The position numbers and the translations under genes are program-made. This document shows positions 1-64,000 of a stretch of DNA of 64,000 nucleotides, in pieces. The notes beneath the pieces are model-generated. The model made no database searches. It had not been told where the DNA came from and saw only the letters and a program-made list of their open reading frames with translations. The stretch comes from Cupriavidus basilensis OR16 (GTDB lineage Bacteria; Pseudomonadota; Gammaproteobacteria; Burkholderiales; Burkholderiaceae), in contig NZ_AHJE01000030.1 in NCBI RefSeq assembly GCF_000243095.1, forward strand, positions 1 through 64,000. The letters run 5' to 3'. The number at the start of each line of letters is the position of its first letter. Position 1 is the first letter of the stretch.

Positions 1-143
1 GCAAGGTGCCGCCGGCATCCCGCACGGTGGACAGCCACCTGTCGCGCGTGCGCACCAAGCTGGCGCTGGAGCCGCGCAATGGCGTGCGCCTGTCGGCGGT
101 ATATGCGACCGGCTGCCGGCTGGACCTGGTCGAGCAGCGGTGA
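1..143 (+). CDS. OmpR-family response regulator, C-terminal end only
   Basis: This is the last 46 codons of a gene that begins outside the window, read in the frame starting at base 3 and ending at TGA 141-143. The translation contains RTVDSHLSRVRTKL followed by NGVRLSAVYATGCRL. These are the recognition helix and beta-hairpin wing of the OmpR/PhoB winged-helix domain, in which T/S-V-D-x-H-I/L-S-x-L/V-R-x-K-L is the usual signature. The protein should therefore be a two-component DNA-binding response regulator. Its kinase and receiver domain cannot be seen. The next gene is on the opposite strand, convergent, with only about 36 bases between them. Confidence 0.8.
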   Translation, partial: KVPPASRTVDSHLSRVRTKLALEPRNGVRLSAVYATGCRLDLVEQR

Positions 144-179
144 TGCGGCTGCCCGTGCTGTCGCCCATCCTGTTGCCCG

Positions 180-1199
180 TCAGTCCGCCTTGATGCCCGC
201 TTCCTTCACGATACGGGCGTTGTCGTCGTATTCCGCATGGATCGCCTTGGCGAACTGCGCGGCGGACCCGCCGGTGGGGACTTCGCCGCCCTTGAGCAGG
301 CGCTCGCGCACCTCGGGCTCTTGCAAGGCCTTGTTCAGCTCGGCATTCAGCCTGGTGATGATGGCCACGGGCGTGCGAGCGGGAGCGAACACGCCGAAGG
401 TGGAAGTGAGGTTGGCCTTGGGATAGCCCAGCTCGGCAAAGGTTGGCACATCGGGCAGCGACGCGATGCGCTTGGGCGCGCCCACCGCCAGCGCACGCAG
501 CCGGCCGGCCTGCATGTGCTGGGTCAGCATGGGGCTGGCGTTGGTGCTCATCACCTCGAACTGGCCGCCGAGGGCGTCGTTCATCTGCTGGCCCGCGCCC
601 TTGTAGGGGATCAGGGTCAGGTCGGCCTTGGCCTTCGACTTGATCTGTTCCAGCATGACATGGCCAACCGTGCCCAGTCCCGACGTGGCCCAGCGCACCG
701 AACCCGGCTTGGCCTTGGCTTGCGCCAGCAGGTCCTGGAACGATTTGCCGCCGAAGCTCGACGTGGCGATCACCAGCACCGGCGAGTACATCACGCTCAT
801 GACCGGCGCGATGTCGCGCTGCGGATCGTAGTTGACGTGGCCCACGTGCGGGTTGAGCGTGAGCGGGCTGGTCGAGGCGAAGCCCAGCGTGTAGCCATCC
901 GGCGCGGCCTTGGCCACGGCGTCGATGCCGATGCTGCCGCCCGCGCCCGCCTTGTTTTCCACCACCACCGAGGCGCCCATCTGGGCCGACAGGCGCTCGC
1001 CGAGCGCGCGTGCCACGGTATCGCTGATGCCGCCGGTGGGATAGGCCACGATCAGCCGGATCGGGCGCGCGGGATATGCACCAGCGGCACCAGCGGCGCT
1101 AGCGGCATCGGCGGCGTTGGCGGCGTTGGCGAGCGGGCTCATCAGGGCGGCAAACACGGAGGCGGCAGCCAGCAGGGGAATTCGGTGGGAAGCGGACAT
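180..1199 (-). CDS. Bug/TctC-family periplasmic solute-binding protein
   Basis: A 339-residue protein of the tripartite tricarboxylate receptor (Bug) family, which binds carboxylates or amides in the periplasm. I chose the ATG at 1199 because it opens a classic signal peptide (MSASHRIPLLAAASVFAALM, cleavage near ANA). A longer frame runs 61 codons upstream but is arginine-rich and not secretion-like. After a short alanine-rich linker comes the family signature YPARPIRLIVAYPTGGISD at the start of the mature domain, and the 339-residue length is typical. No TctA/TctB membrane genes are adjacent. Such orphan Bug receptors are very numerous in Cupriavidus and Bordetella. The ligand cannot be predicted from the sequence. 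Confidence 0.93.
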   Translation of the reverse strand: MSASHRIPLLAAASVFAALMSPLANAANAADAASAAGAAGAYPARPIRLIVAYPTGGISDTVARALGERLSAQMGASVVVENKAGAGGSIGIDAVAKAAPDGYTLGFASTSPLTLNPHVGHVNYDPQRDIAPVMSVMYSPVLVIATSSFGGKSFQDLLAQAKAKPGSVRWATSGLGTVGHVMLEQIKSKAKADLTLIPYKGAGQQMNDALGGQFEVMSTNASPMLTQHMQAGRLRALAVGAPKRIASLPDVPTFAELGYPKANLTSTFGVFAPARTPVAIITRLNAELNKALQEPEVRERLLKGGEVPTGGSAAQFAKAIHAEYDDNARIVKEAGIKAD

Positions 1200-1333
1200 G
1201 GCGGGGGAACGACGAGGACATCGGTTGGAGGACGGAACCACGGAGCAACTGAGCAACGGAACTGGCCGCGCTGGCGCCGCCGGGAGGCCCGGAACCGGGC
1301 GCTGGACCGTCAGCACGCGTGCAGGAACAGGCG

Positions 1334-1615
1334 CTATTTTATCCGATCGGCGCCGCGGCCCAGCGCGCGGTCCGGCACCCACGAGACAAAGAGCTCGTTG
1401 GCGCGGTCATAGAGCCGCCATACCGTGCCGCACTCGCGGCACGTGAAGGTGAGCATGCTGAACGGCACGCCGGCGGCGCTCTGGCTGACCAGCGGCGCGG
1501 TGTGCTTGAGCGCGAGCCGGTCGTGCGGCTCGCGCCGGCGGGAATCCGCCGCGAGCGCAAGACAGTGATCGCAAGCAGGCCTGGCGGGGGTAGGGGAAGG
1601 TACGGCGGACGTCAT
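1334..1615 (-). CDS. Small protein with two CxxC pairs, zinc-ribbon-like
   Basis: A 93-residue protein of unknown function. It has one cysteine pair near the N terminus (CDHC) and a second in the motif CRECGTVWRLYDR, a spacing that resembles a zinc ribbon. No membrane segment or signal peptide is visible. I chose the ATG at 1615; ATGs at 1624 and 1648 are possible. It lies on the same strand as the EamA transporter upstream (gap about 58 bases) and the Bug receptor downstream (gap about 134 bases), so it may be co-transcribed. The cysteine pattern makes it likely to be real, but no role can be assigned. Confidence 0.6.
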   Translation of the reverse strand: MTSAVPSPTPARPACDHCLALAADSRRREPHDRLALKHTAPLVSQSAAGVPFSMLTFTCRECGTVWRLYDRANELFVSWVPDRALGRGADRIK

Positions 1616-1673
1616 GCCCGCCATGATGCCGCAAAAACGGCGTGCCATTCACCCTTGTCGTTCATCCTTGCGT

Positions 1674-2615
1674 TCACCCTTGCCGCTGCGGCAACGGCAG
1701 ATGCGCCGTATCCGAGGCCCCGGCGCCCCCGGCAGCGCCCTGCGCCGCCTTCGGCACGCGCTGCCCCAGCCATACGCTGGCCAGCACCAGCAACGCGCCG
1801 GCCATCTGCACCTGGCTCAGGGTCTGGCCGAGCACCACGAAGCCCAGCACGGTGGCGCTCAACGGGCTGAGCAAGCCAAGCGCGGACACTGCCGCGGTCG
1901 GCAGGCGGCCGATGCCGCGAAACCAGAGCGCATAGCTCACCCCGGCGCCAGCCACGCACAGCCACAGGTAGCCGAGCACGTTGGGCACCGTCAGCCGCGC
2001 CGGCAGGGTCTCGAAGGCCAGCGCGAACGGCAGCAGGAACAAGGCGCCCGCGGTGAGCTGCCACGCGGTGAGCACCAGCGGCGAGACCGGCGCTCGCCAG
2101 CGTTTGGCGAGCACCGTGCCCAGCGCCATCGATACCGCGCCGGCCGCCGCGGCCGCCACGCCCACGCCGTCCAGCCGCGCGGCGGGCCCCAGCACCAGCA
2201 AGGCCACGCCGCCGATGCCGCCCAGCCCGGCCAGCCACGTAGCCAGGCGCGGCCGCGCGCCCAGCAGCAGCCACGCCAGCACCACCACCAGCAACGGCTG
2301 GATCGCGCCCACGGTGGCCGCCACGCCGCCCGGCAGCCGGTAGGCGGCGATAAACAGCATGGCCTGGAACAGGCCGATATTGAGCACGCCCAGCACCGCC
2401 GCCTTCCACCACCAGCCGCCGCGCGGCAGCTGCCGGCCCCACGCCAGCATTGCCAGGCCGGCCGGCAGCGCGCGGATCACGCCGGACAGCAGCGGCTGTC
2501 CCGGCGGCAGCCACTGGCTGGTGATCAGGTAGGTGCTGCCCCAGATCAGGGGCGCGCAAGCGGTCAGCAGGACTTCCGCCGTGCGTACCTGAACCTGCGG
2601 GGCATCGGGCTTCAT
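1674..2615 (-). CDS. EamA/DMT-superfamily transporter
   Basis: A 313-residue integral membrane protein with about ten hydrophobic segments arranged as two EamA repeats (roughly residues 13-145 and 155-290). The opening stretch LIWGSTYLITSQWLPPG is typical of this family, whose characterised members export amino acids or other small metabolites. It starts at the ATG at 2615 and is divergent from a MarR regulator. The 121-base intergenic region carries two matching palindromes, so the exporter is probably repressed by that MarR protein until an inducer is present. The substrate is unknown. Confidence 0.92.
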   Translation of the reverse strand: MKPDAPQVQVRTAEVLLTACAPLIWGSTYLITSQWLPPGQPLLSGVIRALPAGLAMLAWGRQLPRGGWWWKAAVLGVLNIGLFQAMLFIAAYRLPGGVAATVGAIQPLLVVVLAWLLLGARPRLATWLAGLGGIGGVALLVLGPAARLDGVGVAAAAAGAVSMALGTVLAKRWRAPVSPLVLTAWQLTAGALFLLPFALAFETLPARLTVPNVLGYLWLCVAGAGVSYALWFRGIGRLPTAAVSALGLLSPLSATVLGFVVLGQTLSQVQMAGALLVLASVWLGQRVPKAAQGAAGGAGASDTAHLPLPQRQG

Positions 2616-2649
2616 GTCGTCATGCCTCCATTTTTCTTCAAGACGATAT

Positions 2650-2704
2650 TCTTGATATCAAGATATAAAATCCACTTTACGAACTGAAAGCCTTGATGTC
2701 AAGA
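2650..2704. promoter_or_regulatory. Two matching palindromes, probable MarR operators
   Basis: The perfect 14-base palindrome TCTTGATATCAAGA lies at 2650-2663. A near copy, CCTTGATGTCAAGA, lies at 2691-2704, with centres 41 bases apart (about four helical turns). Both sit between the divergent EamA and MarR genes in an AT-rich stretch that also contains a possible -10 box (TATAAA, about 2664-2669). MarR regulators commonly bind pseudopalindromes of this size between themselves and their target. The assignment is inferred from position and symmetry. Confidence 0.72.
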
Positions 2705-2736
2705 TTCTCGTCACCCAGGATCAACAGCAGCCCACC

Positions 2737-3312
2737 ATGGCCATCCGCGGCAAACCCAAGGCAACCAGCGCGACGGCGCCCTCCCCCCAAGCCGGCAACG
2801 ATGCGCCCGAAGGCGGCGGCGATCGCGTCGACCGCATCCTGGCCCAGTGGGCGCGCGAGCGCCCGGACCTGGACGCCGCGCCGATGGGCATCATCGGCCG
2901 GGTCTGGCGCCTGGCGCGCCACACCGATCGCGCGGTCGAGTCCGCGCTGGCGTCGACCGGCCTGAATACCTGGGAGTTCGACGTGCTGGCCACGCTGCGC
3001 CGCTCCGGGCCACCCTATGCGCTGTCGCCGGGCGCACTGATCGACTCGCTGATGATCACCTCGGGCACCATGACCAACCGGATCGACCATCTGGAGCGCG
3101 CCGGGCTGGTGCGCCGCTGCCCCAACCCGGACGACCGGCGCGGGCTGCTGATCGAGCTGACCCAGCCGGGCCGCGTGCGCATCGACCACGCGCTGGAAGT
3201 GCACGTGGCCAATGAGCATCGCTTGCTGGAGGGGCTTTCGGCCGCCGAGCGCAAGCAGCTGGCAAGCCTGTTGCGGCGCTGGCTGCAGGGCTTCGAGGCG
3301 ACCGGGCCATGA
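2737..3312 (+). CDS. MarR-family transcriptional regulator
   Basis: A 191-residue DNA-binding regulator. After a lysine/alanine-rich N-terminal extension of about 45 residues, the winged-helix domain spans roughly residues 70-155. It includes the helix-turn-helix segment SLMITSGTMTNRIDHLERAG and the MarR wing signature NPDDRRG. The C-terminal helix completes the dimerisation domain. The extension makes it longer than the usual 140-160 residues. It is divergent from the EamA exporter and faces two palindromes, the arrangement expected for an autorepressor that also controls the exporter. The ligand is unknown. Confidence 0.92.
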   Translation: MAIRGKPKATSATAPSPQAGNDAPEGGGDRVDRILAQWARERPDLDAAPMGIIGRVWRLARHTDRAVESALASTGLNTWEFDVLATLRRSGPPYALSPGALIDSLMITSGTMTNRIDHLERAGLVRRCPNPDDRRGLLIELTQPGRVRIDHALEVHVANEHRLLEGLSAAERKQLASLLRRWLQGFEATGP

Positions 3313-3436
3313 CGCGGCAGGCCGGGGCATCGCGGCAGTGCATGCGCCACGCCTGGCACGGACCCTGCAATCCGCCCTGCCTTTCATCTGTTTCCCTCAC
3401 TGCGTTTTTCCTCACTGCACCATGGAGCCGCCCCAC

Positions 3437-4756
3437 ATGCGTTTGAACCTTAGCCCGCGCGCCAGCACGCTTGCCCACTGCCGCCGTCCGTCCTTGAAAG
3501 CGGCGGCCGCGCTCGCCGCCCTGCTCTGCGCCGCGGCCGCCCAAGCGGCGCCGGTGGAGCCCGCCTACCAGCTGTCCCAGCAGGAAAAGCCCGCACTGAT
3601 CGCCACGCTCAAAGACCTGGTCTCGATCGAATCCGGCAGCAAGGACATCGAGGGGCTGGACCGCATCGCCGCGCTGATCCGCGACCGCCTGGCCGCCATG
3701 GGCGGCGACGCGCAGCTGATCGAGCCCACCGAGGTCTACCGCATGGAAGACACGCCCAAGCAGGTGGGCAAGATGGTGATGGCGCAGTTCAAGGGCACGG
3801 GCAAGCGCAACATCATGCTGATCGCCCACATGGACACGGTCTACCTGCGCGGCATGCTGGCGCAGCAACCGTTTCGCATCGACGGCGAGCGCGCCTACGG
3901 CCTGGGCATCGCGGACGACAAGAACGGCGTGGCGGTGATCCTGCATACAGTGGCCATCCTGCAAAAGATGGGCTTCAAGGACTACGGCACGCTGACCGTG
4001 CTGATCAACGGCGACGAGGAAATCAGCTCGCCGGGCGCGCGCGCCATGCTGGCCAAGATGGGCAGCCAGCAAGACGCGGTGTTCTCCTGCGAGGCCACGC
4101 GCGTGACTGGCGACCGCCTGTCGCTTGCCACTAGCGGCATCGGCGCCATCTCGCTCACCGTGCACGGCAAGGCCTCGCACGCCGGCGGCTCGCCCGAGCA
4201 GGGCCGCAACGCGCTGTATGAACTGTCGCACCAGATCCTGCAGATGCGCGACCTGTCCAACCCGCAGAGCGGGCTCAAGGTGAACTGGACGATCTCCTCG
4301 GCCGGCACCAACCGCAACGTGATCCCAGCCACCGCCACGGCCCAGGCCGACGTGCGCGTGCTGCGCACCGCCGACTACGACAGCCTGGAGCGCACGCTGC
4401 AGGAACGCGTGAAGAAGCAGCTGATCCCCGATACCAAGGTCGAGGTCAGGTTCGAACGCCGCCGGCCGCCGCTGGAAGTCACCGACGCCGCGCGCAAGCT
4501 GGCCGCACACGCGCAGGGCGTGTATGCGGAGATCGGCGAGAAGCTGGCCGTGTACGACACCGCCGAGGGCGGCGGCACCGATGCCGCGTTTGCCGCGGCC
4601 GCCACCAAGGCGCCGGTCATCGAGCGCTTCGGCCTGCGCGGCTTTGGCGCGCACTCCAACGATGCGGAATACGTCGACCTCAACTCGGTCACGCCGCGCC
4701 TGTACCTGCTCACGCGCATGATCATGGACGTGTCGCAGGACAAGACCGGCCGCTGA
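3437..4756 (+). CDS. Secreted M20 peptidase, glutamate carboxypeptidase type
   Basis: A 439-residue metallopeptidase related to carboxypeptidase G2. I chose the ATG at 3437 because GGAG at 3424-3427 is correctly spaced; the ATG at 3422 in the same frame lacks this. Residues 1-37 form a signal peptide ending in AQA. The dizinc site is intact: IAHMDTV (H131, D133), GIADDKNG (D160 or D161) and NGDEE (E194/E195), with a final histidine in GFGAHSNDAEYVD. The family removes C-terminal glutamate or similar residues from peptides or folate-like amides in the periplasm. It stands alone between MarR and a chemoreceptor. The exact substrate is not predictable. Confidence 0.9.
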   Translation: MRLNLSPRASTLAHCRRPSLKAAAALAALLCAAAAQAAPVEPAYQLSQQEKPALIATLKDLVSIESGSKDIEGLDRIAALIRDRLAAMGGDAQLIEPTEVYRMEDTPKQVGKMVMAQFKGTGKRNIMLIAHMDTVYLRGMLAQQPFRIDGERAYGLGIADDKNGVAVILHTVAILQKMGFKDYGTLTVLINGDEEISSPGARAMLAKMGSQQDAVFSCEATRVTGDRLSLATSGIGAISLTVHGKASHAGGSPEQGRNALYELSHQILQMRDLSNPQSGLKVNWTISSAGTNRNVIPATATAQADVRVLRTADYDSLERTLQERVKKQLIPDTKVEVRFERRRPPLEVTDAARKLAAHAQGVYAEIGEKLAVYDTAEGGGTDAAFAAAATKAPVIERFGLRGFGAHSNDAEYVDLNSVTPRLYLLTRMIMDVSQDKTGR

Positions 4757-4779
4757 CCGGCTCGCCCAGCCTGTCGCTC

Positions 4780-4805
4780 GTGCCAGCCTGATGCCGGGCT
4801 GGCAC
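4780..4805 (+). terminator. Hairpin downstream of the M20 peptidase
   Basis: A perfect 9-base-pair stem (GTGCCAGCC / GGCTGGCAC) with an 8-base loop starts 23 bases after the M20 stop codon. The downstream flank is only mildly T-rich, so this is a weak or factor-assisted terminator candidate, not a textbook one. Confidence 0.5.
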
Positions 4806-4921
4806 GCTTCTCGCCTATGGAGAACGACAGGAGCGACGAGAGAACAAACATGGTGCGGACCGTTTTCGACAGCACACGCCGCGCTCCTGACGGGTCACTG
4901 GATCTGAATGGGAGATATCGT

Positions 4922-5987
4922 ATGGCAAGCGCAGACCGCATCGTCGAGCTGTCTCACCACGTTGGGTTTATCGCGGACGACAAGATCTCCAGCATCGCGG
5001 AGATCAACCGGGAAACGAAGTTCCTCGCGCTGAACGCCTTGATCGAGGCGGCACGGGCCGGCGATGCGGGCCGTGGCTTCAGCGTCGTGGCGAATCAGGT
5101 CAAGCAGGTCTCCGAGCGCATCTCCGGCATCACCGGCGAGCTCACCACGGAGCTGGGCGGCTCCATCGCCGAGCTCACCCAGCTCGGCGACGCGATGATC
5201 CGGCAGATGCGCGGCCACCAGGGCCAGCGCCTGGCCGACATGGCCCTGAACATGATCGACGTGGTCGACCGCAACCTCTACGAGCGCTCCTGCGATGTGC
5301 GCTGGTGGGCCACCGATGCTGCCATCGTGGACGCGGTGAGCCGCCCCGACCGCGCCACTGCCAGCCATGCGAGCGAGCGCCTCGGCGTCATCCTGAACAG
5401 CTACACCGTCTACCTCGACCTGTGGGTGATCGACGCGCAGGGACGCGTCGCCGCCAACGGCCGCCCGCACGCCTACCCGGGCGTGGCAGGGCGCAATGTC
5501 TCGGGCGTGGAATGGTTCAAGCGCGCGATGGCCACAGCCTCGGGCGACGACTATGTCGCGCATGATGTCGCGGTCTCGCGTTTTTATCGACAATGCCAGC
5601 GTGGCCACCTACGCCACCGCCATCCGCGCGGGCGGCCGCGCCAGCGGCGAACCCGTCGGCGTGCTCGCCATCTTCTTCAACTGGGCGCCGCAGGCGCATA
5701 CGGTGGTCAAGGGCGTACGGCTGTCGCCGGAAGACTGGCAGCGCACGCGCTGCCTGCTGGTGGACGCCGGGCACCGCGTCATCGCCGCGTCGGATGGCAT
5801 GGGCGTGCTCACCGAGACCTTCCCCCTGAAGGACGACCCCACCCCCACCGGCTGGTATGAAGCGCCGGACGGCGCGCTGGTGGCGTTCGCCCGCACGCCC
5901 GGCTACGAAACCTATCCGGGATTGGGCTGGTACGGCGTGATCGTGCAGCATCCGCCAGGCGGTAGGCATCCGGCGGGACACGCTTGA
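4922..5987 (+). pseudogene. Soluble methyl-accepting chemotaxis protein, split by a frameshift
   Basis: The first part (from the ATG at 4922, with GGGAG at 4910-4914) carries the MCP signalling hairpin tip: EINRETKFLALNALIEAARA and GDAGRGFSVVANQVK. There is no transmembrane segment. A C-terminal sensory region follows, including YTVYLDLWVIDAQGRVAANG. The reading frame then breaks at the T-run 5581-5585. The homologous continuation (FIDNASVATYATAIRAGG up to the stop at 5987) is in another frame. Removing one T restores one protein of about 355 residues. Domain order (signalling first, sensor last) and lack of membrane anchors indicate a cytoplasmic chemoreceptor. ATGs at 4817 and 4850 are alternative starts. 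It is either a true pseudogene or a homopolymer sequencing error. Confidence 0.8.
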
Positions 5988-5999
5988 GAAAATGAAAGG

Positions 6000-6081
6000 G
6001 CAGCCACGCAGGTGCGCCACGCATCCCATGTGGCTGCCACAATGTGGCGCACACGCACCGCGATGGTGCGATGAATCGCAC
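6000..6081. other. Interleaved inverted repeats in a convergent intergenic region
   Basis: Between the ends of the chemoreceptor and the MFS exporter lie two perfect inverted repeats whose arms interleave. GCAGCCAC (6000-6007) pairs with GTGGCTGC (6030-6037). GTGCGCCAC (6012-6020) pairs with GTGGCGCAC (6044-6052). A third, GTGCGAT/ATCGCAC, lies at 6066-6081. The first two cannot both form as simple hairpins; they are either alternatives or a pseudoknot. Their position suggests a bidirectional terminator, though no T-run follows. Confidence 0.5.
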
Positions 6082-6165
6082 GCCGATATCGCAACGGGCC
6101 ACTACGCTTTACCTGCGCCCGGGTGGGCCCGGGCGGGGTGGGCCAAGCTAAAGCGCTGGCCCCGC

Positions 6166-7422
6166 TCAGGCCGGCTTCTTGCGCCCGCCCAGGTCAGGCA
6201 GGAAGATCGCCAACAGCCCCAGCAGCGGCAGGAACGCGCACAACTGGTAGACCGATTCAATGCCATGCGCGTCGGCCAGCTTGCCCAGCACCGCGGCGCC
6301 GATGCCGCCCATGCCGAAAGCAAAACCGAAGAACAGGCCCGACACCATGCCCACCTTGCCCGGGATCAGCTCCTGCGCGAACACCAGGATCGCCGAGAAC
6401 GCCGACGCCAGGATAAAGCCGATGATGAACGACAGCACGCCGGTCCAGAACAGGTTGGCATGCGGCAGCATCAGCGTGAACGGCGCCACGCCCAGGATCG
6501 ACGCCCAGATCACGCGCTTGCGGCCAATGCGGTCGCCGATCGGGCCACCCAGGATGGTGCCCGCCGCCACCGCGAACAGGAACACGAACAGGTAGAGCTG
6601 CGAGCTTTGCCGCGTCAGGCCAAAGCGCTCCATCAGGTAGAAGGTGTAATAGGTGTTCAGGCTGGCCATGTAGAAATACTTGGAGAACACCAGCGCCATC
6701 AGCACCACCATGGCCCGTACCACGGTGCTGCGCGGCAGCGGCGCGGCTGTGGCCACAGCCTTGCGCTTGCGCGTGGTATGCGCCAGCTCGCGGCCGTACC
6801 AGCCACCAATCTGCCACAGCACGGCAATCGCCAGCAGCGCCGCCAGCGAGAACCACGCCACGCTGCTCTGCTGATGCACGATCCACGCCGCCAGCAGCGG
6901 CCCGGTAGCGCTGCCCGCGTTGCCGCCAACCTGGAAGATCGACTGCGCCAGCCCGTGCTGCCCGCCCGACGCCATGCGCGCCACGCGCGACGACTCCGGA
7001 TGGAAGATCGACGACCCGGTGCCCACCAGCGCCGCCGCCACCAGCAGCACGCCGTAGGTAGGCGCCACCGACAGCAGCAGCAAGCCGCACAGCGTGAACC
7101 CCATGCCGATCGACAGCGACTGCGGCTTGGGATGCTTGTCGGTGTACAGGCCCACCACAGGCTGCAGCAGCGAGGCGGTGATCTGGTACGTCAGCGTCAG
7201 CAGCCCGATCTGGGTGAAGCTGAGGTTGAAGCCGCCCTTGAGCATCGGATAGATGGCCAGGATCAGCGACTGGATCATGTCGTTGAGGAAATGCGAAAAA
7301 CTGATCGCCCCCAGCACGCGGAAACCGGTCCGCTCGGCGGCCTGCGCGGTAGTGGGAGTCTGGGCCTGGCCTTGCGGCGAGGCATTCGCGCCGCCGGGCG
7401 CGGTATCGATGCGGCTGCTCAT
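6166..7422 (-). CDS. MFS exporter of the fosmidomycin-resistance (Fsr) type
   Basis: A 418-residue membrane protein with twelve predicted helices. The opening segment (GAISFSHFLNDMIQSLILA), followed by YPMLKGGFNLSFTQIGLLTL, matches the Fsr group of the major facilitator superfamily. Members export fosmidomycin and related small molecules. The start at 7422 gives a short hydrophilic leader; an ATG at 7470 in the same frame is possible and neither has a strong ribosome site. It is divergent from an AraC-type regulator 109 bases away, a pairing known for drug and nitroimidazole efflux systems (NimT/NimR). It was probably induced by its export substrate through that regulator. Confidence 0.87.
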   Translation of the reverse strand: MSSRIDTAPGGANASPQGQAQTPTTAQAAERTGFRVLGAISFSHFLNDMIQSLILAIYPMLKGGFNLSFTQIGLLTLTYQITASLLQPVVGLYTDKHPKPQSLSIGMGFTLCGLLLLSVAPTYGVLLVAAALVGTGSSIFHPESSRVARMASGGQHGLAQSIFQVGGNAGSATGPLLAAWIVHQQSSVAWFSLAALLAIAVLWQIGGWYGRELAHTTRKRKAVATAAPLPRSTVVRAMVVLMALVFSKYFYMASLNTYYTFYLMERFGLTRQSSQLYLFVFLFAVAAGTILGGPIGDRIGRKRVIWASILGVAPFTLMLPHANLFWTGVLSFIIGFILASAFSAILVFAQELIPGKVGMVSGLFFGFAFGMGGIGAAVLGKLADAHGIESVYQLCAFLPLLGLLAIFLPDLGGRKKPA

Positions 7423-7531
7423 GATGGAAACGGGGGGCTGAAAAGGCAATGGGGGAATCCTGGCGCTCATCCTAAATGGCGCGACGCCGCCTGTCCTGCG
7501 AGAATAGGGCCGGAACCTTGGAGAAAAGGAC

Positions 7532-8404
7532 ATGCCCCGCCTCCCCCGCCCGATCGCACAGCGAAGCGCCAAAAGCGCCGAAGGCGCCGTGCCCAGGACC
7601 CCCGCCTCCCCGCCCGCCATCCACCGCGCCGACACCTACGCCAGGTCACCCACTTACCTGCAGTACGACCGCAGCCCCATGCCGGTCACCGCCATGGCCG
7701 CTGACTACGTGCCCGGCCACGTTACCAAGCCGCACCAGCATCCCAATGCGCAACTGGTGCACGCGGTGCATGGCGTGATGGTGGTCGCCACCGCCGAAGG
7801 GCAATGGATCGTGCCCCCAACGCGCGGCATGTGGATGCCCGGCGGCATGGTGCACTGGATCCGCATGGTTGGGCACGTGCGCATGCGCACCGCCTACATC
7901 CGGCCGGACGCCGCCGCCAACCTGCCCACCCGCTGCACCGTGCTGGGCATCACGCCACTGCTGCGCGAACTCATCCTCGCCGCGATCGATATCCCTTCGC
8001 CCTATGCGGCCGAGTCCCGGGATGGGCGGCTGATGCGGTTGCTGCTGGATGAAGTCATGCTGGTGCCGACGTTGCCGTTGCACTTGCCGCGTCCTGCCGA
8101 TGCCGGATTGCGGGAGATCTGCGATGCGATTGTCGGCGCGCCGGATACGGCGCTGACGTTGGCGCAATGGGGGGCGCGGCTAGGGGTGGATCCCAAGACC
8201 ATTCAGCGGCGCTTTGCGCGCGAGACCGGGATGACGTTTGGGCAGTGGCGGCAGCAGGCCCGGTTGCTGTCGGCGTTGGAGGGGCTGGCCGCCGGGGCTA
8301 AGGTGGTGGATGTGGCTTTGGATCTGGGGTATGAGAGTCCTAGTGCGTTTTCTACTATGTTTAGGAGGCAGTTTGGGGTGCCGCCTAGTGGGTTTTTTAG
8401 GTGA
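7532..8404 (+). CDS. AraC-family transcriptional regulator with cupin domain
   Basis: A 290-residue regulator. An N-terminal cupin-like sensor (roughly residues 55-150, including HQHPNAQLVHAVHGVMVV) is followed by a C-terminal double helix-turn-helix. The two HTH motifs are recognisable in LAQWGARLGVDPKTIQRRF and VVDVALDLGYESPSAFSTMF, and the protein ends in the family's typical FGVPPSGFFR. The arrangement resembles NimR (YeaM), which controls the neighbouring exporter gene. Here too the gene is divergent from an MFS exporter. The last 150 bases of the gene have noticeably lower GC content than its beginning. Confidence 0.9.
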   Translation: MPRLPRPIAQRSAKSAEGAVPRTPASPPAIHRADTYARSPTYLQYDRSPMPVTAMAADYVPGHVTKPHQHPNAQLVHAVHGVMVVATAEGQWIVPPTRGMWMPGGMVHWIRMVGHVRMRTAYIRPDAAANLPTRCTVLGITPLLRELILAAIDIPSPYAAESRDGRLMRLLLDEVMLVPTLPLHLPRPADAGLREICDAIVGAPDTALTLAQWGARLGVDPKTIQRRFARETGMTFGQWRQQARLLSALEGLAAGAKVVDVALDLGYESPSAFSTMFRRQFGVPPSGFFR

Positions 8405-8462
8405 TTTTTTGGGCCCAAGGGCAGCACCGTTGGCTCTTGTCCAAGCTTCGGATTCGATTGAT

Positions 8463-8566
8463 ACGGCGTTGGCTTTTGCACCCAAGGGCCATACGACAAA
8501 GAAAAGTGACCGGCAGCCCCCGCAGGGGGATGTCGTACGGCTCTTGGCTCCAACAGCCAACGCCGT
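8463..8566. repeat. Imperfect 36-base inverted repeat between convergent genes
   Basis: The arm 8463-8498 (ACGGCGTTGGCTTTTGC at its start, ATACGACA at its end) is an imperfect reverse complement of 8531-8566 (TGTCGTAC at its start, CCAACGCCGT at its end). The loop contains a small perfect hairpin, CCCCC-GCA-GGGGG. Partial copies of the CGTTGGCT segment also occur just upstream near 8430. The region is lower in GC than its surroundings and lies between the AraC gene and the convergent M20D gene. It may be a transcription barrier or a copy of an extragenic repeat family. No open reading frame in it looks real. Confidence 0.6.
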
Positions 8567-8636
8567 TCAAAAAAAACACCAGTCAATACAGCAAAAGCTA
8601 ACTGGTCTGCCCTTGCGCCCAACAACCGCCCCCCCT

Positions 8637-9902
8637 TTAAGCCTCCAAATACCTCTCCACCAACCGAGCCCAATAAGCCGCCCCAACCGTCAAATTCTCA
8701 TCATTAAAATCATACCCAGCGTTATGCAGCAAAGGCTGCCCCGCCCCATTCCCCATCCGCACAAAACACCCCGGCCGCTGCTGCAGGAAGTAAGCAAAAT
8801 CCTCGCTCCCGGCGATCAGCGGGAAATTCGCCACCACCTTGTCAGACCCCACCAGTTCCTCCGCTACCTCGCGGGCGAACTCGGTCTCGCGCTCGCTGTT
8901 GATCAGCACCGGGTAGCCCCGGATATAGTCAATCTCCACCGTAGCGCCATAACCCTCCACATGCGAGCTCACCAGCCGCCGGATACGATCCTCCAGCGTG
9001 CGCCGCACATCGGCGCTGAACGAGCGCACGCTCAACTCCAGCTTGGCGCTCTCGGGGATCACATTGGGCACATGCCCGGCATGCAGCGTGCCGATCGTGA
9101 CCACTGCGGTTTCGTTCGGGTCGATATTGCGCGACACGATGCTCTGCAGCGCCATCACCAGGCTGCCGGCGACCAGGATCGGGTCGATCGACTGGTGCGG
9201 GCGGGCCGCGTGGCCGCCCTTGCCGCGGATGGTGATGGCAACCGTATCGCAGGCCGCCATGAACGGTCCGGCGCGGAACATGAAGGTGCCCGCTTCCACG
9301 CCGGGATGGTTGTGCAGCCCGAAGATCGCGTCGCAGGGAAAGCGCTCGAACAGGCCGTCAGCGAGCATGCGCTCGGCGCCGCCGCCCGCGCCGATTTCTT
9401 CGGCGGGCTGGAAGATCAGGTTGACGGTGCCGTTGAAGTTGCGTGTGCGGGCCAGCTGGCGCGCCGCGCCGAGCAGCACGGTGGTGTGGCCGTCGTGGCC
9501 ACAAGCGTGCATCTTGCCGGCGTGGATGCTGGCGTACGCCAGGCCGGTGCGCTCATGAATGGGCAACGCGTCCATGTCGGCGCGCACGCCAATGCTGCGC
9601 GGACCGTCGCCCTGGCGCAGCGTGCCGACCACGCCGGTGCCGCCAACGCTGCGCGTCACCGCGTAGCCCCAGCCTTCGAGCTGGGTGGCGACCAGCTCGG
9701 CGGTGCGCACTTCGTCGAAGGCGAGCTCGGGGTGCTGGTGGATGCTGTGGCGGATGGCTTCCAGCTCGGCGCGGCTGTCGGCGGTATCGGCCAGTTCGCA
9801 GAATCGTGAAGCGCGGGACGTGGAGCAAGCGGAGGATGCGGGTTGGACCGCACGCGAGTCGGCAAGAAGTGACTCGATCAGTTCGGGGGCGTGTTCTGAC
9901 AT
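8637..9902 (-). CDS. M20D amidohydrolase (hippurate hydrolase / N-acyl amino acid type)
   Basis: A 421-residue cytoplasmic metallohydrolase of the IAA-amino acid hydrolase/HipO subfamily. These enzymes cleave N-acyl amino acids or aminobenzoyl-type amides. The metal site is intact: RADMDALPI, HACGHDGHT, PAEEIGAGG (catalytic EE) and GSEDFA near the C terminus. An N-terminal extension of about 35 residues precedes the conserved AIRHSIHQHPELAFDE. It has no signal peptide. It is a single gene, convergent with the AraC regulator and separated by more than 300 bases from the FAH gene upstream, so it probably has its own promoter. The substrate is not defined by sequence alone. Confidence 0.92.
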   Translation of the reverse strand: MSEHAPELIESLLADSRAVQPASSACSTSRASRFCELADTADSRAELEAIRHSIHQHPELAFDEVRTAELVATQLEGWGYAVTRSVGGTGVVGTLRQGDGPRSIGVRADMDALPIHERTGLAYASIHAGKMHACGHDGHTTVLLGAARQLARTRNFNGTVNLIFQPAEEIGAGGGAERMLADGLFERFPCDAIFGLHNHPGVEAGTFMFRAGPFMAACDTVAITIRGKGGHAARPHQSIDPILVAGSLVMALQSIVSRNIDPNETAVVTIGTLHAGHVPNVIPESAKLELSVRSFSADVRRTLEDRIRRLVSSHVEGYGATVEIDYIRGYPVLINSERETEFAREVAEELVGSDKVVANFPLIAGSEDFAYFLQQRPGCFVRMGNGAGQPLLHNAGYDFNDENLTVGAAYWARLVERYLEA

Positions 9903-10162
9903 GGCAGTACTCGTTTTATTAGGCCACTTTACGAGGCGTAAGACGTAAGGCGTATAGAAAACAGTATTTCACGCTGGCCGCAGAGCGCAAACGGTTTAAC
10001 CCTTTGTAGCGAAATCAGGGGAACAACTGTTGCGAACTGTTGCGAACGGGGGACGGTGCCGCCTTGGCAGGCGCGCGCGGGAACCTGCGGGCGCGCGGTG
10101 ACAGGTATCGATAGCGGTACAAGTGGACCAGCAAGCGGACCAACAAGCGGCACCACAAAGCA
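9903..10162. other. Intergenic region with a 10-base tandem duplication
   Basis: Upstream of the M20D gene the sequence is comparatively AT-rich (9903-10020) and presumably holds its promoter. The decamer AACTGTTGCG occurs twice in tandem at 10025-10044. Near 9930-9950 the related words GGCGTAAG, GACGTAAG and GGCGTATAG follow one another. No convincing gene is present on either strand. Confidence 0.45.
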
Positions 10163-10192
10163 AGAAGGGCGGCCATCGCTGGCCGCCCTTCT
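10163..10192 (-). terminator. Strong hairpin terminator of the FAH-family gene
   Basis: A perfect 13-base-pair stem (AGAAGGGCGGCCA / TGGCCGCCCTTCT) with a four-base loop lies 24 bases beyond the FAH stop codon. Reading the minus strand, the stem is followed by TTGCTTTG, a T-rich tail. This is a good intrinsic terminator candidate. Confidence 0.8.
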
Positions 10193-10215
10193 CCGCGCCT
10201 TTCGGACAATCCGCC

Positions 10216-11058
10216 CTACGCGTACGCCACCACCGTCTGGCCCTGCTCGCCCAGGCCGTCGATGCCCAGGCGCATGGTGTCGCCGGCCTTGAGGAAGCGC
10301 GGCGGCTTGAAGCCCATGCCCACGCCCGGCGGCGTGCCGGTGCAGATCAGGTCGCCGGGGTGCAGCGTCATGAAGCGGCTGACGTAGCTCACCAGCGTGG
10401 CCACGTCGAACACCATGGTGGCGGTGCTGCCCGTCTGCACGCGCTGGCCGTTGACGTCCAGCCACAGGCCCAGCGCCTGCGGGTCGGCCACTTCGTCGCG
10501 CGTGACCAGCCACGGGCCGACCGGGCAGAAGGTGTCGCAGCCCTTGCCTTTGTCCCAGGTGCCGCCGCGCTCGATCTGGAATTCACGCTCGGAGACGTCG
10601 TTGACCACGCAGTAGCCGGCCACGTGCGAGAGCGCATCGGCAAGCGAGACGTCACGCGCCACTTTGCCGATCACCACGCCGAGCTCCACTTCCCAGTCGG
10701 TCTTCTCGGAGCCGCGCGGCAGCATCACCGTGTCGTTGGGCCCGTTGAGCGAGCTGTTGGCCTTCAGGAAGACGATGGGCTCGGCCGGCAGCGCCATGCC
10801 GGCCTCGGCGGCGTGGTCGGCGTAGTTCAGGCCGATCGCCACGATCTTGCCGATGCCGGTCCAGGGCACGCCAAAGCGCTCGGCCTGCACCACCGGCAGC
10901 GTGGCCGGGTCCAGCTTGGCCAGGCGCGCCAGCGCTTCGGCCGATAGCGCCTGCGGCCCGAGGCCGTCCAGCACGCCGGACAGGTCGCGCACGCGGCCTT
11001 CGGCATCGATCAGACCCGGGCGTTCCGCGCCCGGCTTACCCACACGTACTAGTTTCAT
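10216..11058 (-). CDS. Fumarylacetoacetate hydrolase (FAH) family protein
   Basis: A 280-residue hydrolase/decarboxylase of the FAH fold, a family that acts on beta-diketo or 2-oxo acids in aromatic, uronate and ureide catabolism. The start at 11058 is supported by AAGGGGA eleven bases upstream. Characteristic segments are IGLNYADHAAEAG, EPIVFLKANSSL, DWEVELGVVIG (acidic metal ligands) and DLICTGTPPGVGMG near the C terminus. Its start codon overlaps the last codon of a decayed GntR gene, so regulator and enzyme were once one operon, divergent from the MFS-hydantoinase cluster. It may take part in that pathway, but its reaction is not fixed by sequence. Confidence 0.9.
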   Translation of the reverse strand: MKLVRVGKPGAERPGLIDAEGRVRDLSGVLDGLGPQALSAEALARLAKLDPATLPVVQAERFGVPWTGIGKIVAIGLNYADHAAEAGMALPAEPIVFLKANSSLNGPNDTVMLPRGSEKTDWEVELGVVIGKVARDVSLADALSHVAGYCVVNDVSEREFQIERGGTWDKGKGCDTFCPVGPWLVTRDEVADPQALGLWLDVNGQRVQTGSTATMVFDVATLVSYVSRFMTLHPGDLICTGTPPGVGMGFKPPRFLKAGDTMRLGIDGLGEQGQTVVAYA

Positions 11059-11519
11059 CGTTTCCCCTTGGCTTCGGTGGCGATGCGGCCGGCGGGCTCG
11101 GAAAGGGTCCGCGCGACCACGGTCAGGACTTCTTTTGCAGTGTTCTCGGAATGCTGGCGCAGTCCTGCCAGCGCAGCATATCCGCATTGGCGGCGCCGCG
11201 CGCGCGGTGGACCTTGCTCATCAGCGTGGCGTAGATGCCGGCCAGCACCGGATTGGCAGCGCCGTCGATGATCAGCTGGTGGATTTCCTGGTTGGTGCGG
11301 AAATACTCGGTGCGCCGCCCGTGCCGCCGCGAGTTCGCCGGCGGTGGCTTCAAGCCCGTGCAGCGTCTCGAAGGTGGAGCGCAACTCGTCAGTCTTGGAG
11401 ACGTCGAACATCTCGCAGAAGGCGCGCTCGTCGATGCGCGCGCCGGGGGGCAGTTCGCCCTCTTCGATCATGGTGCGCAGCCGCGCGGCGATGCCGAGGG
11501 TGCGCAGGCGGTTGGATTT
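11055..11519 (-). pseudogene. GntR (FCD) regulator remnant with internal deletions
   Basis: The minus strand encodes the beginning of a GntR regulator (SNRLRTLGIAARLRTMIEEG, LPPGARIDERAFCEMFDVSK). It then jumps directly to the FCD-domain opening DELRSTFETLHGLEATAGEL. About 50 residues that should contain the recognition helix and wing are missing. A second break follows at about 11350: the FCD continuation (YFRTNQEIHQLIIDGAANPV, LMSKVHRARGAANADM) is in another frame, and the final helix is degraded again. The last frame ends in a TGA overlapping the FAH start codon. The gene cannot make a working repressor. The neighbouring transporter operon may therefore be constitutive or under other control. 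Confidence 0.82.
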
Positions 11520-11567
11520 AGGAAGCGTTGCGTTCGCATAACAATAAAATCAACAACTTACGAGAGT

Positions 11568-11577
11568 TGTAATTACA
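11568..11577. promoter_or_regulatory. Palindrome TGTAATTACA upstream of the MFS operon
   Basis: A perfect 10-base palindrome in the AT-rich divergent region between the GntR remnant and the MFS gene. It is followed about 14 bases later by a possible -10 element (CCTATACT, near 11588-11595). Its position suits an operator for the now broken GntR regulator. The assignment is inferred from symmetry only. Confidence 0.5.
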
Positions 11578-11659
11578 GATTACGTATCCTATACTCCGTC
11601 CCAGTTGCGCGACACACAACACAAACCGCTCTACCATTCCCCCAAAGGAGACAAGCGTC

Positions 11660-12958
11660 ATGCAAACGACAAGCCGGGCTGCAGCGCTAACGGAGACGAA
11701 GAGCTCCGTACGCTGGAAGATTTTCCTGATGATGTTGTTCCTCATCGCCATCAACTACATCGACCGGGCCTCGCTCTCGGTGGCGATGCCGCTGATCGCC
11801 AAGGAGTTCGATCTCAGCCCCACCATGCAGGGGCTGATCCTCAGTTCCTTCTTCTGGACCTACGCGGTCATGCAGATTCCCGGCGGCATGCTGGCGGACA
11901 AGTACAAGCCGCGTATCGTGATCGCCACCGCCACCGTCTTCTGGGGCGCGTTCCAGGCCCTGGCGGCCGTGTGCACCAGCGCCGGCGCGCTGTTGCTGAC
12001 CCGGCTCGGGCTGGGCGCGGCCGAGGCGCCGATCTACCCGGCCGGCGGCAAGCTCAATGCGATCTGGATGACACAGAACGAACGCGGCCGCGGCGCCACC
12101 CTGCTCGATGGCGGCGCGCCGCTGGGCGCGGCGCTCGGCGCCATCATCATCACCTGGCTGATCACCGCGCTGGGCTCCTGGCGCCTGGCTTTCGTGGTCG
12201 CTGGCGTGGGCACCGTGCTGGCCGGCATGCTGGCGTGGTACTACGTGCGCAACTCGCCGCGCGAACACCGTGGCGTCAATGAGCTCGAAGCAAGCTATAT
12301 CGAGGCCGCGCAAGCCAGCGAGCACCGCGCCGAGCCGGCCAACCTGTCGGGCCGCTCGCTCGACTTCCTCAAGTACCGCTCCGTATGGTGCATGGCGATC
12401 GGCTGGATGTGCTTTAACAGCGTGTTCTACGGCCTGCTGACGTGGATGCCGAACTACCTGAACAAGGTGCACGGCTTCGACATCAAGCAAATGGGCGGCG
12501 CCAGCTTCATCATCTTCTTCTCCGGTTTTGTCGGCGAGCTCATCGGCGGCTGGATCGCCGACAAGTGGAAGGCCGCCGGCGGCGCCCCCAACCTGGTGAT
12601 GCGCACCCTGTTCGGCATTGCCGCCGTGGTGGCTACCGTGTCGATCTTCTCGGTGGCGTACGTGAAGGATCCGGTGGTGGTGGTTGCGCTGCTCTCCTCC
12701 ACGCTGTTCTTCCTGCGCTGGTGCGGCCTGTACTGGTGCATCCCGTCCATCCTCGGCACCCGCAACAAGGTGGGCGTGCTGGGCGGCATCATGAACCTGG
12801 GCGGCAATATCGGCGGCATCACCGTGCCCATCATCGTCGGCATGATCGTGCAGTTCACCGGCTCGTACTTCCTGGCGCTGATGTTCTTTGCCGCCGCCGG
12901 CGTGGGCCTGCTGATTTCCTCGACCGCGATCGACTACGAGAAGAAGCTGCCGGTCTGA
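11660..12958 (+). CDS. MFS transporter, anion:cation symporter (glucarate/galactonate) type
   Basis: A 432-residue, twelve-helix carrier. After a 20-residue leader, the segment LFLIAINYIDRASLSVAMPL is the family hallmark of the ACS group, which imports organic anions such as sugar acids, phthalate or tartrate with protons. The intracellular motif GGMLADKYKPR follows helix 2. It heads a plus-strand run with a serine hydrolase, a decarboxylase-like protein, a hydantoinase and a racemase-like protein. It is therefore the likely uptake route for the substrate of that pathway, probably a carboxylate. AAAGGAGAC lies just upstream of the ATG. Confidence 0.92.
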   Translation: MQTTSRAAALTETKSSVRWKIFLMMLFLIAINYIDRASLSVAMPLIAKEFDLSPTMQGLILSSFFWTYAVMQIPGGMLADKYKPRIVIATATVFWGAFQALAAVCTSAGALLLTRLGLGAAEAPIYPAGGKLNAIWMTQNERGRGATLLDGGAPLGAALGAIIITWLITALGSWRLAFVVAGVGTVLAGMLAWYYVRNSPREHRGVNELEASYIEAAQASEHRAEPANLSGRSLDFLKYRSVWCMAIGWMCFNSVFYGLLTWMPNYLNKVHGFDIKQMGGASFIIFFSGFVGELIGGWIADKWKAAGGAPNLVMRTLFGIAAVVATVSIFSVAYVKDPVVVVALLSSTLFFLRWCGLYWCIPSILGTRNKVGVLGGIMNLGGNIGGITVPIIVGMIVQFTGSYFLALMFFAAAGVGLLISSTAIDYEKKLPV

Positions 12959-13094
12959 GCGCGGCCCGATTTCCACATCAAGCCCCATCCCCCATCCCCT
13001 GTACGCGCCGCGCCGGCACACGCCGGCAGCGGCGCGGCTTGAACCGATCCCGTCCCGGCGCACCCCGCGCACCGGACGGTGGAGGAGACACCTC

Positions 13095-14309
13095 ATGAAA
13101 AGAAGCCCCCGCAAACTAGCCAGCGCGGCCATGGCAAGCGCCCTGCTGCTGCTCGGGACCGCGCACGCGCAGGTGCCCGCCGCCGCGCAGGCTGCGACGA
13201 ACAAGGCCGCGGAACTACCCACCGCCCAGCCCGAGACCGTCGGCGTCGATTCGCGCAAGCTCATCGCGCTCTCGCAGTGGATCCGCCGCGACCAGCTCGA
13301 TGTGCGCAGCCTTATCGTCGTCAAGGACGGCAAGGTTGTGTTCGAGCGCTACGGCGACGAACTCGGGCGCGACTACAACCACGAGCTTTACTCCGTCACC
13401 AAGTTCATCAGCGCTCTCCTGGTCGGCACGCTGGTGGGCGACGGCAAGCTCAGCCCGCAGGACAAGCCCGCCCCGCTGCTGGCCGCCGCGCGCCCGGACC
13501 TGGCGCCGGCGCTGGCCGACAAGCAGGACATCGCGCTGCGCCACCTGATGTCGATGTCCAGCGGCCTGTCATACAAGCTGGTGGAAGGCACCGACACGCT
13601 CTACTACGGCGTGCCCGACCGGCTGAAGGTGGCCGCCTCCGCCGCCGTGCGCACCAAGGCCGGCACCGAGTTCGACTACATCGACGTCAATCCCGTGCTG
13701 GTCGGTGCCACCATCACGCAGGTCAGCGGCCAGCCCGAGCAACGCTATGGGGAGGCACGCCTGTTCAAGCCGCTCGGCATGTCGCATTACCGCTGGGATG
13801 GCGCCGACGGCAAAGGCGCGGTCTCCGGCGGCTGGGGCCTGCGCCTGCGCACCATCGACATGGCCAAGCTCGGCCTGCTGATGCTCAACCAAGGCAAATG
13901 GCAGGGCCAGCAGATCGTGCCCGCCAGCTGGGTGGCGCGCATGACCACGCCCGCCGGCCCCGCGGCTGACTATGGCTACTACTGCTGGGTCAACAACATC
14001 GTCAAGAGCGAGCGCGAGTTCAGCGCGATGGGCTTCAAGGGCCAGTTCATTACCGTGCTGCCGCGGCAAAACGCCGTGATCGTGATGAACAGCATCATGT
14101 CCACCGCCGGCGGACTGCGCGATGCGGCCTACCTGGACCTCTATCGCAAGATGGTCAACGACTACGTGCTGCCCGCGCTGCAAGCCGGCAACAGCGTCAA
14201 GCCGGATGCCGCGCTGCAAGCCGCCCTGCGCCAGGAACTGGCGCTGGCGCGCGCCAGCCACGGCAAGCCTGGCACCGCCCTCGCCTTCAACGACAAGCCC
14301 GAACAATAA
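13095..14309 (+). CDS. Secreted serine hydrolase, class C beta-lactamase family
   Basis: A 404-residue protein with a signal peptide (residues 1-25, ending AHA) and the penicillin-binding/beta-lactamase fold. The catalytic SxxK motif is SVTK (S100, K103). The second motif lies in FDYIDVN, where the usual Y-x-N is Y-I-D. GFKGQF near residue 316 occupies the region of the third motif. Proteins of this type are often esterases, amidases or peptidases, not antibiotic-resistance enzymes. It sits 136 bases after the MFS gene and 67 before the decarboxylase-like gene, so an accessory role is likely, such as releasing a substrate in the periplasm. GGAGGAGA precedes the start. Confidence 0.87.
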   Translation: MKRSPRKLASAAMASALLLLGTAHAQVPAAAQAATNKAAELPTAQPETVGVDSRKLIALSQWIRRDQLDVRSLIVVKDGKVVFERYGDELGRDYNHELYSVTKFISALLVGTLVGDGKLSPQDKPAPLLAAARPDLAPALADKQDIALRHLMSMSSGLSYKLVEGTDTLYYGVPDRLKVAASAAVRTKAGTEFDYIDVNPVLVGATITQVSGQPEQRYGEARLFKPLGMSHYRWDGADGKGAVSGGWGLRLRTIDMAKLGLLMLNQGKWQGQQIVPASWVARMTTPAGPAADYGYYCWVNNIVKSEREFSAMGFKGQFITVLPRQNAVIVMNSIMSTAGGLRDAAYLDLYRKMVNDYVLPALQAGNSVKPDAALQAALRQELALARASHGKPGTALAFNDKPEQ

Positions 14310-14376
14310 CGAGCAAGGCCCGGCGCACAGCATCGCATCGCTTCGGGCCTCGCCATCTCCTAGAGAGCCTTACCCC

Positions 14377-15105
14377 ATGACCAAACGTACCCTTCTCGGC
14401 ATGCTCACGCCGTCGTCCAACACGGCGCTGGAACCCATCACCAGCGCGATGGTGAGCGGCCTGCCCAATGTCAGCGCGCATTTCTCGCGCTTCACCGTCA
14501 CCGAAATCTCGCTGCGCGACCAGGCCCTTGGCCAGTTCGACCTCGACAAGATCATCGGCGCGGCCAAGCTGCTGGCCGATGCGCGCGTGGACGTGATCGC
14601 ATGGAACGGCACTTCCTCCGGCTGGCTCGGCTTCGAGAAAGACCAGGCGCTGTGCCGCCAGATCACCGAGGCAACCGGCATTCCCGCCACCACCTCGGTG
14701 CTGGCGCTCAACGAAATCCTGGAAAAGACGGGCGCGGGCGACTTCGCCCTGGTGACGCCGTACCTGGACGACGTGCAGCAACGCATCGTGCAGAACTACA
14801 AGCGCAACGGCTTTAGCTGCACGGCCGAGCGCCACCTTGACCTGCACGTGAACTACAGCTTCGCCGAGGTCGAAGAAGACACCATCCGCCGCATGGTGCG
14901 CGAAGTGGCGCAGCACAAGCCGTCAGCCATCACCACGTTCTGCACCAACCTGCGCGCGGCGCACCTGGTGGAAGAACTGGAGGCCGAGACCGGCATCCCC
15001 GTGTACGACACCATCTCCACCGTGGTGTGGAAATCGCTGCGTCTGGCCGGCGTGGATACGCGCGCGCTGCGCGGCTGGGGCCGCTTGTTTGCCGAAGTGG
15101 AATAA
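14377..15105 (+). CDS. Asp/Glu racemase superfamily protein, arylmalonate decarboxylase-like
   Basis: A 242-residue protein of the maleate isomerase/arylmalonate decarboxylase branch (COG3473). The N-terminal motif MLTPSSNTALEP and the second half TTFCTNLRAAHLVEELE are typical. Racemases and maleate isomerases use two cysteines. Here the second is present (C189), but the first position reads AWNGTSSG, with Gly78 in place of cysteine. The same Gly/Cys pair (G74/C188) defines arylmalonate decarboxylase. A cofactor-independent decarboxylase or related one-base chemistry is therefore more likely than racemisation. The start was chosen at the ATG at 14377, preceded by GAGAG. It stands 14 bases before the hydantoinase gene. 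Confidence 0.84.
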   Translation: MTKRTLLGMLTPSSNTALEPITSAMVSGLPNVSAHFSRFTVTEISLRDQALGQFDLDKIIGAAKLLADARVDVIAWNGTSSGWLGFEKDQALCRQITEATGIPATTSVLALNEILEKTGAGDFALVTPYLDDVQQRIVQNYKRNGFSCTAERHLDLHVNYSFAEVEEDTIRRMVREVAQHKPSAITTFCTNLRAAHLVEELEAETGIPVYDTISTVVWKSLRLAGVDTRALRGWGRLFAEVE

Positions 15106-15119
15106 GGAAGAGAGGGCGC

Positions 15120-16511
15120 ATGAACACCGAACTCGATCTGGTCATCCGTAACGCCGAGGTGGTCACCGCCTCGGACCGCTTCACCTGCGATATCGGCGTG
15201 CGCGATGGCCGCATCGCCATGCTGGGCAATGACCTGCCGCGCGCCGCGCGCGAGATGGATGCCACCGGCCTGCTGGCGCTGCCGGGCGGAGTGGATGGCC
15301 ACGTCCACCTGGACCAGCCCATGCCCGACGGCATGCGCATGGCGGATGACTTCTTCACCGGCACGCGCGCCGCGGTATGCGGCGGCACCACCACGGTGAT
15401 CCCGTTCGCGGCGCAGGAAAAGGGCGGCTCGCTCAAGGCTGCGGTGGCGGACTACCATCGCCGCGCCGAGGGCCGCGCGGTGGCGGATTACGGGTTCCAC
15501 CTGATCGTGGCGGACCCCACGCCGGAAGTCTTGCAGCACGAATTGCCCGAGCTGATTCGCCAGGGCTACACCTCGTTCAAGGTCTATATGACCTATGACG
15601 ACCTGAAGCTGTCCGACCGCGAGATGCTCGACGTGCTCGACGTGGCCAAGCGCAACGATGCGCTGGTGATGGTGCACGCCGAGAACGCGGATTGCATCTC
15701 GTGGCTCACCATCTCGCCGCGTTTCCACGGCATGGCCCGGCCCGCGCTGGTGGAACGCGAAGCCACGCATCGCGCGATCACCTTTGCCGAGCTGGTCGAC
15801 GTGCCGATCCTGATCGTGCATGTCTCCGGCAAGGAGGCGATCGAGCAGATCCGCTGGGCACAGGGCAGGGGGCTGCCGATCCTCGCGGAGACCTGCCCGC
15901 AGTACCTGTACCTGACGGCCGAGGATATGGGCTTGCCTGGCGATGATGGCTACGAAGGCGCCAAGTGCGTGTGCAGCCCGCCGCCGCGGGATCCGGAGAA
16001 TCAGGCGGCCGTCTGGCGTGCGCTGACCAATGGCGTGTTCAGTGTCTTTTCCTCGGACCATGCGCCGTTCAACTATGACGATCCGCAAGGCAAGAAGCTG
16101 GGCGGCACGGCTCAGCCGTTTGACCACATTCCCAATGGCGTGCCCGGCATCGAGACCCGGCTGCCGCTGCTGTTCAACGGCATCGCGCAAGGCAGGCTTT
16201 CGCTGCACCAGTTTGTCGAGCTGACTTCGTACCGGCCGGCGCGGCTCTATGGCTTGTACCCGCGCAAGGGCACGATCGCCGTGGGCGCCGACGCGGATAT
16301 CGCCTTGTGGGATCCGCAGCGCAAGGTGCGGATCGCCAATAGCGACCTGCATCATGCAGTGGACTACACGCCGTACGAGGGCATCGAAGTGACCGGCTGG
16401 CCGGTGCATTGCTTCTCACGTGGCGAGTTGCTGGTTGAGGATGGCAAGTACCTGGAGCCGGCGCCGGGGCGAGGCAGGTTCTTGCCCGCGGGCGCGCCTT
16501 CCCTGGTTTGA
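15120..16511 (+). CDS. Dihydropyrimidinase / D-hydantoinase
   Basis: A 463-residue cyclic amidohydrolase that opens dihydropyrimidine, hydantoin or similar ureide rings. The full binuclear metal site is visible: GHVHLD (H61, H63), SFKVYMTYDD (carbamylated K154), MVHAEN (H186), LIVHVSGKEA (H234) and SSDHAPFN (D313). The length fits the family (about 460). The ATG at 15120 follows AAGGAAGAGAGG; a longer frame upstream overlaps the preceding gene. It is tightly coupled to the decarboxylase-like gene before it and the racemase-like gene after it. No N-carbamoylase lies in this cluster, although two carbamoylase-type genes occur 36-42 kb away. Confidence 0.95.
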   Translation: MNTELDLVIRNAEVVTASDRFTCDIGVRDGRIAMLGNDLPRAAREMDATGLLALPGGVDGHVHLDQPMPDGMRMADDFFTGTRAAVCGGTTTVIPFAAQEKGGSLKAAVADYHRRAEGRAVADYGFHLIVADPTPEVLQHELPELIRQGYTSFKVYMTYDDLKLSDREMLDVLDVAKRNDALVMVHAENADCISWLTISPRFHGMARPALVEREATHRAITFAELVDVPILIVHVSGKEAIEQIRWAQGRGLPILAETCPQYLYLTAEDMGLPGDDGYEGAKCVCSPPPRDPENQAAVWRALTNGVFSVFSSDHAPFNYDDPQGKKLGGTAQPFDHIPNGVPGIETRLPLLFNGIAQGRLSLHQFVELTSYRPARLYGLYPRKGTIAVGADADIALWDPQRKVRIANSDLHHAVDYTPYEGIEVTGWPVHCFSRGELLVEDGKYLEPAPGRGRFLPAGAPSLV

Positions 16512-16528
16512 TTTTTGCGGACACGATC

Positions 16529-17266
16529 ATGCGTATTCTTGTTGTTAATCCCAATATTTCAGAAAGCGTCACCGCGCTGATCCGCGCGGAGGCTGCGCGC
16601 ACGGCTTCGCCCGGGACTGCCTTGACGATGGCTACGGCGCAGTTCGGCGTGGCCTACATCGAGACCCGCTTCGAGGCGCTGGTGGGTGGCTATGCGACGG
16701 CTTGCGTGGCGGCGGAGCATCAGGGGCAGTTCGATGGCCTGGTGGTGGCGGCGTTTGGCGATCCGGGGCTGGCGGGGTTGAAGGAATTGTTCAATGTGCC
16801 GGTGGTGGGAATGACGGAGGCGGCGCTGGCCAGCGCCTGCCTGCTTGGGCAGCGCTTTTCCATCATTGCGATCTCGCATCGGATCGAGGCCTGGTATCGC
16901 GAGTGCGTGGCGGCTAACGGGCTGACCGCGCGGCTGGCCAGCGTGCGCTCGTTGCAGCAGCCGTTGCGCGATATCGGCAGCGTGCAGGAGGATCATGCGG
17001 CGCGGCTGGAGGAACTCAGCCTGAAGGCGGTGCGCGAGGATGGCGCGGATGTGATCATCGTGGCCGGTGCACCGCTGGCCGGGCTGGCGCGTACGCTCAA
17101 GGACCGGATTCCGGTGCCGGTGGTGGACGGCGTGTCGAGCGCGGTGCGGCATTGCGAGAGCTTGATTGCGCTGGCGCCCACCGGTGCGGCGGAAGGCAGC
17201 TTCGCGCGCCCGCCGCGCAAGCCCAATCGCGGCTTGCCGCCTACGCTGGCGGCGATGCTGGACTGA
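16529..17266 (+). CDS. Hydantoin racemase family protein lacking both catalytic cysteines
   Basis: A 245-residue member of the Asp/Glu/hydantoin racemase family (HyuE/COG4126), recognised by MRILVVNPNISESVT, the segment GDPGLAGLKE and the C-terminal HCESL region. In hydantoin racemases the two acid-base cysteines lie in ACFGDPG and GCAGMA. Here these read AAFGDPG (A75) and AGAPLAG (G180). With both cysteines absent, ordinary two-base racemisation is unlikely, and the protein probably performs another reaction in the same pathway. The ATG at 16529 was chosen; a TTG at 16508 overlaps the hydantoinase stop. It is the last gene of the cluster and is convergent with an epimerase gene. Confidence 0.85.
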   Translation: MRILVVNPNISESVTALIRAEAARTASPGTALTMATAQFGVAYIETRFEALVGGYATACVAAEHQGQFDGLVVAAFGDPGLAGLKELFNVPVVGMTEAALASACLLGQRFSIIAISHRIEAWYRECVAANGLTARLASVRSLQQPLRDIGSVQEDHAARLEELSLKAVREDGADVIIVAGAPLAGLARTLKDRIPVPVVDGVSSAVRHCESLIALAPTGAAEGSFARPPRKPNRGLPPTLAAMLD

Positions 17267-17312
17267 GGCGCGCTGCCGAGGCCATGCGCAAGCCTGGCGC
17301 CCGCGCCACGCG

Positions 17313-18260
17313 CTAGGCGGCCACCCGCAGGCCCAGTTCGCCCAGGCTCGCGCGCAGCGCCTGCGGCAGCGGCGTGCGCGGCAAGTCACCCACCAGGGCT
17401 TCCAGTGCCGCGCCGTCGAGCGCATGCGGCACCTTCCACAGGTAAGCCATCTCGGCCAGCGCCCGCCACATCGGCACCACGGCGCCGCCGGTGCGGATCA
17501 GCCACCACGGCATGCCGCCCACGCGCGGTGCGTGCGCCATGCCGCTGGCTTCGGCCAGCGCGCTCACCAGTTCATCGCCCGTTAGCGTATATCCCGCGAA
17601 ATGCAGCACGGCATGGCCGCGCAGATCCGCGTGGCGCCGCGCCACCGCGACGAAGGCTTGCGCCAGGTCGGGCAGGTAGGCCCAGGCATGCGCGCGGTCG
17701 CGCGGGCCGGGATAGACCACCTTGCCTTGATCGAGCGACTTGGCGATCGCCAGGTCCATCCATGCGCCGCGCCCCGGGCCGCCGAAGAAATCGCCGGCGC
17801 GAATGATCACGCTGCGCAGCGCGGGGGCACGCTCGCGCATGGTGGCCTCGATGGCGCGGCGGATCTCGCCCTTGCGCGCGCTGGGCCGCTCGGCGGTATC
17901 GGGGCGCAGCCGCGGCGGCATCGACTCGCCGAAGTTGTAGACGTTGCCGGGAAACAGCAGCAGGGCGTCCAGCGACCGCGCCACATCCATCGCGCTGCGC
18001 GCCAGCGCTTCGGCGTGCCGCTCCCACTCGGTATAGACCGGGTTGAGCGCGTTCACCACCACGCTGGCGCCGCGCGCGGCGGCGAGCAGTTGCGCGCTGT
18101 CGGCCACATCGATGGCCAGGCCGCGCACGTTGTGCCGCACCGTGCCCGCCAGCGGACGGCGTGCCTGCGCCAGCACGGTCCAGCCGGACGCGGCAAAGGC
18201 ATCCACCAGGGTACGGCCGAGCCGGCCGTTGGCGCCGAGGATCAATACGGTGTCGCCCAT
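17313..18260 (-). CDS. NAD-dependent epimerase/dehydratase family protein
   Basis: A 315-residue extended short-chain dehydrogenase-like protein. The dinucleotide-binding loop LILGANGRLGRTLVDAF opens the protein. The expected YxxxK catalytic motif is not obvious; the corresponding area reads GNVYNFGESMPP, as in many atypical members. The start was placed at 18260, the second of two ATGs that each have their own AGGAGA site within a 15-base direct repeat. Starting at 18275 would add five residues. It is divergent from a LysR regulator 139 bases away, which probably controls it. The substrate is unknown. Confidence 0.85.
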   Translation of the reverse strand: MGDTVLILGANGRLGRTLVDAFAASGWTVLAQARRPLAGTVRHNVRGLAIDVADSAQLLAAARGASVVVNALNPVYTEWERHAEALARSAMDVARSLDALLLFPGNVYNFGESMPPRLRPDTAERPSARKGEIRRAIEATMRERAPALRSVIIRAGDFFGGPGRGAWMDLAIAKSLDQGKVVYPGPRDRAHAWAYLPDLAQAFVAVARRHADLRGHAVLHFAGYTLTGDELVSALAEASGMAHAPRVGGMPWWLIRTGGAVVPMWRALAEMAYLWKVPHALDGAALEALVGDLPRTPLPQALRASLGELGLRVAA

Positions 18261-18399
18261 CACGTTCTCCTGCATCACGTTCTCCTTGTGGCATCGCCTG
18301 AAGACCATTGTGGGCAATCCCGCGCTGCGCCACAATTGCATGACCAGGCAACTCCCGAATTCATTTTTGAATAGCGCCGGGCGAGGAGCGATAGAGAAA

Positions 18400-19293
18400 A
18401 TGGCCAATGCATTCGACTGGGCGCTGATGCGCTCCTTCCTGGCCGTAATGGAGGCCGGCAGCCTGCTGGGCGCGGCGCGCCAGCTCTCGAGCAGCCAGCC
18501 GACGCTGGGGCGTCACGTGGCGCAACTGGAGGCGCAGCTCGGCGTGCCGCTGTTCGAGCGCACCGGCCACGGCCTGCAGCCAACGGACGCCGCGCGCGCC
18601 ATCGCCGAGCACGCGCGGGCCATGCAGCAAGGGGCCGATGCGGTTGCGCGCACGCTGGCGCGTGACCAGGCGGGCATCGCGGGGACCGTGCGCATCTCGG
18701 CCAGCCGCGCGGTGGCCAGCTACCTGCTGCCGCCGCTGCTGGCGGACCTGCGCCTGCGCGAGCCGCAACTTGCCATCGAAGTGGTGTCGTCCAACGAGGT
18801 CAGCAACCTGCTGCGGCGCGAGGCCGATATCGCCATCCGCATGGTGCGCCCGGCGCAGGCATCGCTGATCGCGCGCAAGGTGGCGTCCGTGGCGCTATGC
18901 GCCTGCGCCCACGAGGACTACCTGCGGCGCAAGGGCGTGCCACGCTCGGCGCACGACCTGCCACGCTTTGACCTGGTGGGCTATGACCGCGACGACACGA
19001 TCCTGCGCGGCTTTCGCGCCATGGGCGTGGAGATCGCGCGCGAGGCGTTTGTGGTGCGCAGCGATGACGATATCGTGCTGTGGCAATCGATCCGCGCCGG
19101 GCTGGGCGTGGGCTTTGCGGCGCGCTATATCGCCGCCGGCGATGCGCGCGTGCGCACGGTGCTGCCGGAGCTGTCCATTCCACCGCTGCCGGTCTGGCTC
19201 ACCGTGCACCGGGAAATCCGCGGCAGCGCGCGCATCCGCGCGGCCTATGATTTTCTCGCCGGTGCCATCCCCGCGGCGCTGGCAGCGCCATGA
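18400..19293 (+). CDS. LysR-family transcriptional regulator
   Basis: A 297-residue LysR regulator. The N-terminal HTH is clear (SFLAVMEAGSLLGAARQL, SSSQPTLGRHVAQLEAQLGV, PLFERTGHGLQPT). The type 2 periplasmic-binding-like effector domain follows (residues about 90-295). It belongs to the subgroup with the opening DWALMRSFLAV. The ATG at 18400 is preceded by GAGGAG and AGAGAAA. It is divergent from the epimerase-like gene, the classic arrangement of a LysR activator with its target. It is convergent with another LysR gene 12 bases downstream. Confidence 0.92.
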   Translation: MANAFDWALMRSFLAVMEAGSLLGAARQLSSSQPTLGRHVAQLEAQLGVPLFERTGHGLQPTDAARAIAEHARAMQQGADAVARTLARDQAGIAGTVRISASRAVASYLLPPLLADLRLREPQLAIEVVSSNEVSNLLRREADIAIRMVRPAQASLIARKVASVALCACAHEDYLRRKGVPRSAHDLPRFDLVGYDRDDTILRGFRAMGVEIAREAFVVRSDDDIVLWQSIRAGLGVGFAARYIAAGDARVRTVLPELSIPPLPVWLTVHREIRGSARIRAAYDFLAGAIPAALAAP

Positions 19294-19305
19294 GCGCGGG
19301 CGCGC

Positions 19306-20217
19306 CTATTCATCCAGCCTGACATGCGCCGCCAGGTGGCTGACCACGGTGGCGATGCGCCGCAAATGCCGCGACTCGGGATGCGTCAGCAGCCACAGGT
19401 CGGTGTCGCACTCGTCCAGCGTGCCGGTCAGGGCCACCAGCTTGCCGCTGCGCTGCCCGATCATCAGCGACACGATGCCCGCGCCGAGCCCCGCCTCGAC
19501 GCCTTCCAGCACGCCGGCGATGCTGTTGACGCGGTACTGCGGCGCCACGCGCGGCAGGTGCTTGCGCCGCCAGCGCACCGACGGGTGATCAGGCATGGCC
19601 TCATCCGGCGCGATCCAGGGCAAGGTGGCTAGCGCGGCAAGATCCACGGCGCCGCCGTGCGCGGGGATCGCGATGCCGGCCGCCTCCACCAGCTCCCGCG
19701 CCGCGAACACCCCCACGCGCAGGGCGCCGAGGCGCTTGCCGATCAGGTGATCGGGCGGATGGCGCGTGGCGCGCACGGCGATGTCGGCGTCGCGCCGGGT
19801 CAGGCTGACCAGCTCATTGGTGGCGATCAGCTCGAAGCTCAGCCCGGGATGCTGGCGCCCGAGCGGCGCCAGCGCCGGCAGCACCATGCCGTGCAGCACG
19901 GTATCGGTGGTGGTGATGCGCACCAGGCCCGACACCGTGCCAGCCGACACCGAGGCATGCGCGCGCGCCCCCTCCAGCTCGGCCTCGATACGTTCGGCAT
20001 GTTGCGCGAACTGCTGCGCGAGCTCGGTTGGCAGGTAGCCCGCGCGGCTGCGCTCGAACAGGCGCCGCCCCAGCCCTTTCTCGATGCGCTGCAGCGCGCG
20101 GAACACGGTGGAAGCATCTAGCCCGAGCCGGCGCCCGGCCTCGGCCAACGTGGTGCCGCGCACGAGTGCCAGCACCACATCCAGATCGGGAGAGGAAAGC
20201 TGGTATGGCATGTTCAT
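19306..20217 (-). CDS. LysR-family transcriptional regulator of the GST gene
   Basis: A 303-residue LysR regulator with an HTH in VLALVRGTTLAEAGRRLGLD and ASTVFRALQRIEKGLGRRLF, then an effector-binding domain. It lacks the standard 'ASFT' sequence in the first helix (it has RGTTLAEAG), which is seen in a distinct LysR branch. It is divergent from a beta-class glutathione transferase. The 135-base intergenic region contains two clear dyads, one directly abutting this start codon, so it is probably autoregulatory and controls the transferase gene. Confidence 0.92.
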   Translation of the reverse strand: MNMPYQLSSPDLDVVLALVRGTTLAEAGRRLGLDASTVFRALQRIEKGLGRRLFERSRAGYLPTELAQQFAQHAERIEAELEGARAHASVSAGTVSGLVRITTTDTVLHGMVLPALAPLGRQHPGLSFELIATNELVSLTRRDADIAVRATRHPPDHLIGKRLGALRVGVFAARELVEAAGIAIPAHGGAVDLAALATLPWIAPDEAMPDHPSVRWRRKHLPRVAPQYRVNSIAGVLEGVEAGLGAGIVSLMIGQRSGKLVALTGTLDECDTDLWLLTHPESRHLRRIATVVSHLAAHVRLDE

Positions 20218-20274
20218 TGCAAATTTGCAGTCATGATTTGCGCCAACGCGCGTTGCGATTGCACAGCTGCAATC
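20218..20274. promoter_or_regulatory. Two dyads between LysR and GST, probable LysR sites
   Basis: TGCAAATTTGCA (perfect 12-base palindrome) lies at 20218-20229, directly next to the LysR start codon. GATTGCACAGCTGCAATC lies at 20257-20274, with 7-base arms around CAGC. Both contain the T-N11-A layout usual for LysR binding, and they share the words TTGCA and TGCAA. They probably form the recognition and activation sites for the divergent pair. Confidence 0.68.
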
Positions 20275-20352
20275 CTAGACTGCCGGGACTGCCACCACAA
20301 GGCGTGGCGGCAAACCCTGAAAACCCGAACCCAAAACAGCGAGGACAACCCG

Positions 20353-20979
20353 ATGAAGCTCTACTACTCCCCTGGCGCTTGCTCCCTGGCCGTCCATATC
20401 GCACTGCGCGAAGCCGGCCTGCCGTTCACGCTCGCCAAGGTCGACCTGGCCAGGCACAAGCTGGCCGAGCCGGAACACGGCAGCGACGACTTCTACGCGG
20501 TGAGCCCGCGCGGCTACGTGCCGATGCTGCAACTGGACGATGGCTCGCGCCACACCGAAGCCGCGTCGCTGCTGCAGTACGTGGCGGACCTTGCCCCGGG
20601 CACGGCGCTGCTGCCGGCGGCTGGCACCAAGGCACGCCTGGAAGCGGTGGGCTGGCTGACGCTGGTTTCCACCGAGCTGCACAAGGTCTTCAGCCCGTGG
20701 CTGTGGCACAAGGAAACCGCGCAGAGCACACGCGAGGATTGCCAGGCCAAGGTGGCCCTGCGCTTCGCCGAGCTGGACCGGCACCTGGGCACGCGTGACT
20801 ACCTGTGCGGCACACAGTTCACCGTAGCCGACGCCTACTGCTTCGCCGTTGCCAACTGGGCCAATATGCTGCACATGCCGCTCAACGCTTACCCCGCGCT
20901 GCAGGCCTACCTGTCGCGCGTGGCCGCGCGGCCGAAGGTGCATGAGGCGCTGGTGGCCGAGGGGCTGGCGCGCGATTGA
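20353..20979 (+). CDS. Beta-class glutathione S-transferase
   Basis: A 208-residue cytosolic transferase. The N-terminal thioredoxin-like domain begins MKLYYSPGACSLAVHIALRE. Cys10 is the mixed-disulphide residue of the beta class (as in GstA of enterobacteria and Proteus). The cis-proline segment is YVPMLQLDDG and the glutathione-binding turn is HTEAASLLQYV. The helical C-terminal domain includes FTVADAYCFAVANWAN. It probably conjugates or reduces electrophiles or peroxides using glutathione. It is divergent from a LysR regulator with dyads between. Its last three codons are part of a 12-base tandem repeat that continues past the stop. Confidence 0.94.
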   Translation: MKLYYSPGACSLAVHIALREAGLPFTLAKVDLARHKLAEPEHGSDDFYAVSPRGYVPMLQLDDGSRHTEAASLLQYVADLAPGTALLPAAGTKARLEAVGWLTLVSTELHKVFSPWLWHKETAQSTREDCQAKVALRFAELDRHLGTRDYLCGTQFTVADAYCFAVANWANMLHMPLNAYPALQAYLSRVAARPKVHEALVAEGLARD

Positions 20980-21034
20980 TGGCGCGATTGATGGCGCAAT
21001 TGATGGCGCAATTGATAGCGCAATCGATGGCGCG
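20969..21034. repeat. 12-base tandem repeat at the 3' end of the GST gene
   Basis: A unit close to GCGCAATTGATG is repeated about five and a half times with small changes (GCGCGATTGATG, GCGCAATTGATA, GCGCAATCGATG). The repeat starts inside the last codons of the transferase gene and ends just before the convergent metallo-beta-lactamase gene. Every unit carries an in-frame stop for the transferase. It was probably made by replication slippage. Confidence 0.85.
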
Positions 21035-21036
21035 GC

Positions 21037-21828
21037 TCAGGCTGCCGCCGTGGTCAAAGGCGGCAGCCTGTAGTTGTCCTGGCTCAGCAGGTCCAGCCCG
21101 CATTCCAGCGTGGATACCCAGTCGATGAACTGCGCCACCATCGCCTTGCCGCGAAACGACGGGCCGTGCTGCGGCACGATCCACTCGATATCCAGCCCGC
21201 GCGCCATATTGGCCCACAGCCGGCACGCGCGGTTGCCGCTCATGTAGCGCTGGTGGAAGGGCAGCATGGCGTGGGTGTGCGCGGCAAAATCGCTCACCAC
21301 CGCGCCCGCTTCCTGCGCGCTGGTCATGGCAGCGCCCAGGTCGCCGGAGAACAGGATCTTGCTGATGGGATCGTAGAACTGGAAGTTGCCCTCCGAGTGC
21401 AGGAAATGCGCCGGCACCGCCAGCAACGTGCAGTTGCCCAGCGCGATCGGCATGCCGGCATCGGGGATGGTGACGATGCGCCCTTGCGTCTTGCCGGCCT
21501 GGCAAAAATGCGGCAGGAACCGCGCCCAGACGCGCGAGATCAGGATGCGGCTATCGGAGGCGGTCAGCCAGCGCCCGACCGAGGCCACGATGTCCGGATC
21601 GGCGTGCGAGGCCAGCACGTAGTCGAGCTGCTTGGGCGGAAAGTAGCGGCTGATGGCGAGGTACAGTTCGCCGTAGGTCATGTGCCCGCCAGGATCGATC
21701 AGCGCGCCGTGGCCGGCATCGACGATCAGGAACTGGTTGGTCTGCACCACCTCGCCGTGCTCCTCCTCGACCAGGTCCGAAAACAGCAGGCAGGTATGCC
21801 CGCCGGCGTCGTATAGCGTGATGGCCAT
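21037..21828 (-). CDS. MBL-fold protein of the diiron flavodiiron/ODP type, no flavin domain
   Basis: A 263-residue metallo-beta-lactamase-fold protein related to the N-terminal domain of A-type flavoproteins (COG0426). The flavodoxin domain is absent, as in oxygen-binding diiron (ODP) proteins. The first metal motif reads SHADPDI (H75, D77, D79), with isoleucine at the place of the usual second histidine. Further ligands are H144, D163 (FSGDLG) and H221 (VPQHGPSF). The start at 21828 has GGGGAGAG upstream; the open frame continues into the preceding LysR gene only because that gene is frameshifted. It probably binds oxygen or nitric oxide, or acts as a redox sensor. It lies downstream of the LysR gene, possibly in one transcript. 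Confidence 0.8.
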   Translation of the reverse strand: MAITLYDAGGHTCLLFSDLVEEEHGEVVQTNQFLIVDAGHGALIDPGGHMTYGELYLAISRYFPPKQLDYVLASHADPDIVASVGRWLTASDSRILISRVWARFLPHFCQAGKTQGRIVTIPDAGMPIALGNCTLLAVPAHFLHSEGNFQFYDPISKILFSGDLGAAMTSAQEAGAVVSDFAAHTHAMLPFHQRYMSGNRACRLWANMARGLDIEWIVPQHGPSFRGKAMVAQFIDWVSTLECGLDLLSQDNYRLPPLTTAAA

Positions 21829-21890
21829 TGTCTGTCTCTCCCCAAAGCGGCGAAAGTAGCGATGGCCGCGCCCCGGCGGCTTGACGCCGG

Positions 21891-22845
21891 TCAAGAAGCC
21901 ATCGAATCGTGCGCCGATGCCATGGGCGCGGCCACGCCGGACGCGGCCGCCGTTGCGGCAATGTCCTCCCGCAGCGCGTTGAACAGCAACTCCAGCGGCG
22001 CGCCCAGCCTGCGCGGCAGCGGCGCATGCAGCAGCCACGCGGTGAGCCCCGCGCGAAAATTGCGCACCGGCACCACCTGCACCGCAGCGCGGTGCGCGCT
22101 GCCTGCCAGCACCTCCGGCGTGACCACGCCGATGCCGATGCCGCGCGCCACTAGCGAGAGCTGCAACTCGGCGCCGAATGCTTCCACGGCGACGTTGAAG
22201 GGCAGGTGCTCGGCGTCCAGCGCGTGGCGCAGCGCCGAGCGCATGCCGCAGCCATCCTGGTTGAGCACCCCAGGGGTGCGCCGCCAGGTCCCCCAGGCTC
22301 GCGCCCTTGGGCGGGAACGCCAGCCCGCGCGCGGCCACCACCAGTGTGGTGTAGCGGCCCAGTTCGCGCGCGGTCAGCGCGGCCGGCGGCGCCACGCCAT
22401 CGGGCAGCAGCACGGCAGCCACATCGATCTTGCCGCTTTCCGCCTGCTCCAGCAGGCCCGGCGACCAGGCTGCGGTCACGCGCACGGTCAGCTTGGGAAA
22501 CTGCTCGCGCAACTGGTCGATAGGGCGGTCCAGCGCCATCTCGGACAGGAACGGCGGCACGCCGAGCCGCAACTCACCCACCACCTCCGCGCCACGCGCC
22601 GCGCGCGACATCAGATCGTCGGTGGCGTGCAGCACGCGCTTGCCCAGCTCGTAGACTTCCTGCCCGGCGGCCGTCGGGCGCAGCGGCTTGGCCTGGCGGT
22701 CCAGCAAGGCCACGCCGATCAGCGCTTCCAGGCTCTGCACGCGGCGGGTCAGGCCGGGCTGGGTCAGGTGCAGGCGGGTGGCGGCGCGCACCATCGAGCC
22801 GGCTTCCACCACGGCGATAAAGGCTTCGATGTCGCGGGTGTTCAT
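21891..22845 (-). pseudogene. LysR-family regulator interrupted by a single-base frameshift
   Basis: The N-terminal HTH (FIAVVEAGSMVRAATRLHLT, QPGLTRRVQSLEALIGVALL) and half of the effector domain are read from the ATG at 22845. At the run CCCC 22268-22271 the frame breaks. The true continuation (VLNQDGCGMRSALRHAL to the stop at 21891) is in the next frame. Dropping one C restores LAAHPWVLNQDGCGM and a full LysR protein of about 317 residues. The remainder is well conserved, so the break is recent or a sequencing error. Left as it is, the frame reads on into the downstream MBL gene. It is divergent from a broken MFS gene. Confidence 0.85.
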
Positions 22846-22915
22846 GGCGTTTCCTCTTGGGGCTCCCGCAGGCTGGCCAGGTGGGCGGCAAAGGGCGAAG
22901 CAAACAAACCCGCAT

Positions 22916-22934
22916 AAAGATTATCCCAATCTTT
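22916..22934. promoter_or_regulatory. Dyad in the LysR/MFS divergent region
   Basis: AAAGATT-ATCCC-AATCTTT is a perfect 7-base inverted repeat with a five-base centre, in the AT-rich stretch between the divergent LysR and MFS genes. It is a plausible LysR site. Both neighbouring genes are damaged in this sequence. Confidence 0.55.
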
Positions 22935-23011
22935 CAATTGCCGCATAGACAACGCAATCCTAGCATTGGCGACTCAACCTTGCCCGCCGGCCAGGCACAA
23001 CAGGAGCCCAC

Positions 23012-24248
23012 ATGTCTTGCCCCGCTTCCACCTTGAACAAAGCGTCGCCGCGCATCACGCCGAGCACGCCTGGCACGCCCGGCATGCCCGAGCTGACCGG
23101 CACACTGACGCTGGGCTTTGCCGCCGCCGTCGGGGTGATGGTGATCAACCTGTTCGCCGCGCAGCCACTGACCGGCCCCGTCAGCGCCGCGCTCGGCCTG
23201 CCGCCCGCCTGGCGCGGGCTAGTGGCAATGCTGCCGCAGCTTGGCTATGCCACGGGCCTGCTGCTGGCTGGTGTGCGCGGCCATGCTGGCGGCGGCGGCA
23301 GCGGCCTGGTCGGGCACGGTCTTCTTCCTGGCGGTATTTGCCGCTGGCGCAGGCACCTGCGCGATCCAGATGCTGGTGCCGCTGGCCGCGCTGATGGCAC
23401 CGCCAGAGCGGCGCGGGCGCGCGGTGGGCAATGTGATGAGCGGACTGATGCTGGGCATCCTGCTGTCGCGCCCGCTGGCCAGCCTGCTGGCCGGCGCGGG
23501 CGGATGGCGGGGCTGCTACGCCGTGCTGGCGGGGCTGGACGCCTTGCTGGCAGCCGTGCTGCTGCGCTGGCTGCCAAGCCGCAGGCCGGCCGGCGGCCAT
23601 CGTTATGCCAGCCTGATCGCCTCGATGTGGCAATTGCTGCGCAGCCAGCCGGTGCTGCGCCGGCATGCCTTGACCGCGGCGCTGTCGATGGCCGCCTTCA
23701 GCGCCTTCTGGACCGCGGTGGCCCTGCGGCTGGCGCAGCCGCCGTTCGCGCTAGGCAGCCACGGCGTGGCGCTGTTCGCGCTGGCCGGCGCGGCAGGCGC
23801 GGTGGCGGCGCCAGTGGCCGGCCGCCTGGGCGATCAGGGCCATGGCCGTGCCGGCACCGTGGTATCGCAACTGGCCGTGCTGGCTGCGTTGTTGCTGGCC
23901 GGCGCGGCTGCCGGTGGCTGGTTCGGCTTTGCGGCCGAAGCGCACCGCACGCCGGCGATTGGCCTGCTGGCGATCGCCGCCATGGTGCTGGATGCCGGCG
24001 TGACCGCCGACCAGACCTTCGGCCGGCGCGAGATCAACCTGCTGGACGCGGCCGCGCGCGGGCGCCTCAACGGCTTGTTCGTGGGGATCTTCTTCGTCGG
24101 TGGCGCGGCGGGCGCGCTGGCGGGCGGCGCCGCCTGGGCGCTTGGCGGCTGGCAGGCGGTGTGCCTGGCCGGGCTCGGCTTTGCCGCGCTCAACCTGATG
24201 GCGCACGGCCTCATGCTGCGAAGCCGTGCGGTGCCGATGGCGGCTTAG
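23012..24248 (+). pseudogene. MFS transporter with an internal deletion and frameshift
   Basis: The first segment (from the ATG at 23012) encodes helix 1 and the start of helix 2 (LGFAAAVGVMVINLFAAQPL, LVAMLPQLGYATGLLLAG). It then shifts frame near 23270. The rest of the carrier (VFFLAVFAAGAGTCAIQMLV to the stop at 24248) is in the frame of 23241. The cytoplasmic loop that should carry the G-x-x-x-D-R-x-G-R-R motif between helices 2 and 3 is missing, about 20 codons. The gene therefore has a real small deletion, not only an indel, and the product should not be a functional carrier. The remaining part reads as a continuous 335-residue frame. Confidence 0.78.
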
Positions 24249-24283
24249 CGCCCGATGGCCTGGTGACCTAGTGGCCTGGCGGC

Positions 24284-24922
24284 TTAGCGCGCGCCATCCA
24301 GCAGTTGCTCGATCTTGCTGACGAACTGCTTGTCGTCGGGCTTGGTCATGCTGTTATAGCTGCCCACCACCTGGCCATTGCGGTCGATCACGTATTTGTA
24401 GAAATTCCACTTGGGCGTGGTGCCGGACTGCTTGGCCAGCAGCGCGTACATGGGATTGACATCGCTGCCGCGCACGTGCGACTTGCCCAGCATCGGGAAT
24501 TTCACGCCATAGGTGTTGTAGCAAAAGTCGGCGATCTCCTTGGAAGACCCCGGCTCCTGCGAAAAGTCGTTCGACGGGAAGCCCAGCACCACCAGCCCGC
24601 GTTCGCGGTACTTGGCGTACAGCGCCTCCAGCCCTTCGTATTGCGGGGTAAAGCCGCAATAGCTGGCGGTATTGACCACTACCACGACCTTGCCGGCGTA
24701 CTGGCAGAGGTTTTGCGGCGCTTCGTCCTGCAGGCGGGGGAACTTGAAGTTGAGCGAGGCCGGGCAGGCGCCGGCCGGCGTTGCGGCGGTGGCTGCCGGG
24801 GTATCGGCAGCTTGCGCCGCGCGCGGCGTGGCGACGACAGCTGCGGCGGCGGCCAGGACCAACGCGCCGGACAAGGCGATGCGTTGCAAGGCGCGTGAGC
24901 GCTGTTCGGGAAGGCTGCGCAT
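24284..24922 (-). CDS. Periplasmic glutathione peroxidase-family protein
   Basis: A 212-residue thiol peroxidase with an N-terminal signal peptide (hydrophobic core near residues 13-30, cleavage about AQA). The peroxidatic cysteine lies in NTASYCGFTPQYEGLEALY (C89), and the tryptophan motif is KWNFYKYVID. At the place of the conserved glutamine (usually N-Q-F) it has NDF in GFPSNDFSQEP. Export suggests reduction of lipid or other peroxides in the cell envelope, using thioredoxin-like donors. It is a single gene between two transporter genes. A second, cytoplasmic homologue lies at 36.1 kb. Confidence 0.9.
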   Translation of the reverse strand: MRSLPEQRSRALQRIALSGALVLAAAAAVVATPRAAQAADTPAATAATPAGACPASLNFKFPRLQDEAPQNLCQYAGKVVVVVNTASYCGFTPQYEGLEALYAKYRERGLVVLGFPSNDFSQEPGSSKEIADFCYNTYGVKFPMLGKSHVRGSDVNPMYALLAKQSGTTPKWNFYKYVIDRNGQVVGSYNSMTKPDDKQFVSKIEQLLDGAR

Positions 24923-24999
24923 GAAAGGAGGCTCCGGAGATGGTCTGTCCCTAGTTTACGCCGTTGGGCGTGAAATGGATGCGCTAGCCCCCTGCCCGC

Positions 25000-26568
25000 T
25001 TACTCCATGGCCAGCGTGGCCGCGTGCTCGGTCACGCTGCTGCGCAGCTCCGCGTCCGGCATGCGGCGCACGATCGCCAGCGCCAGCAGCGCGGCGACGG
25101 TGCCCACGGCAAAAATCAGCCGGAAGCCCGACTCCACGCCGCCCGTCAGCACGTCCCGCACCGCGGGCGAGAGCTGGGCCAGGGCCTCGCTGCCGTGGCG
25201 CAGCGCGCCCAGGTCCAGCGCCTGCGTCACGCCCGAAGCGTGCAGGGCGTTGCGGAATTCCAGCGTCAGCAAGGTGCCGGCCAGCGCGCCGCCAAAGGCG
25301 CTGCCGAGCGAGCGCAGCACCAGCAGCGCGCCCGTGCCGGCGCCGGTATCGCGGCGCTCCAGCACGTTCTGCACCGTCATCAGGGTACCGACCATGGTCA
25401 TGCCCAGGCCCACGCCGGCCAGCGTCATCGCCAGCAACACCAGCACCAGCGGCGTGGACGGCGAAATCACCACAAGCGCCAGCAAGCCCAGCGCCGCCAC
25501 GATGAAGCCACCGGTCAGGATGCCGCGCATCCGCCCCAGGCGCGGCGCGAGGCCGGCCACGATGAAGTTGCCCGCCACCGTGGCGAGCAGGAACGGCACC
25601 ACCAGCAAGCCCGATTCCGAAGCATCGGCCCCGCGCACCAGCTGGAAATGCAACGGCAGCGCGAAGATGCACAAGAAGATATTCAGCGCCGCCAGCGCGG
25701 ACGCCGCCACGCCCAATACATAAGCGCGGTTCAGGAACAACCGCGGCGGCAGCATCGGGTCGCCCGCACGGCGCTCCTGCCAGACCAGCGCGGCCACCGC
25801 CACCACGGCCAGCAGCGCCAGGCCAGCGATTTGCGGCGAGATCCAGTCATAGACATCGCCGCCCCAGCTCATTGCCAGCAGGAACGCCACGATGGACACC
25901 GTCAGCAGCAAGGCGCCGCCCCAGTCCACCCGCGCCGAGCCGCCACGCACCTGCAACTGGCTCAAGCCCCGATAGCACATGAACATGGCCAGCAGCCCCA
26001 GCGGCACATTGATCCAGAACAGCCAGCGCCACGACAGATGATCCGACGTCCAGCCACCCACCAGCGGGCCGGCAATGGAAGCCACCGCCCACACGGTCGC
26101 CAGGTAACCCTGGTAACGCCCACGCTGGCGCGGCGCCACCACATCTGCGATCGCCGCCTGCGCCAGCGACATCAAGCCACCACCGCCAATGCCTTGCAGC
26201 GCGCGGAACAGGATCAGCTGCTCCAGCGTGGCCGCCATCGCGCAGGCCACCGAAGCCAGGATGAACAGCGCGATCGCCAGCATCAGCAGCCGGCGCCGTC
26301 CGTAGGTATCGGACAACTTGCCGTACAAGGGCGTGGAAACGGTGGAGGTGATCAGGTAGGCCGTCACGATCCACGACAGATGGCCAAACCCATTCAGGTC
26401 ATTGGCGATCGCCGGCACCGCCGGAATCACCACGGTCTGGTCCAGCGCGCTCAGCAAGATGCAAAGGACGATCCCGCCGATCACTCGCATGATGGCCTGG
26501 TGGCTCAGGGCAGGGGTGGCAGCAGCAGAAGCAGAAGAAGCAGAAGAAGCAGAAGCGGAGGAAGACAT
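25000..26568 (-). CDS. DHA2-family (EmrB/QacA) MFS multidrug exporter
   Basis: A 522-residue carrier with fourteen predicted helices. LLSALDQTVVIPAVPAIAND is the drug/H+ antiporter motif D of the DHA2 group. PLYGKLSDTYGRRR is motif A, and the antiporter motif C lies in ASIAGPLVGG. The first 17 residues are a low-complexity Ser/Ala stretch encoded by repeated GAAGCA-type triplets. No membrane-fusion partner or regulator is adjacent, so it may work alone. The substrate is unknown. Confidence 0.93.
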   Translation of the reverse strand: MSSSASASSASSASAAATPALSHQAIMRVIGGIVLCILLSALDQTVVIPAVPAIANDLNGFGHLSWIVTAYLITSTVSTPLYGKLSDTYGRRRLLMLAIALFILASVACAMAATLEQLILFRALQGIGGGGLMSLAQAAIADVVAPRQRGRYQGYLATVWAVASIAGPLVGGWTSDHLSWRWLFWINVPLGLLAMFMCYRGLSQLQVRGGSARVDWGGALLLTVSIVAFLLAMSWGGDVYDWISPQIAGLALLAVVAVAALVWQERRAGDPMLPPRLFLNRAYVLGVAASALAALNIFLCIFALPLHFQLVRGADASESGLLVVPFLLATVAGNFIVAGLAPRLGRMRGILTGGFIVAALGLLALVVISPSTPLVLVLLAMTLAGVGLGMTMVGTLMTVQNVLERRDTGAGTGALLVLRSLGSAFGGALAGTLLTLEFRNALHASGVTQALDLGALRHGSEALAQLSPAVRDVLTGGVESGFRLIFAVGTVAALLALAIVRRMPDAELRSSVTEHAATLAME

Positions 26569-27006
26569 CGGGGGCAGCAGGGCGCGTAGTCATGAGCAAC
26601 CAACGTTGCGCCAAAGCGCCGACAAACCACCTCGTTTGTCGGCCTACATCGGGGAACATGGCCACAAAATTGGAATCAACCGATTGGACGCGTACCCAGT
26701 GCTGCGCGATTCGGGAACTGCCACGAGATGGCGGAAGCCCCTGCGCGGCCCGGGCGGACCTAATTCAGTGAATGCATAATTATATGCGGATACCAAATAT
26801 GGAGTGCGGCGCCAACTTGGTTTGCGAAGGCGCCAGAGATGGGGATGTCGACCGAACGTGGCCGCAACTCCGCGCTTCTTGCTGCTATTGGGAGGGCAAC
26901 CCGGGAAAAGCGGCCTGCGAGGGATGTTTGTGTATTTTTTGCGGCAGGCGCGGCCGAGGCGATCGCGGGATGAGATCAGGGCGTACCCGTTCCAGCGAGC
27001 TTGCCC
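26569..27006. other. Intergenic region without a recognisable gene
   Basis: About 440 bases separate the DHA2 gene from the CBS gene region. The segment 26760-26830 is AT-rich (for example CATAATTATATGCGGATACC) and may hold a promoter. A 133-codon minus-strand frame (26644-27045) has no recognisable domain, an unusual composition and no ribosome site, so I do not call it a gene. No repeats or RNA genes are seen. Confidence 0.5.
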
Positions 27007-27037
27007 GCTGTGGCCCTGACGCCGCCAGGGCCACAGC
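27007..27037 (-). terminator. Hairpin downstream of the CBS-domain gene
   Basis: A perfect 12-base-pair stem (GCTGTGGCCCTG / CAGGGCCACAGC) with a 7-base loop lies 33 bases past the CBS gene's stop. The tail in the direction of transcription is not T-rich, so termination efficiency is uncertain. Confidence 0.55.
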
Positions 27038-27069
27038 ATTGACATCTACAACTTGACCGGCCCAAGCCC

Positions 27070-27513
27070 TCAGCGATGGCTGGTCCCGGTAATGTAATGC
27101 TCCAGTTGCTCGATGATGAAGCGCTGCTCGGAAATAATATCCTTCACCAGGTCGCCGATCGACAACATGCCGATCAACTGATCGCCATCCATCACTGGCA
27201 AGTGCCGCATGCGGTGCTGCGTCATCAATGCCATGCACTCGTCGGTGCTCTGATCGCCGCGCACATAGATCACCGCAGAAGTCATGATGTCGCGCACGAA
27301 GGTCTCCCGCGACGTGCGCGACATCAGGATCACCTTGCGCGCATAGTCCCGCTCGCTCAGGATGCCGACGATATCGCCGCGCTCGATGACCAGCAGCGCG
27401 CCGATGCCTTTCTCCGCCATCAACTGCAGCGCGGCATAGACCGTAGCGCCAGGGGGAATGCTGTAGATGGCCTGAGTTGGTTTGGACTCAAGAACCTGCC
27501 GTGCGGTTTTCAT
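27070..27513 (-). CDS. CBS-domain pair protein
   Basis: A 147-residue protein made almost entirely of two CBS motifs (about residues 14-65 and 78-132), with LLVIERGDIVGILSERDYAR and MRHLPVMDGDQLIGMLSIGD as the core strands. CBS pairs bind adenosine nucleotides and act as regulatory modules. Stand-alone proteins of this form are common in betaproteobacteria. I chose the ATG at 27513 (AAGGAGTGGGTG upstream) because the longer frame is cysteine/arginine-rich and unlike a protein start. A 12-base-pair hairpin follows the gene. Its partner is unknown. Confidence 0.9.
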   Translation of the reverse strand: MKTARQVLESKPTQAIYSIPPGATVYAALQLMAEKGIGALLVIERGDIVGILSERDYARKVILMSRTSRETFVRDIMTSAVIYVRGDQSTDECMALMTQHRMRHLPVMDGDQLIGMLSIGDLVKDIISEQRFIIEQLEHYITGTSHR

Positions 27514-27771
27514 CACCCACTCCTTGTTCGATCCCAACGGATTGCAACACGACCCGCGCGCGACGGCGGGAGCGCCTGGCAGGGCACCTGCGCACCGCAC
27601 CGCTGCCAATTGCCTTCAGATTAGCATCCCCCGCGCACGCCTTACAGGGTGACGCACACGAATCTTTGTAAAAAGTCGAAGCCGCCGAAAAGCACTGCGC
27701 AAACCCGCCGGCAAGCGCTATAAAGGGAGGTAAGCGCGCCAACGGGCGCGCACTGCGCAGGAGGGCCAGCC

Positions 27772-28307
27772 ATGGCCATCGAGTCCGTTGCCGGGAAGCG
27801 CGTCATCGTGCTGAAATCGCGGAGATTGCACACAACTGTCCATCAGGCGCCATCCGCTACCAGAACGTCGACGGCTCGCCCGGCGAGGCGGCGCCCCTGG
27901 TCAATGTCGTACGCGTGCTCGAGAACGGCCCGCTGGCCGTGCGCGCCGCCATCACCATCGATGGCCAGCCCGCCGGATTTCGCCTGACCCTGTGCCGCTG
28001 CGGCGCATCAGGCAACAAGCCCCTGTGTGACAGCAGCCACGCTAGCACGGGCTTTGTCGCCAGCGGCGAGGCCGCCACCGTGGCATCGGAGGCGCTGGCG
28101 CAGCGCGACGGCCCCCTCGATATCCATCCCATCCCCAATGGACCGCTGCGCGTCAAGGGCAATCTTGAAGTGATCAGCGGCACGGGCAGGACCATCGCCC
28201 GCATGACCGAGGCCTGGTTTTGCCGCTGCGGCCAGTCGGGCAACAAGCCGTTCTGCGACGGCACGCACAAGAAGGTGGGCTTCAGGAGCGAACCGCAGGA
28301 TCCCTAG
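27772..28307 (+). pseudogene. CDGSH iron-sulfur protein with its N-terminal domain deleted
   Basis: The 3' part encodes two CDGSH-type Fe-S motifs (CRCGASGNKPLCDSSH and CRCGQSGNKPFCDGTH), each with the C-x-C...C-x3-H ligands. The 5' part begins normally (MAIESVAGKRVIVL) but jumps at about 27813 into EIAHNCPSGAIRYQNVDG in another frame. In full-length homologues an Fer4-like domain of about 40 residues lies between these pieces. The deletion leaves a frameshift, so the intact protein cannot be made. A shorter CDGSH protein could start within the downstream frame (for example GTG/ATG codons near 27915). The coding end overlaps the convergent TetR gene by 26 bases. Confidence 0.8.
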
Positions 28308-28992
28308 GCAGCGGCGCCGATCCCAGCGCCAACAGGCAGAGCCGCTCCATCTGCGCCACCCATGCCGCCCGCGAAGGTTCGGCGGCCCGCAGCAACAGGC
28401 GATAGCGGCGCGCGCCCCAGACCGCCTCCAGCAGGCTTCGCACCGCAGCGGCATCCGGCGCGCCCGGCAGGTCCGGGCACGCCGCCAGCGCCCGCTGCCA
28501 GGCCGCGTACAGCTCATCGAACACGCGGCGGTGATGCTTGTCCTCGGCGATGCGCGCCTCCAGCACGAGCATCTCGTGTGCGAAGCCCTCCAGCGTGGCA
28601 TCGTCGGCGCCGCAGGTCAGCCGGACCAGGCGCTGGACGCGCGTGCGCCAGTCCAGCCCGGGCGCGCTCGCCACCTCGGCCTCGATGCGCGCCAGCAGCA
28701 GCTCGATGGTGTGCCGCACATAGCCAGAGAGCAGGGCCTCCTTGTTGGGGAAGTATTCGTAGAGGGTGCCTACGGAGCATCCGGCCTCCAGCGCCACCGC
28801 GCGCGTGGTCACGCCGTCCCAGCCGCGCGCCCGCCATATCCGAACAAAGGCCTCGTAAATGGCGTCCACGGTAAAGCGCGCGCGTCGCTGCGACGGGCGT
28901 TTCAGCGGCCTGGCCGGCAGCTGCGCCGGTTCTGCCGCGGCACCCGCGTTTCCGAACCCGGCGGCCGGCTTGCGGCGATACATTGGTGGCAT
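28282..28992 (-). CDS. TetR-family transcriptional regulator
   Basis: A 236-residue repressor. A basic linker (residues 1-38) precedes the TetR HTH: FTVDAIYEAFVRIWRARGWD, TTRAVALEAGCSVGTLYEYF, PNKEALLSGYVRHTIELLLA. The C-terminal ligand domain follows. The ATG at 28992 has GTCGAGGTCG upstream. It is divergent from the DUF2855 gene, only 28 bases away, so one repressor site could cover both promoters, as in typical TetR target pairs. Its end overlaps the CDGSH remnant. Confidence 0.9.
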   Translation of the reverse strand: MPPMYRRKPAAGFGNAGAAAEPAQLPARPLKRPSQRRARFTVDAIYEAFVRIWRARGWDGVTTRAVALEAGCSVGTLYEYFPNKEALLSGYVRHTIELLLARIEAEVASAPGLDWRTRVQRLVRLTCGADDATLEGFAHEMLVLEARIAEDKHHRRVFDELYAAWQRALAACPDLPGAPDAAAVRSLLEAVWGARRYRLLLRAAEPSRAAWVAQMERLCLLALGSAPLPRDPAVRS

Positions 28993-29020
28993 CGACCTCG
29001 ACGGTAAGAAAGGAGACAAC

Positions 29021-30166
29021 ATGGAACACACGGCGCATAGCGGCCATAGCGACCATAGTGGCCGCGGCGACAAAGCGGAACAATCGCTCACCGTCACCCG
29101 CCTGCTGACACGCAAGCATGCCCTAAACGAAAGCCGGCTGGAAGCGCGCCAGGAACGCACCGATGCCGCCCCCGGCGAAGTCCTGCTGAAGATCGACCGC
29201 TTCGCGCTCACCACCAACAACGTCACCTACGCCGCCTTTGGCGACGCCATGAACTACTGGCAATTCTTTCCCACCGGGCAACAGGAATGGGGCCATATGC
29301 CGGTGTGGGGCTTTGCCGACGTGGTGGACTCCCAGGTGCCCGGCGTGGCGGTGGGAGAGCGCTTCTACGGCTATTTCCCCATCGCCAGCCATATCCGCAT
29401 GCAGCCCGAGCGCGTGACCGGGCGCGGCTTCTACGATGCCATGGCGCACCGCCGCTCCCTGACCTCCGCCTACAACCAGTACACCCGCGTGACCAACGAC
29501 GCCGCCTACGCGCCCGAGCTGGAGAACTACCAGATCCTGTACCGGCCGCTGTTCATCACGTCATTCATGCTGGCCGACTTCCTCGAAGACAACCGCTTCT
29601 TCGGCACGACCCGGCTGGTAGTGTCCAGCGCCTCCAGCAAGACCGCCTATGGCACCGCCTTCTGCCTGCGCGACATCCCCGGCATCGCGCTGGCCGCCAT
29701 TACCTCGGAGCGCAACCGCGCCTTTGTCCAAGGCCTCGGCTGCTACGAGGAAGTGGTCAGCTACGACGGGCTGGAAACGCTTGGCACCGACGTGCCCACG
29801 CTCTACGTGGACTTCTCCGGCGACGAAGCGCTGCGCGCACGCGTGCACCATCACTTTGGCAGCGCGCTGGTGTACGACTGCTTTGCCGGCTCGGCGCAGA
29901 ACACGGGCTTCCTGCGCGATACCGGCTTGCCCGGGCCCAAGCCCGAGTTCTATTTCGCGCCGGTGCAGATCCGCAAGCGCAATGCCGACTGGGGGCCCGA
30001 AGGCGTGAACCAGCGCTTCAACGCAGCACAGCGCGCATTTATCGATTACGTGAAGACGCCGGCAAACGGCTGGCTGACGCTGGTCGAAGAGCAGGGCTTC
30101 GGCGCCGCCCAGGAGAGGATCGCGAGCCTGGTGGCAGGCGGGAGCGAGCGAAAGCGGGGTATGTAG
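29021..30166 (+). CDS. DUF2855 family protein, quinone-oxidoreductase-like
   Basis: A 381-residue protein of the DUF2855 family, which resembles zinc-free medium-chain dehydrogenases. The start at 29021 has a strong AAGGAGACAAC site. The first 15 residues are rich in His and Ser (MEHTAHSGHSDHSGRGD). The N-terminal GroES-like part contains DRFALTTNNVTYAAFGDAMN and MPVWGFADV. The Rossmann-like part contains RLVVSSASSKTAYGTAFCLR where a dehydrogenase would bind its dinucleotide. Function is not established for the family. Divergence from a TetR repressor suggests inducible expression, perhaps for a toxic organic compound. Confidence 0.86.
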   Translation: MEHTAHSGHSDHSGRGDKAEQSLTVTRLLTRKHALNESRLEARQERTDAAPGEVLLKIDRFALTTNNVTYAAFGDAMNYWQFFPTGQQEWGHMPVWGFADVVDSQVPGVAVGERFYGYFPIASHIRMQPERVTGRGFYDAMAHRRSLTSAYNQYTRVTNDAAYAPELENYQILYRPLFITSFMLADFLEDNRFFGTTRLVVSSASSKTAYGTAFCLRDIPGIALAAITSERNRAFVQGLGCYEEVVSYDGLETLGTDVPTLYVDFSGDEALRARVHHHFGSALVYDCFAGSAQNTGFLRDTGLPGPKPEFYFAPVQIRKRNADWGPEGVNQRFNAAQRAFIDYVKTPANGWLTLVEEQGFGAAQERIASLVAGGSERKRGM

Positions 30167-30354
30167 TCCGGCTCGGTTGAGCGCCGCATGCCTGTTCCTG
30201 CCAGTACGCGGCCGGGCTGGCACGCGAGTGGCCGCGCCGGATTCCGCGCGAACGAAAACCCGGCGGGCCTGGCTGCCAGTGTGTATGCTTCAGCGAAGAG
30301 CCGGGCAGCCACCCGTTGCCCGAGAGCCCTGCAGTCCGTTGCGAGGACCTCACG

Positions 30355-30921
30355 ATGCGCGTCTCCTGGCTTGCTGGCGCCCTTGCACTGCACGGCGCCT
30401 GTACCTACGCGCAGGCCAACCCGCCGCCGATCACCGACGCTGGCTGGTTCGAACCCATTCGCGCCGGCGTCTCGCTTGGCATCGCGCCGGAGGCCAACCT
30501 CGCCCGCCTGGAGCTGCGCTGGGACCTGCGCCAGGACCTGTGGGACAGTGCCACGCGATCGGTCAGGCTGCGCCTGGGGCTGGAGATTTCCGCCGGCGCC
30601 TGGGATCCGCATGGCGGCAGCAGCGGCGCAATGGGCGATATTGGCCTGACGCCCATCTTTCGCTTGCAGGGTGGGGGCAACGCGACAGCCTTCGTGGATC
30701 TCGCCATCGGCGCCCACCTGCTCTCGCGCACCCGCATCTCCGATACGACCGTGTTCTCCACGGCGTTCCAGTTCGGCGACCGCATCGCCATCGGCTACCG
30801 CTTTGACGATGCCGTGCACTCCGAGCTCGCGCTGCGCCTGCAGCACTACTCCAACGGCAGGATCAAGCGGCCCAACCCCGGCATCAATTTCCTGCTCGTA
30901 CAGTACTCGATGCAGTTCTGA
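30355..30921 (+). CDS. pagL: PagL-like lipid A 3-O-deacylase (acyloxyacyl hydrolase family)
   Basis: A 188-residue outer-membrane beta-barrel precursor with a signal peptide (MRVSWLAGALALHGACTYAQ). The PagL signature lies at the C terminus: LRLQHYSNGRIKRPNPGIN, with the catalytic His and Ser in H-Y-S, and the chain ends in an aromatic residue (QYSMQF), as outer-membrane barrels do. The third catalytic residue, a glutamate 12 residues after the serine in Pseudomonas PagL, appears to be asparagine here. The enzyme removes the 3-linked acyl chain of lipid A and so changes outer-membrane permeability and immune recognition. The start at 30355 has GCGAGG upstream. Confidence 0.8.
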   Translation: MRVSWLAGALALHGACTYAQANPPPITDAGWFEPIRAGVSLGIAPEANLARLELRWDLRQDLWDSATRSVRLRLGLEISAGAWDPHGGSSGAMGDIGLTPIFRLQGGGNATAFVDLAIGAHLLSRTRISDTTVFSTAFQFGDRIAIGYRFDDAVHSELALRLQHYSNGRIKRPNPGINFLLVQYSMQF

Positions 30922-30953
30922 GCGCGGCGCCGCCGCGCCGCCGCGCCGCCGCC

Positions 30954-31808
30954 TTACTCCGCGCTCTGCAGGTACCGCTGGCGCGCCTCTTCGTCCAGGC
31001 GCACGTCTTCCACTTCCGCCAGCACGGCTTCCACATCCACCGGGGTGTCGTCCACGGCGACCTGGCCGGTCAGCTTCACGCCGGGATGCAGCAGGCCGGC
31101 CTGGTAAAGCGCCCAGATTTCCTTGCCATACTGCGTGCCGTTGAGCGCCGGCGCGAACTGCCCGAAGTAGAACGCGAGGTTATCCACATCGCGCTCCAGC
31201 ATGGCGCTGGCTTCGCTGTTGCCGGCGGCATCCACCGCCTGCGGCAGGTCGATGATGACGGGACCGTCGGCATCGACCAGGATGTTGAATTCGGACAAGT
31301 CGCCGTGCACCACGCCGGCACACAGCATCAGGATCACCTGCTCGATCAGCGCGTCGTGGAATGCCACCGCCTGCTCCGGGCTCAGCGCCACGTCGTTCAA
31401 GCGCGGCGCGGCATTGCCCTCGGCATCCACCACCAGTTCCATCAGCAGCACGCCCTCGAAGCACAGGTGCGGCGTGGGCACCCGCACGCCTGCCGCGGCG
31501 AGGCGGTACAACGCATCCACTTCCGCGTTGTGCCACGCTTCCTCGGCCACCTTGCGCCCGTAGCGCGTGCCCTTTTCCATGGCGCGCGCCTGCCGGCTGT
31601 TCTTGACCTTGCGCCCTTCCTGGTACGTCGAAGCCTGGCGGAAGCTGCGTTGCGCGGCATCCTTGTAGACCTTGGCGCAACGGATCTCGCCTGCGCAGCG
31701 CACGACGTAGACGGTGGCTTCCTTGCCGCTCATCAGCTGGCGCAGCACCTCATCGACCAGGCCGTCCTCGACCAGCGGCTGCAGCCGCTTTGGCGTTTTC
31801 ATCGGCAC
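30954..31808 (-). CDS. RIO1-family serine protein kinase
   Basis: A 284-residue atypical kinase. The nucleotide loop is SGKEATVYVVRC, the ATP lysine lies in RCAKVYKD, the catalytic loop is VVHGDLSEFNILV and the metal-binding aspartate is in PVIIDLPQAVD. All the key RIO residues are present. Bacterial RIO proteins of this size are common in betaproteobacteria, but their targets are not established. The gene follows dbpA on the same strand with a 58-base gap. Since RIO kinases assist ribosome maturation in archaea and eukaryotes, the pairing with a ribosome-related helicase is suggestive. An alternative start lies two codons downstream at 31802. Confidence 0.9.
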   Translation of the reverse strand: MPMKTPKRLQPLVEDGLVDEVLRQLMSGKEATVYVVRCAGEIRCAKVYKDAAQRSFRQASTYQEGRKVKNSRQARAMEKGTRYGRKVAEEAWHNAEVDALYRLAAAGVRVPTPHLCFEGVLLMELVVDAEGNAAPRLNDVALSPEQAVAFHDALIEQVILMLCAGVVHGDLSEFNILVDADGPVIIDLPQAVDAAGNSEASAMLERDVDNLAFYFGQFAPALNGTQYGKEIWALYQAGLLHPGVKLTGQVAVDDTPVDVEAVLAEVEDVRLDEEARQRYLQSAE

Positions 31809-31866
31809 ACCCCCGCCAAGCCGGGCAAGCGCGGCCCGCGCGGGTACAACAGCATCGCCGGCACCG

Positions 31867-33288
31867 TTATTCCGTCAGCATGCGCACTTTCACGCGCTTG
31901 CCTTTCACCGTCCCGTCATTCAGCTTGCGCATCGCCTCGCGCCCGATCGAACGCTCGACCGCCACGTAGGTGGACATGTCCATCACGTTGATCTTGCCGA
32001 TCTGGTGCTTGGCGTAGCCCGCGTCGCCGGTGAGCGCGCCGAGGATATCGCCGGGGCGCATTTTTTCCTTGCGCCCGCCAAGGATCTGCAGCGTGACCAT
32101 GGGCGGCAGCAAGCGCTCGTTGCTGGCCGGGGTCAGCTCGGACAGGGGCTGCCATTCCATCTCGGCGCCCATGGCCTGCTCGATATTGCCCACGCGGCCC
32201 ATCTCGTTCATGCTCGCCAGGCTGAGCGCCCAGCCATCCTCGTCCGCGCGGCCGGTGCGGCCGATACGGTGGACGTAGACCTCGGGGTCGGGCGTGACGT
32301 CGACGTTGATCACCGCTTCCAGCTGGGCGATGTCCAGCCCGCGCGCGGCCACGTCGGTCGCCACCAGCACGGAGCAGCTGCGGTTGGAGAACTGCACCAG
32401 CACCTGGTCGCGCTCGCGCTGGTCCAGCTCGCCATGCAGCGCCAGGGCTTCGAAGCCCTGCGCGCGCAGCAGGTCGACCAGGTCGCGGCATCGCGCCTTG
32501 GTGTTGCAGAAGGCCAGCGTGCTGACCGGGCGGAAATGATTGAGCAGCAGGCCCACCGCGTTCAGGCGGTCGCTGTCGGCCACCTCGTAGAAGCGCTGGC
32601 GGATCTTGCTGTCGTCGTGCTGCTCTTCCAGCTTGATCTCGCGCGGCTTGCGCAGGAACTGCTGGCTGAGCTTGGCGATGCCTTCGGGGTAGGTGGCCGA
32701 GAACAGCAGCGTCTGGCGCTCCTTGGGGCAATGGCTCGCCACATAGGCGATGTCGTCGAAGAAGCCCATGTCGAGCATGCGGTCGGCTTCGTCCAGCACC
32801 AGCGTGTTGAGCGCCTCCAGGTTCAGCGTGCCGCGCTCCAGGTGATCCATGATGCGGCCGGGCGTGCCCACGGCGATATGTGCGCCATGCGCCAGGCTAT
32901 CGGCCTGGGGGCGCATCGGCGAGCCGCCGCACAGCGTCAGGATCTTGATGTTTTCTTCCGCGCGCGCCAGGCGGCGGATTTCCTGCGTGACCTGCTCGGC
33001 CAGCTCGCGCGTGGGGCACAGCACCAGCGCCTGCACGTCGAAACGGCGCGCGTCCAGCCGGTTCAGCAGCGCCAGCGCGAAGGCCGCGGTCTTGCCGCTG
33101 CCCGTCTTGGCCTGCGCGATCAGGTCCTGCCCGGCCAGCGCGACCGGCAGGCTGGCCGCCTGGATCGGGGTCATGGTCTGGTAGCCGAGCTGCTCCAGCG
33201 TCGCCAGCGTAGCGGGCGAAAGGGGCAGTTTGGAGAAAGAGGCGCCGGCAGCGGCGGGCGCTGCGGATTGGGTAGGGCTTGAGGTCAT
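31867..33288 (-). CDS. dbpA: ATP-dependent RNA helicase DbpA
   Basis: A 473-residue DEAD-box helicase. Motifs in order: Q motif GYQTMTPIQ, Walker A AKTGSGKT, PTRELAEQV, GTPGRIMDH, VLDEADRML, SATYPEG, and ATDVAARGLDI with HRIGRTGRA in the second RecA domain. The C-terminal RNA-binding domain (about residues 395-473, including RPGDILGALTGDAGYAKHQI and VMDMSTYVAVERS) is diagnostic for DbpA, which binds hairpin 92 of 23S rRNA and assists 50S subunit assembly. It lies upstream of the RIO kinase gene on the same strand. Confidence 0.94.
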   Translation of the reverse strand: MTSSPTQSAAPAAAGASFSKLPLSPATLATLEQLGYQTMTPIQAASLPVALAGQDLIAQAKTGSGKTAAFALALLNRLDARRFDVQALVLCPTRELAEQVTQEIRRLARAEENIKILTLCGGSPMRPQADSLAHGAHIAVGTPGRIMDHLERGTLNLEALNTLVLDEADRMLDMGFFDDIAYVASHCPKERQTLLFSATYPEGIAKLSQQFLRKPREIKLEEQHDDSKIRQRFYEVADSDRLNAVGLLLNHFRPVSTLAFCNTKARCRDLVDLLRAQGFEALALHGELDQRERDQVLVQFSNRSCSVLVATDVAARGLDIAQLEAVINVDVTPDPEVYVHRIGRTGRADEDGWALSLASMNEMGRVGNIEQAMGAEMEWQPLSELTPASNERLLPPMVTLQILGGRKEKMRPGDILGALTGDAGYAKHQIGKINVMDMSTYVAVERSIGREAMRKLNDGTVKGKRVKVRMLTE

Positions 33289-33347
33289 GCCGGATTATAC
33301 CGGGCTGGCTGCCCCTCTTCTGTCGTCTATTTGCCGTCTCCCGTCGT

Positions 33348-34262
33348 CTATTTACCCTTGGCGCCGGCATCCCAGGGCGGCGCCTGCCAGCTCAGCCGCG
33401 CCAGGAGCGCTTGCGCCGCCGCCGGCGCGCGCTCCTTGGCGCCGTTGATAAAGAACACGAATACTTCACGCTTGCGCTTTGCAGGTGCGCTGACATCCAC
33501 TTGCGGCAGATCCTCCGGCCGCCCGCCCGCCGCCCAGGCCTGCACGCGCTCGCCCCACGCATCCAGCGCCTTGGGCGCGTACCCGCTCTTCAGTGTCTCG
33601 GCGCTGCGCATCAGCCGCGCATAGACAAAATCCGCCGTGAGATCCGCGAAGGACGGAAACTTGTCCGAGTCCGTGAAGACCGTGGCGGCCTTGTACTTGC
33701 GCGCGAGCTTGAGATAGTCCGGCGTCATGAAGCTCTCGTTGCGCACGTCGAGCACATGGCGCAGCTTGCGGCCTTCGACCGATGCCGGCAGCAGCGCCAG
33801 GAAGGCTTCGAAGTCTTCCGGGTCGAACAGCTTGGTGGGCGCGAACTGCCAGACGATGGGGCCGAGCTTGTCGCCCAGCTCGGCGATGCCGCTGTCGAGA
33901 AAGCGCCCGATGGATTCGCCGGACTCCGCCAGCACGCGGCGGTTGGTGGCAAAGCGCGACGCCTTGAGCGAGAACACGAAGCCATCCGGCGTCTCGTCGC
34001 GCCATTTGGCAAACGAGGTGCGCTTCTGGGTGCCGTGGTAGGTGCTGTTGATCTCGATGGCGGTGAGCTGGCGGCTGGCATATTCCAGCTCCCGGCTCTG
34101 CGTCAATCCGGCGGGATAGAAGTTGTCGCGCCAGGGGGCGAAGTTCCATCCGCCGATGCCAACGCGGGCGATGGGCGCCTTGTGGGATGTCGTTGATTGG
34201 GTTGATTCGGTTGACTGGGTTGTGCTCTTGGTGGTTGTGCTCTTGGTACTTGCTTCAGCCAT
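33348..34262 (-). CDS. DUF72 family protein
   Basis: A 304-residue TIM-barrel protein of the DUF72 (YecE) family. The start at 34262 (AGGAAG upstream) gives a Thr/Ser/Lys low-complexity leader of about 25 residues before the conserved VGIGGWNFAPWRDNFYPAGL. Further family segments are TAIEINSTYHGTQK, FVFSLKASRFATNRR and HVLDVRNESFMTPD. The biochemical role of the family is unknown. The neighbours are dbpA upstream (in the sense of coordinates below) and the BNR-repeat protein. Confidence 0.9.
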   Translation of the reverse strand: MAEASTKSTTTKSTTQSTESTQSTTSHKAPIARVGIGGWNFAPWRDNFYPAGLTQSRELEYASRQLTAIEINSTYHGTQKRTSFAKWRDETPDGFVFSLKASRFATNRRVLAESGESIGRFLDSGIAELGDKLGPIVWQFAPTKLFDPEDFEAFLALLPASVEGRKLRHVLDVRNESFMTPDYLKLARKYKAATVFTDSDKFPSFADLTADFVYARLMRSAETLKSGYAPKALDAWGERVQAWAAGGRPEDLPQVDVSAPAKRKREVFVFFINGAKERAPAAAQALLARLSWQAPPWDAGAKGK

Positions 34263-34314
34263 GCGTTCGCTTCCTGTCCAGGTGAATCGATGGTCGCTCG
34301 CGCGCGCGGGCAAC

Positions 34315-35469
34315 TCAAACAAAGCGCACGCAGTAAATCGGCGGCAGGTGCGCCGAGAACAGCTTCCAGCGCTCCCCGCCATTCTCCGATATCCATAGGC
34401 CGCCGGTGGTGGACCCCATGGCGAGCCGCTCGCCGGTCTGGTCCACCGCCAGCCCGTGCCGGTAGATCAGGTCATAGGACGGCGCTGCCGGCAAGCCCTC
34501 GGAGAATGCCTCAAAACTGACCCCGCCGTCACGCGTGCGGGTGACCACCAGCTTGCCGTCCACCGGCACGCGGCATTCATCCTTCACCGCCGGCACGAAC
34601 CACGCCGTATTGGGCCGGCGCGGATGCGCCGCCACCGCAAAGCCGAAGCTCGACGGCTTGGCATGCAAGCGCTGCCAGTGCATGCCGGCGTCGCCGGAAC
34701 GAAAGATCCCGCCATGATGCTGCACCCACATCGCATGCGGATGGCCGGCACATTGCGCCAGCCGGTGCGGATCCTGGATATTGCCGTCCTCGCGCCGCTC
34801 CGGCGGCATGTAGTCAGCCACCATGCCCGCAGCGGTGCAGGCCCAGTTATTGCCGCCGTCCCGGGTCTGCCACACACCGCCGCACGACACGGCCACGGTG
34901 ACATGGCGGCTGTCGTGCGGATCCACGCAGATGGAGTGGATGCCGGGTACATCGTAGCCGCCGCCGAACCACTCGCTGCGCTCGGGGCGGTCCCACAGCG
35001 CCCGGTTCAACGCCCAGCTGGCGCCACCGTCGCCGGAGCGGAACAAGCCACCCGGCAAGGTGCCGGCCCACAGCACGCCGGGCTCATCGGTCCCGCCGGT
35101 TTCCATCGACCAGATCTGCTGCAAGGACCACGGCACTGGCGGCGCGCTGGCCACGGGATCGGCAGCCTGCGCAGGGATGGGTACGCCCGGCGCGGCCAGT
35201 TCCCGGGGCTTGTCCGGCTCCGGTTGAGGTGGATAAACCGGCACCGCGCAAGCCTCCCATTCCACGCTGCGCGCCCTGCGCCGCCATAGCTTGACGCCAA
35301 AATGCCCAAGATTAAGTGCCGCATACAAGGCGCCGTCACGCGGATCGGACAGCACCATGCTCACGGGCTCGCCCAGGAAATGCACCGACTCCTGCAGCCA
35401 GCCGAGCGCGCTGTCGCGCCGCAGCATCAACAAGCCCTTGCGCGTGCCAATGAGAAGCTGATCGTTCAT
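34315..35469 (-). CDS. BNR/sialidase-like repeat protein
   Basis: A 384-residue cytoplasmic beta-propeller. Several Asp-box (BNR) repeats of the form S/T-x-D-x-G-x-x-W are visible: RSGDGGASW, QTRDGGNNW, RSGDAGMHW, RTRDGGVSF and ENGGERW. It has no signal peptide, and the catalytic residues of true sialidases are not recognisable, so an enzymatic role is doubtful. The gene starts 43 bases after a MoaD/ThiS-like gene on the same strand. This coupling recurs in actinobacteria and proteobacteria, and the two probably act together, in sulfur-carrier or protein-conjugation chemistry. GAGTGGAG precedes the start. Confidence 0.85.
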   Translation of the reverse strand: MNDQLLIGTRKGLLMLRRDSALGWLQESVHFLGEPVSMVLSDPRDGALYAALNLGHFGVKLWRRRARSVEWEACAVPVYPPQPEPDKPRELAAPGVPIPAQAADPVASAPPVPWSLQQIWSMETGGTDEPGVLWAGTLPGGLFRSGDGGASWALNRALWDRPERSEWFGGGYDVPGIHSICVDPHDSRHVTVAVSCGGVWQTRDGGNNWACTAAGMVADYMPPERREDGNIQDPHRLAQCAGHPHAMWVQHHGGIFRSGDAGMHWQRLHAKPSSFGFAVAAHPRRPNTAWFVPAVKDECRVPVDGKLVVTRTRDGGVSFEAFSEGLPAAPSYDLIYRHGLAVDQTGERLAMGSTTGGLWISENGGERWKLFSAHLPPIYCVRFV

Positions 35470-35512
35470 GCTGAACTCCACTCTTGAACGCCGAGCCTTC
35501 AGCGGCAAGCCG

Positions 35513-35782
35513 TCAACCGCCCGACAACGCCTGCACCACAAAGATCTGGCTGCTGGCGCCCACGCGATCGCTCATGCGCCGGCGGTCCAGAATGGCGGAG
35601 CCATCGACAAACACCGCCAGGTGCCGGCGTAACTGGCCCTGGTCATCCAGGATATAGCCTCGCAACTCAGGCTGCTCCCGAAACGCTAGCTCCAGCGCGG
35701 CGCAGACGGTAGCCGCGGACACTTCCCGCTCCGGGCTCGGGATATGGCGCTGGATCGCGGAGGCAAAGACAAGGCGCGGCAT
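35513..35782 (-). CDS. MoaD/ThiS-family ubiquitin-like protein
   Basis: An 89-residue beta-grasp protein ending in SGG, the di-glycine tail required for adenylation and thiocarboxylation. Recognisable segments are LAFREQPELRGYILDDQGQL and HLAVFVDGSAILDR. Members of the family carry sulfur for molybdopterin or thiazole synthesis or act as protein modifiers. No moaE, thiG or E1-like gene is adjacent; instead it precedes the BNR-repeat gene by 43 bases. The dedicated partner is therefore probably that propeller protein. The start at 35782 begins at the first family-like residue. Confidence 0.86.
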   Translation of the reverse strand: MPRLVFASAIQRHIPSPEREVSAATVCAALELAFREQPELRGYILDDQGQLRRHLAVFVDGSAILDRRRMSDRVGASSQIFVVQALSGG

Positions 35783-35910
35783 GGCGGGAGGGCCAGCGCG
35801 GGGACCGCCGGCCGTGAGTGCGGGTGTCTTGCAGTTTAGGAAATCCCACGAGGGAATGGGTGTGCAGTTGCACTCAGTGGCAACAATGAGGGCGCCGCCG
35901 CCGCTGTGGC

Positions 35911-35958
35911 GCTTTGACGCTTTGACGCTTTGACGCTTTGACGCTTTGACGCTTTGAC
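35911..35958. repeat. Six tandem copies of the octamer GCTTTGAC
   Basis: Six exact head-to-tail copies of an 8-base unit lie in the region shared by the divergent moaD-like and glutathione peroxidase genes, about 110 bases before the peroxidase start. The unit length is not a multiple of three and is close to a helical turn. Copy-number change would alter promoter spacing. No coding sequence is involved. Confidence 0.93.
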
Positions 35959-36066
35959 GCTGCAATGCAGCATGCGCGGGAAGCTGGGAAGCCACCGGCA
36001 AGAAAACTCCAAGGCCTGCATACTGTCGGCTCCATGGCATCCGTACCACTCCCGTAAGGACCAAAG

Positions 36067-36618
36067 ATGGCGAGCACCTTGTATGACATCCCCCTGAAAC
36101 GCATCGACGGCACCGACAGCCGGCTCGCGGATTTTCGCGGGCGCGTGCTGCTGGTTGTGAACGTGGCATCGAAGTGCGGCCTGACGCCCCAGTACGAAGG
36201 GCTTGAAGCGCTGTACCAGGACAAGCACGCCGAGGGCCTGGAGGTGCTGGGCTTCCCGGCCAACAACTTCAAGGGCCAGGAGCCGGGTGACGAGGCGCAG
36301 ATCCAGGCATTCTGCACGCTGACGTACGACGTGCACTTCCCGATGTTCTCGAAGGTCTCGGTGCTTGGGGCGGACCAGCATCCGCTGTACGCGGCACTGA
36401 CCGAAGCCCAGCCCGCCGCCATCGGCGACGGCCCTTTCCGCGAACGCCTGAAGGGCTATGGCGTGAACCCGGAAAACGCCACCGATGTACTGTGGAACTT
36501 CGAGAAATTCCTGGTCGATCGCGAGGGCCAGGTGGTGGCGCGCTTCGCGCCGGACGTTGCCGCGAATGATCCGCGCCTGCTTGAAGCGATCGATGCGGAG
36601 CTGGGCAAGGGCCGTTGA
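36067..36618 (+). CDS. Cytoplasmic glutathione peroxidase (BtuE-like)
   Basis: A 183-residue thiol peroxidase without a signal peptide. The active site is NVASKCGLTPQYEGLEALY (peroxidatic cysteine), followed by GFPANNFKGQEPGDE and the tryptophan motif WNFEKFLVDREG. All are typical of bacterial non-selenium glutathione peroxidases that reduce hydrogen peroxide and lipid hydroperoxides with thioredoxin or glutathione. The gene is preceded by an octamer repeat array and followed by an intrinsic terminator, so it is monocistronic. A periplasmic relative is at 24.3 kb. Confidence 0.94.
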   Translation: MASTLYDIPLKRIDGTDSRLADFRGRVLLVVNVASKCGLTPQYEGLEALYQDKHAEGLEVLGFPANNFKGQEPGDEAQIQAFCTLTYDVHFPMFSKVSVLGADQHPLYAALTEAQPAAIGDGPFRERLKGYGVNPENATDVLWNFEKFLVDREGQVVARFAPDVAANDPRLLEAIDAELGKGR

Positions 36619-36642
36619 CCGGCTACATTCTGGCGTGACAAC

Positions 36643-36685
36643 AAGCGGGGGATCCTGATTTGCAGGACCGCCCGCTTTTGTTTTG
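36643..36685 (+). terminator. Intrinsic terminator of the glutathione peroxidase gene
   Basis: A 15-base stem with two mismatches (AAGCGGGGGATCCTG at 36643-36657, CAGGACCGCCCGCTT at 36663-36677) is followed by TTTTGTTTT. It lies 25 bases after the stop codon and has the standard form of a Rho-independent terminator. Confidence 0.87.
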
Positions 36686-36708
36686 GGGGGCTGCGCCTGC
36701 GGCCCGCC

Positions 36709-37575
36709 TCAAGCTATCCACGCCAGCGTCTCCCGAAAGAGCAGGCTGTCCGCGCGGCCCAGTTCGTTGACGATATTGAAGTGGTTCAAGCCCGGCGCCG
36801 GCACCAGCCGGACCGGCAGCCCGCGCGCCGCGCACGCGGCGTGGAAATGCAGCGTCTGGTGGACGAAGGCCCGCGTTTCCAGCTCGCCTACCGCCAGCAG
36901 CAGTTGCGGGCCAGTTCGCGGCAGCAGCAAGGCAGGGCTCAGCGCGGCGGCCTGCGTCTCGTCCAGCCGCAGCCAGTCGTTCACATCCGTTGCGCACAAG
37001 GGCCGGATATCGTAGAGGCCGCTCAGCCCCACCATGCCCTTGATGACGTCGCGCGGCAACGCCAATGCCTGCTGCCAGCCGTCCGCCAGCAGCATGGCGG
37101 CCAGGTGCGCGCCGGCCGAGCTCCCGCACACATGCAGGCGGCGCGCGTCGATGCCGTAGTCGGCCGCATGGCGATGGAGCCAGGCAACAGCGGCCCGCAC
37201 CTGGCGCACCACGTCGAACAGCGTCACCGCCGGCAGCAGCGTGTACTCCAGCACCACTACCGCCACGCCAGCATCCGTGAAGCTGGCGGCCATGCATGCC
37301 GCATCTTCCTTTCGCTGCGAGCGCCAGTAGCCGCCGTGGATATAGATCAGCGCCGGCGCAGGCGTGGCGGCCGATGCGGGAAAGATATCCAGCCGGTCGT
37401 CCTCGCCCGGGCCATACGCCACATCCAGCACGCCCGGGCAGCGCGCCTTGGCCTGCGCGGACAGCGCCGCGTACTCGCGCATGCAGGCCTCGAAATCCGC
37501 CACCGACGCGCGCGCGTTGTAGAGACGGTTGCGCGCAGGCAAGTCCTCGAACCAGAGATCGAAATCCGACACCAT
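36709..37575 (-). CDS. Alpha/beta hydrolase, kynurenine formamidase/HSL-like
   Basis: A 288-residue hydrolase. The oxyanion motif is IYIHGGYWRS and the nucleophile elbow is HVCGSSAGAHLAAML (G-x-S-x-G). The acid and base lie near the C terminus, with PGLNHFNIVNE giving the catalytic histidine. The HGGYW form is typical of arylformamidase-like and hormone-sensitive-lipase-like enzymes. The ATG at 37575 was chosen; a TTG at 37590 is an alternative, and GGGAGG precedes the ATG closely. It lies 37 bases downstream of an aromatic-acid-type MFS carrier on the same strand, so it probably hydrolyses an ester or amide of an aromatic compound imported by it. Confidence 0.85.
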   Translation of the reverse strand: MVSDFDLWFEDLPARNRLYNARASVADFEACMREYAALSAQAKARCPGVLDVAYGPGEDDRLDIFPASAATPAPALIYIHGGYWRSQRKEDAACMAASFTDAGVAVVVLEYTLLPAVTLFDVVRQVRAAVAWLHRHAADYGIDARRLHVCGSSAGAHLAAMLLADGWQQALALPRDVIKGMVGLSGLYDIRPLCATDVNDWLRLDETQAAALSPALLLPRTGPQLLLAVGELETRAFVHQTLHFHAACAARGLPVRLVPAPGLNHFNIVNELGRADSLLFRETLAWIA

Positions 37576-37612
37576 CACCTCCCGCCCCAACTGTTCACGC
37601 CCGCCACCGGGC

Positions 37613-38980
37613 TCAACGCGCCTGCGCCGTCACCAGGCCATCATCCGGCCTGCGCTTCACGCTGCTGTAGTACTTGAGCAGCAAGGCCGCGCACACCAGC
37701 CATGCCGGCACCAGCAACATGCTGAAGATGCTTGCCCCGTCCCACTGCAGGCGCAGCAACTCCGCTCCCGCCAGCACGCCGGAAATCGCCCCGAAGCGGC
37801 CGATGCCGAGCATGCCGCCAACGCCGGTCGCGCGGCAATGCGTGGGATAGAAACCCGCCGCCAGCGACGACAACGCCGATTGCCCACCGCCCGACATAAA
37901 GCCCATCATGAACACCAGGCTGCCCAGCAGCACCGTCTGGCTGACATTGCCCACCGCATGGCTCACGGCATACGCCAACAGGCCTGCGGCGAGGTAGACC
38001 AGCGCCAGCACCTTGTTGGGTTCGCGCCGGTCCATCAGCCAGCCGATCAGGATGGAGCCCACGCCACCGCCAAGCGGAAACAGCGCGCTGATCTGCGCGA
38101 ACTGCCGCACCGGCAAGCCCGCCTCCTTCAGCAGCAAGGGCATCCAGTTCACGATCATGTAGAACACCAGCATGCTCATGAAGCAGCAGAACCACAGCAG
38201 CAGCGTGCCGAGCCGGTAAGGGCGGGTGACAATCGCCATCACGGCGGAGCGCCCGCCGGCGGCCTTCTCACCAATCACGAAGCGCTGCACGTGCGCCAGC
38301 GGCTCGCGCCGGATGCGCGCCAGCACCGCGCGCACGCGCGCGCCGGGCTGCCCCTTGAGCACCATGTAGCGCACCGATTCCGGCATGCGCCACGCCAGCA
38401 GCGCGCACAGCAGCAGGGGCGCCACGCCACCCGCCAGCAACACCGAGCGCCAGCCGAACTCCGGAATCAGGTAGCCCGCGCAAAAACCGCCCGCCCCGGC
38501 GCCGAGCGGAAAGCCGCACAGCATCGCGCTCACCGCCATGGTGCGGCGGTGGCTGGGGCAGTATTCGGCAAGCAAGGTAATCGCGTTCGACATCGCCGCG
38601 CCCAGGCCCAGCCCGGTGGCGAAACGCAGCGCCGTCAGCGAGCCGATGGAAAACGCCCACGCCGTCGCCAGGCTGCCCGCGCCGAAGAACAGCACCGACA
38701 CCACCACCGCCGGCTTGCGCCCGATCCGGTCGGCAAGCGGTCCCGCCAGTAACGCGCCGAAAGCCAGCCCGAATAGCGCCGCGCTCATGGCCGGCCCGAG
38801 CTGCGCCTTTTGCAGCCCCCACTCCTCGAGCAGCGACGGCGCTACATAGGCAATCGCCGCCATGTCGTAGCCATCGAGAAGAATCACCAGGAAGCACAGT
38901 AAGAGCAGCAACCAGTGGAACGGGGTAAAACCGGCTTCATCGATATAGCGTTCGACATCCAGCGCGGATGGTTCGGACAT
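37613..38980 (-). CDS. MFS transporter, aromatic acid:H+ symporter (AAHS) type
   Basis: A 455-residue twelve-helix carrier. LLLLCFLVILLDGYDMAAIA contains the DGYD motif of helix 1 that defines the aromatic acid symporters (PcaK, BenK, MhpT). GPLADRIGRKPAV is the loop motif between helices 2 and 3. It imports aromatic carboxylates in characterised relatives. The start at 38980 has GAGGAG upstream. It is followed at 37 bases by an alpha/beta hydrolase, suggesting a two-gene unit for uptake and hydrolysis of an aromatic substrate. No regulator is immediately adjacent. Confidence 0.92.
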   Translation of the reverse strand: MSEPSALDVERYIDEAGFTPFHWLLLLLCFLVILLDGYDMAAIAYVAPSLLEEWGLQKAQLGPAMSAALFGLAFGALLAGPLADRIGRKPAVVVSVLFFGAGSLATAWAFSIGSLTALRFATGLGLGAAMSNAITLLAEYCPSHRRTMAVSAMLCGFPLGAGAGGFCAGYLIPEFGWRSVLLAGGVAPLLLCALLAWRMPESVRYMVLKGQPGARVRAVLARIRREPLAHVQRFVIGEKAAGGRSAVMAIVTRPYRLGTLLLWFCCFMSMLVFYMIVNWMPLLLKEAGLPVRQFAQISALFPLGGGVGSILIGWLMDRREPNKVLALVYLAAGLLAYAVSHAVGNVSQTVLLGSLVFMMGFMSGGGQSALSSLAAGFYPTHCRATGVGGMLGIGRFGAISGVLAGAELLRLQWDGASIFSMLLVPAWLVCAALLLKYYSSVKRRPDDGLVTAQAR

Positions 38981-39251
38981 GGCATGCGCTCCTCGCGGCG
39001 AGGCCGGCACGGCATCACGCCGCGCGGGTGCGCCGCGCGGATACGCCTGCCGGCTTGCGCCGCCTCCTGTTTTATCTTTGAACGCCGGCGGGTTGCCGGG
39101 TCAGTGTCTGGTGGAAACCAGTGTAGGGAGGCGCGACATGCCGGAATAATGAAAATTCGGGCGGCGGGTATGCGAGAAGGTTATAGCGGGGCGGTTGTAG
39201 CGGGACGACTCGCTGATCGCCATCAAGGCCGGCCGCAGCGCTTGCCACCGG

Positions 39252-40571
39252 TCAAGCGGACTTCCCTTCCTGCCCCTGGCGCAGCCGGGCGCTGGCAATC
39301 GCGGCAAGCACCAGCATCCCCGCAATGATCAGCAGGCCGTTCTTCGTACTGCCCGTGGTCTGCTCGATCACGCCCATGACCGACGGGCCGATGAATCCGC
39401 CGACCAGCCCACAGGTGTTGACCAGCGCCAGCCCGCCCGCCAGCGCCACACCGGCAAGGCGCGAGGACGGAAAGAGGAAGATGACCGATTGCACCACGAA
39501 GAACATCGATGCCGTCAGGCTGAAGCCCACCATGGCGACCACCGGGCCGGCATAGGCCGCGAGCAGCAGGCCGGCCGACATCACGGCAAGCCCCGCAATC
39601 AGCATGCGGCGGCAGCGCTGCGGGTTGCTGGCGAAGCGCGGCAGCGCCGCGGCGCCGACGGCCGCGGCGATCCACGGCAGGGAGTTGAGCATGCCGATCT
39701 GCAGCGGCGACAGCTTGCCGTAGGTGCCGATGATGCCCGGCAGGAAGAAGATCACGGTGTAGATGCTGATCTGGTGGCAGAAGTACACGAAGATCGCGAG
39801 CCAGATCTGGCGATCGGCCAGGCAGCCCCGGAACGAATGCCCGACGTGCCCGGCGGCCGCTTCCTCGGCTTGCTCAGCCGCCAGCCGGCGTTCCACCTCA
39901 CGGGCCTGTTCGGGCAAGAGCCAGGTCGCGCTCGCGGGGCCGTCAGGCAGCTTCTTCCAAACGACGAAGGCAAACGCCACCGCGGGCAGCCCTTCCAGCA
40001 CGAACATCCATTGCCAGCCGCGCCAGCCGAGCACGCCGTCCATTTGCAGCAGCGCGCCGCCGAGCGGTCCGCTGAGGATGTTGGCGATGCACACGCCCAG
40101 CAGGAAGTATCCCGTCGCGCGGGCCCGCTCCTTGCGGCCGAACCAGTAGGTCAGGTAAAGCATCACGCCCGGGAACAGTCCCGCTTCCGCCGCGCCCAGC
40201 AACAGGCGCATGACATAGAACGAGGTTTCGCCGCTGACAAAGGCCATGCCTGCGGACAGCAAGCCCCAGGTGATCATGATGCGGGTGATCCAGAAGCGCG
40301 CCCCCACCTTGTGCATGATCAGGTTGCTGGGGATCTCCAGCAACGCGTAGCTGAGGAAGAACAGGCCCGCGCCCAGTCCATAGGCCGCCGCGGAGATGCC
40401 CAGGTCGACCGCGATATGGCTCTTTGCCAGCGCGATATTGGTGCGATCGAGAAAGCTGATCACGTAGGCCAGCACCAGCAGCGGCATCAGCTTCCTGAAC
40501 AACAGCGCGTTCAACGAGCGCTGATCGGCCAGCGGCGCTTCTCGCGCGGTTTGCACATAGGTGGTAGACAT
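39252..40571 (-). CDS. MFS transporter, anion:cation symporter type
   Basis: A 439-residue carrier of the ACS group. LVLAYVISFLDRTNIALAKS is the signature of helix 1, and RLLLGAAEAGLFPGVMLYLT and YWFGRKERARATGYF follow in the expected order. Relatives transport tartrate, phthalate or other carboxylates. The ATG at 40571 has AGGAGA upstream; the longer frame adds 23 unlikely residues. It is on the same strand and 90 bases downstream of the beta-keto acid cleavage enzyme gene. The transporter, cleavage enzyme and dehydrogenase therefore probably form one operon controlled by the GntR regulator at 42.6 kb. Confidence 0.92.
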   Translation of the reverse strand: MSTTYVQTAREAPLADQRSLNALLFRKLMPLLVLAYVISFLDRTNIALAKSHIAVDLGISAAAYGLGAGLFFLSYALLEIPSNLIMHKVGARFWITRIMITWGLLSAGMAFVSGETSFYVMRLLLGAAEAGLFPGVMLYLTYWFGRKERARATGYFLLGVCIANILSGPLGGALLQMDGVLGWRGWQWMFVLEGLPAVAFAFVVWKKLPDGPASATWLLPEQAREVERRLAAEQAEEAAAGHVGHSFRGCLADRQIWLAIFVYFCHQISIYTVIFFLPGIIGTYGKLSPLQIGMLNSLPWIAAAVGAAALPRFASNPQRCRRMLIAGLAVMSAGLLLAAYAGPVVAMVGFSLTASMFFVVQSVIFLFPSSRLAGVALAGGLALVNTCGLVGGFIGPSVMGVIEQTTGSTKNGLLIIAGMLVLAAIASARLRQGQEGKSA

Positions 40572-40661
40572 GACCTGGGTCTCCTGTCGGCGGTATCTGT
40601 TTTGTGTTGCGCAGGCATCAAGGGGCGCCTGCGTCCGCATGTCGTCTTGCGGCTCCGGCCT

Positions 40662-41594
40662 CTAGAAAGCCACGTTCGCCGCGCCCTTCAGGCCGAGAAT
40701 CTCGCGCGCCTCGTCGGGCGTCGCGACATCGATGTTCAACGCCTCGAGCACGCTGCGGATGCGCCGCACCTGCTCGGCGCTCGACGCCGCCAGCCGGCCG
40801 GGGCCGATCCACAGCGAATCCTCCAGGCCGACGCGCACGTTGGCGCCCATCGCCGCGCCGATGGTGGCCAGCGGGATCTGGTTGCGGCCTGCGCCGAGGA
40901 TCGACCAGCGGTACTGGTCGCCGAACAGCCGGTCCGCGGTCCGACGCATATGCATCAGGTCTTCCGGATCGCCGCCGATGCCACCCAGGATGCCGAAGAC
41001 CGACTGCACGAACACCGGCGCCTTGACCAGGCCGCGGTCCAGGAAGTGTTTCAGGTTGTTCAGGTGACTGATGTCGTAGCACTCGAACTCGAAGCGCGTG
41101 CCATTGGCATTACCGATCTTCAGGATGTTTTCGATATCGCTGAAGGTGTTCTTGAAGATGAGGTTGCGGCTGTTCTCCAGATGCTCGCGCTCCCATTCGT
41201 GCGCGAACTCCTTGAAGCGATCTAGCATCGGGAACAGGCCGAAGTTCATCGAGCCCATGTTCAGCGAGGCCAGCTCCGGCTTGAAGGTCGTTGCGGGGAG
41301 CATGCGCTCCTCTACCGTCATGTGGGGACTGCCGCCAGTGGTGATGTTGATCACGGCATGGGTGGCCGCCTTGATCTTCGACAGGAAAGGCCGGAACAGC
41401 TCCGGGTCCTGCGACGGGCGGCCGTCCTTCGGATCGCGCGCGTGCAGGTGCAGGATGGCCGCGCCTGCCTTGGCCGCGTCGATGGCGGCGGTGGCGATTT
41501 CGTCGGCGCTCACCGGCAGGTACGGCGACATGCTGGGGGTGTGGATCGCGCCGGTGGGGGCGCAGGTGATGATGGCTTTGGATCGGGCTGCCAT
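40662..41594 (-). CDS. 3-keto-5-aminohexanoate cleavage enzyme family (BKACE)
   Basis: A 310-residue TIM-barrel enzyme of the DUF849/BKACE family, which joins a beta-keto acid with acetyl-CoA to give acetoacetate and a new CoA ester. Conserved parts: IITCAPTGAIHTPSMSPYLP, AAILHLHARDPKDGRPSQDP (zinc-binding HLH), INITTGGSP, and VQSVFGILGGIGGDPEDLMH. The C-terminal VRVGLEDSLWIGPG is also typical. The start at 41594 has GGAGCC upstream. Family members differ in keto-acid specificity, which cannot be read here. The dehydrogenase just upstream in the operon would supply the beta-keto acid from a beta-hydroxy acid. Confidence 0.93.
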   Translation of the reverse strand: MAARSKAIITCAPTGAIHTPSMSPYLPVSADEIATAAIDAAKAGAAILHLHARDPKDGRPSQDPELFRPFLSKIKAATHAVINITTGGSPHMTVEERMLPATTFKPELASLNMGSMNFGLFPMLDRFKEFAHEWEREHLENSRNLIFKNTFSDIENILKIGNANGTRFEFECYDISHLNNLKHFLDRGLVKAPVFVQSVFGILGGIGGDPEDLMHMRRTADRLFGDQYRWSILGAGRNQIPLATIGAAMGANVRVGLEDSLWIGPGRLAASSAEQVRRIRSVLEALNIDVATPDEAREILGLKGAANVAF

Positions 41595-41613
41595 GACGGG
41601 CTCCGTGTGAAAT

Positions 41614-41641
41614 CGGTTTGCGGTCTGCGGTTTGCGGTTTG
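41614..41641. repeat. Heptamer tandem repeat (CGGTTTG, four copies)
   Basis: Four head-to-tail copies of a 7-base unit, the second with one change (CGGTCTG), lie in the short gap between the dehydrogenase stop and the BKACE start, just upstream of its ribosome site. It is the same kind of short slippage repeat as at 20.97, 35.91 and 51.16 kb. Confidence 0.85.
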
Positions 41642-41671
41642 CGGCTTCTTCGTGCCGCGCGGACGGTGCGA

Positions 41672-42454
41672 TCAGCTCAGGGCTTGCGTCAGGCCATCGA
41701 CCGCCAGCGCCTGGCCGGTGACGTTGGCGGCCAGGTCGCTGGACGCGAACAGCACCATGTTGGCGATGTCGCGCGCCGTCACCATGCGTCCGAGCGCCGC
41801 TTGCGAGGTGTAGGCACGCGTGACGTCTTCCAGGGGCTTGCCCAACGCCTCGGCTTTTGCCGCGATGACCGCGCGGATGCGCGGGCCATCGACCGCGCCG
41901 GGCAGGATGGCATTCACGCGGATGCCATCCGCGCCGAGTTCCAGTGCCAGCGATTTGGTGAATCCGATGACCGCCCATTTGGACGCCGAGTAAGCCGAGC
42001 GCCCGGGCATGCCGAGGTGGCCGGCAGCCGACGACAGGTTGACGATGGCGGGGCTGTTTCCCTGGCGCAGGCGCGGCACGGCCAGGCGGGTGCACAGGAA
42101 CTGGCCGGTGATATTGACCGCGAGCGTGCGCTCCCAATCGGCCAAGGTCAGGGTCTCGACGCCACCGGTGGGGCCCGCCACGCCAGCATTGTTCACGAGA
42201 ATGTCGAGGCCGCCGAGCGTGCGATCGACGGTCTCGAACATCGCCGCCACATCGGCCTCGCTCGCCACATCGGCCCGGCATCCATGCACCGCCGGCAACT
42301 CGGCCGCGAGGCGCTCCAGGCTGGCGCCCTGGACATCGCACACCAGCACGTTGGCGCCCGCCTGCGCGAAAGCGCGCGTGATTTCCAGCCCGATGCCGTC
42401 GGCGCCAGCGGTCACCAGGACTCGCTTGCCCGCGAGAGCGTTGTCATTCCACAT
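41672..42454 (-). CDS. Short-chain dehydrogenase/reductase
   Basis: A 260-residue classical SDR. The cofactor loop reads VLVTAGADGIGLEITRAFA, an acidic residue follows strand 2 (CDVQG, predicting NAD), and NNAG is followed by the catalytic Ser (LSSAAG) and YSASK. The start at 42454 was chosen from residue order; upstream codons are unlike the family. It is first in a minus-strand operon with BKACE and an MFS carrier. It is divergent from a GntR regulator, with a perfect 16-base palindrome between. It probably oxidises a beta-hydroxy acid to the keto acid used by the BKACE enzyme. Confidence 0.92.
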   Translation of the reverse strand: MWNDNALAGKRVLVTAGADGIGLEITRAFAQAGANVLVCDVQGASLERLAAELPAVHGCRADVASEADVAAMFETVDRTLGGLDILVNNAGVAGPTGGVETLTLADWERTLAVNITGQFLCTRLAVPRLRQGNSPAIVNLSSAAGHLGMPGRSAYSASKWAVIGFTKSLALELGADGIRVNAILPGAVDGPRIRAVIAAKAEALGKPLEDVTRAYTSQAALGRMVTARDIANMVLFASSDLAANVTGQALAVDGLTQALS

Positions 42455-42505
42455 ATCCGTCGGCTCCATGCATGAGGCGATATGCCTCCATGGCCGCCAT
42501 GTTAT

Positions 42506-42521
42506 ATCTGTGATCACAGAT
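42506..42521. promoter_or_regulatory. Perfect 16-base palindrome, probable GntR operator
   Basis: ATCTGTGATCACAGAT is a perfect palindrome midway between the divergent dehydrogenase and GntR genes. FadR-type GntR regulators bind short palindromes in exactly this position. It lies about 25 bases upstream of a possible -10 box for the regulator (TATGAT at 42546-42551). Confidence 0.8.
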
Positions 42522-42558
42522 CTCAAATCGGGAATACCCTATGTGCTATGATTTCCGC

Positions 42559-43341
42559 ATGTCCTTACCCGAACTTGTGACCCCTTTGAAGCGCCAGACG
42601 TTGAGTGGAGACGTCTACGCGCAATTGAGAGAATTGTTGATCAGCGGCCACATGATGCCCGGCGAACAAATCTCGCTGCGCAGCACCGCCGCTGCGCTGG
42701 GCGTGAGCGTGATGCCGGTGCGCGAAGCGGTGCATCGGCTGGTAGCGGAGCAGGCGCTGGAACTGACACCGAACCGCGCGCTGCGCGTGCCGATCATGAG
42801 CGTGAGCCAGTTCGGGGAAATCACCAGCATCCGGGTCAACCTGGAAGGACTGGCGACAGAGCAGGCGGCCGAGCACCTGAGCGACGCCGCGATCGTGCAG
42901 ATCACGGCCCTTCATGACCGCTTCGCGGAAGAGATGGCCCGATCCAGGCCGGACAGCTCAAAGCTGATCTCCGTCAACAAGGAACTGCATTTCGCCGTCT
43001 ACAAGGGCGCCGGCATGCCGATCCTGCTGCAGATGATTGAAGCGCTGTGGCTGCGCATTGGCCCGATCCTGAATCACGACCTGCGTTCCGGCTCGCGCCG
43101 CGTGGGCGAGCAGGTGGCGGTCGATCATCACGCACGGCTGGTTGCGGCGCTCAAGCGCAGGGATGGCGTTGCGGCAAGGGCCGCGCTGCAGGGAGATATT
43201 GAAAGCGCGGCGGAGTACATCGTCTCGGCGGGCGTGCTGCTGGCGGCCGATGCGTTTGATGAGCCGGTACCCGACGCGGGCAAGCCAGCCGCGAAGACTG
43301 CGCGCCGCGCGGCCGCGAGCGGTGGGCGCAAAACGGTCTGA
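42559..43341 (+). CDS. GntR-family regulator, FCD (FadR) subfamily
   Basis: A 260-residue regulator with a winged helix (DVYAQLRELLISGHMMPGEQ, STAAALGVSVMPVREAVHRL) and a helical FCD ligand domain (residues about 90-220). The FCD domain includes the metal-binding histidines in KELHFAVYKGAG and VDHHARLVAAL. The C terminus is a Lys/Ala/Arg-rich tail. The ATG at 42559 was chosen; an ATG at 42541 would add six residues. A perfect palindrome lies upstream, and the divergent operon encodes a dehydrogenase, BKACE and MFS carrier. It is the likely repressor of that operon, relieved by a pathway intermediate. Confidence 0.92.
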   Translation: MSLPELVTPLKRQTLSGDVYAQLRELLISGHMMPGEQISLRSTAAALGVSVMPVREAVHRLVAEQALELTPNRALRVPIMSVSQFGEITSIRVNLEGLATEQAAEHLSDAAIVQITALHDRFAEEMARSRPDSSKLISVNKELHFAVYKGAGMPILLQMIEALWLRIGPILNHDLRSGSRRVGEQVAVDHHARLVAALKRRDGVAARAALQGDIESAAEYIVSAGVLLAADAFDEPVPDAGKPAAKTARRAAASGGRKTV

Positions 43342-43443
43342 GCAGGCCAGGCGCATGGCGATCCAGCCGATCCGCCTCGCCGGCAACCTGCATCGCACTG
43401 CGCGCCGGCGGTTGCCCGGGCACGCCCGGGCAACCATCCACAT

Positions 43444-45012
43444 TCAGGTAATCGCCCCCAGTTGCCAGGGCACGAACTCATTCTGTCCGTAGCCATGCAG
43501 CTCGCTGCGCGAGCGCTTTCCGGAAGCCGTGTCCAGCATCAGCTGGAACAACGCCGCGCCCAGTTCGGCGATGGTGGCGCCGCCGTCCAGTACCGTGCCG
43601 CAGTTCAGGTCCATGTCGTCCGACTGGCGCTGCCAAAGCGCCGTGTTGGTGGCAAGCTTGACCGAGGGCGATGGCGCGCAGCCATAGGCGGAGCCACGCC
43701 CGGTGGTAAAGCAGATCAGGTTGGCGCCGCCGGCCACCTGCCCGGTGGCGGAGATCGGGTCATAGCCCGGCGTGTCCATGAAGACCAACCCGCGCACGCG
43801 GACCGGCTGCGCGTACTCGTAGACTTCGGCGAGATTGGTGGAGCCGCCCTTGGCAATGCCGCCCAGAGATTTTTCCAGCACCGTGGTCAGGCCGCCCGCC
43901 TTGTTGCCGGCGGAGGGATTGTTGTCCATGCTGGCGCCGTGGCGCTCGCAATAGGCCTCCCACCAGCGGATGCGCGCCACCAGCTTCCTGCCGATCTCCG
44001 GCGTTTGCGCGCGCCGCGTCAGCAAGTGCTCGGCGCCATAGATCTCCGGCGTCTCGGAGAGGATCGCGGTGCCGCCATGGCGCACCAGCAGATCCACCGC
44101 CGCACCCAGCACCGGGTTGGCCGAAATGCCCGAGTAGCCGTCCGAGCCACCGCATTGCAGGCCCACCACCAGATGGTGCGCCGGCACCGGCTGGCGCTCC
44201 ACCGCGTTGGCCTTCGGCAGCATCGCGTTGATCAGCGCAATGCCGTGGGCGATGGTCTTGGTCGTGCCGCCGGTGTCCTGAATGGTGAAGGTCTGCAGCC
44301 GGTCGCTGTGCGTGAGCCCCTGCGTGGCCAGCAGCGCGGAGATCTGGTTGGTTTCGCAGCCGAGCCCGATCACCAGCACGCTGGCAAAGTTGGGATGGCA
44401 CGCATAGCCGCCCAGCGTGCGCTGCAGCACCGCCAGCCCCTCGCCCTGCGGATCGACCGCGCAACCCACGCCGTGCGTGAGGGCCACCACGCCATCCACA
44501 TTGGGATAGGCGGCCAGCGCCTGCGGATGGATGTCGCGGCGGAAGTGGTCCGCGATAGCGCGCGCCACCGTGGCCGAGCAGTTCACCGAGGTCAGGATGC
44601 CGATGTAATTACGCGTGGCCACGCTGCCGTCGGCGCGTTTGATGCCGTCGAACGTGGCCGGCTGCGCCGCCGGCTGCACCACGCGGGCCTCCGCGCTGAA
44701 GGCATAGTCCCGCGTGAAGTCGCCCATGGCGAGGTTGTGCGTATGCACGTGCTGGCCGGCGCGGATGTCCTGGCTGGCAAAGCCGATGATCTGGCCATAG
44801 CGCCGCACCGCCTCGCCATTGGCGATCGCACGGGTGGCGATCTTGTGTCCGGGCGGGACCAGCCCGATCACGGTCACGCCTTCGTCGGCGACCTGCGTGC
44901 CGGCCACCATCTGGTCCCGCGCGATGACCACGTCGTCATCAGGATGCAGGCGGATGGTGCGGGAGGTGCGCGGGGCCTGCACGGGAGTGGCGGCAAGGGG
45001 GTCTGTTGTCAT
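43444..45012 (-). CDS. Galactarate/altronate dehydratase family protein (UxaA/GarD)
   Basis: A 522-residue enzyme of the sugar-acid dehydratase family. An N-terminal SAF domain (about residues 17-95, with RLHPDDDVVIARDQMVAGTQ) precedes the catalytic part, which includes RNYIGILTSVNCSATVARAI, GLQCGGSDGYSGISANPVLG and MDNNPSAGNKAGGLTTVLEK. These iron-dependent enzymes remove water from galactarate, altronate or related hydroxy acids. The gene is last in an operon after a polar amino acid type ABC transporter, 59 bases from the receptor gene. The transported compound may therefore be a hydroxylated acid, not an ordinary amino acid. Which sugar acid is used cannot be told from sequence. Confidence 0.9.
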   Translation of the reverse strand: MTTDPLAATPVQAPRTSRTIRLHPDDDVVIARDQMVAGTQVADEGVTVIGLVPPGHKIATRAIANGEAVRRYGQIIGFASQDIRAGQHVHTHNLAMGDFTRDYAFSAEARVVQPAAQPATFDGIKRADGSVATRNYIGILTSVNCSATVARAIADHFRRDIHPQALAAYPNVDGVVALTHGVGCAVDPQGEGLAVLQRTLGGYACHPNFASVLVIGLGCETNQISALLATQGLTHSDRLQTFTIQDTGGTTKTIAHGIALINAMLPKANAVERQPVPAHHLVVGLQCGGSDGYSGISANPVLGAAVDLLVRHGGTAILSETPEIYGAEHLLTRRAQTPEIGRKLVARIRWWEAYCERHGASMDNNPSAGNKAGGLTTVLEKSLGGIAKGGSTNLAEVYEYAQPVRVRGLVFMDTPGYDPISATGQVAGGANLICFTTGRGSAYGCAPSPSVKLATNTALWQRQSDDMDLNCGTVLDGGATIAELGAALFQLMLDTASGKRSRSELHGYGQNEFVPWQLGAIT

Positions 45013-45071
45013 GGGGAATGTCTCGCGGTGTGTTGGTCGCCCTGCCAGTGCTTGCGGGCCGTGCTTGATCT

Positions 45072-45872
45072 TTACTTGATCATGTCTTCAGGCAGCCCGA
45101 TGCCGAAGTAATGCTTGTAGATGTCGTTGATCTTGCCGTTCTTCAGGTTGGCCTTGACCCATCCGTCCAGCCAGTTCTTCAGCGCGGTATCGCCCTTGCG
45201 CAGGCCGATGGCATAGGGATAGGACTTCATCACGAACTTGGTTTCGAGGTCGCGCGTGGGATTGCTCTTCTTCACGGCGGGAATCACGCTGATAGCCGCG
45301 GCCAGGTAGTCCTGCTGGCCAGTGGCCACCGCAGTGTTGGTGGTGGCGTCGTCCTCGTAGCGCACGATGTTCAGGCCCGGGACTTCCTTGGCGCCACGGC
45401 TGAGCTCCTGGTCGCTGGTGGTGCCGCGCGTGACGGCGATGGTCTTGCCGGAGAGGTCGGCAAAGCTCTTGAGGCTGGACTTTGCAGGCCCGCCCACCAC
45501 AACCGGGATCACGCCATAGGGATCCGAGAAGTCGATCACCTTCTTGCGCTCGTCGGTGACCGAGAACGAAGCCAGCACCACGTCCGCCTTCCTGGTCAGC
45601 AGGAAGGGCACGCGGTTGGGACCGGTCACCGGCACGATCTCCAGTTCCACGCCGAGGTCCTTGGCCAACAGGCGGGCGGTTTCCACATCCGAGCCGCTTT
45701 GCTTGGCCTGCGCGTCGAGCATGCCGTAGGGCGGCGCGCCGATATCCACGGCGACCAGGATCTTCTTGCGTTGCTTGATGGTATCGAGCGTGTCGGACCA
45801 GGCGCTGGCGGATGCGCCAACGAGCAGCAGGGCGGCGAGCGAGCCGAGCAGGCGGCGGCGGTTGATGTGCAT
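45072..45872 (-). CDS. ABC transporter substrate-binding protein, polar amino acid family
   Basis: A 266-residue periplasmic receptor with a signal peptide (MHINRRRLLGSLAALLLVGA, cleavage near SAWS). The SBP_bac_3 fold is evident from ILVAVDIGAPPYGMLDAQAK, the domain crossing region VDFSDPYGVIP-like (IDFSDPYGVIPVVVG) and the C-terminal KNGKINDIYKHYFGIGLPED. The conserved Arg and Asp of amino-acid receptors are partly replaced (TGPNRVPFLLTRKADVVLAS is retained). It belongs with the ATPase and two permease genes upstream and the dehydratase gene downstream. Confidence 0.92.
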   Translation of the reverse strand: MHINRRRLLGSLAALLLVGASASAWSDTLDTIKQRKKILVAVDIGAPPYGMLDAQAKQSGSDVETARLLAKDLGVELEIVPVTGPNRVPFLLTRKADVVLASFSVTDERKKVIDFSDPYGVIPVVVGGPAKSSLKSFADLSGKTIAVTRGTTSDQELSRGAKEVPGLNIVRYEDDATTNTAVATGQQDYLAAAISVIPAVKKSNPTRDLETKFVMKSYPYAIGLRKGDTALKNWLDGWVKANLKNGKINDIYKHYFGIGLPEDMIK

Positions 45873-45938
45873 GGGGTGTCTCAGTTGGGTAGGTTGGGTA
45901 GGTTGAGTCGTGCGGGCCAGTAGACAGCTATCGCGAAA

Positions 45939-46667
45939 TCAGAGGCCGTTGCCGACGAACTGCTTGAGCTCCGGCGTCGATGGTTCATCCAGCAGCTTGC
46001 CGCTGCCGCCTTCCCAGACGACGCCCTGGTGCATGAACATGATCTGGTCCGCCACCGAGCGCGCGAACGCCATCTCGTGCGTGACCAGCACCATGGTCAT
46101 GCCATCTTCGGCCAGCCGCTCGATCACCTTGAGCACCTCGCCGGTCAGCTCGGGATCCAGCGCCGAGGTGACTTCATCGAACAGCATCAGGCGCGGGCGC
46201 ATCGCCAGCGAGCGGGCAATGGCCACGCGCTGCTGCTGGCCGCCGGACAGTTGCTCCGGGTAGTAGCCGGCACGCGCTTCCATGCCGACCTGCTTGAGCA
46301 CATGCATGGCCAGCTCGCGCGCTTCCTTCTTGCCGATGCCCTTGACCTTGCGCGGCGCCAGCATGACGTTTTCTTCCACGGTGAGGTGCGGGAACAGGTT
46401 GTAGCTCTGGAACACGATGCCCACTTCCTTGCGCAGCGCTCCCAGCGGCACGTTGGCGTCGTGCATGGCGCGGCCGCATACATGGAGCGCGCCGCCGCTC
46501 ACGCGTTCCAGGCCGTTGATGCAGCGCAGGGCCGTGCTCTTGCCCGAGCCGCTGCGGCCGATCAGCGCCACCACCTCGCCGGCACGCACCGAGAAACTCA
46601 CGCCCTTGAGGATTTCCACCTGCCCGAAGGATTTGCTCACCTTGTCGAAGCGGACGATGTCTTCCAT
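45939..46667 (-). CDS. ABC transporter ATP-binding protein, polar amino acid family
   Basis: A 242-residue ATPase of the GlnQ/HisP type. Walker A is GRSGSGKST, the Q loop is VFQSYNLFPHLTV, the signature is LSGGQQQRVAIARSLA, Walker B is LMLFDEVTSALDP and the switch histidine is in LVTHEM. I chose the ATG at 46667 because GGAGAC precedes it; ATGs at 46679 and 46730 are in frame. It energises uptake through the two adjacent permeases. The gene order is permease, permease, ATPase, receptor, dehydratase. Confidence 0.95.
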   Translation of the reverse strand: MEDIVRFDKVSKSFGQVEILKGVSFSVRAGEVVALIGRSGSGKSTALRCINGLERVSGGALHVCGRAMHDANVPLGALRKEVGIVFQSYNLFPHLTVEENVMLAPRKVKGIGKKEARELAMHVLKQVGMEARAGYYPEQLSGGQQQRVAIARSLAMRPRLMLFDEVTSALDPELTGEVLKVIERLAEDGMTMVLVTHEMAFARSVADQIMFMHQGVVWEGGSGKLLDEPSTPELKQFVGNGL

Positions 46668-46726
46668 GCTTGTCTCCATGATGTCTTTTGGTTCTCGCTG
46701 ATTCGGGTCCGCTTTCATGCCTGCTT

Positions 46727-47371
46727 TCAAACCCGCTTGAAACGCCGTTCCAGCTTGTACGACAGCGTCGACAGCGGATAGCAGATGGCGAAATACAGCA
46801 CCGCCGCGATGGAAAACACCACGAATGGCTCAAAGGTGGAGTTGTTCACCACCCGTGCCGAATAGGTCAGGTCGAAGAAGCCGATCACCACCGCGTACGA
46901 GGAGTTCTTCACGATCTGCACCAGGAAGCTCACCGTGGGCGCCACCGCGATACGCGTGGCCTGCGGCAGGATCACGTGCATCACGCGCTGCAGCGGCGTG
47001 AGCGCCAGGCACTCGGCCGCCTCCCACTGCGTGCGCGGCACGGCCTGGATGCAGCCCTTCCAGATCTCGGCCAGGTAGGCGCTGGAATACGCCGTCATGG
47101 CGATGCCGGCGGCCACCAGCGCAGGCAGGTCGAAGCCGCCCACGCTGATGCCGAAATACACCACGAACATGATCACCGGCAGCGGCACGCCCTGCACCAG
47201 CTGCACGAAGGCGCCGGTGGCCGTGCGCAGCACGCGGCCGCCGCGGCTGCGCGCCAGCGCCAGCGGCAGGCCCACCAGCGCGCCGCCGATAAAGCCCATG
47301 GCCGACAGCAACAGCGTCCAGCCGGCGCCGCGCAGGATAAACAAGACTTGATCCAGGGAAAGGCTGGACAT
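46727..47371 (-). CDS. ABC transporter permease, polar amino acid family
   Basis: A 214-residue inner-membrane permease with about five helices. The HisM/GlnP family loop EAAECLALTPLQRVMHVILP (the EAA motif contacting the ATPase) is clear, and VQGVPLPVIMFVVYFGISVG is typical of the first half. The start at 47371 was placed at the first membrane-like sequence. It is paired with the following permease gene upstream to form a heterodimeric channel. Confidence 0.93.
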   Translation of the reverse strand: MSSLSLDQVLFILRGAGWTLLLSAMGFIGGALVGLPLALARSRGGRVLRTATGAFVQLVQGVPLPVIMFVVYFGISVGGFDLPALVAAGIAMTAYSSAYLAEIWKGCIQAVPRTQWEAAECLALTPLQRVMHVILPQATRIAVAPTVSFLVQIVKNSSYAVVIGFFDLTYSARVVNNSTFEPFVVFSIAAVLYFAICYPLSTLSYKLERRFKRV

Positions 47372-47415
47372 GATGCTTGGCTCCGCGTCGAAAGAAAGTA
47401 GAGGGAAGGAAGGAA

Positions 47416-48099
47416 TCAGAGCGCGGTCTTCAGGCGCCGGCGGCGCGTGAATGCGACGGCACCCACGCCTGCCATCGATAGCCGCAACAGCCACGACAGC
47501 ACCAGGTAGACCACGGCGATGACAATGTAGATCTCAAAACCGCGGAAGGTCTCCGACTGGATGCGGTAGCCCACGGCTGTGAGTTCTTCCGCCGAGATCT
47601 GCGACATGATCGAGGTGGCCAGCATCATCAGCACGAACTGGCTGATCAGCGCCGGGTACATGCGCTCCACCGCCTGCGGCAGCACCACCAGGCGCAGCAC
47701 CTGCCAGCGCGACAGCCCCAGGCACGACGCCGCCTCCAGCTGGCCGCGCGGCACCGACTCGATGCCCGCACGCACGATCTCCGTGGTGTAGGCCGATACG
47801 TTGACCACCAGCGCCAGCACCGCCGCCGCCATCGCCGGCACGCGCACATGCACCGCCGCCAGCCCGAAGAACAGCCAGAACGCCTGGATCACCAGCGGCG
47901 TATTGCGAATCACATCCACATATCCCGTGACGCAGCGGCGCGCCCAGGCCGGGCCTTGCGTGCGCACCACCGCCAGCACCGTTCCCAGCACAAAGCCAAG
48001 CACGATGGTCGCAACAGACATGCGCAGGGTCAGCCATGCCCCGTCGAGCAGTTCGCGCCAGTTGGCGCTCAGGAAGCTGAAATCGAACTGGTAGTCCAT
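47416..48099 (-). CDS. ABC transporter permease, polar amino acid family
   Basis: A 227-residue permease, first gene of the ABC operon. GAWLTLRMSVATIVLGFVLG and YVDVIRNTPLVIQAFWLFFG are hallmarks of the HisMQ family, and the EAA loop reads LEAASCLGLSRWQVLRLVVL. The start at 48099 is the ATG of MDYQFDFSFLSANWRELLDG; the longer open frame upstream is not protein-like. The 300-base region before it carries a repeat of TTTTGCGC-type words and a dyad that may be the operator for the divergent GntR regulator. Confidence 0.93.
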   Translation of the reverse strand: MDYQFDFSFLSANWRELLDGAWLTLRMSVATIVLGFVLGTVLAVVRTQGPAWARRCVTGYVDVIRNTPLVIQAFWLFFGLAAVHVRVPAMAAAVLALVVNVSAYTTEIVRAGIESVPRGQLEAASCLGLSRWQVLRLVVLPQAVERMYPALISQFVLMMLATSIMSQISAEELTAVGYRIQSETFRGFEIYIVIAVVYLVLSWLLRLSMAGVGAVAFTRRRRLKTAL

Positions 48100-48226
48100 G
48101 GGGATGTGCCCTTTTGCGCTTTTGCTCTTTTGCGCTTTTGTGGGTAGCGCCGGCTTGGCCACCACCCCGTCTCGGTGTCTTGTTCTCGTCTCGATGCGGC
48201 CTTGCGCCGGCATGGATCGAAATATA

Positions 48227-48248
48227 TGACTATTGCCGACAATCGTCA
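48227..48248. promoter_or_regulatory. Near-perfect dyad between the ABC operon and GntR
   Basis: Arms TGACTATTG and CAATCGTCA flank CCGA (one mismatch in nine pairs), in the AT-rich middle of a 300-base divergent region. Other contents of this region: imperfect repeats of CTTTTGCG words at about 48110-48140 and three near copies of ACGCTGCACTA at about 48330-48365. No gene is seen. The dyad is a candidate site for the GntR regulator downstream. Confidence 0.58.
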
Positions 48249-48400
48249 ATATGCGGAGATACCCGTGTATCATGTGTTCATGCGCCGCCCGATCCCTGGC
48301 ACCATGCCAACTCCGCGAGCGACGCGCCTGACGCTGCACTAACGCTGCACTAACGCAGCACTCAACGCCACCCAAACCCGCCAACCGATCCGGAGACAAC

Positions 48401-49447
48401 GTGCCGAGTCCATCGACGGCCGCGCGACAAGACAAGCGCACCGCCCCCTTCGCACTCACGCAGGATGCCGACGAGGCGCAGCGGCACGCGCCGATCTACG
48501 CCGTCATCGTCGATCTGCTGCGCAAGGCCATCGTGGAAGGCTCGCTGGAGCAGGGCACGGTATTGCTGGAGGGGCATGTGGCCGAGATCCTGCGCTCCAC
48601 CCGCTCGCCGGTGCGCCAGGCCCTGCGCGAGCTGGAAGCCGATGGCGTGGTCAGCCGCTTCGAAGGGCGCGGCTTCGTGGCAGGGCCCGCGGGCACCGCG
48701 CCCCGGCGTATTCCGCTGGACCCTGCCATGCTGGGCGTGGACAGCGAGCCGGATGTCGCGCGCAAGACGCTGGGCTGGGAAGTGATCTATGACGAAGTGG
48801 AGCGCGACCTCGTGCACCTGTCGGTGTTCGGCCGTTATCGCGTCAACGAGATCGAGCTGGCCCGCCACTTCAACGTGGGCCGGACTGTGGTGCGCGACGT
48901 ATTGCTGCGCCTGGAGAGCCTGGGCATCCTGGAGAAGGACGAGCGCCTGCGCTGGGTCATCACGCCGCTGGACGCCAAGCGCATCCATGATCTTTACGAA
49001 TTGCGCTCACTGGTGGAACCCGCCGCGCTGCGCGCCGCCATCGGCCATGCAAATCGCGTGGAGATCGAGCGGATGATCGGCGACCTGCACAAGGCGCAGC
49101 GCGTCTACCCCAAGGTCAGCCGCACCGCCATGGACAACCTGGAGCATGACCTGCACGTGCAGCTGCTCTCGCAGTGCCCCAACAAGGAATTGCTCGGCAG
49201 CCTGCAGCGCACGCGCTGCATCCTCACGCTAAGCAAGCACGTGCTGGGCGTATCCACGCCGATGCCGGAAGCGGACCCCTTCATGTCCGAGCACATCGCC
49301 GTGCTGCAGGCCGCCGCCGATGGCGCGCCGCGCAAGGCCGCCGACCTGCTGCGCGACCATCTGGAACTATCTTGCGAGAAAGTGACCCGGCGCGCGGAAC
49401 TGGTGCGCGAGACGTTCGCGCTGCCCGAGGTTTCGTATATCGCGTGA
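48401..49447 (+). CDS. GntR-family regulator with two winged-helix domains and an FCD domain
   Basis: A 348-residue protein starting with GTG after a clear GGAGACAAC site. It contains two GntR-type winged helices in tandem: residues 31-94 (APIYAVIVDLLRKAIVEGSL, RSTRSPVRQALRELEADGVV) and residues 126-190 (VIYDEVERDLVHLSVFGRYR, RHFNVGRTVVRDVLLRLESL). A helical FCD ligand domain follows (about 195-330). Ordinary FadR-type proteins have one winged helix and about 230-250 residues, so this is a duplicated form. It is divergent from the ABC/dehydratase operon and convergent with an M81 peptidase gene, and most likely regulates the former. Confidence 0.9.
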   Translation: MPSPSTAARQDKRTAPFALTQDADEAQRHAPIYAVIVDLLRKAIVEGSLEQGTVLLEGHVAEILRSTRSPVRQALRELEADGVVSRFEGRGFVAGPAGTAPRRIPLDPAMLGVDSEPDVARKTLGWEVIYDEVERDLVHLSVFGRYRVNEIELARHFNVGRTVVRDVLLRLESLGILEKDERLRWVITPLDAKRIHDLYELRSLVEPAALRAAIGHANRVEIERMIGDLHKAQRVYPKVSRTAMDNLEHDLHVQLLSQCPNKELLGSLQRTRCILTLSKHVLGVSTPMPEADPFMSEHIAVLQAAADGAPRKAADLLRDHLELSCEKVTRRAELVRETFALPEVSYIA

Positions 49448-49460
49448 ACGGGCCACGCGG

Positions 49461-50948
49461 CTAGCCACGCGCGGGCAAGGCCACGTCGGCCTCCAGCGGA
49501 TACACCGGCCGCGTCAGCCGCTGAAACGGGAACTGCGCATAGCGCGAGCTCGTCACGCCGCCGCCGTCGCACTCCACCACCGCCTTTGCAATCGGCACGA
49601 ACACCGGCCGGCAGTACATGCGCGACTTCAGCAGCAGGAATCGCTGCGCCAGCGGATCCACGCCGATATGGGTAAAGATGCCCAAGTCCCAGTGCTCCTG
49701 CGGGGTCTCGGTCACCACCACCTGCGCGGCGCCGATATCGAGCAGCACCGTGCGGCCCATGTGGATGCGCGCGCCGGTGTAGGTCGGGCCGCTGATCACG
49801 TATTCGCCATTGCTGATGGCGGCCACGCGGCCGCTCAGGGTCAGCGGCGCGGGGTAGATGCCCAGCTGGGTCAACGCCACCTTGTTGCCCACCGGCAACG
49901 TCACGCTGGCATCCACGCCGGCCTCGATCATCGCGGCTACGGCCTGCGGGTCGCACACCGGCCCCACGGCGATGCCGGACAATCCTTGCCGCAGGGCCTC
50001 GCGCAGGACCTGCATATCGTCGCAGGTGCCGCCCGACATGCAGTTGTCGCCGTGGTCCAGCAACAGCACCGGCCCGCTGCCGGCTTGCGCGGCCAGTTGC
50101 CCGGCACGCGCAATCGATTCAGCCAGCGGCTCGCTCTCATAGACAAAGCCCGCGCGCTCCGCCCAGATCTGCGCGGCCAGCTTGTCGGCCGCCGCCTGCG
50201 CCGCGGCGGGGTCGCCGTCGGCCACCACCAGCACGCTCAGGCAGGGCGCCGCGATATCCGCCAGCCCGAAGCCGGCCAGCACCGACACCGCCAGCATGCC
50301 GTCGGCCTCCGCCTGCCTGGCCGCCGCCACCGCGCGCTGCATCGCGCCTTCGCCGGTATTGCTGCGCAGCGTGTGCGTGACCATCGGCAGGCGCCGCCAG
50401 GCCAGCGCGGGCTGCGCCGTTTGCTCGAGCATGCGCATCAGCAGGCGGCCAGCATGTTCGCCGGTCTCGTACATGTCCACATGCGGATAGGTCTTGAAGC
50501 TGACCGCGATATCCGCGTGATCGATCATGGCCTGCGTCACGTTGCCGTGCAGGTCCAGCGCAACGGCAATCGGCGCGTTGGGCAGCACCAAGCGCAGGCG
50601 CGCCAGCAGCTCACCCTCGCCGTCGTCGCTGTTCTCAGCGACCATGGCGCCGTGCAGGTCGAGCATCACGGCATCGCAACCGGGCGCCGCATTCACGATG
50701 GCATCGCACAAGGCCGAATACGCCTCGGCCGCGACGCGTCCGCTCGGGTTGGCGCTGGCCGTGACCGGCACCACCAGCTCCGCGCCCGCCGCCTCCGCCA
50801 GGTCGATAAAGGCGCCGATGGCCGTGCGCGTGCCCTTGCTCACCCGCAACGCATCCTCACCGTAATGCGGATGAAAGGACGACAGCGGCGTCGCCACCGG
50901 CGAGAAGGTATTGGTTTCGTGGTTCAGTCGTGCGATCAGGATCTTCAT
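49461..50948 (-). CDS. M81 family metallopeptidase (MlrC-like)
   Basis: A 495-residue protein of the microcystinase C (MlrC) family. It opens MKILIARLNHETNTFSPVAT, followed by MLDLHGAMVAENSDDGEGEL, ALDLHGNVT and FKTYPHVDMYETGEHAGRLL. These contain the His/Asp zinc ligands, and LLLDHGDNCMSGGTCDDM lies in the second half. Members cleave linear peptides or act on other amides; their natural substrates are usually unknown. The start at 50948 was chosen because upstream codons are proline-rich and unlike the family. It is convergent with the GntR gene and stands beside another amidohydrolase gene (carbamoylase type) on the other strand. Confidence 0.92.
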   Translation of the reverse strand: MKILIARLNHETNTFSPVATPLSSFHPHYGEDALRVSKGTRTAIGAFIDLAEAAGAELVVPVTASANPSGRVAAEAYSALCDAIVNAAPGCDAVMLDLHGAMVAENSDDGEGELLARLRLVLPNAPIAVALDLHGNVTQAMIDHADIAVSFKTYPHVDMYETGEHAGRLLMRMLEQTAQPALAWRRLPMVTHTLRSNTGEGAMQRAVAAARQAEADGMLAVSVLAGFGLADIAAPCLSVLVVADGDPAAAQAAADKLAAQIWAERAGFVYESEPLAESIARAGQLAAQAGSGPVLLLDHGDNCMSGGTCDDMQVLREALRQGLSGIAVGPVCDPQAVAAMIEAGVDASVTLPVGNKVALTQLGIYPAPLTLSGRVAAISNGEYVISGPTYTGARIHMGRTVLLDIGAAQVVVTETPQEHWDLGIFTHIGVDPLAQRFLLLKSRMYCRPVFVPIAKAVVECDGGGVTSSRYAQFPFQRLTRPVYPLEADVALPARG

Positions 50949-51139
50949 GGCGGTGCGGGGGCTCCAGCATGGAAGCGGCCGGGAATGTCCGGCCGGAAAG
51001 GGGGATGGGGATAGGGCCAACGTCCAAAGTCTACCGGCATGCGGCCCGGGATGGAACGGCGACGTACAGGGGCGGACAGGGGCGGACAGGGGCGCCGGGA
51101 GGCCATCGCGCGGCGCCATTGCCCTGGCGCCGCGTTACC

Positions 51140-51523
51140 TCAATTCGCTCCGCCCGTTTTCGCCGGATCTTTCTCCGGATCTTTCTCCGGATCTTTCTCC
51201 GGATCTTTCACCGGATACTTCAGCGCGCTCATCTCCATCTTGGCCTTCACCGCCGCATCCAGGTCCACATTGAGCGCGGTCAGCAGTTGCGCCAGATAGA
51301 TCGTGATGTCAGCCAGCTCCTGCTCCACGTGCGCGCGCTCATCCGTGGCCATGATCCCGCGCGCCTCCTCCTCCGTTTTCCACTGGAAGATCTCGACCAG
51401 CTCGGCCACTTCCACGCTCAAGGCCATGGCCAGGTTCTTGGGGCTGTGATACTTGCCCCAGCCACGGGCCTCGCCAAACGCGGCGGCCGCTTGCTGGAGC
51501 GTCTTGATGTCGATCAGGGTCAT
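51140..51523 (-). CDS. MazG-like nucleotide pyrophosphohydrolase
   Basis: A 127-residue all-alpha NTP pyrophosphatase of the RS21-C6/dCTPase type. The metal-binding helices are NLAMALSVEVAELVEIFQWK and VEQELADITIYLAQLLTALN, with the E-x-x-E/D pairs. Such proteins hydrolyse non-canonical or damaged dNTPs. The C terminus consists of four consecutive KDPE-type tetrapeptides encoded by a 12-base repeat. This is not part of the fold and looks like a recent expansion. It is divergent from a carbamoylase gene. Confidence 0.9.
   Translation of the reverse strand: MTLIDIKTLQQAAAAFGEARGWGKYHSPKNLAMALSVEVAELVEIFQWKTEEEARGIMATDERAHVEQELADITIYLAQLLTALNVDLDAAVKAKMEMSALKYPVKDPEKDPEKDPEKDPAKTGGAN
51163..51222. 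repeat. 12-base tandem repeat within the MazG-like gene
   Basis: The unit CCGGATCTTTCT occurs three times exactly, then as CCGGATCTTTCA and CCGGATACTTCA. On the coding (minus) strand it specifies repeats of K-D-P-E. The length keeps the reading frame, so copy-number change alters only the length of the charged tail. Confidence 0.92.
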
Positions 51524-51680
51524 GATGGTTCATTGCGAAAATTGGGCACCGTGCCTATTGAACCACGATTGCAAGCGGCCCGCGACGCACAACCGGCAGA
51601 GAAACATGGGTTTCATGTGCACCAAAACGCGAGACATTCGTTTCATAGTTGACGCATTCCGACCGGACCCAGAAACACGC

Positions 51681-52958
51681 ATGACCGCGCAACACCCCCA
51701 GCAGGCAATACAGGCAACGCACACCCCACGCGCGCCGCGCATCCACCCGGAGCGCCTGCTGCAAAGCCTGGATGATCTGGCGCGGCTCGGCGCCATCGAG
51801 GGCGGCGGCGTGTGCCGCCTGGCGCTGACCAACGCCGACGAGCTCGGCCGCGACTGGACGGTTGCGCGCATGCAGGCGCTCGGCATGGCGGTGACGATCG
51901 ACGCCATCGGCAACGGTGTGGCCGTCTACGCCGGCACCGAAGACCTGCCCCCCGTGATGATCGGCTCCCATATCGATACCGTGCGCACCGGTGGCCGCTA
52001 CGACGGCAGCTACGGCGTGCTGGCCGGCCTGGAAGTGATCGCCACGCTGCGCGACGCCGGCCTGCGCACGCGCCGCCCCATCGCCGTGGCCTTCTTCACC
52101 AACGCGGCCGGCGTGCGCTTCCAGCCCGACATGATGGGCTCGCTGGTCTACGCGGGCGGCCTGCCCCTGGCGGATGCCCTCGCCGCTACCAGCATCGGCG
52201 GCACCACCGTAGGCGCCGAATTGCAGCGCATCGGCTACAGCGGCCAGGCGCCGGTTGGCGAGCCGCGCGTCGACAGCTTTGTCGAGCTGCACATCGAGCA
52301 GGGCCCGGCGCTGGACCTGCGCGACCTGCGCATCGGCGTGGTGGAGAGCGTGCAAGGCATTTCATGGACCGAGTTCACGATCGACGGCATGTCCAACAGC
52401 GCCGGCACCACCCCCATGGACCTGCGGCACGACGCCGGCTACGCCGCCATGCGCATCGCCAGCTTCGTGCACGACCTGGCGCTGCGCTACGGCGACAGCC
52501 AGCTCGGCACGGTGGGCGCCATGCGCTTCGAGCCCAACAAGATCAACGTCATCCCCAAGCGCGCCACCTTCACCGTCGACCTGCGCAACACCGATGACCA
52601 ACTGCTCGCCCAGGCCGAAGCCGAGGTGCTGGCTTTTGCCGAGCAAGCCTGCCAGGCGGAGATCCTCAACCTGAGCTACCGCTTGCTCGCGCGCCTGGAG
52701 CCGGTAGCGTTCCACCCCATGGTCACCGACCTCATCGAGCAAGAGACCGCCTCGCTGGGCTTAAGCCATATGCGCATGCCCAGCGGCGCCGGGCACGATG
52801 CGCAGATGCTGGCGCGCGTGTGCCCGAGCGGCATGATCTTTGTGCCCAGCGTCAAAGGCCTGAGCCACGATGTGCGCGAGTTCACCGAGCCGGACGACCT
52901 GGTCAATGGTGCGCAGATCCTGCTGCAAGTGGTGGTCAGGCTCGCCGACCGGCCCTGA
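51681..52958 (+). CDS. N-carbamoyl-L-amino acid hydrolase / allantoate amidohydrolase family (M20)
   Basis: A 425-residue hydrolase of the hydantoinase/carbamoylase M20 group, which removes a carbamoyl or ureido group from amino-acid-like substrates. Metal and substrate motifs: MIGSHIDTVRTGGRYDGSYG, VELHIEQGPALD, SNSAGTTPMDLRHDAG, and SGAGHDAQMLA with the final VKGLSHDVREFTEPDDL. Where homologues have N-E-E-G (catalytic Glu pair), this protein reads FFTNAAGVRFQPDMMGS, so the usual EE is AA. The start at 51681 lacks a strong ribosome site; upstream in-frame ATGs exist at 51615 and 51606. It is divergent from the MazG-like gene. Confidence 0.85.
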   Translation: MTAQHPQQAIQATHTPRAPRIHPERLLQSLDDLARLGAIEGGGVCRLALTNADELGRDWTVARMQALGMAVTIDAIGNGVAVYAGTEDLPPVMIGSHIDTVRTGGRYDGSYGVLAGLEVIATLRDAGLRTRRPIAVAFFTNAAGVRFQPDMMGSLVYAGGLPLADALAATSIGGTTVGAELQRIGYSGQAPVGEPRVDSFVELHIEQGPALDLRDLRIGVVESVQGISWTEFTIDGMSNSAGTTPMDLRHDAGYAAMRIASFVHDLALRYGDSQLGTVGAMRFEPNKINVIPKRATFTVDLRNTDDQLLAQAEAEVLAFAEQACQAEILNLSYRLLARLEPVAFHPMVTDLIEQETASLGLSHMRMPSGAGHDAQMLARVCPSGMIFVPSVKGLSHDVREFTEPDDLVNGAQILLQVVVRLADRP

Positions 52959-52985
52959 CCGGCTGGCCTGGGCGGGCAGCTCACC

Positions 52986-54257
52986 CTAGCGGCCGAGCCA
53001 CGCCGGCAACTGCGCGATCAGGTACAGCGCGGCGCCAATCAGCCCGCCGACCACCGTGCCGTTCATGCGGATGTACTGCAGGTCCTTGCCCACGTTCAGC
53101 TCGATCTGCCGGGACATGTCGCGCGCGTCCCAGCCGCGGATGGTGCTGCTGATATGCCGCGTGATGAACTCCGCGAAGTCCGGCGCCATGTTGCGCGCCG
53201 CATCGCGCAGGTGATCGTTGAGCGATGCGCGCAAGGACGCATTGCGTGCCAGCTCGGCGCCGATCCACTGGCCCGCAGCCACCACCTTGCGGTGCGAAGC
53301 GGAATCCTCGCGCGCCAGGTCGCGCTTCAACCAATCGCGCCACTCGGCCCAAAGCCCGCCGATGTAAGCATTCAGCGCCCCATCCTGCTTCAGGTGTTCC
53401 TTCAGCGCCTCGGCCTTGGCGTGGAATGCCGCATCCTGCTTCAGCCGTTGAATCAAACGCTGCACGGCCGCGTCGAAGCGCTTGCGCAGCGCGTGATCGG
53501 CATCCCCCTCGATCTGCGTCAGCACGCGGCCAAGCGCCGCGGAAATCATGTCAGCGCCATTGCTGCCGATCCACTCGGTGGGAAGCAGGCGCTCCTTCAT
53601 GGGGTGATCGCGCTTCAGCCACTCCACGATCCGCTCCGAGATAAAGGCACGGGCCGGGGGCTCGTTGAGCAAGGCGATCAACTGCGCGATCGTCTCATCG
53701 AGCAGCACCTGGTGCCGATCATTCCGGGTCAGGCTGTCGAGGATAGCCGCCGCCGACTCCGACAGATCGACCTTGTCGATCATCGTATCCACCGCCCGCT
53801 TCAAGAGCGACTGGATGTTGCGCTCGTCCATCACATCCAGCATGCCGCTCGCGAACTTCACCACCATATCGCCGATCTGCCGCGCGTTGGCCGCCGAGTC
53901 CAGCCACCGGGTGACCACCTGCGCCGGATTGTGGCGCTCGATCAGCGCGACCACGGACTGCACATCCAGGAACTTCTCCTTCACGAACACCGCCAGGCCA
54001 TCCGCGATATCGTCCCGCTTGCGGATGATGATGTTGGTGTGCCGCGCAAAACCCGGCAACGGAATCCGCCGGAACAGCGCCGCCACGGCAAACCAGTCCG
54101 CCAGCCCGCCGACCAGCGCGGCCTCCGCCGCCGCCCGCACGCCATCCGTCAAGGGCGCGCGCGGCAGGAGGACGGTGGTGACAAAGACAGCAAACGCGAA
54201 CAGCAGCAAGGCCAATGCCTTGCGCTTTGCGTCCCTGAGCTCTTCTTCCTGATTCAT
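52986..54257 (-). CDS. DUF445 family membrane protein
   Basis: A 423-residue protein with N-terminal hydrophobic segments (ALALLLFAFAVFVTTVLLPR, and ALVGGLADWFAVAALFRRIP, the DUF445 hallmark). A long helical middle part follows, then a C-terminal membrane anchor (GGLIGAALYLIAQLPAWL). The function of the family (YjiN-like) is unknown; an envelope role is presumed from the anchors. The start at 54257 was chosen because the family begins a short distance before the first hydrophobic segment. It is convergent with the carbamoylase-type gene and follows the ADP-ribosylglycohydrolase gene on the same strand by about 100 bases. Confidence 0.9.
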   Translation of the reverse strand: MNQEEELRDAKRKALALLLFAFAVFVTTVLLPRAPLTDGVRAAAEAALVGGLADWFAVAALFRRIPLPGFARHTNIIIRKRDDIADGLAVFVKEKFLDVQSVVALIERHNPAQVVTRWLDSAANARQIGDMVVKFASGMLDVMDERNIQSLLKRAVDTMIDKVDLSESAAAILDSLTRNDRHQVLLDETIAQLIALLNEPPARAFISERIVEWLKRDHPMKERLLPTEWIGSNGADMISAALGRVLTQIEGDADHALRKRFDAAVQRLIQRLKQDAAFHAKAEALKEHLKQDGALNAYIGGLWAEWRDWLKRDLAREDSASHRKVVAAGQWIGAELARNASLRASLNDHLRDAARNMAPDFAEFITRHISSTIRGWDARDMSRQIELNVGKDLQYIRMNGTVVGGLIGAALYLIAQLPAWLGR

Positions 54258-54358
54258 GGGATACCGGACCCCGCAGCCGGGCTTGTCGATGGGATCGCCA
54301 TCGTAAATCGCATGCCGGACAAAGCCATGTCCGGTCCCTCGATTAGTCGTCGAAAAAT

Positions 54359-55483
54359 TCAAAGCCCAGGATACTTCGTCCCGATCCGCTGCGCCAACGC
54401 CTCGTCCGCCGCCTCGCCACCGACATCCCACTCCGGGAACACGCTCAGGTCATCGGCAAGCTCAGCAATCACGTCACGCAACTCCAAGGGCGCCAGCCAT
54501 TCTGGCGGAATCGCCTCCACGCCCAGCAGCGCACCCAGCAAGTTGCCCGTGATAGCGCCAGTCGAATCGGAATCGCCGTCATGATTCACCGCCAGCACAA
54601 CGCCGTGACGAAAATCGCGCGCGACCAAGGCACAGTAGACGGAAATCGCCAACGCCTCCTCCGCCACCCAGCCCTCGCCCAGGCGCGCGATGGCGTCATC
54701 AAAGGCCACGCCAGAATCGGCCAGCGCCTGCGCATGCAGGATCGCCAGCAGCGTCTCCTCGTGATGCGGCCACGCGGACAAGCACGCTTTAGCGCTCGAC
54801 AAAGCATCAGGCAGCGCAGCACCGCCGGCCAACGCCCCGATCAACACCGCCAGGACGCCGCCCGTCAGCGATCCGCTCGGGTGCCCATGGGTGAGCGCGG
54901 CAAGCTCCATACCCAGGTCAAAAGCATCCTGAGGCCAACCCCGCCCGGCGCGCCGCCACGCAAACAGGCCAGCCGGCGCCACGCGCATCACACCGCCGCA
55001 GCCCTTGCTATCGTTTCTCGCGGGCTCTCCCAGCCTGAGCATCGCCTCCAGCGCCGACAAACAGGTATGGCCCGGCGCGCGGCGGCTGTGTAGTGCCGCC
55101 TGCTGGTAAAGCCACCCCGGCTTGTCCGACAGCACATCGCGATGAAACGCCGGCTGGATCCCCTGCGTCAGCAACCAGCGCAGATAAGCGCGCGAGACCA
55201 CGCCAGGAACACTGCCATCGCCCCGGCCGGCCCCGCCCACCCATGCCCGCAGCAAGCCCTCCGCCGTGAACAGCGTCATCTGCGTGTCATCGGTGATGGT
55301 GCCGACGCCACCGTAGGCCGGCGCGTAGCCGGTGATGCCGTCCGTGCCAAAGCGCTCGCGGATCTCCGCGAGCGACAGGAACTCCACGGGAGCGCCCAGT
55401 GCGTCGCCGACAGCGCCGCCCAGCAAGCAGCCCCGGAAGCGGCTGCGTGTGATTTCGCGATCAATGACCGAGGCAGAAAACAA
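54359..55483 (-). CDS. ADP-ribosylglycohydrolase family protein
   Basis: A hydrolase of the DraG/ARH family, about 374 residues from a TTG start at 55483. RFRGCLLGGAVGDALGAPVE at the N terminus, ITDDTQMTLFTAEGLLRA (first magnesium ligands), GCGGVMRVAPAGL and NHDGDSDSTGAITGNLLGAL (second ligand set) are all intact. The family removes ADP-ribose from proteins, nucleic acids or small molecules. The TTG start has GGAGGG just upstream and fits the usual distance to RFRG. An ATG at 55546 in the same frame would place a complete terminator hairpin inside the coding sequence, so I consider it less likely. A structured leader precedes the gene. Confidence 0.86.
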   Translation of the reverse strand: MFSASVIDREITRSRFRGCLLGGAVGDALGAPVEFLSLAEIRERFGTDGITGYAPAYGGVGTITDDTQMTLFTAEGLLRAWVGGAGRGDGSVPGVVSRAYLRWLLTQGIQPAFHRDVLSDKPGWLYQQAALHSRRAPGHTCLSALEAMLRLGEPARNDSKGCGGVMRVAPAGLFAWRRAGRGWPQDAFDLGMELAALTHGHPSGSLTGGVLAVLIGALAGGAALPDALSSAKACLSAWPHHEETLLAILHAQALADSGVAFDDAIARLGEGWVAEEALAISVYCALVARDFRHGVVLAVNHDGDSDSTGAITGNLLGALLGVEAIPPEWLAPLELRDVIAELADDLSVFPEWDVGGEAADEALAQRIGTKYPGL

Positions 55484-55600
55484 AAAACCCTCCGTGTAAG
55501 GAGGGTCGACGCATGGCCCGTTTGCTTGCTCCTCAAGGAGCCACATCCGCTTTCGCGATCCACCTTGCCCGGGAAGGCAGGTTGGCTTGGGCGTCGACCC
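55477..55600 (-). promoter_or_regulatory. Structured leader with alternative stem and terminator-like hairpin
   Basis: Read on the minus strand, GGGTCGACGC (55600-55591) is perfectly complementary to GCGTCGACCC (55512-55503), closing a domain of about 98 bases. Inside are the hairpins CGC-GAAA-GCG and GCTCC-TTGA-GGAGC (about 55541-55528). Immediately after comes ACCCTCC-TTACAC-GGAGGGT (55506-55487) followed by TTTTTGTTTT, a textbook intrinsic terminator. The ACCC of the closing stem is also the first part of the terminator stem, so the two structures exclude each other. The terminator's second arm contains the GGAGGG that would serve as ribosome site for the TTG start. This is the layout of a riboswitch or attenuator. 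No known riboswitch consensus was recognised. Confidence 0.6.
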
Positions 55601-55757
55601 AAATCAGAATGTGGGCGGATTGGAACATGGGGGGTTGGGGGGTGTCAAGGGTGGGGGTGGGGCGGGATCGGCCAGCGGTGTGATCGTGAGCCGCATCATC
55701 CAATGTGTTTCGCCCGCTTGAAGCAGTGTGCTTGAGGAGATACCTGTGCGCAGGCAA

Positions 55758-56309
55758 TCAGAAGGTCGCCGGTGAATTGACCCACAAAACCCGCGCCACG
55801 CCAGTGCCGGCGTTACGGTAACCGTGCGGCACGCTGCTCGGGAACGTGAACGCATCGCCCACGCCAACCGTGTAGCTCATCTCGCCCAGCGTCAGCTCGA
55901 GCGTGCCTTCAAGCACATAACCGACCTCCTCGCCGACGTGCTCGATCTGCCCATCGCTGGCTTCGCCCGGCGACACGATGTGGATATTGGCCTGCAGCAA
56001 ACCGCCACGCTTGGCCAGCACCAGGCGCTCCAGCGCGATGCCGCCCGCCTTGATGACCGGGCGCTCGCCCTGGCGCATGATCGGGCTTTCGTTGGGATTG
56101 TCCTCGCTAGTCAGCGCGGCGATATTGGTGTCGAGCGCAACCGCGAGCCGGTGCAGCATGGCGAGCGACGGCGAGGCCAGGCCGCGCTCCAGTTTGGAGA
56201 TCAGGCTCAGGCTTTCCGAGCAGCCGGCCTTCTGCGCCAGCTGCAGCAGCGTGTAGCGGGCCACCAGGCGCGCATGGCGCAGCCGCACGCCCAGGCTGGA
56301 CGCGGGCAT
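55758..56309 (-). CDS. XRE-family regulator with C-terminal cupin domain
   Basis: A 183-residue regulator with an N-terminal HTH_3 domain (LRHARLVARYTLLQLAQKAG, ESLSLISKLERGLASPSLAM) and a C-terminal small cupin sensor (GQIEHVGEEVGYVLEGTLEL, GDAFTFPSSVPHGYRNAG). The architecture is that of PuuR and related regulators of amine and amino-acid catabolism. I chose the ATG at 56309; the open frame continues to a TTG at 56402. It is the last gene of the minus-strand Liv operon that also encodes an amidase and a carbamoylase, and is likely its pathway-specific regulator. Confidence 0.88.
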   Translation of the reverse strand: MPASSLGVRLRHARLVARYTLLQLAQKAGCSESLSLISKLERGLASPSLAMLHRLAVALDTNIAALTSEDNPNESPIMRQGERPVIKAGGIALERLVLAKRGGLLQANIHIVSPGEASDGQIEHVGEEVGYVLEGTLELTLGEMSYTVGVGDAFTFPSSVPHGYRNAGTGVARVLWVNSPATF

Positions 56310-56423
56310 TTTCTTGTCGTTCGGGTCGCTTTGATCTTTTGAGTCGATCTGGTCAACCGCCAGGGCGCTTTTGGCTTTCAATTCAGGTTCCGTGCAAAAC
56401 AAGTTGAAGATGAAGAACCCAGG

Positions 56424-57717
56424 CTATTGGTTCGCCAGCGCGGCCACGGTATAGGCCAGCGCCTGCGCCCCAAGGAATAGCTCGTGCGGCGCCGTTTCCT
56501 CTGCTGCGTTATGGCTGATCCCACCTTTGCTGGGCACAAAGATCATGGCCGTGGGGCAATGCTCCGCCAGATACATGGCATCGTGGAACGCGCCGGAAGT
56601 GAGGTGCAGCGGCTTGCCCTGCGACGCCTGCTCGCTGGCCCGCGCACAGGCCCGCTCGATCAGGTTCAGCATGGCAGCGGGGAAGTGCGTTGGCGGGCGC
56701 CGGAAAAAGCATTGGTACGTGATGCCGCCCTGGCGCGGCCGAGCCTGCGCAATCGCGGCATCCAGCCTTGCCTCGAAACGCGTCAGCACCGCCTCGTCCA
56801 CGCAGCGCACATCAATCGTGAATTCTACCTTGCCGGGAATCGTGTTGACGGAGTTGGGGCCGACTTGCCAGCGGCCCAGCGTCAGCCGCAACTGGCTGGC
56901 GGCCTCGGCGGTGGCGTAGGCGTACAACTGGTGGGCAATGCCAACGGCGGTAGCCATGGCATCGCTGCGCTCGCCCATGGGCGTGGTGCCCGCATGCGCC
57001 ATCATGCCGGTGCATTCCACACGGTACCACCGCACGCTCTGGATGCCGGTGACCACGCCCAGCGGCACGAGCGCGCGCTCCAGCACCGGGCCCTGCTCGA
57101 TGTGCAGTTCCACGCAGGCCGACATCGGCCGCTGCATCGGGCGGCGCGGCACGTCGTCCATGGCGGCAAGCGCGGCGTCCAGCGCATCGCCGAAGCGGAT
57201 GTTGGCGCCGTCCACCGACGCGCGATACGCGGGCAGGCAAGCCGGATCCACAAACGCGCTCGACCCCATGGCCCCGGGCCCGAAGCGGCTGCCTTCCTCG
57301 TTGGTCCAAGCCACCACTTCGATCGGGCGCAGCGTCTCGATGCCGGCTTCATTGAGGGCCGCGATGACTTCGAGCCCGGCCAGCACACCGTAGGCGCCGT
57401 CCAGCTTGCCCCCGACCGGCTGCGTGTCGGCATGGCTGCCGGTCAGCACGGGCGGAAGGTCAAGCTTGCCCCGCGCGGCGGAAAAACAGGTTGGCGCAAT
57501 CGTCCGTGCTCACCTCGCAACCCAGCGCGCGCGCCTGCTCGACCAGGTAGCGCCGCGCGGCAAGATCGATATCGGTCAGCGTTTCACGGGAGACGCCGCC
57601 ATCGTCCCGACCGCCGAAAGCGGCCAGCGCGGCAATGGCCGCCTGCAAGCGGTCGTTGTTGACATGGTCCTGCGCCTGTTCTGCCGCGTGCTGCGCCAGT
57701 TGATCTTGTTGAGTCAA
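56424..57717 (-). pseudogene. N-carbamoyl-L-amino acid hydrolase family (M20), frameshifted
   Basis: The N-terminal 85 codons (57717-57460) encode the start of a hydantoinase/carbamoylase protein (HVNNDRLQAAIAALAAFGGR, LVEQARALGCEVSTDDCANL) but end at a TGA. The rest (56424-57449 and a few codons before it) continues in the next frame: VLTGSHADTQPVGGKLDGAY, WTNEEGSRFGPGAMGSSAF, MAHAGTTPMGERSDA. Removing one T of GCTTGACC (near 57461-57466) restores QADLPPVLTGSHADTQP and one protein of about 430 residues. All metal-site motifs are intact, including the catalytic NEEG. It is either an inactivated gene or a one-base sequencing error. It lies between the amidase and the XRE-cupin regulator. Confidence 0.85.
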
Positions 57718-57757
57718 TCGCTTCTCCTGGGATTCGGGTCGGTCACATCACTGCACT

Positions 57758-59088
57758 TCAAGCCACGCTGCGCTCAAGCGCCTGCGCGGCCGCAAGCACG
57801 CCCGCATCGCCCCGGTGCGGGCCGATCAGCGTCACGCCCACCGGCATGCCGTGCGCACCCGTGCCGGTAGGCACATGGACACAGGGATTGCCGAGCAGAG
57901 TCCACATGCGGTTGAAAATGGGATCGCCCGTTGCGCCCAGGCCGGCCGGGGCCTCGCCCTGCGCGCTCGGTGCAAGGACGATGTCGACGGACTCGAACAT
58001 CTGCTCGAAGGCCCTGCGCGCGGAACCGGCGAGCGCCTGCGCGGCAAAGAAGCGGCTGCCATCGATGCCGCGGCCCGCCGCCAGCAACGTGGCAAAGCCA
58101 CCGCTGAAACCATCGGGCCGCGCCGCGTCTCCGGCGCGAAAGCGGCCGCGGCTTCGTACGCCATGATGTCGATCTGGGCCTGCGTCAGTTCGTCGAACTC
58201 AGCGGGCAGCATCAGGTCGCTCAACACGGCGCCCTGGCCTTCGAGCAAGCGCGCGGCGGTGTCCAGCGCACGCCGGCTGTCATCCCCCGCGCGCTCCCAA
58301 TGCGGCGTGCGGCAAATGCCAACGCGCAACGGCATCGGCCGCCCGGTCTCCCGCGGCGTGAGCGAGAGGCGCGCCATCGCGCCGATGAAGAAGGCAGCAT
58401 CGTCGACGGAGCGCGCCAGCACGCCCACGGTATCCAGGCTGGGCGAGAGCGACTTGATGCCGGCCGACGGCAGCGTGCCATAGGTCGGCTTGTAGCCGAC
58501 CACACCGCAATAGGCTGCAGGGCGGATGATGGAGCCGGCAGTCTGGGTGCCGAAGGCGATCGGCACCATGCCGGCAGCCACCGCCGCCGCCGATCCGCTG
58601 GACGAGCCACCCGGCGTGCGCGGGGCATCCGCGGGCGCGCGCGGGTTGCGCGTGGGACGCGCGGGGCATCCGCGGGCGCGTCGCGGGTTGCGCGTGGGAC
58701 CCGGCTGGAAAGTAGCGAACTCGGTGGTCACGGTCTTGCCCATGACCACCGCACCCGCGGCGCGCGCCATTGCCACGCAGGCGGCATCCATGCCGGGCCG
58801 ATGCCCGGCATAGATCGGCGAGCCATACGTGGTGGGCATGTCGGCGGTATCCATCAGGTCCTTCACGCCGATGGGCAAGCCATGCAACGCGCCCAAGACT
58901 GGCCCGGCATCCAGCAACCGCGCCTGCTGCAATGCCTGCGCCCCATCGAAATGCTGCCAGGCCAGAATGCCGGCCTCGGCGGCGTCGATGCGCTCGATAT
59001 ACGCGCGTACCAATGTCTGCGCGCTGAGTTCGCGCCGCGCCATGCGTGCCGCCAGCTCGCGCGCCGGCAGTGCCAGGAAATCGTTCAT
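57758..59088 (-). pseudogene. Amidase-signature enzyme with a frameshift and an internal duplication
   Basis: An amidase of the GatA/AtzF fold. The catalytic lysine lies in GLPIGVKDLMDTADMPT, and the Gly/Ser signature with cis-Ser and nucleophile Ser is PGGSSSGSAAAVAAGMVPIA followed by FGTQTAGSIIRPAAYCGVVG. Two defects are visible. First, 14 extra residues (a tandem copy of TRNPRA-type sequence) are inserted directly before the PGGSSSG signature. Second, the frame breaks near 58125. The continuation (DGFSGGFATLLAAGRG to the stop at 57758) requires one additional G at CCGGAGAC. Without the frameshift the protein would have about 443 residues. It starts 12 bases after livF and belongs to the Liv operon. 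Confidence 0.85.
58619..58700. repeat. Tandem duplication of about 41 bases inside the amidase gene
   Basis: The segments 58620-58658 and 58661-58700 are nearly identical. Both start GCGGGGCATCCGCGGGCGCG and end GGGTTGCGCGTGGGAC, and the second has one extra T. The extra base makes the net insertion 42 bases, so the reading frame is kept, although the inserted copy is partly read in a shifted frame. The position is just before the catalytic signature of the amidase. Confidence 0.88.
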
Positions 59089-59100
59089 GCGTGCTCTCCG

Positions 59101-59826
59101 TCAGCCGAAATACGCCGAGCGCACTTCGTCGTTGCTGGCCAGCGCCTCGGCCGTGCCCTGGGCCACCACGCGCCCTTGCGACAGCACGTAGCCATAATGC
59201 GAAATGGCCAGCGTCTGCCGCGCATTCTGCTCGACCAGCAGCACGGTGATGCCGAGCGCGTTGATCTGCTTGATGACCTTGAAGTTCTCTTTCACATACA
59301 GCGGCGACAGCCCGAGCGACGGCTCATCGATCACCAGCAGCTTCGGCTGCGCCATCAAGCCCCGGCCAATCGACACCATCGCCTGCTCGCCACCCGACAT
59401 CGTCCCCGCCAGTTGCGCGGCCCGCTCCTTCAGGCGCGGAAAGATATCGTAGACCTTGGCCAGGCGATCGCGCACCCGCGCCGCATCTGTCTCCAGGTAC
59501 GCACCCAGTGCCAGATTCTCCGCCACCGTCATGCGCGGAAAAATCTTGCGCCCCTCCGGGATGCAAGCAATGCCGGTGGCGATGATGTTGTGCGTCTTCT
59601 CGCCGGCCAGGTCCTTGCCATCCCACAGGACCTGGCCCTGGCGCGGCGGCGTGAGGCCGAGGATGGCGCGGATCAGCGTGCTCTTGCCCGCGCCATTGGC
59701 GCCGAGGATGCAGGTGATCTTGCCAGGGGCCACATCGATGGAAACGTCATGCAGCACATTGACCTTGTCATACCCGGTGGTGAGCCCTCTTACGCTGAGC
59801 GTGCCGGGGGAATTGAGCGTGCTCAT
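59101..59826 (-). CDS. livF: Branched-chain amino acid type ABC transporter ATPase LivF
   Basis: A 241-residue ATPase. Walker A is GANGAGKST, the Q-loop region CIPEGRKIFPRMTVAENLAL is diagnostic for LivF, the signature is MSGGEQAMVSIGRGLM (E in place of the usual Q/R) and Walker B is LLVIDEPSLGLSPL. The switch histidine position reads LLVEQN, as is normal in LivF. Its ATG overlaps the livG stop (ATGA, 59823-59826). The amidase gene follows after 12 bases. It energises import together with LivG. The operon content suggests that the substrate is an amide or carbamoyl compound, not leucine itself. Confidence 0.95.
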   Translation of the reverse strand: MSTLNSPGTLSVRGLTTGYDKVNVLHDVSIDVAPGKITCILGANGAGKSTLIRAILGLTPPRQGQVLWDGKDLAGEKTHNIIATGIACIPEGRKIFPRMTVAENLALGAYLETDAARVRDRLAKVYDIFPRLKERAAQLAGTMSGGEQAMVSIGRGLMAQPKLLVIDEPSLGLSPLYVKENFKVIKQINALGITVLLVEQNARQTLAISHYGYVLSQGRVVAQGTAEALASNDEVRSAYFG

Positions 59827-60608
59827 GCGGCTTCCTCTCCAAGGTAGGCGGTCTGCACATTGGCGTCGGCGGTGATTTCCGTGTAGGTGCCCTCGGCGAT
59901 CTTCTTGCCATAGTTCAGCACCACGCAGCGGTCGGTAATGCGCTCGATCACGTTCATTTCATGCTCGATCAGCACCACCGACAAGTTCGGCAGCTTGCCG
60001 CGCACATCCAGGATGTCGCTCATCAGCGCGTGCGTTTCGTCATGCGTCATGCCGGCGGAAGGCTCATCGAGCAACAGCAGGCGCGGCTGGCTCATCAGCG
60101 CGCGGCACACCTCGATGCGGCGGCGGTCGATCATGGTGAAGGTCTCCACGGGCTCGAACAAGCGCGCCACCAACGGCGGGCTGAAGATATTCAGCAGCCC
60201 CTTTACCTTCTCCACATAGGCGTCGTACTCCGCGCGAAAAGCCTTGCGCCGGAACAGGTTGAACATCAGCCCGTGCTGCATGTGCTGGTAGTCGCCGATG
60301 ACGATGTTGTCGAATACCGTGAGCGGCAGCGACAAGCGCGAGCGCTGGAAGGTCCGCGCCACGCCGCTGCGGTAGATGTCCTGCGGCGTCTTGCCGATGA
60401 CGTTCTCGCCGTTGTAGGTGATGGTGCCGCTGCTCGCCTTGTACAGGCCGGTCAGCACGTTGAAGAAGGTCGTCTTGCCGGAACCGTTAGGGCCCAGCAG
60501 CCCGAGGATCTCGCCCTCGCGGATCGTCATGTGCAGGCTGTCCAGCGCGGTCAGGCCGCCGAACCGCATGGTCAGGCCCTTGACTTCAATCATGGTCTTG
60601 TCACTCAT
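59823..60608 (-). CDS. livG: Branched-chain amino acid type ABC transporter ATPase LivG
   Basis: A 261-residue ATPase. Walker A is GPNGSGKTT, the family's GVARTFQRSRLSLPLTVFDN follows, Walker B is LLLLDEPSAGMTHDET, and the switch is VVLIEHEMNVIERITDRCVV. The signature loop is degenerate (FTMIDRRRIEVCRALMSQP instead of LSxGQQR). This variant occurs in some Liv-type systems for amides. Its start overlaps the livM stop by four bases, and its stop overlaps the livF start, so the three are translationally coupled. Confidence 0.94.
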   Translation of the reverse strand: MSDKTMIEVKGLTMRFGGLTALDSLHMTIREGEILGLLGPNGSGKTTFFNVLTGLYKASSGTITYNGENVIGKTPQDIYRSGVARTFQRSRLSLPLTVFDNIVIGDYQHMQHGLMFNLFRRKAFRAEYDAYVEKVKGLLNIFSPPLVARLFEPVETFTMIDRRRIEVCRALMSQPRLLLLDEPSAGMTHDETHALMSDILDVRGKLPNLSVVLIEHEMNVIERITDRCVVLNYGKKIAEGTYTEITADANVQTAYLGEEAA

Positions 60609-61780
60609 CGCGAAGTCTCCCGGCCAAAGAACAAGCGCGTCTTGCGCGGCAGCAGCCCATCGGGGCGGAACAGCAGGATGGCGATCACCAGCGCCGCATA
60701 GAAGAGGAAACGGTACTCCTGGATGAACTGCAGCTTCTCCGGCAACACCAGCACGATGATTGCCGCCGGAATCAGGCCGACCGCATTGCCCAGGCCGCCC
60801 AGGATCACGATCGACAGCATCAGCAGCGAATCGGAGAACGTGAAGTTGTTCGGCGCCACGAAGCCGGTGATCATCCCGTACATGCTGCCCGCGATGCCCG
60901 CGAAGAAGTTGCCCAGCATGAAGGCCACGACCTTCCAGCGCGCGATATGCAGGCCGAAGGTGGCGGCGGCCGTCTCGTCCGTGCGCACCACGTCCATGCT
61001 CAGTCCCACCCACGAGCGCTCCAGCGCCTTCACCGTCGCGAAGACACCGGCGCAGATGCCGAGGCTGATCAAGGCATAGCTCACGTAAAACGACACGTCG
61101 ACGCCGGCCACGGTAAAGCCGTCGTTAAGCGCGTAACCAAAGATGGTCATGCCCGGCACCTGCAGGCCTTGCGGCCCGCCCAGCACGTCGTTGACTTCGA
61201 TGAATGTCTTGAACAGGATGCCGAAGGCGATGGTCACCAAGGCTGCATAGTGGCCACGCGTGCGCAGCACCGGCGTGATCAGCATCGAGCCGACCAGCGC
61301 CGCGATCACGCCCGAGATGACGATGATCAGCAAGTGCGGAATGCCGGTGTGCATGGCCATCACGGCAGTGGCATAGCTGCCGATGCCAAAGAACGCCGCG
61401 CCCGCGAAGTTGGCCACGCCGGAGAAACCGAACTGCAGCGTCAGGCCGAGGCAGGCTGTGGTGTACAGCAGCACGGAGCAGATCATCAACAGCGCGAAGT
61501 GCGCATCGTAGAAGGCGGCGATCAACGCCAGCGTGCCGCCCACGGCCCACAAGCGGGCCAGGCCGGGACGGCTGGCGCCAGCCTCCTCGAGCGAGCGGTT
61601 GGCGCCCAGCTTGCGGCCGCCAATGACCGCCACGATGGCAACGGCCAGCAAGATGGCCACGCTCAGCTGTGACTCCGCATGCAGGAACAACCACATGTAG
61701 ACGGTAAGCGCGATGCCGGCCAGCGCCAGCACCACAGCGGGATGACGCTGGCTCGATGTGTGACTCTTCATGGTGTTCAT
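60605..61780 (-). CDS. livM: Branched-chain amino acid type ABC transporter permease LivM
   Basis: A 391-residue inner-membrane permease. After an N-terminal extension with several helices come the LivM core motifs LTLQFGFSGVANFAGAAFFG, LRTRGHYAALVTIAFGILFK and AGSMYGMITGFVAPNNFTFS, then MLSIVILGGLGNAVGLIPAA. I chose the ATG at 61780; an ATG at 61771 and a GTG-type extension to 61798 are alternatives. It follows livH directly (4 bases) and overlaps livG. It forms the channel with LivH. Confidence 0.93.
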   Translation of the reverse strand: MNTMKSHTSSQRHPAVVLALAGIALTVYMWLFLHAESQLSVAILLAVAIVAVIGGRKLGANRSLEEAGASRPGLARLWAVGGTLALIAAFYDAHFALLMICSVLLYTTACLGLTLQFGFSGVANFAGAAFFGIGSYATAVMAMHTGIPHLLIIVISGVIAALVGSMLITPVLRTRGHYAALVTIAFGILFKTFIEVNDVLGGPQGLQVPGMTIFGYALNDGFTVAGVDVSFYVSYALISLGICAGVFATVKALERSWVGLSMDVVRTDETAAATFGLHIARWKVVAFMLGNFFAGIAGSMYGMITGFVAPNNFTFSDSLLMLSIVILGGLGNAVGLIPAAIIVLVLPEKLQFIQEYRFLFYAALVIAILLFRPDGLLPRKTRLFFGRETSR

Positions 61781-61784
61781 AGTG

Positions 61785-62680
61785 TCAGACCCGCTCACTG
61801 GATTTTTCTGCGATCAGGCCGGTCGGCTTCCAGGCCATCAGCACGATGACGACGGCGAAAGCGAAGACATCCTTGTACGCGCTGGGGATATCCGGAATCA
61901 GCGCGGGCAAGGTGGCACTGCCAAGCACCTGCAGCGCGGCAAACAAGAAGCCGCCGAGGATGGCGCCGTAGATGTTCCCCAGCCCGCCGAGAATGGCCGC
62001 GGCAAAGCCGATCACGCCAAGCAGCAGCCCCACATTGAAGTTGATCTCGTTGTAGTACAGCCCGTTCATCACGCCCGCCAGCGCGGCCATGCCCGAGCCC
62101 AGCGCGAACGTCAGCAGCACCACCGCCTCGAAGTTGATGCCCATCAGCCGCGCCGTTTCGCCATCCTGCGCCACGGCGCGGATCGCCATGCCGAAACGGG
62201 TACGCGTAATCAGTAGATGCACGCCGACGATGATGGCAATGCCGGTAGCCAGCAGGATCAGGTTATCGGCACGCAGCGACAAGCTGCCCAGCTCGATGGA
62301 AGCCGTCGGCAGCAGCGCGGGGAAAGGCTTGGGGTTGGAGCCGTCGGGATAGAACAGCCGCACGGATTCGCGCATCACCGTGCCCAGCATCAGCGTGGCC
62401 AGCAGTGTATTGAGCGGTGCCGCCTTGCGCAGCGGCAGGATCAGGAATTTAGCAATCGCCGCGCCCAGCAGGCCGGTCACGCAGATCGCGCACAGCACCA
62501 CCGCCAGCAAGCGGATCCACGGCGACTGGATGTAGCAAACGCGCCGACCATCAGCGTATCGCCGTGCGAGAACTTGATCACATCAAGCACGCCGAAAAAC
62601 AGCGTAAATCCCACGGCGACCATGGCATAGATCATGCCGAGCATCAAACCGTTGAAAACGTATTGGCCAATCACACTCAT
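61785..62680 (-). pseudogene. livH: Branched-chain amino acid type ABC permease LivH, frameshifted
   Basis: The gene begins normally at 62680 (MSVIGQYVFNGLMLGMIYAM, FFGVLDVIKFSHGDTLMVGA) but shifts frame near 62535. The remainder (QSPWIRLLAVVLCAICVTGL to the stop at 61785) is in the next frame. It includes the LivH motifs PLNTLLATLMLGTVMRES and ILGGLGNIYGAILGGFLFAA. Adding one base to TTTGCTAC restores a continuous protein of about 298 residues with eight helices. Because the surrounding livK, livM, livG and livF are intact and a transporter without LivH would be dead, a sequencing error is at least as likely as inactivation. Confidence 0.85.
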
Positions 62681-62724
62681 CGAGTTCCCCTTTCCCCCAT
62701 CCTGACAAGAAGCCGGACGCCACG

Positions 62725-62750
62725 CGCGGCCGGCCACGGGCCGCCGCGCC
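62725..62750 (-). terminator. GC-rich hairpin between livK and livH
   Basis: GCGCGGCCGGCC (62725-62736) pairs with GGCCGCCGCGC (62740-62750) with one bulged base, in the 122-base gap after the receptor gene. There is no T-run. Such hairpins after a receptor gene at the head of an ABC operon typically stabilise the receptor transcript or cause partial termination, so that more receptor than permease is made. Confidence 0.55.
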
Positions 62751-62802
62751 TTGCGGCCGCGGGTCCGTGGATCGTGCTTCTCTGGTTCAACGCTTCGGTG
62801 AC

Positions 62803-63996
62803 TTACAGACCGGCGAGCTTCTTCTTGCCCTTGCCGTAGGTGCTGTCCTCCCAGATCACCCACTTGCCGTCCTCGACCACATACTTGGTCACCAGCGGCA
62901 CGATGTTCTGGCGATGGTCATCGAACGTAACCTTGCCGATGATGGTGTCGGCATCCTTGGTCACATTGAGCGTATCGCGCACCTTCTTGCGATCCGGCCC
63001 CACCTTCTCCACCGCATCCATGATCAGGTTGGCCGCGGCAAACGCAAACGGGCCATACGCCTCGGGCGGATCGCTGTACTTCTGCTGCGAATACTTGCCC
63101 GCGAAGAACAAGCCGCCAGGCAGCTTCTCCCACGGCGCGCCCTCGATAAAGGCCAGCGAGCCCTCGGCCTGCTCCTTGCCCGCGCCCTGGATATACGCAT
63201 CGGACTTGATGCCCGATGTCCCCTCGAACTGCGCCTTGATGCCCAGCTTCTCCATCTGCGTGCGGATGCGCACGCCCAGCGGCGTGAGGCCGCCAAAGTA
63301 GACGACGTCCGGCTTCAGCTCGCGGATCTTGGTCAGCTCCGTCGTGAAATCCTGCTGGTCCGCCGTCACGCCGAAGGTGCCCACCACCGTGCCGCCATCC
63401 TTCTTCAGGAACTCGCTGAAGTACTTGTTATGGCCTTTGCCGTAATCGGTGGTGTCATGGATGATCGCCCACTTCTTGTAGCCCAGGCCCGTCATGAACT
63501 TCGCGGCAACCTCGCTCTGGTTGATCATGGTGCCGTTGACGCGATGGATCTCCTTGAAGTTATTGCCGTAAGTGACATCCGGCAGCACCGCGCCCCACAC
63601 CACGGCCGGCATGCCAAAGCGGTTGTACACGCCAACCGTACCCATCGCCACGGCCGAACAGAAATGCGTCACCCCCGCCACGATGCTCTTGTCGGCAGCG
63701 ATCTTGGTCGCCACCTGCACGCCCACGTTGGGGCGGCACTCATCGTCCTGCGTGACCAGTTCATAGGTGTACTTCGACTTCGGGTCAGCATTGCGCAAGC
63801 GAACCGCCAGGTCGGCGGAGTTGCGCCCGCCCAGGCCGATGGAGGACACGCCGCCAGTCAGCGGGCCCACGAAGGCAATCTTGACGACATCCTTGGCGGC
63901 AGCCGGCGCGGACATCCCGGCCAACCCGGCCGAGGCCAGCAACACGGCTGCGGCAACTACGGTGTTCTTCTTGCGCACTCTCATCCCCTTCGACAC
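62803..63996 (-). CDS. livK: Branched-chain amino acid type ABC transporter substrate-binding protein LivK
   Basis: A periplasmic receptor of about 397 residues, possibly a little longer because its start lies at the window edge. The frame opens with GTG at 63996, and an ATG at 63984 begins MRVRKKNTVVAAAVLLASAG, a signal peptide ending in AAA. The type 1 periplasmic-binding fold is shown by VVKIAFVGPLTGGVSSIGLG, GVTHFCSAVAMGTVGVYNRF, AIIHDTTDYGKGHNKYFSEF and FGVTADQQDFTTELTKIREL. It is the first gene of the operon livK-livH-livM-livG-livF-amidase-carbamoylase-regulator. The ligand may be the amide or ureide degraded by those enzymes. Confidence 0.93.
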   Translation of the reverse strand: MSKGMRVRKKNTVVAAAVLLASAGLAGMSAPAAAKDVVKIAFVGPLTGGVSSIGLGGRNSADLAVRLRNADPKSKYTYELVTQDDECRPNVGVQVATKIAADKSIVAGVTHFCSAVAMGTVGVYNRFGMPAVVWGAVLPDVTYGNNFKEIHRVNGTMINQSEVAAKFMTGLGYKKWAIIHDTTDYGKGHNKYFSEFLKKDGGTVVGTFGVTADQQDFTTELTKIRELKPDVVYFGGLTPLGVRIRTQMEKLGIKAQFEGTSGIKSDAYIQGAGKEQAEGSLAFIEGAPWEKLPGGLFFAGKYSQQKYSDPPEAYGPFAFAAANLIMDAVEKVGPDRKKVRDTLNVTKDADTIIGKVTFDDHRQNIVPLVTKYVVEDGKWVIWEDSTYGKGKKKLAGL

Positions 63997-64000
63997 ATGG

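Follow-up and report, generated by a model that had tools for sequence, protein, structure and literature searches.

A set of genes in Cupriavidus basilensis OR16, which is real and widely conserved, probably imports and degrades a small nitrogen-containing ring compound. On balance, we favor the reading of the locus as a catabolic operon under GntR control whose substrate is a small cyclic ureide or a cyclic amide, acting in the steps proposed below. We read it in this way because of the motifs and profile scores of its hydantoinase, the gene order, the co-occurrence of the genes, the ureide- and amide-related partners found beside them, an FAH-family gene adjoining the racemase-like or hydantoinase gene in other loci, and an operator-like element.

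The window is the whole stretch of 64,000 nucleotides that was analyzed. Five genes lie on its plus strand within 11660-17266. They encode an MFS transporter resembling D-galactonate transporters and presumed to be an importer (11660..12958; PF07690, 176.5 bits); BLAC, a serine hydrolase (13095..14309; PF00144, 98 bits); AMD, a protein similar to arylmalonate decarboxylase (AMDase) and maleate isomerase (14377..15105; PF17645 Amdase, 88.4 bits, cut-off 25.9); HYD, a predicted D-hydantoinase/dihydropyrimidinase (15120..16511); and RAC, which resembles allantoin and hydantoin racemases (16529..17266; PF01177, 138.9 bits, cut-off 31). The successive intergenic gaps are 136, 67, 14 and 17 nt. The minus strand carries the GntR-FAH arm of the divergent locus, with an FAH-family hydrolase gene (10216..11058; PF01557, 250.8 bits) and a damaged gene for an FCD-type GntR regulator (11058..11529). 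Coordinates and profile matches bear out the initial annotation, which placed five plus-strand genes opposite FAH and GntR.

Several internal stretches of the GntR gene are absent relative to close relatives, in which it is intact, and the remaining pieces are 89-98% identical to those of loci L080 and L079. The gene had been called dead. The missing stretches are confirmed, but that it is truly dead is doubtful: five amidase genes elsewhere in the 416-contig assembly of this genome are also in two pieces, and a carbamoylase-family gene of the window is similarly split, which makes an assembly fault a serious alternative, and the damage may be of that kind. A conserved operator-like element, TTGTAATTACAGATTACG, a putative GntR site, survives in the window at 11567..11584 (strand not assigned), where it overlaps the -35 of an MFS-side promoter-like site whose -10-like hexamer, TATACT, is at 11590..11595 on the plus strand. 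Upstream of MFS, TTGTAATTACAGATTA is present in 23 of the 34 loci with both a GntR and an MFS gene. The promoter-like site (11567-11595) is the only one in the region; with one found and 0.9 expected, it is weak on its own. A sigma-54 promoter was rejected, the -24/-12-like pattern having 90 matches in the window versus 107.6 expected and none just upstream of MFS.

The gene order was counted in 80 loci collected with the RAC profile. HYD is immediately 5' of RAC in 70 of these, AMD, HYD and RAC are consecutive in 45, and MFS precedes the three in 40, so that the order, whose conservation elsewhere had been named beforehand as a test, is kept in other genomes. The laboratory strain Cupriavidus metallidurans CH34 is one that carries the operon, in the order MFS-AMD-HYD-RAC and with AMD at NC_007974.2 431435-432160. 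Among 398 genomes of the phylum, AMD is carried by 17, HYD by 25 and RAC by 13, while AMD and HYD occur together in 14, HYD and RAC in 12, and AMD and RAC in 11 (hypergeometric p from 1e-16 to 2e-15, without correction for relatedness). When the organism's own family was left out, HYD was found in 11 of 14 AMD genomes (p 3e-13). Chance neighbours are ruled out by the co-occurrence in the 398 genomes together with the order in the 80 loci.

The proposal of a conserved, catabolic-type operon is upheld by this recurrence; that of a five-gene cluster is upheld for MFS, AMD, HYD and RAC, but not for BLAC as a fixed member. BLAC has an N-terminal signal-like stretch, judged by eye, and an SxxK motif that reads SVTK or SITK in all 23 homologues found in RAC loci. 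Its presence in 17 of the 80 RAC loci and its absence from this site in L080, with a clean junction, rule it out as a core member, and its recurrence in several genera suggests an optional partner. The upstream M20 and AraC genes (6/80 and 4/80 RAC loci, mainly in Cupriavidus) were treated as local synteny and not as members.

The transporter around the module may be of the MFS, NMT1/SsuA-type ABC or TRAP type. Recurrent partners are an amidase-signature amidase (in 17/80 RAC loci), a PuuE-like allantoinase, a TRZ/ATZ-type deaminase and an MhpD- or FAH-fold enzyme, all of which fit with the breakdown of a cyclic amide or ureide; in one locus a HYD homologue adjoins a cyanuric acid amidohydrolase. 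The malonate-like substrate suggested earlier is not borne out, as the gene contexts in other genomes favor cyclic ureides and amides. L177 and L080 have extra sequence between HYD and RAC.

AMD is also found in other company. Ten loci of the same genus keep MFS-AMD with FAH and contain no HYD or RAC in the stretch inspected; GntR is present in nine of them. In one of the ten genomes (G026), HYD, an amidase and a RAC of 53-54% identity are located elsewhere, and the AMD substrate therefore need not derive from a HYD of the same operon. A further context without HYD or RAC combines AMD with UbiD/UbiX, two PF04909 amidohydrolases and CobW, and most of these loci also carry a xanthine-permease-type transporter and a deaminase. 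Both contexts, MFS-AMD with FAH and AMD with UbiD/UbiX, tell against the catabolic-operon reading.

By sequence, the best PDB matches of AMD are AMDases. Gly74/Cys188 of AMDase (EC 4.1.1.76; prototype from Bordetella bronchiseptica) are kept as Gly78/Cys189, and Thr75-Ser76 and Tyr126 of the dioxyanion hole as Thr79-Ser80 and Tyr129. On the other hand, Gly189 of the dioxyanion hole is replaced by Thr190 and Val156 of the hydrophobic pocket by the polar Asn159, while Met159 of the pocket corresponds to Phe162, which is hydrophobic but not identical. The AMDase motifs LMGTSLSF and ILLSCGGL differ from AWNGTSSGWL and ITTFCTNL in AMD; Pro14-Pro15, Leu40, Val43 and Tyr48 fall outside the aligned part, and AMD has TPSSN near its N-terminus. 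The NCBIfam arylmalonate decarboxylase model NF052327 gives 79.2 bits and the cut-off of 225 is missed. According to the excerpted text of Maimanakos et al. (2016; PMC4996985), arylmalonate activity is highly unlikely for proteins without the hydrophobic pocket; the same excerpt lists MR/MLE, TTT, TRAP and ABC genes around AMDase, names no hydantoinase there, and treats the natural substrate of AMDase-like enzymes as an open question in 2016. Of the earlier label, arylmalonate-decarboxylase-like, the Gly/Cys pair stands, but decarboxylation is unproven because several of the AMDase features tested failed. That AMD truly decarboxylates a malonate-type acid produced by ring opening, as its retained catalytic set and its closest PDB matches would allow, seems to us rather improbable in view of the two substitutions by Asn and Thr, the two divergent motifs, the missed cut-off and the published verdict on proteins lacking the pocket. 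This possibility overlaps with the reading that we favor, which leaves the choice open.

AMD also matches maleate cis-trans isomerases (4fq5/4fq7, 2xec/2xed) over nearly its whole length, and its N-terminal SSN and its TPY motif align with the solved enzymes. The maleate isomerase family needs both active-site cysteines, but AMD has only Cys189, with Gly78 at the other place, which we take to be that of the first, nucleophilic cysteine; Asn159 and Cys189 presumably correspond to isomerase residues. AMD thus looks like a hybrid between maleate isomerase (SSN, Asn159) and AMDase (Gly78/Cys189). The isomerase-like features, namely the aligned SSN and an Asn at the position of AMDase Val156, would suit a cyclic imide pathway, in which HYD would open a maleimide- or succinimide-like ring as an imidase, the half-amide would be removed by an amidase whose gene lies elsewhere, and AMD would isomerize the maleate-type diacid that results. 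The amidase-signature genes of the RAC loci and the many such amidases in the organism's own genome are consistent with it. However, Gly78 takes the place of the nucleophilic cysteine of maleate isomerase in 56 of 60 AMD rows, and in L198 RAC has carbamoyl-transfer genes nearby, which are easier to reconcile with a ureide than with an imide; we consider this pathway unlikely.

RAC matches the allantoin/hydantoin racemases 5lfd (E 1.5e-35) and 3qvk (E 1e-32) over nearly its whole length and shares AxFGDPG with 3qvj and 3qvk, whereas its TR.E and WY.E motifs differ from 3qvk. The superfamily is regarded as relying on a pair of cysteines, Cys79/Cys184 in KpAllR (excerpted text of PMC12661438). 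RAC had been described as cysteine-free, which is incorrect as worded, with cysteines at 59, 104, 126 and 209, but correct for the catalytic pair: both positions are alanine (Ala75 and Ala181) in 81 of 81 sequences. In the alignment 3qvj has Cys at both positions; in 5lfd, named an allantoin racemase, the second is Cys but the first is Gly, so the absence of the first cysteine alone has precedent. Nor is cysteine loss peculiar to RAC, since PF01177 proteins lacking cysteines at these positions are also found in the same genome (own_L002), in L158 and, as four more distant proteins, in AMD loci. A tree of 32 rows places the Ala/Ala sequences in two groups, one of 16 and one of 6 rows, each with good support; the branch uniting the two is weakly supported (87/53), and a single origin is therefore not demonstrated.

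Judged by these residues, the RAC step cannot be a two-cysteine racemization, since both cysteines are absent. Thirteen positions besides the cysteine sites were examined in the 81 sequences, and all of them (Asn7, Pro8, Asn9, Tyr43, Thr46, Arg47, Glu49, Asp78, Trp122, Tyr123, Glu125, Asp200 and Lys231) are invariant, a pattern that resembles a retained active site. It argues against RAC being a pseudo-enzyme, a regulatory or structural partner and not a catalyst, as the alanines at both catalytic positions might suggest, and we doubt that explanation. A relative with 78% identity lies on a contig assigned to Candidatus Avidesulfovibrio, a 22.9-kb metagenome-assembly piece whose assignment may be wrong, between FdrA and an amidohydrolase that resembles cytosine deaminase but scores below the model cut-off. 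The same contig carries genes for carbamate kinase and an oxamate carbamoyltransferase of the AllG type. These surroundings point to a ureide and recall the oxamate branch of allantoin breakdown in E. coli (allFGH, carbamate kinase), but the genes of that branch are absent from the operon in the window, which is linked to it by RAC only.

HYD exceeds the cut-offs of both TIGR02033 (499.8 bits, cut-off 393.25) and NF009941 (733.7, cut-off 647), and it matches the D-hydantoinases/dihydropyrimidinases 1nfg and 4kqn over residues 5-455 of 463 (E 3.7e-120). In the alignment with 1nfg, HxH, FKV, HAEN, HV, SDH and PNG, which we take to be the catalytic motifs with the residue roles of D-hydantoinase, are all kept; after HxH, HYD reads LDQPMPDGM and 4kqn LDMPFGG. 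The central ring-opening enzyme of the initial annotation is thus supported, in gene company that differs from that of the known enzymes. The textbook hydantoin pathway combines racemase, hydantoinase and carbamoylase. The side-by-side hydantoinase and racemase-family genes resemble it, but there is no two-cysteine racemase and no adjoining carbamoylase, with AMD, FAH and GntR present instead, and the pathway is ruled out here, as had been proposed. Profile matches revealed no carbamoylase or amidase gene in the operon, which is in line with the earlier claim for carbamoylase but weighs against the reading that we favor; the two TIGR01879 carbamoylase-family genes over cut-off in the window (51750-52940 and 56442-57651, the latter in two pieces) are about 34 kb or more away. 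It is very improbable that HYD is a plain dihydropyrimidinase of reductive pyrimidine breakdown with unrelated neighbours: as the sole TIGR02033 match over cut-off in its genome it could also serve pyrimidine breakdown, which counts against the favored reading too, and contig C248 has a partial PreA-like match (99.9 bits, cut-off 335) adjoining a TIGR01879 gene, with no hydantoinase match in the profile search, but the window's contig has no PreA match and HYD is strongly tied to AMD and RAC by co-occurrence and order.

Gene content, conservation, co-occurrence and active-site residues are observed; for the GntR-controlled catabolic operon that we favor, we infer the class of substrate, the sequence of steps, which way the transporter works and what AMD, RAC and FAH do chemically. 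A ring of the hydantoin or dihydropyrimidine kind, which probably bears a second carboxylate or gives rise to one, would be taken up by the MFS protein and opened by HYD through metal-dependent hydrolysis. With its maleate-isomerase-like carboxylate pocket and single catalytic cysteine, AMD may carry out a one-sided proton transfer beside a carboxylate, resulting in tautomerization or isomerization, or else in cofactor-free decarboxylation. RAC, with the allantoin-racemase fold and neither cysteine, would act on the ring or on the opened ureide by a route other than two-cysteine racemization. FAH would perform the last step, a hydrolytic C-C cleavage or a hydration giving central metabolites. 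The nearest NCBIfam model of FAH is 2,4-didehydro-3-deoxy-L-rhamnonate hydrolase (462.4 bits, under the cut-off of 500); FAH homologues lie downstream of RAC in L207 and L215, and on a Klebsiella plasmid HYD is followed by an FAH-family gene. Among the rings considered as substrates (orotate-, isoorotate-, barbiturate-, pterin- and thiamine-pyrimidine-type), none was singled out.

More tentatively, we suggest that the locus represents an undescribed catabolic pathway distributed across Pseudomonadota, containing two proteins of the Asp/Glu-racemase fold that have diverged to one (AMD) and no (RAC) catalytic cysteine, and that RAC performs a new reaction with a ureide or cyclic ureide as substrate, a Tyr43/Thr46-Arg47/Glu49/Asp78 centre taking the place of cysteines. 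No description of this operon was found among the titles and abstract openings of the PMC papers listed by the searches, and an account in full texts or outside PMC is possible. The excerpted text of PMC5979394 reports an RpoN-linked hydantoinase operon in Paraburkholderia phymatum, which could be of the same kind. The association of an AMDase-family relative with a ring-opening enzyme narrows the search for its natural substrate, and RAC, strictly conserved without the cysteine pair, allows other capacities of the fold to be tested directly. Many soil and plant-associated Burkholderiales and the Klebsiella plasmid carry the gene set, and this spread suggests that what it degrades is probably a compound ordinarily present in the environment, so far without a link to these genes.

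The five adjacent plus-strand genes reported in the initial annotation are all present and open: MFS (transporter, 11660-12958), BLAC (PF00144 serine hydrolase, 13095-14309), AMD (similar to arylmalonate decarboxylase [AMDase] and maleate isomerase, 14377-15105), HYD (D-hydantoinase, 15120-16511), and RAC (PF01177 racemase-like protein, 16529-17266). They are tightly spaced, with gaps of 136, 67, 14, and 17 nt. On the minus strand, on the MFS side, lie an FAH-family hydrolase gene (10216-11058) and the remains of a GntR regulator gene (11058-11529).

To follow the locus in other genomes, we used an alignment of six RAC sequences to scan the species genome collection; at least 598 stretches matched, of which at least 524 code for a relative, and the 80 best were retained. 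When presence was scored at ≥45% identity, 64 of these best 80 loci contained both HYD and AMD, 10 HYD only, 2 AMD only, and 4 neither, short contigs accounting for some of the missing partners. HYD is directly 5' of RAC in 70 of the 80, less than 120 nt away in 68 of those 70. The gene order that the initial annotation proposed to look for elsewhere in the Burkholderiales was found: AMD, HYD, and RAC are consecutive in 45 of the best 80 loci, with MFS ahead of them in 40. Among the named hosts of the scan are Cupriavidus, Ralstonia, Pandoraea, Paraburkholderia, Variovorax, Polaromonas, Pseudorhodoferax, and Advenella, as well as Pseudomonas typographi and Stutzerimonas azotifigens. Three loci (L079, L177, and L080) are colinear with the window over the stretch from the operator-like element to RAC, except that L080 lacks BLAC and that L177 (8389-8637, containing a run of N) and L080 (7587-7818) have some 230 nt extra between HYD and RAC.

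A search with AMD among 299 genomes of the same family gave matches in 174 (E up to 1e-3, weak ones counted). In 80 loci chosen from these genomes, including five paralogue regions of the OR16 genome itself, the order MFS-AMD-HYD-RAC with a divergent GntR gene recurs. BLAC, where present, stands either after HYD or between MFS and AMD; in some loci it is absent. Ten same-genus loci have MFS-AMD and FAH, nine of them with a called GntR gene; neither HYD nor RAC was found in the fetched stretch of these ten.

The promoter scan returned one promoter-like site between GntR and MFS (11567-11595), by itself no better than chance. An operator-like element, TTGTAATTACAGATTA (11567-11584), is located 5' of MFS in 23 of the 34 loci among the best 80 RAC loci that have both GntR and MFS; the carriers are Cupriavidus, Ralstonia, and Pandoraea loci and two other Burkholderiaceae. 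It was not found in the remaining 11 (ten Burkholderia or Paraburkholderia, one Neisseriaceae), and a related sequence is visible by eye in three printed Paraburkholderia stretches without it. The GntR gene, previously called dead, is indeed damaged, several internal stretches present in its relatives being absent. However, the OR16 assembly consists of 416 contigs with 5.1% contamination, so that frame damage in the window has to be read with care, and since five amidase genes elsewhere in it are each in two adjacent pieces, we do not take the death of the gene as proven.

Across the phylum (398 genomes; E-value thresholds 1e-40 for AMD, 1e-140 for HYD, and 1e-45 for RAC), AMD was detected in 17 genomes, HYD in 25, and RAC in 13. 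AMD and HYD share 14 genomes, HYD and RAC 12, and AMD and RAC 11 (p from 1e-16 to 2e-15, relatedness ignored). With the family of OR16 removed, the values are 11/14 for AMD with HYD and 10/11 for RAC with HYD (p 3e-13). A strict unit is argued against by two genomes, G026 and G773, in which AMD and HYD are at separate places; G026 has a separate cluster of HYD, an amidase, and RAC. At these thresholds AMD is absent from 11 of the 25 HYD genomes, in some of which HYD has other neighbours. Nor is AMD bound to HYD alone, as eleven fetched Burkholderiaceae loci (L041, L048, L054-L057, L060-L062, L078, L097) encode two PF04909 amidohydrolases, UbiD, UbiX, CobW, and then AMD (64-75% identical), and neither HYD nor RAC was found in them. 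Eight of the eleven also have a xanthine-permease-type transporter and an 8-oxoguanine-deaminase-like enzyme, a context that suggests a nucleobase-like ring.

RAC can be aligned with allantoin and hydantoin racemases along almost the entire protein, with alanine at both catalytic cysteine positions (Ala75 and Ala181). It is not cysteine-free, as had been stated, since other cysteines are present; it is the catalytic pair that is replaced. In a first set, Ala75 is kept in 28/28 rows and Ala181 in 27/28, the exception being an OR16 paralogue (L072_05). In a wider set, AAFGDPG and GAPLxG are kept in 36/41 rows; of the remaining five, L147_2378 carries both cysteines and the other four lack both. 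The window and its best 80 relatives of at least 524 have Ala at both positions in 81/81 rows, a figure biased for position 75 but not for 181, because one of the peptide patterns used contained Ala75. Thirteen further examined positions, several of which hold another residue in the solved racemase 3qvk, are invariant in the same 81 rows. The available portion of a study of OpaE describes the cysteine pair as conserved throughout the superfamily, with 4.8% of activity left when the first is changed and at most 0.3% when the second is (PMC12661438). However, in the printed alignment 5lfd, which is named an allantoin racemase and is the nearest solved relative of RAC, has the second cysteine of the pair but Gly in place of the first; this speaks against a clean two-cysteine rule.

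AMD shares the active-site Thr, Ser, Tyr, Gly, and Cys of AMDase, but has Asn and Thr in place of AMDase Val156 and Gly189, and it falls below the NCBIfam AMDase cut-off. Cys189 is kept in 60/60 rows, while position 78 is Gly in 56, Cys in three, and Ala in one. An SSN in its N-terminal region aligns with that of maleate isomerases, in which Asn residues bind a carboxylate. Judged by these residues, AMD seems to be a hybrid, with one-cysteine chemistry and a pocket apparently built for a second carboxylate. A distant relative (39%; L065, from 9762) has an open frame that extends into an additional domain, which by eye looks GAF-like.

The family membership and catalytic motifs of HYD are clear. 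HYD may also serve pyrimidine breakdown, as it is the sole TIGR02033 match over cut-off in the OR16 genome, where PreA (dihydropyrimidine-dehydrogenase family) has sub-threshold matches only, the best adjoining a TIGR01879 (carbamoylase-family) gene on another contig, C248. In L163 (7925-10454), a cyanuric acid amidohydrolase gene (546.8 vs 360 bits) is immediately 5' of a HYD homologue. The window has two TIGR01879 genes, at 51750-52940 (+) and 56424-57651 (-), the second interrupted by a change of frame and a stop and adjoined by an amidase-signature gene in two pieces (57794-59088, -); these may form a ureide cluster of their own or reflect errors of the assembly. A SAM-I/IV riboswitch match (55512-55617, -; 55.1 vs the Rfam cut-off of 41.1 bits) overlaps the start of an ORF (54359-55546) that is ADP-ribosylglycohydrolase-like by eye.

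Around the module the transporters interchange (MFS, NMT1/SsuA-type ABC, or TRAP), GntR regulators recur, and the recurrent extra genes encode amidase-signature amidases, MhpD-like hydratases, PuuE-like allantoinases, and TRZ/ATZ-type deaminases. On a Klebsiella michiganensis IncFIB plasmid (L257, 2629-12839), RAC (AAFGDPG and AGAPLAG) and GntR stand divergent from three ABC genes, two dehydrogenases, AMD, HYD, FAH, and a dehydrogenase; insertion-sequence genes lie nearby. In Azospirillum, GntR is followed divergently by ABC, amidohydrolase, AMD, HYD, and amidase, and in Sinorhizobium by aminotransferase, TRAP, amidase, FAH, and AMD. FAH adjoins RAC in L207 and L215, and its recurrence beside RAC, HYD, or AMD in other genomes ties it to the pathway. 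The best hint that RAC might act on a ureide comes from a short metagenome contig of uncertain assignment (Candidatus Avidesulfovibrio), where a 78% identical relative is flanked by a cytosine-deaminase-like amidohydrolase (281.4 bits, below the cut-off of 438) and FdrA (439.1 vs 433), with a second FdrA, two AllG, carbamate kinase (367.3 vs 358.25), TRAP, and amidase genes nearby. According to PMC11326118, the allFGH genes of E. coli encode oxamic transcarbamylase, which catalyses a step in allantoin breakdown.

An operon of the same kind may be Bphy_6150-52 of Paraburkholderia phymatum, a hydantoinase operon from bean nodules for which PMC5979394 reports a predicted RpoN site. The locus is a conserved catabolic operon, built from known enzyme families and apparently undescribed, of which RAC is the surprising member.
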